Assembly: GCA_027972325.1 (NCBI GenBank)
Contig: JAPMOS010000074.1
Coordinates: forward strand, 62,001 to 126,000
DNA: 64,000 bases
DNA from: Paratrimastix pyriformis
Lineage: Eukaryota > Preaxostyla > Paratrimastigidae
Direction of reading: 5' to 3'
Part shown: positions 1 to 64,000 of the stretch, in pieces
How positions within the stretch are numbered: position 1 is the first letter of the stretch
Layout: each line of letters opens with the position of its first letter
Notes under the pieces: model-generated
The model's database searches: none
Told to the model about the DNA's origin: nothing
The model's input: only the letters and a program-made list of their open reading frames with translations
Translations under genes and position numbers: made by a program

Positions 1-575
1 CTCACCTTCCCCGAAGCAGCCTTCGTCTGGTGTGTCGGGCCGCTCTTCCATTGGCCTCAACCGCGGACAACTCGCTGGTTTCGGCTCAGGTGACTGCCCT
101 TTTCCAGCAGCCACAGCGCTTATTTTCGAGGGTTTGACAGGTCAGATTTGACTCGGTTAAGCCATGAACCATTGCAGCGACCCACTACAGTGCACTTTTT
201 TGATTTCACGGTGGGGCGGCCGATTTCCGGTCTGGACCCTGCTTTACCTTCCTCCCCGAAGCTCTCCGCATTGGATCGCTCGTTCACGTTCGATTGTTGT
301 TCTGTTGGACGCAGGTTGGGACGGGCCCACGCCAACCCACACGAACTTGCTGCCCAAAAATGTTTGACAAGGAGATCCGTTTTCGTTTTTTTCTGGGTGG
401 CCGATGCCCCGAGCTCACTCTGCGCAGGGATCGAGGTGGGTGCACTTTTTGGCCGATGCTGTCCTGCGCGGGATTCACTCCGGTCCTGCGCCCTTTTGCG
501 CGCTGGTGGGGCGTTTCGATTCGCAGACGGGGTGTTCAACCGCCAAAAACCAATTCCTCTACCGCCTCGGGCATC
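1..575. other. Left-edge stretch without a recognisable gene
   Basis: This is GC-rich sequence downstream of the F-box-like gene that ends at 576. Open frames exist on both strands, but their composition is typical of unselected GC-rich DNA (Pro/Arg/Ser-rich, no recognisable motif). It probably holds the 3' flank of the neighbouring gene and whatever lies to the left of the window. Confidence 0.4.
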
Positions 576-3372
576 TCATTCGGCTGTTTCCTCGCCGACA
601 GCGCCCGAGTGCGTTCTTGCCGACATGATCGTCGTCCACTGGGTCGGCCCCAGGTCCCCGTCCCCTTGGGCCAGCCCCTCGAGCGTGTCGATCCAGTCGG
701 CCTCCTCCTCACCTTTGGAGTCCCCGCCATCCACCTCCTTGTCCACCTCCCCCGGACAAGCCTCTTCGGCAGGCCCCTGGTGTGTCTCATCCCCCGGTTC
801 TTTCGACCATCCCCCCGATCCCGTCCCCCACCCCAGGGCCAGCTGTTCCCCTCGCTGGCCAATATGCGGGATATCTCGGCCCGCAGCTCATGCAGTGGGC
901 CCGCTCCAAGATGTGGGTCCCCGACACCCACCACTAATCGGTGGTTGTCGTGTGGGCAGCTGGGTTGGAACTTTCTTTCGTTTCTCTTTTGTCGTACAAT
1001 AATTTCGGTTGCCTATCAGCGGAGCGGAGCGCGGGAGGGGGAGGGGACATGGTGTCGGGATGAGATCTTTCGAACCGCCATTTCGGTCCTCGACGCTTCC
1101 CAGGGAGCGGACGGTGTGGGGGACGACCGCGAATATATTCCGGATCGGAGGCGAACAACACCAAAATCGGACGCCGGGGCAGCCCATGGGTCTCGGGTTC
1201 GACAGTGAGCATATAATCGCCCGAGGCCGTCATCACAAAGCAAGGCTCCTTCTCAGCCAGCTGGCAGGACCGGGTGAGATGAGTCGATCCTGCAGCTGGG
1301 GGCACAGACTGGGCGGCCAGGCTCGGGTAATCGGCGCCGCAGAGGAGGAACAGCAGTTCGCAGAAGCGCTGCACGTTCCCCATGGGTCCCAGGCCCGTCA
1401 TGATCATCAGCCGACGCAGAGACCGAGCGTGGGCCCTGATGGGGTCATGCCCACACCCATCCAGACCCCGCACCCAAGACGATAATGAATGACTGGAATG
1501 ATGATCTGGATGATGGTGGTGGGTCGAAGGGGGCCGCACCCGTGCAAAGCAAAGGGCGTCCCGACTCTAGATCAGGCCGTGGTGGTGTGGGGTTTGCAGG
1601 CGCCCTCAGTCAGACCATTGAGCGGGATCGTAAGAACCCCGGCAGCGGCGGAAGAGATCCCGATCCTCCATATACTGGGAATACTGCACTTCAGGCACTC
1701 CCCCGTCCCCATCGCAGTCTTCAAGTTCCGCATCGTTCGCCCGCACATCCCGATCACCGTCCAGCTTCGCAAAGCCCAGCTGGTGCTTCCAGGCGCTCTC
1801 CACGTCCGGCCTCTCGGCATCCGTCTTGCTGTCAGACGGCGCTCTCCCCGGCGCCTGGCCAAGCCCATACCGCAACCGAATATCGCCCGTACTACGACGC
1901 CCCGGGCGTGAGCGGAATGATGATGGAGCTTCCCCTTGGCCGGGCTGGCCGCAGTGGGCGGACCTGAGGGCGAAATCGAGGAAGAGCGGCACGGAGCCGC
2001 GGCCGTTCTGGAGGCAGACCGGGGAGAGGTCCGCCTTGACCCGGCATCGCCTCTCTGTGGGGAGGCAGACGGGATTGTGGCCGGGGCGCTTGAGATCGGG
2101 CCAACAACAGGAAGGCGAACAGGGGATGCGCGCCCTCTCCGGCTACGTCCTGTCGGTCCTGGTTTCGTATGAGGGCCTCCGGGGGGATGGAAGGGGGGAG
2201 GAAGGAGGGGAAGGGGAAGGGGAAGGGAGGCTCGGACTCCTCTCGACGAAGGTGGCCATGTTGGCGCGCACCTCCTCCCAGGGAATGTCGATCCGCACCC
2301 GGGTGTGGAACCAACCTGTTCAGAAAGCGAATAAAAGGCGGGGGTGGAGGGTGGGGGGGGGGGGGGGGGGGGGGGGCGTTCACAACGGAGCGAATGGCCA
2401 TGAGATGCGAGGAGCTCCCATAGTGCTCGTGGAGTGGGTGGGGATGCAGACAATTCGGCTGCCAACCGGCCGACGAAGAGAAGAGTTCGCAGCGGAGCCG
2501 CCGGACGAGGAGCAGGACGTTCTTCAGGACGGGATCGGTCCGTTCCCGGTCTGGAATTTTGGTGGGGAGTGAAGAAGAAGTGGCGGAGGCGCGGACCGTG
2601 CTCGCGGAAGTGCGCAATCTGATCGGTTAAACGTTGGATGGAACGCGCGATGGCGGGGGCCTGCTTCGTCAGCCCTTCCTAAACCCAAGTCGGAGAGGAG
2701 GCAGAACGATGATTGGTGGTCGTGGAGCAACAGCAATAAAAAGGGACCTGTTTTTGAAAACCCTGCCCCTCGGTCGTCATCGCTGACAAGCGCACCAACT
2801 CGGCCCGAAGCGCCTCTTCCATGGGCTTCGAAATCGCGTCAGCCATTTCCGCGCGCAACTTCAGGACGAAATTCCGGGCAACCCTTGGTAGCTCCAAATA
2901 AAATTGGCGGATTGCAAGTTCGTGAGCCATCCGCCGAGTCCGCAGTGCCTCAAGTGGGCCATGCAGGACTTCATCGCAGAGCTGTGGAAAATGGTGTTGG
3001 TGCGACTGGAAGGCGGAAAGAGACCTGGGCATCATTTTCCAGCGGGACAGTCGCGAAAGGGTTCGGATTCGTCGTGAGGGAGGCGGCAGGCCAAGGGTCT
3101 CCGAAGGCGCTGATGGGGGTGGTCGTGATCCATGTTGCGGCGACCCGCAGATTGGGGAGTTCAAGAGCCTGTGAGGTCATCTGACATAGGCGCCGAGAAA
3201 CGAGCATGAGATTGCAAATACTGGCATTGGCCGACTGAGGCTCGTCGAAAAGATGGAAGAGAACCAGCTTAAAGACAGGTTGGGGGATGTCGCCCAAGTT
3301 CGAAGGCGGAACCTCATCAACAGCGACAGGAGTTTTGGCGTTCTTTTTGGTGACTTTGGTGCGTCTGCTCAT
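576..3372 (-). CDS. F-box-like protein, multi-exon
   Basis: The start is the ATG at 3372-3370; a few in-frame codons lie further upstream but have no ATG. The N-terminal region is Lys-rich and is followed, at about residues 35-75, by a segment with the F-box pattern (IPQPVFKLVLFHLF, then NLMLVSRRL), suggesting an SCF-type ubiquitin-ligase adaptor. Later exons encode charged helical segments: about 2750-3000 (LRAEMADAISKPMEEAL), 2585-2690 (QAPAIARSIQRLTDQIAHF), 2400-2560, 2240-2330, 1640-1960 and 1150-1430. An acidic tail (EEEADWIDTLEGLAQGDGD) is followed by the stop at 578-576. No LRR, WD or kelch substrate-binding domain was recognised. The first intron can be read as a 43-nt GTCCCG...CAG intron, and another begins GTCCGC. 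Exon limits between about 900 and 2300 are uncertain. F-box identity is moderately sure; the target is unknown. Confidence 0.6.
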
Positions 3373-3911
3373 CAGCTGTAATGTGGAGTTCCCGGGGGCC
3401 AAATCGGCTCATCCTCCTTCCTCGGCCTGGGCCATCCGAAGAGTCGGGTGTTTGGATTGCAGCCATCATATAACAGATAACAAGTCATAAGTACCGGAAG
3501 GAAAGATGAAAAGAATTTTGAAGAGAGTGATAATAGTTCTCGAAACTGCCAAAGGGACAAGCGTGAGGAACTGTTTCTGCGACGACTCAGATCTGTTCAT
3601 CAAAGTGCACTGCCCGTGGAACTAGGAGCCCCAAAAGCCCTTGCCGTGGGATTTGACACGCTTTGAGGAACTTCATCTTTTGATCCGAAGGACCCAAAGG
3701 TCCACGAGCCCACCACCATTTTGTGTTGACGGGGTGGGTGGTTGCCACCAGTCGCCCCTTCGCCCTCGAACAACAGCACAAAACGGGCCATGTTGGATTG
3801 CCCGACGCGAGAGAATATTACATCCATTTCTCAAAGAGAAACCACAAAAGCGCACCCGTTCTCGCCCTTCCCCTCTTTGTCGACACATCAGAGTTTGTGC
3901 TGCCACGGTCG
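3373..3911. other. Intergenic stretch between two minus-strand genes
   Basis: This lies between the start codon of the F-box-like gene (3372) and the stop of the kelch protein gene (3912). It is more AT-rich than the flanking coding DNA, especially 3460-3560. It should contain the F-box gene promoter and the 3' flank of the kelch gene. No motif was recognised. Confidence 0.5.
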
Positions 3912-12204
<8,293 letters not shown>

Positions 12205-12248
12205 TTGACCCGGCTGGTGGGCTGGAACCCCGGGCGATTCAGGTATCA
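12205..12248. promoter_or_regulatory. 44-bp space between divergent start codons
   Basis: The ATG of kelch copy A (12204, minus) and the ATG of copy B (12249, plus) face away from each other across only 44 bp. Both starts are supported by signal peptides and by matching PQWW(D/E)(R/K) sequence after them. Any 5' untranslated leaders must overlap the opposite gene or be nearly absent. No TATA box is visible. Confidence 0.55.
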
Positions 12249-15200
12249 ATGACAGCGGGATGTGCGAGGAGGCTTTTGATTTCCTGCCTCCTCCCCCTCT
12301 TGGTGGCAGGAGTGGTCCCACAATGGTGGGAGAAGTCTGGATGAGTGCCTTCCACTTTTTCCGTTGACCATAAATTTTGGACAGATCGTATGCTGAGTCT
12401 TCCTTTCCCCACGGGTCGCTGAGCTGTTGCACAACAGGAACAATGCAATTGCTCTGTGCTGAGGCAGAGACGAGCGACCTCTATATATATCGAGAAGATT
12501 TCGGCGTTTGGAAAAAGGTTTGCACTCCATTCCCCCGGGAGTGTCCCTCTGCACCCCTCTGCCAGGTCGCGGATGGGGATGGCGCGAGCGTGAGTCTCCC
12601 AGCCACGGGGGTGAAGTTCGGAGACGGCTGTATCTTCTACGGGGGTTCTTTCGACAAGCCCAACTCCCAGCTGACCACCATCCAGCCCAACGGTGCCTGG
12701 CTCCGCGTCCGTCTGCCTTCCCCCTCCTCCATTGCATGGCTCATCGCCAACCCCACGGGGCAGATGATGGCCTTGATGCCGGCGGGCTCGCACAACATGC
12801 TGCTGGATGAGGCCGTGGCGGTGTACCTGGATCCGTACTACATGGTGCTCGCCAATGGGGAGATCATGCAGACCACATTCCCGGGGTCCACCCTGCGGCC
12901 GCATGTTGATCCCACCATGGGCGACCAGTTCCGTCCCGAGAGACGTGGAGCCGGGGCTGCGGGTGTGGCCTTTCCCCCTTCCGTCATCTCATTTGTCCCC
13001 CCCCCACCCCTCCACACACCCAGGAACTATGTGTTATTTCAGGTCTCGCCTGTGATGGAGGCCCTGCAGCGCACGGGCAGCGTGGCGCTCCTCATGTGGT
13101 CCTCGGCTCAGAGCCTCTACATCATCAGCATCAACCAGGTGGTACGCATAAGGTCAGTCTCCCCATCCCTCCCTCCCCTTCCTCCCCAGTCCCCGTTCCC
13201 CAGTCCCCGATCCTCACTTCCCCCCGGAGCAGGCGGCTCCTCGACCCCGGCGAAAGCCCCAGCCAGCCCACACACGACTGTTCCGCCTCGTCCCGCCCCA
13301 CTGCCGCGCCCCGCAGGTACCACCTTCGACGCCACCGGGGCCGCGACCGTCACCGGGTGCGCCGCGCCGCCCGCCTCGATGACGTCCGAGCTGCTTGCGG
13401 GGCGGTTCAGCTATAAGACGGCCCCCTTTTGGGATCCGTTCACGGTCTTCTACCGGCCGGCGCAGGGCCTCTGCGAGCCCGGCCCCAAAATCGGCTACTA
13501 TTACAACGCCGCCCAGGATGTGTGGACGGAGCAGGTCGCACCCCTACGGCATTGTCGACAGGCATCATTGTCAACCCCCACCCAAAGGCATTGTACAGGC
13601 ATCATTGTCGACAGGCATCATTGTTGACCTCCCCTAAGGCATTGTCGACAACCCCCACCTTCCCCCCCTCCCCTTCCCCCCCCTCCCTTCCCCCCCCCTC
13701 CCCCCCAAGTCATTGTCGGCTGAGATGACTCATCACTCGTGCATCTGCCCCATGTCCTCGCCCCTCCTCCCCCCTCAGGCGCTCAACACGACCATCTCGG
13801 TGACCCCGGCAGTGCAACCTGGCCACCCACAGCATCTTCTTGTTCCCCTTCCTCTGTCCGCCCTTTGCCTGCTGCCCAGCCCCTGCCCGTGCCCCGCTCT
13901 GCACCTCGCCTTCGCCCGCCTGTGGGAGGATCCCCGAACAAGATGCTCATTTGCGTTTTCTCCGTCCCGTCCCGTCCCGTCCCGTCCCTCCTCCTCCTCC
14001 TCCTCCTCCTCCTCCTCCTCCTCCTCCTCCTCCTCCTCCTCCTCCTCCTCCTCCTCCTCCTCCTCCCTCCTCCTCCTCCTCCTCCTCCTGCCCCTCCTCC
14101 CGTTTGCAGCCTGGGACAAGCTGTACATCTTCCTGGTCTGCTCGTCGCGGCTGAACGGCACCAGCGCCCCCGCCATGTACTACTTCGGTGAGGACCAACG
14201 GGCCTTCCTCCCGAGCCCACCCCCGACGGACGTCCGCCTCCCGCCTTTGGTTGCCCGCCCCACACCTCCCCCGTCCCCGTCCCCTCGACACGCTCGCATG
14301 CCCCTCCGCCTGCTGCGTCTGTGGACAGAACCCGCCGGCCTCCTCACCCCCCTCACCACCACCCCATCCAGTTGTCGGCCCCCGCCCCGTCTTGGTTCGG
14401 TCCTGCTCGGGTCGGATTGGGAGAAGCTGGGGCTGACGCTCTTCCATGTGGGCGGCTACCGGCACGGGGCCGTCTTGAACGACACCTGGATGGGCACCCG
14501 CCTGTCGGGCGTCTGGGCCCAAGTCGACGCGTTCTTGTCCGTCCGCATCACACACAGCACAGACAGACAGACAGACAGACGGCTCGGCACAGAATTTAAA
14601 AAGAGCACAAACTGTGAGTTCCGACACATTCCATACGTCCTCAGACAAAAGCGCCCCCCCCACACACACACACACCCACACCACTGCAGTGGGCCCCTGG
14701 AGCCTCGCGCCTTCCACCAGGGGGGCGTGTGGAACGAGTCGCTGTACCTACTGGGCGGCTTCACGACGGGCAAGCGGGCCCCGGCATCGTTCGGGGTGCG
14801 GCTGAGCATCAAACTGCCCCTCAACTCGGTCCGCACAGGCCATGCCACCATGCCCCCATGCCCCCATGCCCCATGCCCCCATGCCCCACAATGCCGCCAT
14901 GCCGCCATGCCCCCGTGCACTTTGCACGATGCCCCACGCACCTGAACCTCCCAATCTCCAATTGGACCCGCATTGCCCGACCGACCGGCTTGACCCTTGG
15001 GCACTGACGCTGCCGACACGCACGCACACACTCGCACACGTCCCCCCAGACATACAAGCCCTTCACGCCCACCGCGGCCGACCCCACCTGGGCCCCGCCC
15101 GCCCTGCTCTGGGGCCACGCGGCCTCCTTCGACACGACCAACGGTCCGCCGGCCCCTCCGCTGCCTTGGCTTCTCTTTGACGTGGGGCGGGACTTCATCA

Positions 15201-18200
15201 CGATCCGCGGTTTATTTTTGGACATGGGGCGGGATCTCATCACATCTCATCACCATCCGCGGTTTTATTTTTGGACATGGGGCGGGATCTCATTTCGATC
15301 CTCATGATATTGTTTGTCATGGGGCGGGACCTCATGATTTGGTTTTTACAATTCCCACCGACAAAGCCGAAGCCGAGACACGTGAGTCGGTGAACTTATG
15401 TTCGATCGACCGGGTTTTGGTTTTTGTCGCTGCAGGGCTGGCCTACATTACCGGGGGCGTGAACACGTCTAACCTGTGGATCTACCGGCTCGACCTGGCC
15501 CAGCTGCGCTGGCTGGAGCCCATCCGGCCGACATCCACGCCCGGCGAGTGGCCCGCGGTCGGCGTCAGCTTCCACGCCACGGCCCTGATCCCCGAGCTGA
15601 GCGCGGTCCGCCCCCTGCCACCCCGATCGCTTTCTGTGCGTGTGTGTTGTTGGGTCTGGACACCCTTTGTACCTTGATGTGCTGAGGCGTGAGCGTGAGC
15701 TGTCCGGCATCCAAACGATGTGGGCGACCCATTGTGGGTCCAGATTTGTTTCGCTTTGATGGGCTGTGCCGACCCGGCCCTTCATCTGGCTGTCTGTGCT
15801 CTCTGTCTCTGTCGGCGCGAGAAACCGAAAATGCTGTCGGTGTGGCTGAGCAATGGAAGAAGGCTCGACTTCGGCTTCCACTCCGCTTGACTCTTGCGCC
15901 ACGCCCCTGGGGCCGCGCCTCTTTCCGCAGCTGTGCCTCTTCGGGGGTGTCGTGCCCGAGGGCGCCACCTACGTTTCCCTGCTGGCCCTGCCCTGCGTCG
16001 GCCTCGCGGACCCCCAGCCGCATTGGATGATCACGACAAGCACCGTCACATCGCGTCCGCTGCTCCACCCCACCCACCCCACACCACACACCCCCATGCC
16101 TGCTTGCTGCCCCGCGCACAGTTGATCGACCGTGGGCCCAAAATAAGCGAGCCGCCCATCATTTTCGGTTTCTCGCCCCCGGCACCCACAGCCCTGAACG
16201 CCTACCAGTACCGATACGGGCATGCGATGGCGTACCTGGGCGACGGGGACCTGCTGATCTACGGGGGCCAGACCAGGGTCAGCTCGGCTAACGATATGCT
16301 GGTCCGGGCGCGCCCTCCATCCCGTCCCTCCCTCGGCCCTCCTTCCGGCCCTTGCTTGCCGCCGGCCTTGCTGAGCATGGAGGCGGGTGGGTGGGATTGT
16401 ACATCGCCAACACCCATCCCCTCCCCACTTCCCCTCCCCACTTCCCACCCGTGGGTCGGGCAGCACTTCAACCTATTCGAACACTCGGCCCGGTCGCTGG
16501 CCATCGCCAACCCGCCCGCCCCGGCGGCCTTCTTCTCGGCGTCCGTCTCATCGCCCCCGCCACGCCCCCCCCGGGTGGCCCCCATCCCGTCCCCCCCGTC
16601 CCCCAATCCCTTTGACCCAGGGTTGTCGCTGATCCTCCCGCTCATCCCCCCATCCGCCCACCCTCTCCCCCTGCCCACTGGCCCCCTGTGTCCCCTGTGT
16701 CCCCCGGTACTCCTGCCCTGTGTCCCTGGCAGGCTGCAGCTTGGCGAGATGGTGGTCATCGTGGGCGGGGGCTACTCGCGGGCCTGGGACCCCCTGGCCA
16801 CCATCGAGAACGCCACCTTCCAGGCGGACACCCCAACGGCCGCCCTGTCCATGTGCCCCCGGGGCACGGCCCACATCGGGTCGGGGGCAGGTTGCGCCAT
16901 CTGCGGCGGTCTGCGCGCCTCAATTCGCCGTATGTATGTGCGGGTGCGTCTGTGTGCGTGTGTGTGTGTGGGGGGGGGGGGGGGGGGATGAAATGGGGAC
17001 GGTGCACCCGTCTCGCGTTCTCATCTCACGTCCCGACCGACATCCCCCCCTCCCCCCCCCCCCACACACACACACACCGTGCGCAGAGGGCTCCTATTCC
17101 ACGGTGGGAGCCACCTCCTGCTCCAAGTGCCCCGCCGGATCGTACCAGTCCTTCAAAGGCCAGGGCGGTCCGTCACGCCCACCGTCCACCCCACAGTCCC
17201 GCCTGCCCTATCCCATCCACCACTGACCCATCTCTGTCTGTCTCATTAGCCTGCCTGTCCCTCTGCCCTGCGGGCCAGTACTCGACTGCCCTGGGGCCAC
17301 CGGGCCGACGACCTGCCAGCCCTGCAAGGCGGGCACCTACTCGGCCCTGCCCGGGGCCTCGACCCGCGCCCACTGCCGCCTCTGCCCCGCCGGCACCTTC
17401 GCCACGACCTCCGCGGCAACCTCGGCCGAGACCTGCCTCCCGTGCCCCGACCCGGCACTCTGCAGGCCCGGGTCAACGGGACCCAGCGGCACCATGCCTG
17501 TCTGTGTGTGTGTGCGTGTGTTTGTGTGTGTGTGTGTGGGGAAGTGGCCATCAGAGGCAGGCGCGGTAAGTGGGACCCAAAGGGCGAGGGAGGGGCACCC
17601 AGGTTCCTGAAGCCACGCCCCACCCCACCCCACCCCCTCCCCACATACACACATACACACATACACACATACACATACACACATGCACCCAAAGACGCGC
17701 CCTCTCTGCCGGGCCTTATTGTCCTGCCCATCCCTTTACGGGTGACGAAGAAACACACATGACACTCGCATGACACGTCTGACACACACATGACACACAG
17801 CACGCATGGCACACACACATGACACACTTCTTGCGGCGGCCCTGGAGACCCCGCTCATGTGAATCCCCTTTTCGCGCCCACATCCCATCACCCTCCCGAC
17901 ATGACCAGAACGGGACGGCGGCCCTGGAGACGGCCCCGCTGATGTACGACGCCGAGCAGAACGCGGTCAAGTGGTACGTCTACTACGGGCTGGCGGGCGG
18001 CCTGGGGCTGGTCGCACTCGCGGTGGGCGCCTTGCTGCTCATCTGCAGGTCGCGCCGCCCACCGGTCCGCCACCTCCCCTCCTCCCCCCATCCCCCCATC
18101 ATCACCTTCACTTTCATCACCCCACCACAATCGGCACCACCACCACCATCCAGTCATCATCATCCAGTCATCATCATCCTCATCATCCTCCTCCTCATCA

Positions 18201-18665
18201 TCATCATCCAGTCATCATCCTCATCATCATCCTCATCATCATCCTCATCATCATCATCATCATCCCCATTGCGTCATTGTGGTGCGGAATCTGACGGCAG
18301 CTGCTGCGGCTGCTGCGACTGGCAGACATCTGGCCGGGCTTCCTGCCCCGGGTGGACGAGCTGGGAGTGCCCCTGCGCACCCGCTCCCCCATCGGCGGTC
18401 CGTCCCCACCTCCCAACTCCATCACGATCTGACCCGGTTGGCCTGCGGCCTTTCCAACAGGGCTGCTTGGGCTGGGCATGGTGCTGATCGTTGCGGCCCT
18501 GGTGGGCATCGACGTGCTGCGGGTTCTCAGTCGGTACGACGTGCGCCGAGATATCACCCTCCGCGAGGGCATCCCCCCGGAGGCCTTCCTGGGACCGCCT
18601 CCTGTCGGTCCGTCATCGGCATCGGCATCGTTGGCACCCATCGCCAGAATCACCAGCATCACCAG

Positions 18666-18744
<79 letters not shown>

Positions 18745-20434
18745 GCATCATCATCATCATCCAGTCATCATCATCATCATCCAGTCATCAGCATCAGCAG
18801 CATCATCATCATCATCCAATCACCCAACGCGGCAGGCCTGACGGCCCATGTCTCGATCGCCTCGCTGGGGCACCATGGGCCCTGCCTGGCCAACGGGACG
18901 GCCGACGTGTGCGACCCGGGCATGCGGCCCACCCTGGACACGGGCAGCCCCAGCGTCCTCACGTGCTCCCTGCGGCCCGACGGGGCCTGCATGATGAACA
19001 TGACCATGGGCATCAGGGTCCGTCCACGGCCCGGTCCCCTCGTCCCCCTTGTCAGATAACCGCGCCCCGGGATGGGTTCGGCGAAGCACACCCTGACATC
19101 CGCGCACATGGTGTCGTCCACCCCTGCAGATCCTGGGCCAGTCCGTGATCACGGTCGACGTGACCGGGACGGACATGCTCTACAACAGCGGATGGTCCGT
19201 GCCCCCTCGTTCCCACCCCCACCCCACCCTCCACTTTCCCCGTTTGTTGGCGTCTCGCGCTCATCATCGCCCTGTCCTTCCCTTGGTGGATGTTCGCCTC
19301 TGTTCGTGTTGCCGTGTTGCGTGTCGGGGGGCGTCTGTTTGCGGACCTGTGCGGGGGCTGCAGGTGGTGGGAGATTGCCATCAACCAGACCGACTCCCGC
19401 CAGCTGCTCCTGCCCCCCGGTCCGCCCCGCCTCGCACCGCCCCGATGGTCGCGACCCCTCGGCCCGGCTAATCTCACCAGCGCACCTCCCCGCTCACCCG
19501 GGTGGGATGAACAGAGGGTGGGATGGTCTTCCACGGGTCCGTCGGGACGGCCGCCACGGCGACGATGACCTTCCTCAAGTACACCAAGAACAACGCCACC
19601 CGCTGGCAGCACTGGGCCCTGACCGCGGTCCGCCCCGCTGAGGCCCTCCTGATGATGGGTGCAGCAGCAGCATCAGCCATCAACATCCGATCGTCACCAT
19701 CAACAGCGGTGATGATTGGATGTGGATGCTGATTGGATGCTGATTGGATGATGATTGGATGCTGATCGGATGATGACGATGGTCGTATCCTCCGAAAGAG
19801 CACCGTCATCTATATGATGGCTCGTTCTTGTCGCATCTGGGGGTGGCGCGGCGGTAGGATGAGCATCCACGCCTGGGCAGCGCAGCAACGGCCGACGATT
19901 TCTACCACGAGGAGGACAGGCTCCTCTTCACCCTGGCCGTGACCATGAGCCCATACCACGGTCTGCGCTTAGGGGCGAGATGGGAGATCCGACGGTCCTT
20001 CATCCATGCCCTTCCTCCTCCCTCCCCATCACTGTCTCATTTCCGTGCGTTGTCGTGGGCGTCACGTCACTCGCTTCCGTCGCTCGTCTCACTCCGGGCC
20101 TCTCGCCCCCGCCCTCCTTCGCCCCCCCGCCCCGCCAGAGCTGACTGCCGACACGGAGAAGGAGAGTCCCGTGGTGGTGCTGATGGACCTGATGGGTGCC
20201 CTGTCGGGCGCCTTCGGCGGGATGGGTGTCCTGAAGCACGCCCTCGAGGCCGCCCTGGACCTCGCACTGGGCTTCTGCGACCGGATCACCAAGAGGCGCG
20301 CCGGCAACAGCAAGGCAAAGCGGACCACCGAGCTGCCCCGGGTCGCCCAGACCGACCTGCTGGCGGCCATCCCCGAGACGCCCGCCGTCTGGTCCAAGAA
20401 CCCCCTGCTGCCGCGCGAGCAGGCTGACGTGTGA
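12249..20434 (+). CDS. Kelch-propeller / GCC2-GCC3 Cys-rich membrane protein, copy B
   Basis: The ATG at 12249 gives a hydrophobic signal peptide (LLISCLLPLLVAG) and VVPQWWEK. A GTCTGG...CAG intron then joins to SYAESSFPHGSLSCC, which aligns with copy A, where this intron is absent. Kelch-like blades follow (12.6-16.3 kb: FGDGCIFYGGSFDKP; FHVGGYRHGAVLNDTW; YLGDGDLLIYGGQ). Next come Cys-rich GCC2/GCC3 repeats at 16.85-17.5 kb (CSKCPAGSYQSFKGQGG; CRLCPAGTF). One membrane span is at about 17.97-18.05 kb (YYGLAGGLGLVALAVGALLL) and a second at 18.46-18.53 kb (GLGMVLIVAALVGIDVL). The region shared with copy A runs to the end (CLANGTADVCDPG; DFYHEEDRLLFTLAVTMSPY; MDLMGALSGAFGGMGV). The tail is basic (DRITKRRAGNSKAKR) and the stop is at 20432-20434. 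A surface or endomembrane receptor is likely; the ligand is unknown. Confidence 0.75.
13550..13645. repeat. Degenerate GGCATTGT / GACAGGCATCATTGT tandem repeat
   Basis: Several imperfect copies of units containing GCATTGTCGAC and GCATCATTGT lie at the 5' part of an intron in kelch copy B. A C-rich stretch follows. Confidence 0.7.
13986..14099. repeat. CTC trinucleotide tract
   Basis: This is an almost pure CTC run of about 110 bp, preceded by CCCGT pentamers. It sits upstream of an exon beginning about 14108, so it acts as an extended polypyrimidine tract of a kelch copy B intron. Confidence 0.95.
15180..15345. repeat. Degenerate tandem repeat with TGGGGCGGGAYCTCAT core
   Basis: Four spaced copies of a GGGGCGGGA(C/T)(T/C)TCAT core occur in an intron of kelch copy B. 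Between the first three copies lie CACxATCCGCGGTTT and TATTTTTGGACAT. It is more AT-rich than the surrounding sequence. The origin is unknown. Confidence 0.7.
18140..18265. repeat. CATCAT / CATCCAGT simple repeat
   Basis: ATC runs with CCAGTC interruptions fill the intron after the first membrane-span exon of kelch copy B. The sense strand is ATC. Confidence 0.9.
18660..18825. repeat. ATC microsatellite
   Basis: Long ATC runs, interrupted by CCAGGC and CCAGTC, lie in the intron following the GIPPEAFLGPP exon of kelch copy B. Confidence 0.95.
19525..19638 (+). repeat. 114-bp exact inverted copy shared with 4929-5042
   Basis: This is identical to the reverse complement of 4929-5042, while the flanking sequence differs at once on both sides. 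It is coding in kelch copy B (HGSVGTAATATMTFLKY). Confidence 0.9.
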
Positions 20435-20801
20435 AGGGGCTGAGGTGAGACGACGTGTTCGATTGGAGTCCGCGGCGGCCTCGCCGAAGAGGGTCCACCC
20501 CGAGGTCATGAGACCCAGGGCCTCCATCGGGTCGTGTGCCGCGCGACGCGAAGTGGGAGTCAGTCAGCCACAGTCTCCTGTAAATGGAGCCAAGCTTCTC
20601 TTTGCCTGCGTCATCGCTGCGTGTTCCACTGAGGGGCCATGCGTTTGCCCCGGGGCCGTCGTGTCCGGGTGGTTCCGAACTGGAAACACGACTGGAAGCG
20701 ATTCGAAAACCCAGGGAGTGGAGGGAACATAGGGAAGGGTGCGACAGCAGGGCGGGAAAACTGGAACACTGTGGCTGGCGCCCGGGGCTGATCGGGCAAG
20801 A
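20435..20801. other. Intergenic region between kelch copy B and the LRR gene
   Basis: There are 367 bp between a stop and the next ATG on the same strand. It should carry the 3' flank of the kelch gene and the promoter of the LRR gene. No motif, repeat or RNA gene was recognised. Confidence 0.5.
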
Positions 20802-23800
20802 ATGACGGAGTCCAAGCGAAACAAGTCCCTGTTTATCGAGTCGGTTCCGGAACTTCTGTCACTTCCAGACGAGCTTTTGGCCTACATTGGCTCGACCATC
20901 TCCTCAGTCGAGTTCTATTGCACTTTGATCGCTGTCTGCCACCGATTCAGGATCCTAGTGCGCGGCACTGTCCACACACTTTCATTTGACGACGAAGACG
21001 CAGCGAAGAAAGACTTTATTCTTTCTCTGGCTCGTGTTCCGTCGGCAGAGACAATGACGGCCCTCTTACAGCCCTGCAAGCAGCTCATTTCACTCGTCTT
21101 GAGTCCTCGGCGTGCCGTCTTTGGCTGTGGTCGCGAAAAAGCCCCTTTCGGCGGCTGGATTGATGCTTCTTTCGGCCATCTGGGCGAGACTCTCCGAACA
21201 TTGCACATTCCTGATGTGGAGGGTTTCTCCCGGGAGGCATTGATCCACCTTCTGAGCCTTCTTCCCGAATTGACCGACCTCGAGCTCCGTGGGCGATCCC
21301 CGGTGATGTGTACACCCCCGCTGGTTCAAACCATCTGCGCCACCTGTCCGAAATTGGAGAGCCTGGGGCTCTTCATGCCCCTCTCGGGGTCCTTTGAGGA
21401 TCTCACCGTCCTGGGGCCATGCACCACCCTGCGAACCCTGCGCCTGACCAAGGTTCCCTTCGGGAAGGGCCTGGAGGCCCTGATTGCGGCTCTTCCCCGG
21501 CTCACTACCCTCGAGCTACTCGAGGTGTGCGACCTGTCCTCCGTCGTCAACATACCCCCCGGGTTCAGCACCCTCCTCACCCCCTGTAATGTGGGGCCTT
21601 TCCCGGTATGCCTCGACGCGGCCCCGCTCGCTGCCTTGGAGGCCCCCTGGCCCATCGTGAACCCGTCGGACGACCTGGAGGGCTGGCGGCGGCTGAGCTG
21701 CTGGACCCCGACCCTACGCTCGCTGCGTCTGACCGAGATGAACGCGCCCAGCCTGGAGGCTCTCGGGGTGCTGCTGCCCAACTTGGAGGAGGTCGACATC
21801 CAGTCCGCCTGGAGGTGCCCGCTCGCCGTTCCATCCTGTCTGTCGCTCTTGGGTGTGCCCCCTTTCGTCAGACTCTCCCACCCGTCGTAGCCACTTGTTC
21901 CATGTCTCATGCGCCCCTGTCACTCCCCCCCCCCCCCCCCACCACCACCACCACCACCATCACCCACCACCCACCACCCACCACCCACCACCCACCACCC
22001 ACCACCCACCACCCACCACCCACCACCCACCACCCACCACCCACCACCCACCACCCACCCCCATGGCCGGCGCACAGTCGTCAGCCGCCTGACCCGACTG
22101 ACCCTGATCACCCGCGGCCCCATCTCGGCTCTGCCTCGACTGGACGTGGCCAGCAGCACCCTGCGTTCGCTGACCCTGCTGCTGCCCGTGCAGGACGAAT
22201 TCCGGGTCGTCTGCCCCAACCTCGACCAGCTCACCCTGCCCCAGTTCGCCGGCGCGCTGGTCTTGCGCACGCCCAGCCTGCGTCGGCTGGAGGGGCTCGA
22301 CCCGCGCTGCCGGCTGGACTGGGGCCCCGACGGCCAGCTGGGGTCCGCATTGGGATGCCCGTCTTTCTGTGGGGCTGTGTGCTTGTGGCATGCAGGCCCT
22401 TTTTTTGTGGTATGCGGTTTCACTTTTTTCACGTCCTCACTTTCGACCCATCTTTGCAGGCCCAGTGGGCTGGGGGCTCTGACCTGGCTCCAGCTGCGCT
22501 CGGCGGAGGAGGCCGGCTGGCTGGGGAGCCTCCTGCTGTGGGGCTGCCCTCGACTGACCCACCTGGGAGGCTGCCTGCTGCGGCGCCCCGAGACGGTGCG
22601 GATCGTCCTCGAGCAGGCAGCCTGCCTGCAGGACGCTGAGGACATCCAGGTCGGTGCGCCCGAGGGATGATGATGATGATGATGCGGATGGCGGTGATGA
22701 TGATGATGATGCTGACTGGATGATTGGATGATGATGATGATGATGCGATGATGATTGGATGATGATGCGATGATGATGCGATGATGATGCGATGATGATG
22801 CGATGATGATGCGGTGATGCTGATGATGAGTGATGATGCTTGATGATGATGATGTTTTCGGTTGCGCCGATGTCTGTGTCTGTGTGTGCGTGCGCACGTT
22901 GCTCAGCCATCATCACCCGCATCGCCCTCGCACCACCAGATTCGGCTTGCGAGCCCCGTGGCGTCGCTCAGCCTCCAGCCCCAGCCGGCCCTGCGCTCCC
23001 TGGAGGTGACCGTTCTGGAGGGCATCACCAACCAGTTGGATATCGCCTCGCCCGCTCTGCGATCCTTCTCCCTTGCGGCCGAGTCCCTTGTGCACCTGGC
23101 CCTGAACTGTCCGCGGCTCAGCGGGTTGGATCTGCCCAAGGCCTCGGCCCTGCGCACGGTGGTGCTCCCCGAGGGCGGGGCGGCCCTCAGGAGGCTGCAT
23201 CTGGGTATGGTACCCCGGTTGGAGGCCGACTTTGTGGCCCCACGGGCCCTGGTCTGCCTCCGGGCTGCAGGGGTGCTCTCCGTCATGCTGGAGGCCTGGC
23301 TTCTGAACGGGCTCCGGGACGGGGCCTTCGGCCGACTGCGGGCCCTGGAGATGTGCCTCAGGGAGGACATTGCGCTGACCCTGGTCTGCCCCCAGCTGGC
23401 CTACCTGCGGCCTGAGGGCTGCACGGAAGGCCCCCCGGTGGACCTGACCCGGTGCCCATCCTTGGAGACCATTGCGGTCGAGCCCGCGTACGGTTCCACG
23501 ACCCGCGCGGCCCAGTTCGACCTGCCCGACCCGTGTCCCCGGCTTCTCCAGCTGCCGCACTGTGAAAACCCCGAGCAGCGGCGGGCCCGGCAGATGCAGT
23601 ACCCGGGGGTAATAATCGCAGACCAGGGGCTCGACGAGGCCCTCAGCGAGGAGGACGGGTCGGACCAGTGGAGCGAGCCACCCACCCCGAAGCCGGAATC
23701 GGAGCCGGAGCCGGACTGGGAACTGGATGATGAGGGGGATGGCGAGGAGGCCGCGGGTGGGCTGCCCGGGGGGATGCGGCCCCCGGCGGAGGAGGACGAG

Positions 23801-23818
23801 GACGCTGACCCCGGATGA
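20802..23818 (+). CDS. F-box / leucine-rich repeat protein
   Basis: The ATG at 20802 begins MTESKRNKS. Residues about 17-50 resemble an F-box (LLSLPDELLAYI, then LIAVCHRFRILVRG). A long leucine-rich repeat array follows (LPELTDLELRG; LTTLELLEVCDL; LRSLRLTEM; LRSLTLLLPV; LRSLEVTVLEG). The C-terminus is a Glu/Asp/Pro-rich acidic tail (SEEDGSDQW; EPEPDWELDDEGDGEE) with the stop at 23816-23818. Three introns begin GTCCGC (about 21802), GTCCGC (about 22341) and GTCGGT (about 22651). The first and third are filled by a CCACCCA array and an ATG-type repeat. The likely role is a substrate receptor of an SCF ubiquitin ligase, with the LRR as the binding surface. It is clearly paralogous to the gene at 59275-61608: both share PCK-L, GCGR and W-DA-F-GH in the same order. 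Confidence 0.75.
21930..22064. repeat. CCACCCA 7-bp minisatellite
   Basis: A poly-C run leads into CAC and then about 15 copies of a 7-bp CCACCCA unit. It lies in the first intron of the LRR gene and ends just before the acceptor near 22079. Confidence 0.95.
22669..22853. repeat. ATGATGCG / GAT repeat
   Basis: GAT runs with GCG interruptions lie in the third intron of a plus-strand LRR gene. Here the sense strand is GAT, unlike most other introns of the window, where the sense strand is ATC. Confidence 0.9.
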
Positions 23819-24130
23819 GTGGCGCCAGATCGAAGAGCTCACAATGCAGCACCCACACCCGTCCCAGCAGCCCGAACGGTGAGGAGCACAACTGCGGCCA
23901 TCGGAAACTGGGCGAGTTGGGGAAAGAGTCGTAAATAGTCGTTTTATCTGGCGAGGGAGTTTTTTTCGGCCCAGGAGAAGAAGAACCCCGTTTCCAGAGA
24001 TTTCGATGGGCTGGGTGCGCAGGTCATCTTGAGAGCCTGCAAAATCAAGGAGTACACGCGACGTCCCTGGGGAGGGGGGGGGGGGGGGGGGGGGGGATGA
24101 AGACAGATGAAGACGAAGAGGAGCGGAAGA
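23819..24130. other. Convergent intergenic region with poly-G tract
   Basis: This separates the stops of the LRR gene (plus) and the radical SAM gene (minus). A 24-base G run occupies 24073-24096. It should contain both 3' ends. No RNA gene was recognised. Confidence 0.5.
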
Positions 24131-25527
24131 CTATTCCCTCGGCCTCTCTCCCGCTCCATGAGCGCACGAGTCACCGTCGGCAGTTGGGGCGGCCTGCTGC
24201 TCCGGCTGGGCGTCGTCCTCCTCGTCCGACAGCATCGTGTCCCCCAGCGCGGCTCCCTCCCCGCATCCGCACGTCTCCTCGTCCCCTCCGGGCGGTGTGA
24301 GGGCGGCCGGCAGGACGAGGGCCTCGAGGTCGGGCAGCGGGGCGCCCTGCTCCTTCGTTGCCCCCGCAGGGGCGACAGGGGCCGGGGCGGGGCTGAGAAC
24401 GGGGCCGGCCATGTCGCAGTTGCAGCACTGATCGGGCAGGTCCATGTTCTGTGGGTGGTGTTGTCGAGTGGCAGTGAGGAGGAGGAAGGGGAGGAGGGAG
24501 GGAGGGAGGGAGGGAGGGATGGAGGGGCCGACCTTACACAGGCAAATTTTGACCCGCAGTGCCCCTCCGCTGCACTCGTGGGCCAGGGCGACCAGCCGGC
24601 GATACTCCCGGGCGCGCCACTCGGCCGGCATGGCCTCGATGGCCCCGCCCCGGCCGCCCAGCTTCATCGGGACGGAGTGCTCGAAGGCAGCCAGGGCGGG
24701 CCGCAGCTCGGGGTGGGCCTGGGCGGCCTGGGTCAGGGCATCGCGGACGTGGGGCCGCAGGAAGAGGTACGAGAGCGACACGATCCGAACGCCCGTCGCG
24801 TGGATGGCGGTGAAGAGGGCCCGCATCTGGGCGTCAGTGTCGGTGACACCGGGTAATACCGGCACCACCCGGACAGCGCAGTGGATTCCGTGGGATACGG
24901 CCCATTGGGCCTGGGCCAGTCGGGCCTGGGGTGGGGCAGCACCGGGTTCCAGCAGGGTCTGGAGGGCCGGGTCGAGCGTGATCAACCCCACGGTCATGAA
25001 TACCTGCTCGTGGTGGGCCACCAGATACTCCCGGAATGGGCGATGTATCAAAACCCCCTTGGTGATGAAGTGCGCCGGAATATGGTGCGCCAAGGCCTGC
25101 CGGATGAGTTGCTCTGACACAGACTGTACCTCGGGGATGGGCTGGAAGGGATCACAGGACGGCGACTGATTTGATGGTGGCAACAGAGATGCGTGGCGAT
25201 TGATAATAAAATAGGACAGACAAGGTGGAGCCTGGCCGGACGTCGGCCCGATGCGAGTTCTTCTTCCATGAATTCTGTAAGATTATCGTAGACTCGGCAT
25301 ATTGTGCCGTCGGCAGGAGAATGTCGGTATCCAGCCGCGAAACAATATACACATTGGTGAACACACCCTGCCGAGACGTTGACAGTGGCGAAGTTGGAGG
25401 GAAGACATTGCAGGGCACGGGTGGGCGTCAGGATCTTTGACTTGCGAGTGTCATGTGTGCAGGTGAACTGTTGAGGTAAAGGAGATGGATGGTGTGGTGG
25501 CGGTGGGGGCGGCTCTGGTGGTTCCAT
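24131..25527 (-). CDS. Radical SAM protein, spore photoproduct lyase-like
   Basis: The ATG is at 25527 (MEPPEPPPPPP). Residues 50-65 read VNVSAGCVHQCVYCFAAG, giving the radical SAM 4Fe-4S motif CxxxCxxC at C55, C59 and C62. An intron beginning GTCTGT joins LHL to SPSCDPFQPIPEVQSVSEQL, which matches the 'TDPFQP-E' segment after the cluster in SPL-type proteins. The rest of the barrel is visible (FITKGVLIHR; VFMTVGLITLDPAL; VVPVLPGVTDTDAQM). A second intron (GTCGGC) precedes a C-terminal part with Cys clusters (LPDQCCNCDM; ETCGCGEG) and an acidic end (LSDEEDDAQPE). The family uses S-adenosylmethionine radicals; in bacteria SPL reverses UV thymine lesions, but related proteins have other roles. 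This copy could be a repair enzyme or a member of the broader uncharacterised family. It probably derives from a bacterial donor, inferred from family distribution. Confidence 0.8.
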
Positions 25528-25713
25528 ATCAAAAGGATGTCAACGCGGCGCGGCCCCAGGATTGCAAGCAGTCGCCTTTGCCTGTGTCTGCGGGTAGAGC
25601 CAGAATACATCGACTATCTCTCTCGCCGGCGAGCGGCCAAGTTATTTACACAGAAATCAGAAACGGAAAAAAAAAAGTTACATCATCGAAAACCACTCCC
25701 TCATCACACATCA

Positions 25714-27738
25714 TCAAGCCTTCATGGAGGCGGTTTGGCCCTGATTGTAATCCCGATTGTACGCATTCACCACATCAACAAATGGCTTCGCACCCTTGTA
25801 CAATTTCCTCTTGTTTTCCTGTGAGAAACGTGACGTGGTGATGTGCATTATCCTGAGGCGGCAGACCAGCTCGGGGGCGGTGACATTGATTTGCATCAGG
25901 CCAAACTTCATGGAAAAGCCAGAATTCCACTCGAAGTTATCCATCAGGGACCAGTACTGAAACCCGCGCACATCGACTCCGTCTTTCATGGCTCTCCACT
26001 GACGAACAAAAGGATGAGGGATGTGATCGAAGAGCCAACAGGCCATGGCATAGAGGTAGCGGCGGATCCAAAGTTCCCGAATCCCTCGGTCCTGCCCGTC
26101 GGCTACCCCGTTCTCGGTCACCAGCACGGGCACGCCGACCCGGCCGACGCGCTTCAGTGCCCGGTAAAACCCTGCAATGTGTCCGGAAGGGTGAGATCTC
26201 TCTTCCTCTGCACGCGCCTTTGGGGGATGGCGGGGTGATGGAGGCGGCAGACGAACCTTCGGCGTAGATCGGGTAGTCCATATCCGTCATGAGGGCGGCC
26301 TCATCCGGGCGGACGCACCGATCGACGGGTCGCGCCCAGTTGGTGGGGTCCAGGCGGACGTGGTAGTGCGAGTAGTAGTTGAGACCTGCGGCCGGAATGT
26401 CAGGAGAGCATCAGGATGTCCAATGTGAAGTCGAGGCCGACTTGAGGTTCGGGCGCGGACCGATATAATCGAGGGCGCCCTTCGCCTGGGGGTTTTCGGC
26501 CTTCATGTTGACGGCCAGTGGCTGGAGCAAGAGCGTCGGCGCCCTGTGAGGAGCTGAAACGCGGACAGCCAACCAGACCTGATAGTATCGGAATTTCCCC
26601 GTCTCCACATACCGCAGCACGGATTCCGTGTACACCTGGCCATCGGGGCGCCACCCGAGGGGATTGGACGGGTGGACTTGAAGAGCAGGCGCAGGAACAG
26701 ACCTGAGTGATCAGGTGGGCGGCCAGGCGGTCGAGTGGGTTCCAACGACGGTTTGGCTCGAATTGGAAGATGTTCTTGGCGAACCCAATGTAGGTTGCGT
26801 TGCCGCCCTATGGGAAGAAGACGAAGAGGTGAAGCACCGATTCGGTCGACATTGGCCCAGGGAGGGCGACCTCAAGTCCTTTGAACATGCGGTAGACGGC
26901 CACGTGAGCGTCCATGAGGTTCTTGAGCACCTCCGCCGCCAAGGCCGGTGATGAGACCGCAGGTGGGAACTGGTCTGTGAAGAGGTACCCCATCATGGAG
27001 TACACCTCGGGTTCGTTGATGGTGCACCAGATCTTCACTCGGTCACCCAGGGCATCGTAGACAGAATGGGCGAACCGAAGGAAGACCGCGATGTTGGCAG
27101 ATTTCTCCCAGCTCCCAAGATTCTGAAACCAGAGTGGATTCTAGGAACCGCAGGAGCAATGAACCAATCCAAAACGGGTCCCAACGGACCGTGAAGTGGT
27201 GGAGAGTACAGATGGGTTCGATGCCAGCCTCAAGGAGCGCGTCAACAAGATCCGAGTAATGTTCGATCACGGTTTGGTTAAATGTTCCTTGCTGAGGCTC
27301 CCATTTTGACCATTCAACCGAAAAACGGTAGCTGGAGAGTCCCAGATGCTTCATCAGTGAAACGTCGTGTCGAAAAAGTCGCCAATGGTCGGAAGCAAGG
27401 CCAGATTTATCATGGTTTTTGATACGTGGGCGACCAAACTCATCTGTGGCCGATTCCCACTCAAACCATTGGGAATTGTCATTAAAACCTTCCGTTTGAT
27501 AGCCAGCGGTGGCAGTCCCCCACAAAAATGGAGGAGATCCACTTTGTTGGCTGTTGAAGTCGAGGTGGTCTCGAGTGATGGGTAAGCCGGAAGCACCCGA
27601 GAAACTTGTCTCGGAAATATTCAACGAATCCCATTTCCAGTGCAATTCTGGTTCCAAGAAGAAAATGGGCTCTAAAAGATATGCGACAAGCGCCAGAATA
27701 ATTGTCCAAGACACTGAGCACAGAGAAGGCCGCCGCAT
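25714..27738 (-). CDS. Glycoside hydrolase family 1 beta-glycosidase
   Basis: The ATG at 27738 is followed by a hydrophobic segment (IILALVAYLLEPIFFL), either a signal peptide or a type II anchor. Family 1 landmarks appear in order: FLWGTATAGYQTEG; SSYRFSVEWSKWEPQ; TLHHFT. The last joins over a GTCCGT...TAG intron to NPLWFQNLGSWEKSAN. TINEPEV follows, with the acid/base Glu near 27013, then GALDYIG, and VLVTENGVAD with the nucleophile Glu near 26114. GFQYWSLMDNFEW and the FGL segment come near the end. The stop is at 25714. Both catalytic glutamates are present, so it should be an active retaining beta-glucosidase/galactosidase-type enzyme in the secretory pathway or outside the cell. It shares a 55-bp divergent promoter region with the membrane protein at 27794. 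Confidence 0.92.
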
Positions 27739-27793
27739 CGCGTGTACGAATTTTTGGAGACCCGGCAGCTCAGCGTCAGCCCCCAGGGAGGAA
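27739..27793. promoter_or_regulatory. 55-bp divergent promoter region
   Basis: Only 55 bp separate the start codons of the GH1 gene (minus) and the membrane protein gene (plus). Both starts are supported by hydrophobic N-termini. No TATA element is evident. Confidence 0.5.
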
Positions 27794-29680
27794 ATGTGCT
27801 GCCGGGTCTCTTTGTGGCCCTTCCTCGTGGTTCTCGCATCTTTGACGCTTGTTCAAGCCATTGATCCGGATGTGACCCCAGTTGTTTTAAAAAGTCTGAA
27901 GGTTCTTCAAGAGATGAATGCAATTTCCTCTAGATTTCAAACCCGGCGCCCTGTCGCTCAGTAACTACATCCCAAGAGCAGTCGCCGTGATTCCCGTGTA
28001 CCCTACTGACTATACAACATTTTCGTCGCTCTCCGTCGATCTTTTCGTGCCTTCAAAAAACGTCAAAGTTTACATGCGTCGGGTGCTGCAGGATCACGAG
28101 ATTGATCCTTCCGAATCCAACCACGACCTTTCTTGCCGCAACTTTTCGGCAACTATGTTCCCGTCTTCAGGGCGCAATTTGACGATTGACATCCTGCCAT
28201 CGAAGGGCTATCTCTGTACGCTTCACTATGAGCGGCTCCTTTTTACTCCTGGCCTCTATGCTTTGAGCGTGTCACTGGTCGACCCAAACAACGAGCTTCA
28301 AAGGTTACACAAACGATTGGGGAAGGGTCTGTTGCCAAACCAATCTCTCCGCTCTCAACAGAGAGCACAGAGAACCCCGGACTCGACGCTTCGATGAGCG
28401 CGTACACGGTGCTGGTCTACCCCAAGATCTGTCTGTCGTTCGGCCAAACTTTCGCATTTCCCATATATGCCCCGGGGGACTTCCCACCAGCCATGGACAA
28501 CACCGCCCTAGCGCTGTTCTTCATGGCGCTGGTCTTTGTGGCGGCCGGTTGGTTCATTTGCCGGCAGACGGTCGTGGTGGATGTCATCGCCATCGCCTGG
28601 GCCTGCTTCCAGTGCTTCACCGCAGCCCGTGGTCTGCAGCCCCCCTGCAGCTGGCGAACTGTGACGTCACATCATCCCCCAGCATCCACTCCGGGTCCGG
28701 TGACCTGGGGCCGCCTCTTCTCGGCCGTGCTGCAGTACCCCGTCTTGATTGCTCTGGCCCTGCCCCTGTACAGCCTGCTTCGGGTGGTGCTCCTCAAGGA
28801 GTGGATGCAGCATGCCGTCTGGCGGATGGCACGGTCCGTCCCCGCTGCTCCCGCCATCCGGTCACCCCGCCCTCACTCCCCGGCTGCTGCAGTGAGGCCA
28901 TCGTTCTGACGGTGGGCGTCTTCATGAACGGGGCCCTGATCCTGCACCTGATGGTGATCTCGGCCTCCCTCTGGGCGCGCCTGGTCCCGGTGACCGCGAC
29001 CCTGCTCAACATGGCCGCCTACCTTTGGATGGTCGCCAAGCTGCACAGCGCTCAGGTCCCTCTTCCCTTCCCGCTCCCCTTTCCTCATGGCTGGCGCTCC
29101 CTTCCGGTGCTTTTCCGCCTGCTGACACGGAGGATATTTGGCTTTGCCCAGGGTGAAGACCGCGAATTCTGGAAGTCTCTGGTCGAGCGGGGCCAGATTC
29201 TGGGCAAGGTCCCCGCGATTTCCTGTCTTCGCGTCGCTGACTGGGCTTTTCCAGACTCGGCACCGTCGGCACGCCCTCAAACGGAACCTGCGCAAGTTCG
29301 GTGGCGTGCCCGGACTGGAGGAGGCCGAGAACGAGGGCGACGGGCCCCTGCCCCCAGACGATGTCCTGGCCGCCGGGGCAAAGGAGGCCAAGAAGGGGAA
29401 GGGGCGCAAGAAGAGCCATCGGCTCCTCGAAGAAGGCGCCGAAGATGCCGACCCCTCGGGCGCCGGCTTGCTGCTCGCCGAGAGCGACTCCGATGAGTTG
29501 CTCAGCCTGACCGAGTCGGGAACCGATGAGGTGGATGAGGACGACTCCGATGTGGGACAGTTCTTGCCCAAACGTTCTGCTCCCATTGAGTGGCCGCCAA
29601 AGCAGCAGGAGGCCGAGAAGCCCCAGAGCACCGAGAAGGCCACGCGCGTCGATGAGCACGATCCCACAAAAACTGAATGA
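27794..29680 (+). CDS. Secretory-pathway multi-pass membrane protein, unknown function
   Basis: The ATG at 27794 starts a signal peptide (LWPFLVVLASLTLVQA). Joining over introns that start GTCTGA, GTCTGT, GTCTGC, GTCCGT and GTCCCT gives a lumenal domain of about 170 residues (NFKPGALSLSNYIPRAVAV; VDLFVPSKNVKVYMRRVLQ). Several membrane spans follow (ALALFFMALVFVAAGWFIC; YPVLIALALPLYSLLRVVL; EAIVLTVGVFMNGALILHLM; LVPVTATLLNMAAYLWMVA). The cytosolic tail is basic then acidic (RHRRHALKRNLRKFG; LLAESDSDELLSLTESGTDE) and ends at 29680. The layout resembles transmembrane-plus-lumenal-domain proteins of the ER/Golgi, but no family was recognised. It is divergent from the GH1 gene and lies 152 bp upstream of the Argonaute gene. 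Confidence 0.7.
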
Positions 29681-29832
29681 ACACAGCCTTTCCCGTTCCA
29701 CCATCACCTTAACCACCGCCAACACGTTTCCCCGACTTTATCGGCATCCGGGGGCAGTCACGCAGCGATGACACGTCGAAATTCTTCAGCGTGGTAATTC
29801 CCCTTGGTTGAATTCGTTTGCAGGGAGAAGAC

Positions 29833-32800
29833 ATGATTGTTGGAGAACACCCACTATTGGCCCCACGAGCAGCCCCACTTCGCGACCGTGTGGGGCGATC
29901 TGTTCAGCTCGCATCAAACCTTTATAAATTTTCTTTGACTCCAAGTCCGCTTTCGCTCACTGCGAGATCTCTTCATGCCGCTTCTGTAGACACAACATTC
30001 CACGAATATAATGTTCGCTTCATCCCTGAACAAAGTGCTTCTCGCATGGAGGCACTCATTCGGGTGGTCATGCGCCAAAAATTTGCTGACGCCATGCGTC
30101 TGTGTGCTCAATCCCATCGCACCCGCAGTGACATTTTTTGGATAAACTAGGAGACAAATTTTTCACCAACGTGAGACGAGAGGCCACATCTGCGCACTGT
30201 TTTTGCACCGAGTGCTTCGACCCTTTCGAAGCCATCGTCAACACCGCCCGCCCTGGGGCGCCCGAGTCCCCATGCACGGTCATCTTCGACCTGGTCTGGC
30301 TGCGCATGCTTTCAAGCTTGCCTGATTCACCTCCCTCTAGATGGGGAGCCACTCGGGGGTTCCGCATCCCGTTCTCCGCGTCTGTGGTCCATCCCCCCGA
30401 CGTTCGGTCAGCTCATCCCCGTCTATGCGCAGATTGCCTTCGAGAAGGCCCTGGGGAAGATGGGCCTCGTGGAAATGGTGCACAACATGTACGATCCCAA
30501 AGCGTCCGTTCCCTCGGGCCCACCTGTCCGCGCTCACTCACGTCCCCCACCCCTCAGCGCGCGTCAGATTCCTCGTGCGCCTTTCGAGCTGTGGCCAGGC
30601 TTTGCGGCCACTCCGACTCAGGTCCGCCCGCTGCCTTTTGAACGAACGGGATCTGGTGCGCGGGGCTTCTTCTGACGGCCCGCCCGAACCCCTCCTCGCA
30701 GACCACTGGTGGCCTCTGCTTGGCCGTTGATGTCTCGTATCGCCTCCTGAGAACCGGTCTGGCCACACGAGGCCGGGGGAGTGCGGCCAAGCTCACTTTT
30801 CTTCTATTTGTTCTGTTGGGCGCGGCTCTTCCCGCAGATACTGTTCTGGACGAGCTGCGCCGCATCCGGTCGCTCAACCCCAAGTCGGCCGAGGACTTCG
30901 CACACCGGATGGCACACATCCTCGTCATCACCCGGTCCGTCGTCAAACCTTCTCCATCCCTTCGGGACGCTGCTCCCCCCGCATCCTCCCCTCTTCTTCC
31001 CTTCCCCTCATGCCATCCCCTGACCTCGGGCTGTGTGTATCAGGTACAACAACTGCACGTACCGAATCACGGGAGTCGAGCTGGACAAGAACCCCACCAA
31101 GACCTTCCCCCGCCGCATCCCCGGCACGAAGCCCCCACGTCTGCTGCCCCCTCCCGGCCGTGGATCCACCATCTGATCTCGTGCCTATCTCACTCCCACA
31201 ACCCCCGACTCCCGCACTGCCCCTGGCAGGCGTCGAGGAGGTCACCTTCGAGAATTACGTCCAGTCCCGCTACGGGGCCCAGACGAAGGACCACCGTCAG
31301 CCCCTGGTCCGGGCCATGCCCACCCGTGGGCCCAAGTCCGAGGTGCTGCTCATCCCCGGTCCGCCTCCCGTCCCCCTCCTTCAATAGAAGACAAGCGAGC
31401 GCGAAACGACATAACTCAGAGCCACCCGCACGATCCGGTGTGTTGCGCAAACAGGGGCTGTCTCCGCGGGAAATGCATTTGGGACAAGACGATGTCTTCT
31501 CTCATCGCTCGTGTGAATGATGGGTCCCGTGGGGTGGGGCAGAGCACCTCTTCCTGACGGGCCTCACGGACGAGGTGCGCAGCGACTTCCGCCTGATGAA
31601 GAGCATCAAGGACTGCCAGGACACCAACCCCCGGGGCCGCTTCCAGTCCATCGGGGACCTCATCCAGAAACTCGACCGCCAGGGGCGCGAAGTCTGCATC
31701 TCCCGCCCCTCCTCCTCCCGGTCGTCTCACATTGATCTCCCTTTCTCGTGGGCCAACAGGAGCTCGCCAAATTTGGGATCAGTTTCGACCGACATGGGCT
31801 GGCCGTCCAAGGCCGGGTGCTGCCGCCCCAGAGGATCGTCTTCGGCAACATGACCGTCTCCACAGGCGGTCCGGTGCTCCCCGCCTCCGCCACGTCTCGT
31901 CCTTCCCCATGCTTGCTCATGCTCCCCTTCTCTGTCCATGCGCTCTCGCCTGCTGTCGCCTTGCCCTTTGTTCGTCTCCCTGCAGCCGACTGGTCCCGGG
32001 CCTTCCACACGTCCAACCTGCTCGAGGGGAAGCCCCTCAACAAGTCTGACCTCGCCTCCTCAGTCTCGGGGCGTGAGATCTTGTTCATCGGGATGACGGC
32101 CTCACCCTCCATCGCCCCTCCATCGCCCCTCCCTCTCGGCCCCTTCCCCCTCTCCCCCAGTTGGATGATCTTCTTCCCAGAAAATCAGGGCCACGTCGCC
32201 CACAAGGTCCGACCCTCCTCCTCCCCTTCCCACACCATTCCGTTCCCATCACATGCCTCCTCCCCGCTCGTCCACAAACCCACCAACTGAACCGACTCAC
32301 CCCCTCACGCCGTCCCCCCAGTTTGTGGGCGATCTGCGCCGTGTCGCGCACGATGTTCCCGTGGGCGAGCCGGTCTTCTGCCCTTGCCGCGGTCTGCGCT
32401 TTCCCCCTCCCCGACCCGAGTGAGGGAACGTGGTCGCGAGCGACCCGGGCTGACCACCTGTCGGCCCTCTCTGTGCCCCTGCAGGCGACTTGCCCGAGGA
32501 TGTCGATGGGACGCTCGAGCAGGTCGGTCGGGCCCTCCTCTGGCCCTTCTCCTCCCATCCATCCGACACGCCGCCCGCCATTCCCCTGGCTCGGCCCAAG
32601 GCCCACTCGTCACCTCTGCCTCTCTTCGGATTCTTCTGCCTCTCCGTTTCTGTCCCGCAGGCCTGCAACCAAGGCAGGCCGCCCCAGATCGCAGTGGTCG
32701 TGCTGCCCGACAAGGACAAGGAGCGCTACAAGAAGGTCCGCCAGACCGCGCCTTGGCCCCCCTGGCCCATTGGCTCCCCCCCCCCCGCCCCCACCACCAC

Positions 32801-35143
32801 CACCACCACCCACCACCCACCACCCACCACCCACCACCCACCACCCACCACCCACCACCACCACCACCACCACCACCACCACCACCACCACCACCACCAC
32901 CACCACCACCACCACCACGACCCACCCCACCACCACCACCTTTGTCCTCTCATCACACCGCTGTTCGCGGCTCGTAGATCAAGCAGCTGTGCGTGCCCAT
33001 CCCGGCCCGACCAGGCGAGCCGCCCTCCTGGAAGCCGAAGCCCATCCCGACCCAGTGCGTCCAAGCCGAGTCCGTTCCCCTCGCCCCACACACCCCAGAT
33101 CTGTGCTGGCATCGCTTGACTGCCACCACCACACTCTTCATCGCGTCTGACCATCACCACCGCCCTGTGCTTCGTGGCCAGATCGCTGGAGAAGGGCCTC
33201 TCGGTCACCACCAAGCTGTGGATCCAGATGCAGGCCAAGATGGGTGGCGTCCCTTGGGGCGTCCAGGTCCGCTGCCCGCTGCCCGCTGCCCGCTGCCCGC
33301 TGCCCGCTGCCCGCTGCCCGCTGCCCGCTGCCCGCTGCCCGCTGCCCGCTGCCCGCTGCCCGCTGCCCGCTGCCCGCTGCCCGCTGCCCGCTGTCCCGCT
33401 GCCCGCTGTCCCGCTGCCCGCTGCCCGCTGCCCGCTGCCCGCTGCCCGCTGCCGCTCAGGTTGTACACCCCGCAAGCAGCTCAAATTCCGTTAATCACTG
33501 CGCTCCGTTGCTCGTGGTGTCGCGCGGGTGGTGCGCAGCTGCCCGTTGAGTCGTTTATGGTCGTCGGGGTGGACGTCTCCACGTCCAAGGAGCAGACGGC
33601 CGTGGGGCTGACGGCCTCCTTCGACCGCTCCGCCACCCGATACTTCTCGCGGGCCATGGGCCAGGCCACCGGCACACAGGACCCCCTCATGATCCCCACC
33701 ACCATGCCCCCCATCGTGCCCAGGCTACAGCGGTCCGCGGTCGCTGCTTTGACTTCTCGCGGGGGTGGGGGGTGAGGCGGGGGGCGAGGGGGGTGGGTGG
33801 GGTGGAGGAGAGGCACCTCCCTCCAGCTCCCCCGTGTCGCGTTGCTCACGCACCCATCTCTCGATGCGGCCGGGTGGGCGGGTGGGCGGGTGGGCGGTTG
33901 GGCAGTATCATCGAAAGCGCGCTGGTGGAATACGCCAAGAACAACCGGGACACCCTCCCGAAGATGATCCTCCTCTACCGCAACGGGTCTGGCTCCACCA
34001 CCACTGCCACGCTTCTGCGATGCGCATGGGGGGCTGTGTGGATGGTGCCCAGGGGCGCGTGCCCACATGCACGGGTCATGCGCTTCCTCGGATCCGTGCT
34101 TCTCACCTCCTTCCACCCACCCACCCACCCACCCCGTGTGACGGCAGGGCGGGCCTGGACCAGTTCCGCAAGCTGCTCACCCTGGAGGTGCCGCTCATCT
34201 ACCAGGCATGCGACGCCGTCAGGCCGGGTCCGGCTTACTTCCCAGTTGGGCCATCTCACTCCGCCCTACCTCACTCCCTGCAGGTGGCGGGTACCGGCCC
34301 AAGGTCGCCTACATCGCCATGCGCAAGAAGACCAACACCCGCTTCGTCCTGGCCGACGGTCTGCTCAACTTTCGGGGCCTCATCAACACATCATCCAATC
34401 ATCAGCCATCAGCACCAATCTCGCGACTATCGCCACCTCACCACCATCATCCAATCATCACCATCACCATCACCGCCCCAGATCATCATCCAGATCATCA
34501 TCCAGACCATCATCCAGATCATCATCCAGATCATCATCCAGATCATCATCCAGACCATCATCCAGATCATCATCCAGATCATCATCCAGATCATCATCCA
34601 GATCATCATCCAGATCATCATCCAGATCATCATCCAGATCATCATCATTCCCTGCGTGCAGGATACTCGAACGCACCCCCGGGGACGGTCATCGACGACC
34701 CTGCGGCCTGCATGCCGGGCCTCTACGACTTCTACCTCATCAGCCAGTCGGTCGCCCCGGGTCCGCCCTTTTCCCGGCGCTCCTTCTGAACTGACACCTC
34801 TTTCGCTGCTCAGCAACCACGGCGAGTCCGGTGCATTACACTGTCCTCAGGTCTGACCGTGATTGGTCGCCTTCCACACTCCCCTTGTCCTTCTTCCTAG
34901 CGATAATACTGGATTGCCATCGGATTATATGCAGATGTTTACATACCGACTCTGTCACACGTACTACAATTGGAGTGGTACAGTCTCCCAGCCAGGAGTC
35001 ATTCAGTATGCTCACCGTCTGGCCCAGATGCTCACCGATGTCTACGTGTCTGTGTGGGAATTGGCGCCCCTGACTCAACTCCTTTTCTCCATAGACGCAA
35101 CGCCCCCCATTCTCAACTCCAACACTGCCTTCATTTTTTGTAA
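29833..35143 (+). CDS. Argonaute/Piwi-family protein
   Basis: The ATG is at 29833. About 20 introns are removed, nearly all beginning GTCYG. The Argonaute domains then appear in order. N domain: VQLASNLYKF, then HEYNVRFIPEQSASR. Linker: FEKALGKMGLVEM and FELWPGFAATPTQ. PAZ at about 31.0-31.4 kb: YRITGVELDKNPTKTF and VEEVTFENYVQSRYG. LFLTGLTDEVRSDFRLMKS and LPPQRIVFGNMTVS follow. MID: QIAVVVLPDKDKERYKK, IKQLCVPIP, PTQCVQAE. PIWI from 33.5 kb: MVVGVDVSTS, LPKMILLYRNG, RPKVAYIAMRKKT, DFYLISQ, SPVHYTVL, YRLCHTYYNW, and the C-terminal HFL at the stop codon 35141-35143. The first Asp and the His of the slicer tetrad are present, but the usual YRDG reads YRNG (near 33980). It is likely an RNA-guided silencing protein, possibly without slicing. 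Exon edges between 30.1 and 30.5 kb are uncertain. Confidence 0.92.
32795..32938. repeat. CCACCCA then CAC repeat
   Basis: A 7-bp CCACCCA array grades into a CAC trinucleotide run inside an Argonaute intron. It is the same unit as in the LRR gene intron at 21.93-22.06 kb. Confidence 0.9.
33267..33457. repeat. CTGCCCG 7-bp minisatellite at a splice donor
   Basis: About 25 copies of CTGCCCG, with two CTGTCCCG variants, begin directly at the intron donor (GTCCG followed by CTGCCCG) after the Argonaute exon ending GGVPWGVQ. The array fills most of the intron before the exon that starts the PIWI catalytic core. Confidence 0.9.
34479..34648. repeat. CAGATCATCATC 12-bp repeat
   Basis: About 14 copies of a 12-bp unit (two copies read CAGACCATCATC) fill an Argonaute intron between the LADG and YSNAPPG exons. 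Confidence 0.95.
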
Positions 35144-35241
35144 AGTGTTGGGAAGCGAAAGAAGAGTGCCTGTTCGGTGTTGTCATCATGTCAGGTCGGC
35201 GCGGACTTCTCCTTTGAGGCGCGAGCGGCAAAGTTGATTCG

Positions 35242-37254
35242 ATGGGGTCGAATTTTAGCACACCCGCGGCGGCGGCCGGGACAACACCAAAAATCATCGA
35301 TCCTGCCACCTATCTCAATCAATTGATTGAGGATGTCCGAAAACGCACCCCAGACACTACCCCCGTTAATGCAGTCCCCTATCCTTTCCCTGTCGCGTCC
35401 CGCCCAAAAATTATTTTCGACACTGACCTGGGGAGCGATGTGGATGACGCATTGGCTCTGTTACTGTTGATGCACCTTCCGCAATCCGACTATGAACTTT
35501 TGGGCATCACGACCGTGTATGGCTGTTCCGAACTGCGAACCCTCGTGACCCGCAGGATTCTCGAGGCAGCAGGATGGGACAAGAAAGTCCCATTGATTTG
35601 TGGAGTGGTCTGTTCTCCCAAGATTATTATTGGCCTGCACTGATTCTGCATCAGGGAGCCCCCCTGACGCGCGATTCCGAAACTGTTTGGCACTCTCACA
35701 CAGAAGGCCGTGGACTTTGCACCGAAGAAGAAATTCGTGCCAATTTTAACACATGGAAATCATTAACGGCACCTCATGATGAGGTCTCGCCTTGCTGCCC
35801 ACCAACACCACTTTCCCATCATTTTCCTTTTACAGGCTGCCCGGTTCATTATTGAGCAAGTCCAAAAGTACCCCGGTCAAGTCATCATTCTGGCGCTGGG
35901 CGCCCTATCCAATGTGGCTCTGGCCCTGCGCATTCAGCCCGATATTGCCTCGAAGATCCACCACATTGCATTCATGGGCTCGGGCGTCCGATGCACAGTC
36001 TGCTTTTCCCCCCCCTTTCCGATCCTTCCTCCATCCTTCCACTTTTTCTCCATGTGGCTATCACCTCGGGGTCGGTTAGCACGAGAACCCCCGCCCGGAG
36101 TACCGCCCCGTGGAGCGTCACGTGGGCCACCGCTCGCGGGCCTCGCACAACATTCGATGCGACATCGGCGCTGCCATCGAGGTTCGTCCCATGCCGACCT
36201 CCCCTCCACCATCCCCCATTGGCCACCCCATTGGCCAGCCGACGGCTCATTTTGTGGAAACCGTTCCCCACCTGCGGCGGGCCCCCCAGGTGTTCGGCAA
36301 CGTGAACGTGCGGGTGCAGGTCGTCTCGAACGACGTCACCTGCCGCTGTTGGCTGCAGGGCCTCCACAGCTTGGCCCTCTTCCGGGCAGGCGGTCCGTCC
36401 GCCCCGCCGACATACCCCCAACTTGTCCATATCCCCCCGTCCCATTTCATCAGCCCCACGTCAACCCCATCAGCACCTCTCTTGATCGTGTCTCCATATC
36501 CCCCCCCCCCCCCCCTCCCCCCTCCCCCCATCCCAGGCGGGGTCCTGCCTGCCGACTACACGGTTCCCGAGGGTGTGACCCTGGCCCAGGCCGAGGCGAT
36601 GGCCGCCCGAATGACGGCCGAGGGCCGGGCCGTGGGCGGCTCTACGTCGAGTGGCTCAACTACCGCGCCTCCATCGGCCAAGGTCCGCGCCCAGCCGACC
36701 GGAGGGAGGGCAGAGGGCCACACCTCGAGGATGTATGTGTGTGTGTGTGTGTGTCCATCGGCCAGGGCCCGCGGGGGCGGAAAGGTCGACGATCGGGCAT
36801 CCGGTGCTCAAACTTCTACCCCCCCCCCCCCCCCCCCCTTCATTTTCCCCCAGGCGTGGCCACCTGCCCCCACGACCCGCTGACCCTTGCCGAGGCCCTG
36901 TACCCGTCCCGCTTCGTGCGGTACGTCCCGGGGCGCCTCCTCATCCACCGCGAGACAGCCGAGACTGACTTCGTGGTCGACACGAGTGCCGCCCCTGCCG
37001 GCAGCCCGGCCGGGCCGGCGCGGCACTGGCTGGGGGTCGCCATTGACCAGGCCGCCTTCCACGGGTGGCTGGACCCCCTGCTGACCATGCCCCGCCAGGG
37101 CGAGGAGGCCGGGGCGGCCCCCATGGAGATCCTGCCCGAGGCCGGAAACAGCAGCCCCGCGGCGGCCAGCCCGACCGTCGCCAGCCCGACTCCGTCTCCG
37201 CACCTCCCGGCGACCCCTGCCCAGATCCCGGTCGTCGCCGCCGCCTCGAACTGA
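35242..37254 (+). CDS. Inosine-uridine nucleoside hydrolase family protein
   Basis: The ATG is at 35242. Residues 57-70 carry the family signature (IIFDTDLGSDVDDA), the Asp cluster that binds Ca2+ and ribose. Further landmarks after introns starting GTCTGT, GTCTCG and GTCCGA are VPLICGV joined to GAPLTRDSE, HTEGRGL, VIILALGALSNVALAL, IHHIAFMGSG, SHNIRCDIGAAIE and CPHDPLTLAEALYPSRF. The last part is a Pro/Ala-rich tail ending at 37254. The enzyme should cleave the N-glycosidic bond of ribonucleosides in purine or pyrimidine salvage. The N-terminus MGSNFS fits an N-myristoylation signal, so membrane attachment is possible (inference). Exon edges between 36.2 and 36.8 kb are approximate. The stop of the Argonaute gene is only 98 bp upstream. 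Confidence 0.88.
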
Positions 37255-37432
37255 ACCCGACCTGAACGCGAATTGGGAGACCATCCATCCATCCCGCACC
37301 CACCCTCTTCTCTTCCTGAGTGCCGGCACGCTTTTCCGGCTTCCCCCTCTTGATTGGGACGCTGCTGCGACTGCGGGCCTCCTTCGTTTTTACGGGGGAC
37401 AGTCTCGATTTGGCGATTGATTCCTTGGCGCC

Positions 37433-37469
<37 letters not shown>

Positions 37470-37776
37470 CCCGACACAGACAATGGGCGCCGAAAAAAAC
37501 CGAAGGGTGCGGCCGTTCTGATTGATGACCCCCCCCCCCCCCCCGACCCCACTTGGACGAACGCCGGTCAGCCAGGCCCGAGCGGGATGTTCAAAACGGG
37601 GGCGAAGGGGGTGGTCCAAAAAGAAGACGAATTTCGCAGAAAACGAAGGAAAGCAGGTCCATGGGGGTAACCTCCCCCGCCCCCCCGGCTCGGAGGCCTT
37701 CATCCCCTCAAAAACAACAAGTAGTGTACGCAGGAAAATACAACTCAGATACGAGATATCGACAGGAGGCCGAGCT
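37255..37776. other. Convergent intergenic region with two poly-C tracts
   Basis: This lies between the stops of the nucleoside hydrolase (plus) and the fascin-like gene (minus). C runs occupy 37434-37468 and about 37531-37544. Otherwise nothing was recognised; 3' ends of both genes are expected here. Confidence 0.5.
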
Positions 37777-39649
37777 TTAGCACTTGACCTCGAAGGTTTC
37801 CCAGCCGCCGGCGGCGGGGCGGTTGCAGACGACCTGCCCGGTGGGCTCGCAGCACAGGTAGTGGCCGTGGGAGGACTTCAGCTGGACGTGGGTGGGGTCA
37901 GGCCGGTGGACGGTGAACTGGCAGGGAGAAAACAAAGAGAGATGATGACGATGATTGCATGATTGGATGCGCCGGACCTTCTCCCAGGCGCCCTGGTTGG
38001 GGGAGGCGAAGTTGGCGGTGCCATCGGGCTTGGCCTGCAGGAAGTGGTGGTGGGACTCGGAGAAGAGGTACCACTCGTTGCTGTTGTTCGGGTCGGTGCG
38101 CACGGAGAAGGTCTCCCAGCCCCCGGGGGCGGGCCGATCGCAGACGACGCGGCCGTCGCCCTCGGCGCACATCCACTTGCCGTGGGCGCTCTTCAGGGAG
38201 ATGGACTTGGGCACGGGGTAGACGATGGGTTGCGAGAAGATCCCGACCATCTCCATGCCGGGGACCTGCTGATGGTTGGCCATCTCGAACTAAACATAGC
38301 CGACAGAACCCCGTCATTAGTTATATTTCCCGGTGGTCGGGAAAGGACAGACCGTTTCCCAGCCACCGGCGGCATCGCGGTTGGCAATCACGCGGCCCTC
38401 GGGCTCGGCGCAGACGTACTTGCCGTGGGAGGCGCGCAGGGCCACCTTGTTCTCGGCCTTGCGCTCAACACGGAACAGGCAGCGCTCGTTGGGGGACGAC
38501 TGGAAGGTGCACGAGCCATCGGCGGCGGCCTGCAGGTACTTGTTGTGCGACTCGCTGTAGATCTGCCACTGGTTGGGGTTCACCTCGATGGCGACGAACT
38601 ATATAACCCCGGCAAATATGTGAGTGCGGGCTCACCGAGAAAATTCAAACAGACCGTTTCCCAGCCGCCCTGGTTGGGGCGGTCGCACACGGCGCGGCCA
38701 TCACCTTCGGCGCAGACGAACTTGTTGTGGGCGGTCTTAAGACCCAGCTTCATCTTACGCTGCTGCATCATGTGCTGATGCTGATGCTCGTGCTGATGCT
38801 GGGCAGGCATGCCGGTCGGCACACCAGGCATCATCATGCTGGGCTGCATGGAGGGCACGGGCTGAGGGGGAATCATACCAGGAGACATCATCATCGGCTA
38901 CCCAAATCAAAAAAACAAGATCGGACGGGAGAAACAATGACTCCAGACCGGAGGAGACTGGCCAGGCATCATCGAGATGGTGACATTGCCCGTCTGCATT
39001 TGCGGCATTTGTTGCTGCATCTTCAGAGAGGGGTTCCGTTCTGACAGGAAGCGGAACATATACCGAAGGAAGCCGCTCTCATTAGCATCACCAGTCTGCA
39101 TCCTGCCGAGGGAAAAATTCACGGGGCAAAAAAAAAAAAAAATATCAGTTTGGAACCAAGGGGAAGGAAAAAAACCCTCCTTGAGCGGCAAAAAAACAGA
39201 CATTTGCTGGAGCAGCATTTGGGCGTCCATCGGAGACATCGGAACACCAAACTGGCCAGCAATCTGCACCATCTCGAGGGGCTGCATGCTGCCATCGCGA
39301 GCATACTGATAAAAGAGCTGCTTCAATTGGACGTAGGTGGGGTTGCCATTCATCATGCGGCACTGGTGGGCGCACATCAGGGCCATGTTGGGGATGTTCA
39401 TTCCACCTGTCTGGGCAACCTTTTGCATCATCATCATGGCAGTCGGCTGGTCGATGCCGACACCAACCCTAATGAGGTCGGGTAAAAAAACAAAATAAGT
39501 TGAAACAATTCGGAAAAAAATGGAGCAGACAAGGAGCAAGCTTGCACAACCTCGACCGGAGTCAATTGGCCATCACGAGCACCCTGGCTCAGGAACATCG
39601 TGAGCTGGTCCTCAAGGGTCTGGCCGCCCATCATGCCCATTTGCATCAT
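37777..39649 (-). CDS. Fascin-like beta-trefoil protein with Met-rich N-terminal domain
   Basis: The likely first ATG is at 39649 (MMQMGMMGGQ), although an extra upstream exon cannot be excluded. The N-terminal half is Met-rich and helical, with two related segments (GARDGQLTPVEVV and YARDGSMQPLEMV) that resemble degenerate EF-hand loops. After a Pro/His/Met linker come four fascin/beta-trefoil repeats. They share the ending GGWET (LKTAHNKFVCAEGDGRAVC; LRASHGKYVCAEPEGRVIA; LKSAHGKWMCAEGDGRVVC; LKSSHGHYLCCEPTGQVVC). The stop is at 37777. Introns at the repeat junctions begin GTCTGT, GTCTGT and GTCCGG, and each joins WET or WEK to a Phe. Fascin-type trefoils bind and bundle actin; this may be an actin cross-linker or a lectin-like trefoil protein. 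Actin binding is inference. Confidence 0.8.
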
Positions 39650-39784
39650 TTTCGGAAAACTACCGAAACAAAAAGAAGCATCAGCATAGGGTCCAAATGT
39701 CCATTTCTTTGTGATTCGCGGACTTGGTGTTCGAGAAGAACTCACACGGGTCGGATAACCTATTTTCGTGACAGCACAGCGCAA

Positions 39785-47028
<7,244 letters not shown>

Positions 47029-47230
47029 TTGCTCGTGATTCCGAATGCGATCATTGGGTGAAGAATGCCAGTCAATTATCGCATCCTCCGGGGGATGGCA
47101 AGGGGCCTGGTCCGCACGATCGGATTACGTGGAGGAAATTCGTGGTTAGATTCGGTTCACAGTTTCCCTTCCCTTCCTTCGCCCCATCCGGCTGATGCGG
47201 GAATTCGCAGGGGTTTTGCAAGCAAATCCG

Positions 47231-50092
<2,862 letters not shown>

Positions 50093-50387
50093 TGATGGAC
50101 ACTCAGACCATTCCCCTCCTCCTCCCCTCCCTCTTCCCACTACGTACATTGTAACCACTTTTTCCCGAAAAAAACTGATTTTGGTTTCGGGCGCCCGTGT
50201 CCTCGCTCCCCCCGATCATCATCGTCCAATCATCCCATCATCCCATCATCTGACCCCCCTTCTCCCACAGGCACAGCGACACCTCGAGAAACCCGAAAAG
50301 GCCAACGAGAAGAACCCGATCCGGCTGTTCAAAGGGAATACACACAGACAATCAACATCACCCCTTGCAAACCCCCCACTCCCCGCC
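50093..50387. other. Convergent intergenic region with a possible extra exon
   Basis: This lies between the NOTUM-family stop and the stop of the large minus-strand gene. Near 50272 a CACAG acceptor-like site is followed by a plus-strand frame reading AQRHLEKPEKANEKNPIRLF. Its composition is more protein-like than the surroundings. It could be an alternative last exon or chance. Confidence 0.3.
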
Positions 50388-50837
50388 CTATCCGGAGGGA
50401 GCCGCGCCCGGGGGCTGCGGTGGTGCCCCGGTCCTGGGGTAGAGGGAGGGCTGGCCCTTCTTGCGGAGGCCGTACCTGATGTCCTGCTCGTCGAGCTTGG
50501 CCAGGATCGCCTCGCGGTCGGCCGGGCTCCCGTAGGCCACTAGACCCCCGGGCAGGGAGGCAGGGAGGCAGGGAGGCAGGAGGGAGGAAAATTGATGTTG
50601 CGCGGGGATAAGGCGGAGGCACGAGACGAGGATGCTCGGGGCATCGAGATGGTCATGAGGGGATGGATGGTGGCAGATTCCAGTGCGGTGGGCGGGCGCG
50701 GGGATGGGGACGGACGGTAGTTGACCGAGTCCATCAGGCGCCCAAGCAGCCCGCGCAGCATCCGCTCGCCGACCTCCAGCCCCGCATCGCGCCCCGTGGG
50801 CCTGCCGGGCGCAGGAAGAAGTGCGGGCGGACGACGA

Positions 50838-50875
<38 letters not shown>

Positions 50876-50885
50876 GATGATGATG

Positions 50886-50917
<32 letters not shown>

Positions 50918-53900
50918 GATGATGGATGATGGATGATGATGATGATCGGATGTGATGATCGGATGATGATGATCGGATGATGATGATCGGATGATGATCG
51001 GATGTGATGATGGTGATCGGAGGATGTGATGATCGGATGATCGGATGATGACCGAATGATGCTGATGATGCGCGTGAAGAATGGATGATGGGAGGAATGA
51101 GGGGGGAGGGCGAAGGAGGAGGAGGAGGGGGGTGGGGGGGTGGGGGGGTGGCAGGGGATCACGGACGGGCGCTGCTGGGGTGGTGGCCCGCCTGCGAACT
51201 CGTTTGCCGCCCCTGCGAGGCGAACAGACAGGTTGCGGGGGGTGCGGCGGACGGGAGGGGATGAGCAAAAGGGCAGGTCGCCAAGAGGGACGCCTCGTGA
51301 GCAAACACCAATCACCGCCCCAACTCGATGGCGAGTCCATCATCCCATCATCAGACTCCATGCCAGTGTCGTCCTCCATGGCCCACCCATGGTGCGCGTG
51401 CAGTAGTATGGCGGGCGTGGGGGACCTGTCTCCTCGTCGCCCCGCGGGGGCGGCCTGACGGCGGGCGCCTGGCCGGGGGGCAGAGGCGGCGGGGCGAAGC
51501 CCGAATCGAAGATGCTCGGCTGCCGGGCGAGCAGGGCCGATTGGACTGCCGACACACAGATACGCAGACGACAGCACAGACAGACAGCACAGACAGATAG
51601 CACATACGACAGCACATACGACAGCACATACGACAGACAGACAGACAGCACAGACAGAACATACGACAGCACAGACAGCACAGACAGCACATACGTACAG
51701 CACAGGCAGCACAGGCAGCACAGACAACACAGACAGCACATACGACAGACAGCAGACAGACAGCACAGAGTGACAGCACAGACAGACAGACATATGAGTG
51801 ATTGGTCAGATGTGGGGGGGAGCAGGTCGACGATCCGGGGGTGATGCAGACCCTGCGAGGACTGGGTGAACCTGACCAGGAGGGAGCGGAGCTGGTCCCG
51901 GGTCCGGTCCGAGGTGGACTGCAGGATGCCCTCCCGCTGCAGGGCCTTGGCGATGATCAGGGCGGCGTCCTCGCCCGGGGCCACTTGCAGGTAGAGCCGC
52001 ACCCTGACCCATCCCCACCACACACCACACACACGTCGAAACCGGCCCATCAAGAGGATCATCAGGTCATCATCCGATCATTATCCGATCATCCACCACC
52101 ATTTACCATCCTCCTCCCTCCTCCCTCCCTCCCTCCTCCTCCTCCTCCTCCTCCTCCTCCTCCTCCTCCTCCTCCTCCTCCTCCTCCTCCTCCTCCTCCT
52201 CCTCCTCCTCCTCCTCCTCCTCCTCCTCCTCCTCCTCCTCCTCCTCACCCACGTCCATCATCATCCAGGGACGGACCTGCCGGTGAATGTGTCATCGTCC
52301 TGGTCGGGCCCCCCGAACGCAGCTGGCGACTTCAGGTTCACCTGGCCAGGGCAGGGCAGGGCAGGGAAGGTACCACACAACGATGTGGTTGGAATGAAAT
52401 GTTGCAACAGGTGCCTGGGGTGAGCCCAGATTCGCTGGGCGTCGTTGATCATGATGGTAATGATGATGATGGTGGTGATGGTAATGATGGTGGTGATGGT
52501 AATGATGGTGGTGATGGTAATGATGGTAGTGATGGTAGTGATGGTAGTGATGGTAATGATGGTAATGATGGTGGTGATGGTGGTGATGGTGGTGATGGTG
52601 GTGATGGTGGTGATGGTAATGATGGTAATGATGGTAATGATGGTAATGATGGTGGTGATGGTAATGATGGTGGTGCTGGTAATGATGGTAATGATGGTAA
52701 TGATGGTAATGATGGTGGTGATGGTAATGATGGTAATGATGGTGGTGATGGTAATGATGGTGGTGATGGTAATGATGGTGGTGATGGTAATGATGGTGGT
52801 GATGGTAATGATGGTAATGATGGTGGTGATGGTAATGATGGTGGTGATGGTAATGATGGTAATGATGGTAATGATGGTGGTGATGGTAATGATGGTAATG
52901 ATGGTGGTGATGGTAATGATGGTGATGGTAATGATGGTGGTGATGGTAATGATGGTAATGATGGTAATGATGGTGGTGATGGTAATGATGGTGGTGATGG
53001 TAATGATGGTAATGATGGTAATGATGGTGGTGATGGTAATGATGGTGGTGATGGTAATGATGGTGGTGATGGTAATGATGGTGGTGATGGTAATGATGGT
53101 GGTGATGGTAATGATGGTAATGATGGTGGTGATGGTAATGATGGTAATGATGGTGGTGATGGTGGTGATGGTAATGATGGTGGTGATGGTAATGATGGTG
53201 GTGATGGTAATGATGGTAATGATGGTAATGATGGTGGTGATGGTAATGATGGTGGTGATGGTAATGATGGGAATGATGGTGGTAATGATGGTGGTGTGAT
53301 GGTAATGATGGTGGTGATGGTAATGATGGTGGTGATGGTAATGATGGTGGTGATGGTAATGATGGTGGTGATGGTAATGATGGTGGTGATGGTAATGATG
53401 GTGGTGATGGTGGTGATGGTAATGATGGTGGTGATGGTAATGATGGTAATGATGGTAATGATGGTAATGATGGTGGTGATGGTAATGATGGTAATGATGG
53501 TAATGATGGTAATGATGGTGGTGATGGTAATGATGGTGGTGATGGTAATGATGGTGGTGATGGTAATGATGGTAATGATGGTGGTGATGGTAATGATGGT
53601 AATGATGGTAATGATGGTAATGATGGTGGTGATGGTAATGGTAATGGTGATGGTAATGATGGTGGTGATGGTAATGATGGTATGGTAATGATGGTAATGA
53701 TGGTAATGATGGTGGTGATGAATGATGGTGTGGTAATGGTATGATGGTAATGGTAATGATGGTAAATGATGAAATGATGGTAATGATGGTAATGATGGTA
53801 ATGATGGTAGTGATGGTAATGATGGTGGTGATGGTAATGATGGTAATGGTAATGATGGTAATGATGGTGATGGTAATGATGGTGGTGATGGTAATGATGG

Positions 53901-55138
53901 TAATGATGGTAATGATGGTGGTGATGGTAATGATGGTGGTGATGGTAATGATGGTAATGATGGTGGTGATGGTAATGATGGTGGTGATGGTAATGATGGT
54001 GGTGATGGTAATGATGGTAATGATGGTAATGATGGTGGTGATGGTAATGATGGTAACGATGATGGTGGCGGTGATGTGGCGGTGGTGATGGTGATGACGG
54101 TGACGGTGGCGGTGATGAGTGGGATGGTGACGAATGAGTGCTCGCTGGTGCTGCTGCTGCGGATGCGGATGCGGATGCTGATGCTGATGATCGTGTGGGT
54201 TCGGGCGGGGGCAGGGGTGCTGACCTTGAGGACGGGCATGCCGGTGTTGTCGTGCAGGCCCGGGTAGCGCTGCCGTAGGTGGTCGATGAGGGCGGCCCGG
54301 ACCCCGCCCCCCCCGCCGGCCGTAATGTTGGTCGGCTCCTGCGAGGCGGTGTCCAGCCCTGGTCGAGGCCACACCACCCATCCCAGGAGCCGAGACGACG
54401 GAGTTGGTGATGATGATGATGACTGGGCGATGATGACTGGGGGGAGGGTGATGATGACGTGATGGCGACTGGGGTGAATGCTGACTGGGCGATGGTGATC
54501 ATGGCTGGGCGGTAGTGGCTGGGCGGGTGATGCTGACTGGGCAGTGACGCCGCGGACCCTGCTCGTTGAGGTAAATATCGTTGAGGGCCTGGCAGGTCTC
54601 CAGAACGCGCTCTGCCGTGTCCTGCGGGCGGGCAGGAGCATAAAGAGCGCAACGGGTCAGGGCCAGAATAACGAGTGCCGCGGCAAGGGTGGCCTCTAGA
54701 TGAGACAGCTGAGATGTAGGAGGCAGCGTAAGGAACACAGTGTCCGATTGGGTCCTGCTTTGACGTGCTTTCTTGTGTCTCAGTCAGCGTTTTTGTCCGT
54801 GTTCATTGTCTGTGTGTCTGTCTGTCTGCGCCTCAGTCAGCGGTTTCTGTCCGTGTTCATTGTGACTGATGATGGAAAGGGTGGCATGCCGGGTGTGCGT
54901 CTTGGGGAGGGCGTCGACCGACCGCCAGCCCATCGAGGCGCTCGTGGATGGGGGGGCACTGGAACGTGTACACGACGCCCTTGTAGACGAAGTGGTCGGG
55001 GGGCGGGTAGAGGATCTTCTGCGGCACACCCAACAGCGTCAGGGCCTCCTGCAGCCGCGCTGACTGCTCGTTGCCCGGGCCCTGGAAGACCGCGGGCACT
55101 GCAGAGGACCGGAGGGCCAGAGGCGAGAGGAGGTTTCG

Positions 55139-55224
<86 letters not shown>

Positions 55225-58200
55225 GGATGATGATGGCGATGGCGATGATAGCGATGATGGCGATGGCGATGATGATCGGTGGCGGTGGCGGTGGCGATGA
55301 TAATGACTGGTTGATGATGATGACTGGCTGCTGCTGATGATGACGGTCGGGGGTGGCTGATCGGGTGACAGGCGTGCGGACTTTGCCCCGCGAGGCGCTT
55401 CCTGAGGGGCTCCATGAACCAGCCCTCCAGGAAGGCCGCCACGTGCTCAACCGTCAGCCGGCGGGCGTTCTGCCTGAGGTACTGGCAGGCCTCCACCCCC
55501 TGCACAAGACGCAGGCACAGTGGGGGGGGGGGAGTGAGTCAGCTGATGCAGGCAACTTGAATATTGTGCACCACCGCGATCTGTGGGGCTCGCCGTCGGT
55601 TCAGCGTGGTTGTGGTTGTGTTTGGGTGCCGTGGATGTGGTGTCGTGGTTGTGGTTGGCTGCCTGTGCCCCGAACAGAGAACAGAAAGCGAACAATCGCA
55701 CTTGTCACACATTGCTTGTGGTTGTGTGTGTTGTGCGGTGGTCGTTATGGCTGTAGTTTCGGCATGCGGACCGACGGGCAGCGGAGGATGCCGCCCCTGA
55801 GGACCCCCATCAGGGCCACGCAAACGGCCGGGATGAGCTCACGGAAGCCCGCGCCCAGGAAGGCCTGGTCCCAGACATACAGCAGAACCTCGGGCCTCAG
55901 GAGCCCTGCGGGAACAGGAACGGACGGCAGGATGGCGGAGACGAGGTTGGTTTGGGCGGAACAGGAAGAGGCACAGCGGGAAGGCCAGCGGGGCAGACAG
56001 GCGCGGTCAGTGGTTGAAAGCCATGGGAACGGAACCGGGGCAGGAGAGGGCAGTTTGGGGGGCAGGAGAGGGCAGTTTGGGGGGCAGGAGAGGGCAGTTT
56101 GGGGGGCAGGAGGAGGGCAGTTTGGGGGCAGGAGAGGCAGTTTGGGGCAGGAGAGGGCAGTTTGGGGGGCAGGAGAGGGCAGTTTGGGGGGCAGGAGAGG
56201 GCAGTTTGGGGGGCAGGAGAGGGCAGTTTGGGGGGCAGGAGAGGGCAGTTTGGGGGGCAGGAGAGGGCAGTTTGGGGGGCAGGAGAGGGCAGTTTGGGGG
56301 GCAGGAGAGGGCAGTTTGGGGGCAGTTTGGGGGGCAGGTTTTTCGGGGGCAGTGGGTTTGGAGGCCGATTGGGGGGGGCGAGGGGAGGGACCGGACCGAG
56401 GCAGAGCCGCTCGGCAAGCCCGCTGAGGAGGTCGCTGATGAAGACCTCGAGCGAGGTGTAGCCCTCCCGCTCCCCGTCCCGGGGCAGGGCCGACCAGCGC
56501 CCGAAGTGGGCTGTGGGGCGGCCACATCGGACAGCATCACAGTCAGTCAGATGATGTTGTCAGATGCTCGTGCGGCAGACAGGAGAGATTGTGTGTGCCA
56601 GACAGCAGAGATTGTGCCAGACAGCAGAGATTGTGTGTGTCAGACAGCAGAGATTGTGTGTGTCAGACAGCAAAGATTGTGTGTCGGCTGTGCATGTCAG
56701 ATGATTGCGTGTCAGATGTGGATATCCCCCCCCCCCCCCGCGTGTGGATATTCCCCAAACGGACGCTGCAGATGCGGGGGCATGGGCCCGCCCGTGGGCA
56801 GGCCGCCGACTCCGCCCATGGTGAGGCCCATGACTGCCGGCTGGGCCATGAAGCTCTGCATGAGCCCGTACGCGACGGGCCGCAGGACGCCCAGGGGCGT
56901 GACGGCCATGAGACGCTCCAGGTGGGCGTACAGCTCGGGGTCGCAGGTGCGCAGGTGGGTCGCGATGGGCCGCACGGAGGCCTCGAGCTCCGGGGCGACG
57001 GAGGGCGGCGGCTGCGCGCGTATGATATGATGATGATGGGTGGTGGATGGTGATGGGTGAATGATCGTGGTGGTGGTGGTGGTGCTGCTGCTGCTGCTGA
57101 CGTGATGATGATGATGATTGGATGATGATGGTGGTGGTGATGATGACGACGACGACGACGATTATGGTGGTGGTGGGGTGGGGTGGGGTGGGTGGGTGGG
57201 TGGGTGGGTGGGGTGAAGATTGATGATGGTGAACTGCCCATCCATCACAGAGGGCCGGGATGACGAGGTGTGGGAGGCGGCTGAGGGCGGTCAGGCGGAC
57301 CAGGTCAGTGGGCAGGTCCAGCTTGAGCATACACACCACCATGATCGCCAACCTACCCCCGGCCCGCCAGCGCCGTTGATGTGACGATATCAGTGGAGGG
57401 GATGAGTGGGTTGCAGACCGCATGATACTGGGCTGCTGCTGCTCGGTGGCTTCGGCCTCTGGGCGATAGCCACACAGATGAACAAAAAACAGACAACAAC
57501 ACCACCCCCGCCAAGCACAGAAAGAGGGAAGCGCAAAGTGGGACAGATGGGCGCCCCGAAGACAGCAGCAGATGATGATCTTCAAAAGAAAAGAAGAAAA
57601 TGGGGACCAAACCAGAGGGCATCCCGTCCCGCCCACCGCCCTGCCCAGGGAGCGGACCCATGACGGCCACGAAGGGCGTGGCGATGGCCATGAGGGCGCT
57701 CTCCTCGTAATCGGCCTTGGAGAGGCCCAGGATGGCCGCCAGCGAGAGGCGCACCGTCCGGCTGCTCCCTGGACACACCGATACAGGCACATCCAGGCAC
57801 ATCCACGAAGAGATATTGAGACTGTTGGGTCTCCCGTTCGCCGTGTGTCCTGCCCTGGGCGTGTCAATGCGGGTCTGTGTCTCTGTGCATCTCTGTGTCT
57901 CTGTGTGTCTCTGTGTGTCTCTGTGTGTCTCTGTGCATCTCTGTGTCTCTGTGTGTCTCTGTGTGTCTCTGTGCATCTCTGTGCATCTCTGTGCATCTCT
58001 GTGTCTCTGTGTGTCTCTGTGTCTCTCTGTGTGTCTCTGTGCGAGCCACGACAAGGTGATAGGACGACACAACAATTGTCACGATCACCCTTTCCGCGCC
58101 GCCGTCCACCGCCCGCCGCACAACGGGCAGGATTTGTGTCCCACAGCCAGGCAGCCCACCGTCATCATCTTCATCTGCGGGGGAGGGCGGGACACGAGGC

Positions 58201-59221
58201 CGACCGAAGACTGTGCCCGGCTGCGGTTCGGGGTCGGCAGCGGCCGGCGAGAAGCCAAGCAGCATTTGGGCGGTCAGAACAACGGCCCCCAGCAGCGAGG
58301 CGCAGTGGACGTGCGACGGGAAGACGTAAGTCAGGTAGCGCCCGCACCTGCACCCCCCCGGCGCCGGCATAAGAGGCGATTGTTCTGAGGATGGCCGGCT
58401 CCGAGGAACATCGGGAAGAATGGCTCCCCCGGGGTGGCCACCGCGACCGCGGAGAATGGCCCGCGTGGTCCAAGGCAGGCAGCAGACAGGCGACACCCAC
58501 GGACCTGACCACGAGATCGCTGCTGATCCGGGGCATGACCGGCTCCAGCTGGTGGCTCGTGGCCATGTTCTGCAGCTGTTGGAGCAGCAGGCGCGACTCC
58601 GGGGTGGATGTGATCCCGCAGAGCCACAGGGAAGAGCGCAGCCGAGGGAAGCGGGCAAAGTGGGCCAGGCTCCGGTTGAGCAGGGGGGACAGCAGGCGGA
58701 GTGACTCCCCGGAGATGGAACTCCCCGCTCTGGAGTGATTTTTTAGGGTGAGCACATGGGAGGGGCGACCAACAGGGGGAATAAACCGGCCGCACAGACC
58801 CTGAAATCGAGGAGCCAGCGAGGACTTCGGCAAGACATTCCGCCATTCGTTCGGTTGGCCCGCCTTCTCCTTGAGAATCCAAGTAAAGGTGAGATTTCAC
58901 CAACCTTTCCATGTGAGTGACAAAATTAGTGAAACTTGGAGTTTTTAACACCGTCGCATAGGCGCGTGCATGGCCGAGTGGTTGCTGAGCGGAAGCCATC
59001 TCACTCCGCAAACTTCTATCGAGATCAGATAAGACAAGCTTCCATTCGGAACTAGATAACGCTTCGAGCTTGATCCGAGCGAAAGAAGAAGTTGGAAAAC
59101 TCGCCAGCGGAAGAACGAATAGCCGCAAGAACCTCCTCCGGTAATACACTCGTAACCACTCGGACAGAGCAGACCGGTTTTCCTCTGCCACTCCCCCCTC
59201 CCGCAGGTCAGAGAGAGACAT
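50388..59221 (-). CDS. Very large helical protein, unrecognised
   Basis: The ATG at 59221 starts [10 protein letters not shown], with helical sequence after it ([39 protein letters not shown]). Further minus-strand exons follow. Examples are [20 protein letters not shown] (58.5 kb), [20 protein letters not shown] (57.7 kb), [18 protein letters not shown] (57.3 kb), [18 protein letters not shown] (56.9 kb), [19 protein letters not shown] (56.4 kb), [18 protein letters not shown] (55.9 kb), [20 protein letters not shown] (55.4 kb), [20 protein letters not shown] (55.0 kb), [14 protein letters not shown] (51.9 kb) and [15 protein letters not shown] (50.75 kb). The tail is Pro-rich and stops at 50388. 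Many donors are GTCCG. The composition suggests an alpha-solenoid scaffold. The VWDQAFLG segment recalls the WDxxFLxG element of TBC domains, but too weakly for a call. It may be one gene or two adjacent genes read together. Confidence 0.5.
50838..51066. repeat. GAT / GATCGGAT repeat
   Basis: GAT runs followed by GATCGGATGATGAT units lie in an intron of the large minus-strand gene; the sense strand is ATC. Confidence 0.9.
51555..51793. repeat. CAGACAGCACA / CATACGACAG repeat
   Basis: Imperfect CAGACAGCACAGA and CACATACGACAG units lie in an intron of the large minus-strand gene. On the sense strand they read TGTCTG/TGCTGT, which resembles iterated copies of the donor-like GTCTGT. Confidence 0.85.
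52131..52246. repeat. CTC trinucleotide tract
   Basis: This is a pure CTC run of about 110 bp. It lies in an intron of a minus-strand gene, so the sense strand is GAG here; it is an exception to the usual pyrimidine-sense bias. Confidence 0.95.
52449..54120. repeat. 1.65-kb satellite of GATGGTAAT and GATGGTGGT 9-mers
   Basis: Roughly 180 nine-bp units of two types alternate irregularly with rare one- or few-base slips (near 53298 and 53680-53770). The array occupies one intron of the large minus-strand gene, between exons ending TGMPVLK and starting VNLKSPAAF. The sense strand reads ATTACCATC/ACCACCATC. Confidence 0.97.
55140..55225. repeat. GAT microsatellite
   Basis: An uninterrupted GAT run of about 27 units, then GATGGCGATGGCG, lies in an intron of the large minus-strand gene. 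Confidence 0.95.
56034..56338. repeat. 22-bp G-rich minisatellite
   Basis: About 13 copies of a 22-bp unit containing CAGTTTGGGGGGCAGGAG, with short-unit variants near 56109-56150, lie in an intron of the large minus-strand gene. Each unit has a G5-G6 run, so the plus strand could form G-quadruplexes. Confidence 0.95.
56571..56690. repeat. CAGACAGCAGAGATTGTG repeat
   Basis: Five or so imperfect units with CAGACAGCAGAGATTGTG and variable GTGT spacing lie in an intron of the large minus-strand gene. Confidence 0.85.
57874..58045. repeat. TCTCTGTG(TG/CA) repeat
   Basis: Units of eight to ten bases (TCTCTGTGTG, TCTCTGTGCA, TCTCTGTG) alternate for about 170 bp in an intron of the large minus-strand gene. 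Confidence 0.9.
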
Positions 59222-59274
59222 GCCCACTGGCTTTCAAGAATTCTTTGTGACTCTCTCGTCGGTTACATTAAGGG

Positions 59275-61608
59275 TTACATTAAGGGTTCAATGAATGTCA
59301 CCCCGGGCCAGCGGCCCTCCAGCCTCTGCTTCCATTGCGGTGACACGCACGCGATCAGGCGCAGGTTGATGGCCAGCCCAACCAGCTCGAACCGTTGCAT
59401 CTCCGAGCCCAGCGGGGCCCGCAGCTCCTCCAGCAGTGGGCAATCGAGCATCAGCGAGCGCAGGGTCGTCTGGCGAGCTCGCGTCCCCAACGGGGCAAGG
59501 TCTTCAGTGGTTGGGTCATTGGAGAGCTCCAGGCGCCGCAAGGCTGGGCAGGTGAGGCACAGGGTGGACGTGGGGTGGCCGCCCAGCCGGAGGTCCGAGC
59601 CGGGGCAGCGCCCAGGGCAGCGGCCAGCTCAGGCCAGGACGCGCGACACGGCGCGGAGAGGCGCCCGAGGAAGAAACGATGCAAGCCCGCCCCGTGCTGC
59701 CCCAGGCAGGCCAGCAGGCAGGCAGGGGCCAGGGCTGGACAGCGGTCCACGCGAAGGCTGCGGAGACGGGCGGGAGCCGCGTCCGGGAGGGTGAGCGTGG
59801 CCAGATCAGGCAGCTCGGAGATGCTGAGGCCGGCCAGGGCCGGGCAGTGCGCGACCAGGGTGCCAACAGGGGCGCCCGGGGAGTCTTCGGAGAGCGAGAG
59901 GAACCGCAGATGGGACCCCGCAACCCGCAAGATCATCGGCGGGCTCCTTGTGTGTGTCGGGCCCGACCCACCGTGGAGGGCGACGAGGGCCAAGTCGAGA
60001 GACTCCAGACAGTCGGTGGCCAGGACCCTGGGGCCGGCATCGTCGCGGGCCACCGCCACTGCGGCCCGGAGGTACCGCAAGGCCGGCCGTTTGGAAGAGC
60101 TCGGCGAGCTCATCGAACCGCGCGAAGTGGACCCCGTCAAGCCGGGTGACGGCGGGCGATCCAGCCAGCAGGGCATCCAGGGTTGCACGGGGCGTGTCGA
60201 TGAGCACGTGAGTGTCCCTGATGTACCCCATGGGCGAGGCGGGGCATGGCCTGGCACTCGGCCAGCTCGTGACCGGCAAACCCTGCGATCTGGCGCAACT
60301 GGGGGCACCTCAGGGCCAGCCCCTGGGGATGGTCGCGGACGGTGGGGGGCAGGGTGAGCGATTCCAGTGCGGGGGTCAGGCAGCCGTCATGGAGCAGGTC
60401 CAGGGCCAGCTCCAGGTTGTGCAGACTGGTGCTGGCGAGGAAGCTGGGGCTGTCGATGGGTGCCCGGAACTGCTGGGAATACCCCGAGCCACAATCACGG
60501 AGACGGAACGATTCCAGCTGGTTGAGCAGGCTCTGGGGGATGTCCGATAGCTTGAAGTCGCTGGAAGCCCAGGGTCGGATCGACAGGGTCAGGCGGCTCA
60601 GGACAGGGCAGGCGGCCAGGGCCTCGAAAAGAGACCCAATGAGCTGGCAGAAATCGAACGAAACCGAGCGGAGCGTGGCCCGGTTGGCCCTCAGCAGGTC
60701 CGCAGTGAAACAGGGATTCTCGAGGTGCTCCTTGATGGTGATGGCTTCCAGCCGGTCCAACACAAGGGGCGAACACCAGTTCAATCTGCTCAGGGACACC
60801 TTCAGGCGGGCCAGGTGGGGCCCGACGCAGGCCAGGGTCTCGTCGTCGCATTGCATGAGCCGGAGCCGCTCGAGACCGGCCAGCGATCGGATGAAGACGT
60901 TGAGGTCCTCCTCTGGGAAGGCTGTGGGCAGGGACAGCCGCTTCAGCCGGGTGCACAGTGGCGCGGATGAGTCAGTGGTTAATAGGGTCGGATCGAGGTG
61001 CCAATCCGGGCCCAGGTCCAAGTGCAGCCCCTCCAGACAGGGGCACTGCCCCAGGGCAGGCAGGACTGCGTCGGGATCGCAAGCCTGACGGGCGAACAGC
61101 CGAAAGTCCACCAGGCCATGCAGGTGGCCTAAGATGCGTGGCAGGGCAGCCATCACCGAATCGCCCACGGGAACGCGCAGCGTGGCCAGCTGGATGTGGC
61201 CCGCGAAAGCCGCATCGACCCAGGGGGCATAGTCGGCCGCGGTGCGCCCGCAGCCCCACAGGCCCGGTTCACGGGACGGCAGGGACAGATCAACAAGGCC
61301 CTTGCAGGGGCCAACCAAGGCAGCCAGAATATCTGCTGTGGGTGTGGGCAGACAATCTCCTTCGAGTATGTCATCGGGTGATGCCTTTTCGTCGAATGAC
61401 ATCTGCCGTAGAGTGCCGCGAATGGCCTGACGTGCGTCATGCGAGAGACCAATAAGAAGAAGATACAACGGAGGGAGTTTGCATCTCCACCATTCAAAAT
61501 GGACCATAAGAGTTCGACCGTAAATTGGGACAGGAAAGGAATGCCTGCAAAATCTGGGTGTTTGAATATTCTGGTGTTGGTGGTGCACAGACCGTTCGCA
61601 GAAGACAT
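59275..61608 (-). CDS. F-box-like / leucine-rich repeat protein, paralogue of the 20.8-kb gene
   Basis: The start is uncertain; an ATG at 61608 (MSSANG) followed by a GTCTGT...GCAG intron is the simplest. The next exon offers an F-box-like reading (FTVELLWSILNG) in one frame, while the adjoining frame carries AIRGTLRQMSFDE, which aligns with LVRGTVHTLSFDD of the 20.8-kb paralogue. The frame change there is not explained. From LVGPCKGLVDLSLPSREPG onward the alignment is clear (GCGRTAADYAPWVDAAF; LKRLSLPTAFPEEDLN; LERLRLMQCDDE; LSRLTLSIRP; LRFLSLSEDSP; LRSLRVDRCP), giving a long LRR solenoid. It ends WPGVTFIEPLM at 59275. The probable role is an SCF ubiquitin-ligase substrate receptor. Only 53 bp separate its stop from the ATG of the next minus-strand gene. 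Confidence 0.68.
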
Positions 61609-61693
61609 CCAACCCCCGACGAGGGCGCGTAGGCCAAATCTGAAAAGAGAGCCCGGCTGGTGATCGAACACAGTCCGCAGCACCCCGGTATAC
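61609..61693. promoter_or_regulatory. Short divergent promoter region of LRR and BZW genes
   Basis: If the LRR gene starts at 61608, only 85 bp separate it from the BZW ATG at 61694. This would be another very compact head-to-head pair. No TATA element is visible. Confidence 0.35.
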
Positions 61694-63822
61694 ATGAGCG
61701 CATCGAAAACCCCCAAGCCGACTCTCGCTGGCGTTCGCGGACGGATCCGCAAGCGCAACATTGTGCATGCATTCGACCCGGACCAGTTTCGCGCGGTTTT
61801 GACCGATATCCTCGCGCGCACTCACTCGAACATTGTATGTCACTCTCATCTTCCTCCAATCCTCAAGTTATGCTCACACTGATGTTTTTTCTTGTAGGAC
61901 GAGTTCTTCCGGGAAATTTCCTTGAAGGAAGAGCAACTTGATTTCTACCGGTACAGCACTCAGTTCTTCGACCTTCTTCTTATGGGCGGCACGGGTGCCG
62001 GCGAGGGCAAACTTCAGCAGGGTGCTTCGCCCCTTCAGACTTCTTTCTTCGGGGTGGGGGCTGGCCCGTTCACCGATCCTGCTCTCAGGGCTGCTCGCAG
62101 CGAATACATCGAGCTTGTGCGGCAGTCTCTCAGGTCTGATCTCCTCGGACTTTCTGACCAACGTCCCCCTGAACGTTTCTCGGCGTCCTCTCTGTCACAT
62201 CTTGATCGAACAGGAGGAAGCCTTTCCTGGAGCGTCCTCTTGATCAAATTGTATCTAATCTCCTTGAGGCTTTTGTCTCCTTCCCCGAGGAGATGCAGCA
62301 CCAGACGGCCATGCTGATCGCCGTTCTTCTCGCTCGTCGGGTCTGCTCGCTATCACCCAGCCGACTGACCCCCCCCCCCCCCCCCCCCCTTCTCACACCC
62401 AGGTTATTCCCGCCAAGGACTTGATTCCTCTCCTGGGCAACGACGCCTCCATCAACAATGGGGCCGTCCTCCGGATGCTGACGGAGATCTTCCAGGTCAT
62501 TGTGGCGGAGAGCAACCTGGAGACCCTGATGAAGATCGTCACCGACTCGGGCCTCCTCAACCGGCTCGTCGAGTTCATGCCCGCCACCCGGCGCACCCCC
62601 GAGGAGTTCAGCGCCCACTTCACCCAGGCCGGCCTGGTCCGGTCCTCCTTCTTGCTGCCTCTCGGCACCCCCACCCACATTGTCGCCACCACCCCCCTCA
62701 CCCCGCCCCACCTCGCAGCCCGAGTTCGTCGAGCAGGTCCGGCGGCGCCAGTCCCGCGACCAGACGGCCCAGATCCGGGCCACCCTGATCGGGCTGATCA
62801 AGGAGGGCACCCCGGTCGAGGAGATCTCCGCCCGGATGCAGTCCCTGCGCCGCGAGGCCCAGCTGACCGACAGCGTGGCTATGACCCTGGTCTACGACGC
62901 CATCTTCCTGGCCATCGACTGGAGCTCGCGCTCCCAGCAGGCCGCCGAGCAGGCCCAGCGGCAGCTGACCCAGTTTGCGGAGCTGCTGAAGCCCGTCGTG
63001 ACCACCGTCCAGCTGCAGTCCGAGCTGATGATTAAGCTCAGGTCCGCCCCTCGGGCACGCGAGGGGCGAGGGTGGGGGGGGGGAGTGAGGAGGGTGCGCG
63101 AACAACCCTCAATTCTCTTCGGCACCCCCCCCCCCCCCCCCCCCAGAACCACTGCTACGACGACCCCCGCTGCGTCAAGTCCTTCCTGCCCTTCGTGCGC
63201 ATCCTCTACGACGCCGAAGTCATCGAGGAGGACGCCATCATGTACTGGTTCCGCACCGGCAGCGCGCTCCGGGGCCGGTCCGCGTCCCCTCCCCTTGTTC
63301 CTGGTCTTGTCGTCGTGTGTTTGTTGTTGTTCTGCTACTGGCGATATATGCTGCTGCTGTCTGCTGTGGGGGTGAATACGCGTGAGAAATGACAGGGTTT
63401 TTTTTGACCCGGAGCAGGCGGTCTCCCCGGGGCTCTCCGTCTGGGCACTTTGCCCGTTGATTGACCCTTTGTTCACTGCTGCCTGCTTGCTTATGTCCTG
63501 GTGGGAACTGCTCGATGATGGCGCTTCCCTCGTGGACTGTGCCTCACACTTCATGCGGTGTCCTTCCTCCCTCTCTTTTCGCTGTTTGTTATTGTTATTA
63601 TTATTTGTTTTTGCTCCCATCTCATCATCTCGCAACCAACCACACGCGCGCGCGCACACACACACACACAGGAGCGTGTTCCAGTCCCAGCTGGAGCCCA
63701 TGGTCAAGTGGCTCGAGACGGCCGAGGAGGAGGACGATGACGAGGATGAGGAGGAGGAAGAGGAGGAGGCTCCCGCCGCTAAGCCGGCCGCGGCTCCTGC
63801 CAAGCCCGCCGCAGGCAAGTGA
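61694..63822 (+). CDS. BZW: BZW / eIF5-mimic (5MP) protein with W2 domain
   Basis: The ATG at 61694 begins MSASKTPKPTLAGVRGRIRK, matching the KPTLTGQR...RKR start of BZW1/BZW2. The order of matching segments is complete: AFDPDQFRAVLTDIL; LDFYRYSTQFFDLLLMGGT; PFLERPLDQIVSNLLEAF; VIPAKDLIPLLGNDASI; LLNRLVEFMPATRRTPEEF; and the C-terminal W2 domain (NHCYDDPRCVKSFLPFVRI; VIEEDAIMYWFRTGS; FQSQLEPMVKWLETAEEE). The W2 domain ends in a long acidic stretch and an Ala/Pro/Lys tail, with the stop at 63822. W2-domain proteins bind eIF2 and eIF3 and tighten start-codon choice, competing with eIF5. The first intron starts GTATGT (61835). The others start GTCTGA, GTCTGC, GTCCGG, GTCCGC and GTCCGC. Confidence 0.93.
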
Positions 63823-64000
63823 ACCTTGCCGACCTCACCGCCGGGGGTTCAACCCGCTTTTTTTCCCTTTCCCTCCCTCTTTTCCCGGCCACCCCGGGTG
63901 GGCCGCCCGCTCCCCTGTCTCCGCCCCCCCTCGGTGATTCTGCACATTTGGGGGGTCTTTCGGGGACCCCCCGTTCGCACCCTCCCTCTGCCCGCGAATC
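63823..64000. other. Right-edge 3' flank
   Basis: C-rich sequence downstream of the BZW stop. There is no coding sequence or RNA gene that I can support. Confidence 0.4.

Follow-up and report, generated by a model that had tools for sequence, protein, structure and literature searches.

Donors of the Piwi/Argonaute-like gene

The window (i.e. the whole 64-kb stretch of DNA analysed) is from Paratrimastix pyriformis, a free-living anaerobic protist of the Preaxostyla, and contains a Piwi/Argonaute-like gene in which all 23 introns of the published model start with GTCYG. The gene was delimited with a published P. pyriformis piwi-like protein of 918 aa (i.e. P0121), all 918/918 residues of which map onto positions 29833-35140 when GT or GC donors with AG acceptors are permitted. 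An earlier note had proposed 27 donors with coordinates (20 in the Argonaute, five in a NOTUM-family and two in a nucleoside hydrolase gene), and each of these has the letters GTCCG or GTCTG. Of the 20 Argonaute donors, 17 are used in the published model but three (i.e. 30757, 31869 and 33070) are read through. Two gene models were also generated, a PWM model with exon and splice scores derived from CCT and HSP70 genes and a GT-only model with no donor preference past GT. The PWM model contained 18/20 of the proposed donors and 11 others, and the GT-only model 12/20 and 21 others (overlap P about 2e-7); the 23 published donors were recovered 17 and 11 times, respectively. Features are given below, a donor being marked as proposed if it was among the 27 and as published if the protein map uses it.

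29833..35140, + strand: Piwi/Argonaute-like gene, 23 introns, all GTCYG donors; published-protein map
29945..29989, + strand: intron GTCCGC..TGTAG; published, not proposed
30098..30150, + strand: intron GTCTGT..ACTAG; published, not proposed
30294..30340, + strand: intron GTCTGG..TCTAG; published, donor in both gene models, not proposed
30380..30432, + strand: intron GTCTGT..CGCAG; published, not proposed
30504..30557, + strand: intron GTCCGT..CTCAG; proposed, published; PWM model acceptor 30567
30622..30701, + strand: intron GTCCGC..CGCAG; proposed, PWM model, published
30757..30762, + strand: donor GTCTGG; proposed, both gene models; read through in published model
30935..31043, + strand: intron GTCCGT..ATCAG; proposed, both gene models, published
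31139..31229, + strand: intron GTCTGC..GGCAG; proposed, both gene models, published
31359..31542, + strand: intron GTCCGC..GGCAG; proposed, both gene models, published
31692..31759, + strand: intron GTCTGC..AACAG; proposed, both gene models, published
31869..31874, + strand: donor GTCCGG; proposed, PWM only of the two gene models; read through in published model
32044..32160, + strand: intron GTCTGA..CCCAG; proposed, PWM model, published
32207..32321, + strand: intron GTCCGA..CCCAG; proposed, both gene models, published
32392..32484, + strand: intron GTCTGC..TGCAG; PWM model, published, not proposed
32736..32977, + strand: intron GTCCGC..CGTAG; proposed, published; PWM model end 33055
33070..33075, + strand: donor GTCCGT; proposed, both gene models; read through in published model
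33145..33181, + strand: 37-nt intron GTCTGA..GCCAG; published only
33267..33589, + strand: intron GTCCGC..CCAAG; proposed, published; PWM model end 33459
33733..33905, + strand: intron GTCCGC..GGCAG; proposed, PWM model, published
33987..34147, + strand: intron GTCTGG..GGCAG; proposed, both gene models, published
34228..34283, + strand: intron GTCCGG..TGCAG; proposed, both gene models, published
34359..34661, + strand: intron GTCTGC..TGCAG; proposed, published, in neither gene model
34761..34813, + strand: intron GTCCGC..CTCAG; proposed, gene modelling, published
34851..34900, + strand: intron GTCTGA..CCTAG; proposed, published, in neither gene model
35048..35094, + strand: intron GTCTGT..CATAG; proposed, published; both gene models end 35145
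35608..35613, + strand: putative donor GTCTGT, nucleoside hydrolase gene; basis: letters plus U1 energy
35986..35991, + strand: putative donor GTCCGA, nucleoside hydrolase gene; basis: letters plus U1 energy
47543..47548, + strand: putative donor GTCCGA, NOTUM-family gene; basis: letters plus U1 energy
47657, 47757, 47993, 49325: putative NOTUM-family donors, GTCCG/GTCTG; basis: letters plus U1 energy

Donor consensus at homology-placed junctions

Introns of CCT and HSP70 genes were placed by protein homology, with only GT..AG required and no preference beyond +2. Fifty junctions were tested, giving 40 unique solutions (from 14 genes), four ambiguous ones and six failures; a GT-AG join was possible in 44/50, both dinucleotides being demanded by the method. 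GTCYG accounted for 25/40 unique donors as compared to 6.0% of the 6637 GT sites on both strands of the window (P 4e-21). The commonest bases at -3, -2, -1, +3, +4, +5 and +6 were A, A, G, C, T, G and T, all of them enriched (P between 0.0085, for -3, and 1e-12, for +5), with G in 32/40 donors at -1 and 35/40 at +5, and T in 19/40 at +6. Counts were C 32, T 7 and G 1 at +3 (i.e. one purine in 40) and T 22, C 10, G 7 and A 1 at +4, and the canonical preference for a purine at +3 and A at +4 was not seen. Retention of G at +5, as the earlier note had claimed, was borne out. Its uniform C at +3 held as a dominant base but not as an invariant one, and its pyrimidine at +4 reflects a preference for T, C being only at background level. 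The donor consensus is wider than GTCYG, most introns starting GTCTG or GTCCG where GTAAG is usual. GTRAG donors were found at 0/40 unique junctions of the 14 CCT/HSP70 genes.

Hand-spliced CCT5 was identical to the published protein (543/543 residues) and aligned without internal gaps to P0003, which is encoded on a 1762-nt contig; its seven donors were five GTCYG, one GTTCG and one GTCCC. One ambiguous junction (C223) had the candidates GTATA, GTGGA and GTTTC and no GTCYG option.

Donor words were also examined across the window. In a scan for coding-to-noncoding transitions, GTCYG was found at 37/200 GT sites, as against 6.0% of all GT, and GTRAG at 2/200, as against 1.8%; a control scan of the other 15 dinucleotides returned mainly repeats as top words (e.g. 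ATCAT, CATCA). Window-wide, a moderate excess was observed for GTCCG (z 4.6) and GTCTG (z 4.2), and GTATG (56 seen, 32 expected) and GTGAG (113 seen, 86 expected) were overrepresented. The U12-type donor motif, RTATCCTT, was absent from both strands of the window. The donors described here are GTYNG and not U12-type, and the introns agree with the U2 type in their GT..AG ends, conserved U6 ACAGAGA and conserved U5 loop.

U1 snRNA genes and their complementarity to donors

The 5' end of U1 is treated as near-invariant. Having noted that C at +3 is unusual, the earlier note had suggested a changed U1 or a different mode of recognition and had proposed that the U1 5' end be read. In a draft assembly of which 495 contigs were covered, a covariance search that scored the best 41 of 992 candidates gave eight full-length U1 matches (RF00003, positions 1-166) on eight contigs, with E values of 4e-13 to 2e-10. 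All eight genes begin AUACAGACCUUG where the family form is AUACUUACCUGG, and their first 33 nt are identical (ATACAGACCTTGCTTGGCCAGAAGCGCGATCAC). Nucleotides 5-6 are A5-G6 instead of U5-U6 in 8/8 genes, with an additional G to U change at nt 11; the 5' end reads ACAGACC in each and so departs from the canonical ACUUACC, the first of the two suggestions being thereby favoured. No U1 of the ACUUACC type was found by pattern searches of the assembly. A pattern left open at nt 5-6 returned the same eight genes and six other matches, none with TT and none U1-like in the 23-41 letters examined, and a reversed-pattern control gave one match.

Mean ungapped identity among the U1 copies is 93% over nt 1-90 and 28% and 26% in the far flanks. 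Scores of 50.8-60.2 bits lie under the Rfam gathering cut-off of 69.5 in 8/8 genes, so that homology and a likely function are claimed but not formal Rfam membership. The loop of stem-loop 1 is GCGATCACACAGGC in 8/8 genes, GAUCA being present in the family consensus, and the loop GAUCAC is the U1-70K site. By alignment, the Sm-site position has AAUGUUUGG in seven of the eight genes and a GAAUGUUUGG context in L008, the human Sm site being AAUUUGUGG (PMC4383343, extract). The motif CCCATAA starts 59-60 nt upstream of the U1 start in 8/8 genes and 58-60 nt upstream in 8/9 full-length U2 genes, and is also found at U6 (4/4) and U5 (3/3 read, of seven copies), suggesting that it is an snRNA-type promoter element. 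The eight candidate genes probably produce functional U1. The sub-threshold scores count against a rewritten U1:donor code, as do two further observations: in U1 folded alone, CAGAC pairs with GUUUG of the Sm site, and a search for U1-C found as sole zf-U1 match a WBP4-like protein.

The new U1 end complements the donor consensus AAG/GUCUGU through U1 nt 3-11. Mean in-register duplex energy for the 40 donors was -8.48 kcal/mol with the organism's own U1 and -3.88 kcal/mol with canonical U1, as compared to -2.14 and -1.69 kcal/mol for all 6637 GT sites of the window; the own U1 was modelled to bind better in 35/40 donors and the canonical U1 in 5/40. When all 16 dinucleotides at U1 5-6 were ranked by separation of donors from 2000 sampled GT sites, AG was second, UU twelfth and GG best, a GG end fitting the donors slightly better than AG. 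C or U at +3 and U at +4 call for A5-G6, as present in all eight U1 genes found. The donor consensus would have moved to the complement of this U1, i.e. AAG/GU(C>U)(U)G(U), such that +3 C would pair with G6 (+3 U forming a wobble), +4 U with A5, +5 G with C4 and +6 U with A3; +4 C (10/40) and +4 G (7/40) are left unpaired opposite A5. These unpaired bases speak against the explanation, as do the better fit of GG, the five donors favouring canonical U1, junction C223 and the window-wide excess of GTATG and GTGAG. From these complementarities we infer that U1:donor pairing occurs in the cell.

U6 and alternative readings of the donor change

The U1 5' end and the donors of P. pyriformis have very probably changed together, amounting to a rewritten U1:donor code, and co-evolution of the two sequences is the best explanation. 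This appears to be a shift of a recognition code otherwise deemed near-invariant in complex cells, and a literature search found no earlier description of it. If true, it would be a natural experiment in the rewriting of a code common to all introns of one genome and a test of the idea that U6, not U1, finally selects the donor; donor models and Rfam thresholds taken from other eukaryotes would be likely to mis-annotate P. pyriformis. The U6 ACAGAG region, the reading of which had also been proposed, is unchanged (ACAGAGA in 4/4 copies found), as is the U5 loop GCCTTTTAC in the three copies read, of seven. The U1 segment ACAGA is now identical to the U6 ACAGA box and, because of this identity, UCUGU (+2..+6) can form one Watson-Crick set with U1 and then with U6. 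A matching U6 may have driven or permitted the U1 change, with U1 converging on the U6 reading. That U1 took over the U6 reading head (i.e. ACUUA to ACAGA), with UCUGU read twice by one sequence, has somewhat less than an even chance; such a takeover would remove the conflict between U1 and U6 preferences. Since donors hyperstable with U6 have a slow second step in yeast, Prp8, Prp16, Cwc2 or their kin should then carry matching changes.

An overlapping account, rather unlikely in our judgement, accepts both changes as real and has U6 or other factors driving the donor shift, with U1 following passively and its pairing dispensable or weakly used. GUCUGU fully complements the unchanged U6 box at +2..+6, U1-C was not detected, and U1-associated proteins are reportedly nearly all missing in studied metamonads (PMC6679479, extract). 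Against passivity stand the near-identity of the eight U1 copies with their common upstream element, and the match to U1 of the exon bases from -3 through -1; these bases are not read by U6, although U5 could account for them. Deamination of U1 A5 to inosine, reading both U and C at +4, is improbable: GG, with inosine approximated as G, is the best separator of the 16 and C and T together make up 32/40 at +4, but C is not enriched (10/40 against a 28% background), whereas T is (22/40 against 19%), so that a plain A5 suffices.

It is more doubtful still that two donor classes coexist, GTYNG served by the new U1 and GTRAG by a canonical U1 missing from the assembly or missed in the searches. The draft state of the assembly (495 contigs), the scoring of the best 41 of 992 candidates, the six unsolved and four ambiguous junctions (one with a GTATA candidate) and the mild GTGAG excess would allow for it; the 0/40 GTRAG count in 14 genes, the lack of a GTRAG excess in the transition scan (2/200) and pattern searches without any ACUUACC match oppose it. 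Scarcely credible is an artefact in which coding sequence of a 61% GC genome or gene-finder bias mimics GTCYG donors. It is true that GTCCG and GTCTG occur in moderate excess across the window and that a trained predictor produced the published gene models (PMC10703272, extract), but homology placement used just GT and AG, and the U1 genes, found independently of the donors, match them and contradict this reading.

Comparisons with known systems, taken from extracts of the papers cited, bear on the preferred co-evolution of U1 and donors. The canonical U1/GURAGU pairing is shared in register, covariance-model architecture and the donor bases G at +1, U at +2 and G at both +5 and -1, and differs in having UU at U1 5-6 with R at +3 and A at +4, where P. 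pyriformis has AG with C/U and U. Lineage-level change of +4 preference, from A to U, also occurs in Saccharomycotina; the authors considered that a U1 switch from pseudouridine 5 to A might compensate, sought a compensatory U1 change in >200 yeast genomes and found none, ACUUACC being invariant in all U1 candidates (these coming from 227/230 Saccharomycotina genomes and 9/10 outgroups). METTL16 there accompanies +4A and not +4U (PMC10581693). Unlike Saccharomycotina, P. pyriformis has changed U1 at the partners of +3/+4 and still has a METTL16 relative, the latter counting against the explanation. In yeast, an intron +3 A-to-C change (i.e. 5'SS-A3c) turns GUAUGU into GUCUGU, the P. pyriformis consensus, and is reported to pair hyperstably with U6 G50, hindering the passage from step 1 to step 2; this damaging reporter mutation is the apparent norm in P. 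pyriformis (PMC11331412). The diplonemid S. specki also has a U1 gene with an altered 5' end, but a further copy there retains the conserved one, and the two are described as matching the canonical donor about equally well (PMC12621601), whereas in P. pyriformis all eight U1 copies found, and the donors, are changed. Fritillaria borealis likewise departs from standard intron ends at genome scale with its U1 5' end strictly preserved, U2AF duplicates and m6A being invoked (PMC13326754), and the Bigelowiella nucleomorph has a conserved U1 motif though its introns have no donor motif past GU (PMC6461891). In the oxymonad Streblomastix strix (Preaxostyla), the 21 introns studied have A, U and G at +3, +4 and +5, respectively; U and G at the latter two positions are conserved as in P. 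pyriformis but +3 is A and not C/T (PMC1501061), plausibly an intermediate state.

A single U6atac candidate has AGCCGA where the family has AAAGGA, and the minor spliceosome may be recoded too.

Donor sites in introns placed by homology

Paratrimastix pyriformis is a free-living anaerobic flagellate of the Preaxostyla (Metamonada). The genome searched here comprised 56 Mb in 495 contigs, with the window at C468:62001-126000; the published assembly is described as 56.6 Mb in 633 scaffolds with 60.9% GC (PMC10703272). Introns were placed between exons whose joins were fixed by Pfam matches to CCT/chaperonin and HSP70, using 83 of 86 rows (1 of 47 CCT rows, on contig C51, had no neighbour and 2 of 39 HSP70 rows, on C441 near 950 kb, had no locus). 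Candidates for each pair were all GT..AG introns whose ends lay no more than 40 bases from the matches, with the frame kept and the profile length conserved to ±1 residue; nothing was assumed of the donor past GT. Stop codons were checked near the junction only, as several exon pieces run through an intron. A further 18 neighbouring pairs were left out because of large or overlapping gaps. Among the 50 pairs tested, 40 gave a unique donor (14 genes), 4 were ambiguous and 6 had no solution. The unique donors were GTCTG (17), GTCCG (8), GTTTG (4), GTCGG (3) and eight others found once each, with no GTRAG. Position -1 was G in 32; +3 was C in 32, T in 7 and G in 1, against a pyrimidine background of 49% for all 6637 GT in the window on both strands; +4 was T in 22, C in 10, G in 7 and A in 1; +5 was G in 35 and +6 was T in 19. 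At least three of the 40, kept in every count, are doubtful: GTTGC on contig C486, and GTGTC and GTCGT on C223, both with acceptors ending in GAG. In the join with the single +3 G donor, the acceptor appears to sit within coding sequence. At one ambiguous C223 junction the options were GTATA, GTGGA or GTTTC, with no GTCYG. A stricter count, barring stops anywhere in the matched pieces, gave 30 unique, 3 ambiguous and 18 unsolved of 51 pairs, with a pyrimidine at +3 in 30/30 and GTCYG in 16/30. Hand-splicing of the CCT5 gene (contig C112) yielded a protein identical to the published one (543/543), and exact mapping of the latter gave seven introns with GTCTG (4), GTCCG, GTTCG and GTCCC (1 each) donors.

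The published piwi-like protein P0121, found with a hand-spliced query and mapped allowing GT or GC donors with AG, matched 29833-35140 of the window letter for letter across 23 introns, all of them GTCYG. The proposal that the Argonaute gene uses such donors was thus borne out; 17 of the 20 donor positions proposed in the earlier note are intron starts in the published model and the other three are not. The published gene set was predicted with Augustus after retraining on manually curated models, and drew on intron hints from RNA-seq and on PASA transcripts (PMC10703272). It is thus supported by transcripts in part, yet still carries some predictor bias, and the models built here place some acceptors and a few donors differently. 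A gene model scored on the exons and splice sites of CCT/HSP70 used 18 of the 20 donors plus 11 others and recovered 17 of the 23 published ones; with a flat donor score, 12 of the 20 were used plus 21 others (P about 2e-7 for the overlap) and 11 of the 23 were recovered. An open path could be forced through the 20 donors when no coding model was applied, but its acceptors were poor and it was dropped. Raw pentamer counts alone would not pick out GTCYG, since GTATG (56 seen, 32 expected), GTGAG (113 and 86) and GTCAG are also overrepresented in the window, both strands counted; GTCAG is the top GT pentamer (146 seen, 85.5 expected, z 6.5), exceeding GTCCG and GTCTG, and is the donor in just 1 of the 40 placed introns. 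Several tandem arrays lie within introns of the window, such as 32791-32940, 33269-33453 and 34478-34646.

U1 genes and their match to the donors

No match to Rfam families at gathering thresholds, nor to tRNA in a tRNA search, was obtained in the window; the snRNA genes are located outside it. When the genome was searched with Rfam's U1 model (best 41 of 992 candidates scored), eight full-length genes were found on eight contigs (L001-L008); the predicted 5' end of their RNA is AUACAGACC. The earlier suggestion of a changed U1 agrees with these genes, all eight of which start AUACAGACCUUG and not AUACUUACCUGG, the family consensus. All score 50.8-60.2, under the gathering score of 69.5, and U1 would therefore go unreported in this genome by any annotation that applies this cut-off. 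The matches are nevertheless convincing as sequences: they align over the full length, have GAUCAC as the loop of stem-loop 1, show ungapped identity of 93% over nucleotides 1-90 as against 26-28% in the far flanks, and share a CCCATAA that begins 59-60 nt upstream of the start. The assigned 5' end is supported by the nearly identical spacing of CCCATAA in 8 of 9 full-length U2 genes (58-60 nt), U1 and U2 both starting ATAC at that point. A U1 pattern with nucleotides 5-6 left open found the same eight genes and six matches unlike U1 in the letters shown, none with TT; the canonical pattern had no match in the genome. On the opposing side, U1 folded alone pairs CAGAC with its putative Sm site, although bound Sm proteins would presumably block this. 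Two of the eight U1 genes have a tRNA gene about 400 bases upstream (L003:1031-1115 and L004:1007-1079).

The reverse complement of U1 nucleotides 3-11 is AAGGUCUGU. The commonest and enriched bases of the 40 donors at -3, -2, -1, +3, +4, +5 and +6 (A, A, G, C, T, G and T; P = 0.0085, 4e-4, 5e-8, 4e-10, 5e-7, 1e-12 and 2e-4, respectively) give the same string; at +7 the U1-partner base A occurs in only 8/40. Duplex energies were calculated in register for this U1 (AG at nucleotides 5-6) and the canonical one (UU).

Mean duplex energy (kcal/mol) with the P. pyriformis and canonical U1
40 homology-placed donors: -8.48 and -3.88; P. pyriformis U1 better in 35/40, canonical in 5/40
23 published Argonaute donors: -7.79 and -3.56; P. 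pyriformis U1 better in 20/23
27 donors of the earlier note: -7.85 and -3.88; P. pyriformis U1 better in 24/27
All GT in the window: -2.14 and -1.69

Among the 16 possible dinucleotides at U1 5-6, GG ranked first, because +4 C is common, AG second and UU twelfth. Donors with C or G at +4 face U1 A5 unpaired, which counts against the match, as do the five donors that fit canonical U1 better. Inosine at U1 position 5 is a weak alternative to the encoded A.

U6 pairing and a possible origin of the change

The U6 ACAGAG region, proposed earlier as a check, was unchanged (ACAGAGA) in all four U6 genes found. In the spliceosome, +2 pairs with U6 A45 and +5 with C42, +3 being opposite G44 and +4 opposite A43 (PMC9803359, PMC11732430). 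With the usual A or G at +3, the contact to G44 is initially only weak. GUCUGU places C opposite G44 and U opposite A43 and is thus a full complement of ACAGA at +2 to +6. All five letters are complementary in 8/40 donors, and mean matches were 3.7 for the 40 as compared to 2.05 for all GT. The new U1 end, AU-ACAGA-CC, includes the same ACAGA box, an identity of sequence suggesting that U1 may have converged on the reading made by U6. For yeast, a donor with C at +3 (A3c) is described as hyperstable with U6 G50 and as hindering passage to the second step, a defect alleviated by altered forms of U6 and Cwc2 (PMC11331412); a donor harmful in yeast thus appears to have become the norm in P. pyriformis.

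The oxymonad relative Streblomastix is reported to have A, U and G at +3 to +5 (PMC1501061). If GUAUG donors were the starting point, an A at U1 nucleotide 5 would fit +4 U and a G at nucleotide 6 would fit +3 C; +3 U donors would wobble with G6 and could be either path or relic. Human U1-C is described in the cited source as making no base-specific contact with pre-mRNA (PMC4383343), so U1 base changes should be structurally tolerable. Conservation of the U1 5' end is reported across more than 230 genomes of yeasts and outgroups (PMC10581693), in Fritillaria (PMC13326754) and in two nucleomorphs (PMC6461891), and a diplonemid carries one additional, altered copy (PMC12621601). No report of a genome-wide U1:donor exchange was found in the portions of the open-licence PMC literature covered; U1 pairing as a mechanism is established, and, as far as this literature goes, a rewriting of it has not been described.

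Other spliceosomal components and setting

Two further loci were noted:
L087:1501-1830 (C332:38824-39153), minus strand, METTL16-related exon with a CNPPF motif
L088:1501-1633 (C445:22122-22254), the only U6atac candidate, scoring 46.6 bits against a cut-off of 33; CCCATAA lies upstream

METTL16 is the m6A methyltransferase of U6 A43. Its loss usually accompanies +4 U in Saccharomycotina, with exceptions noted (PMC10581693); a relative is present in P. pyriformis although its donors prefer +4 U, which counts against the proposed U1:donor change. The U6atac candidate reads AGCCGA where the family consensus is AAAGGA, which would predict minor donors resembling RTATCGGC; none were present in the window, and a search for U11 found none. 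Exon-wise search of the genome did not find U1-C. The sole zf-U1 family match in the genome, L053:1477-1668, is WBP4-like and was ruled out as U1-C.

CCCATAA, usually after a T-run, is common to U1, U2, U5, U6 and the U6atac candidate (L001-L021, L054-L056, L088), with L021 the one full-length U2 copy of nine that lacks it, and may serve as a promoter element common to the snRNA genes. At L022:1501-1590 (C489:69365-69454) there is a partial copy of U2 (model positions 99-185), on a contig with two full U2 genes as well. Simple tandem arrays are abundant in the window (101 rows, overlapping rows counted), for example at 44576-45402, 48136-49085 and 52451-54061.
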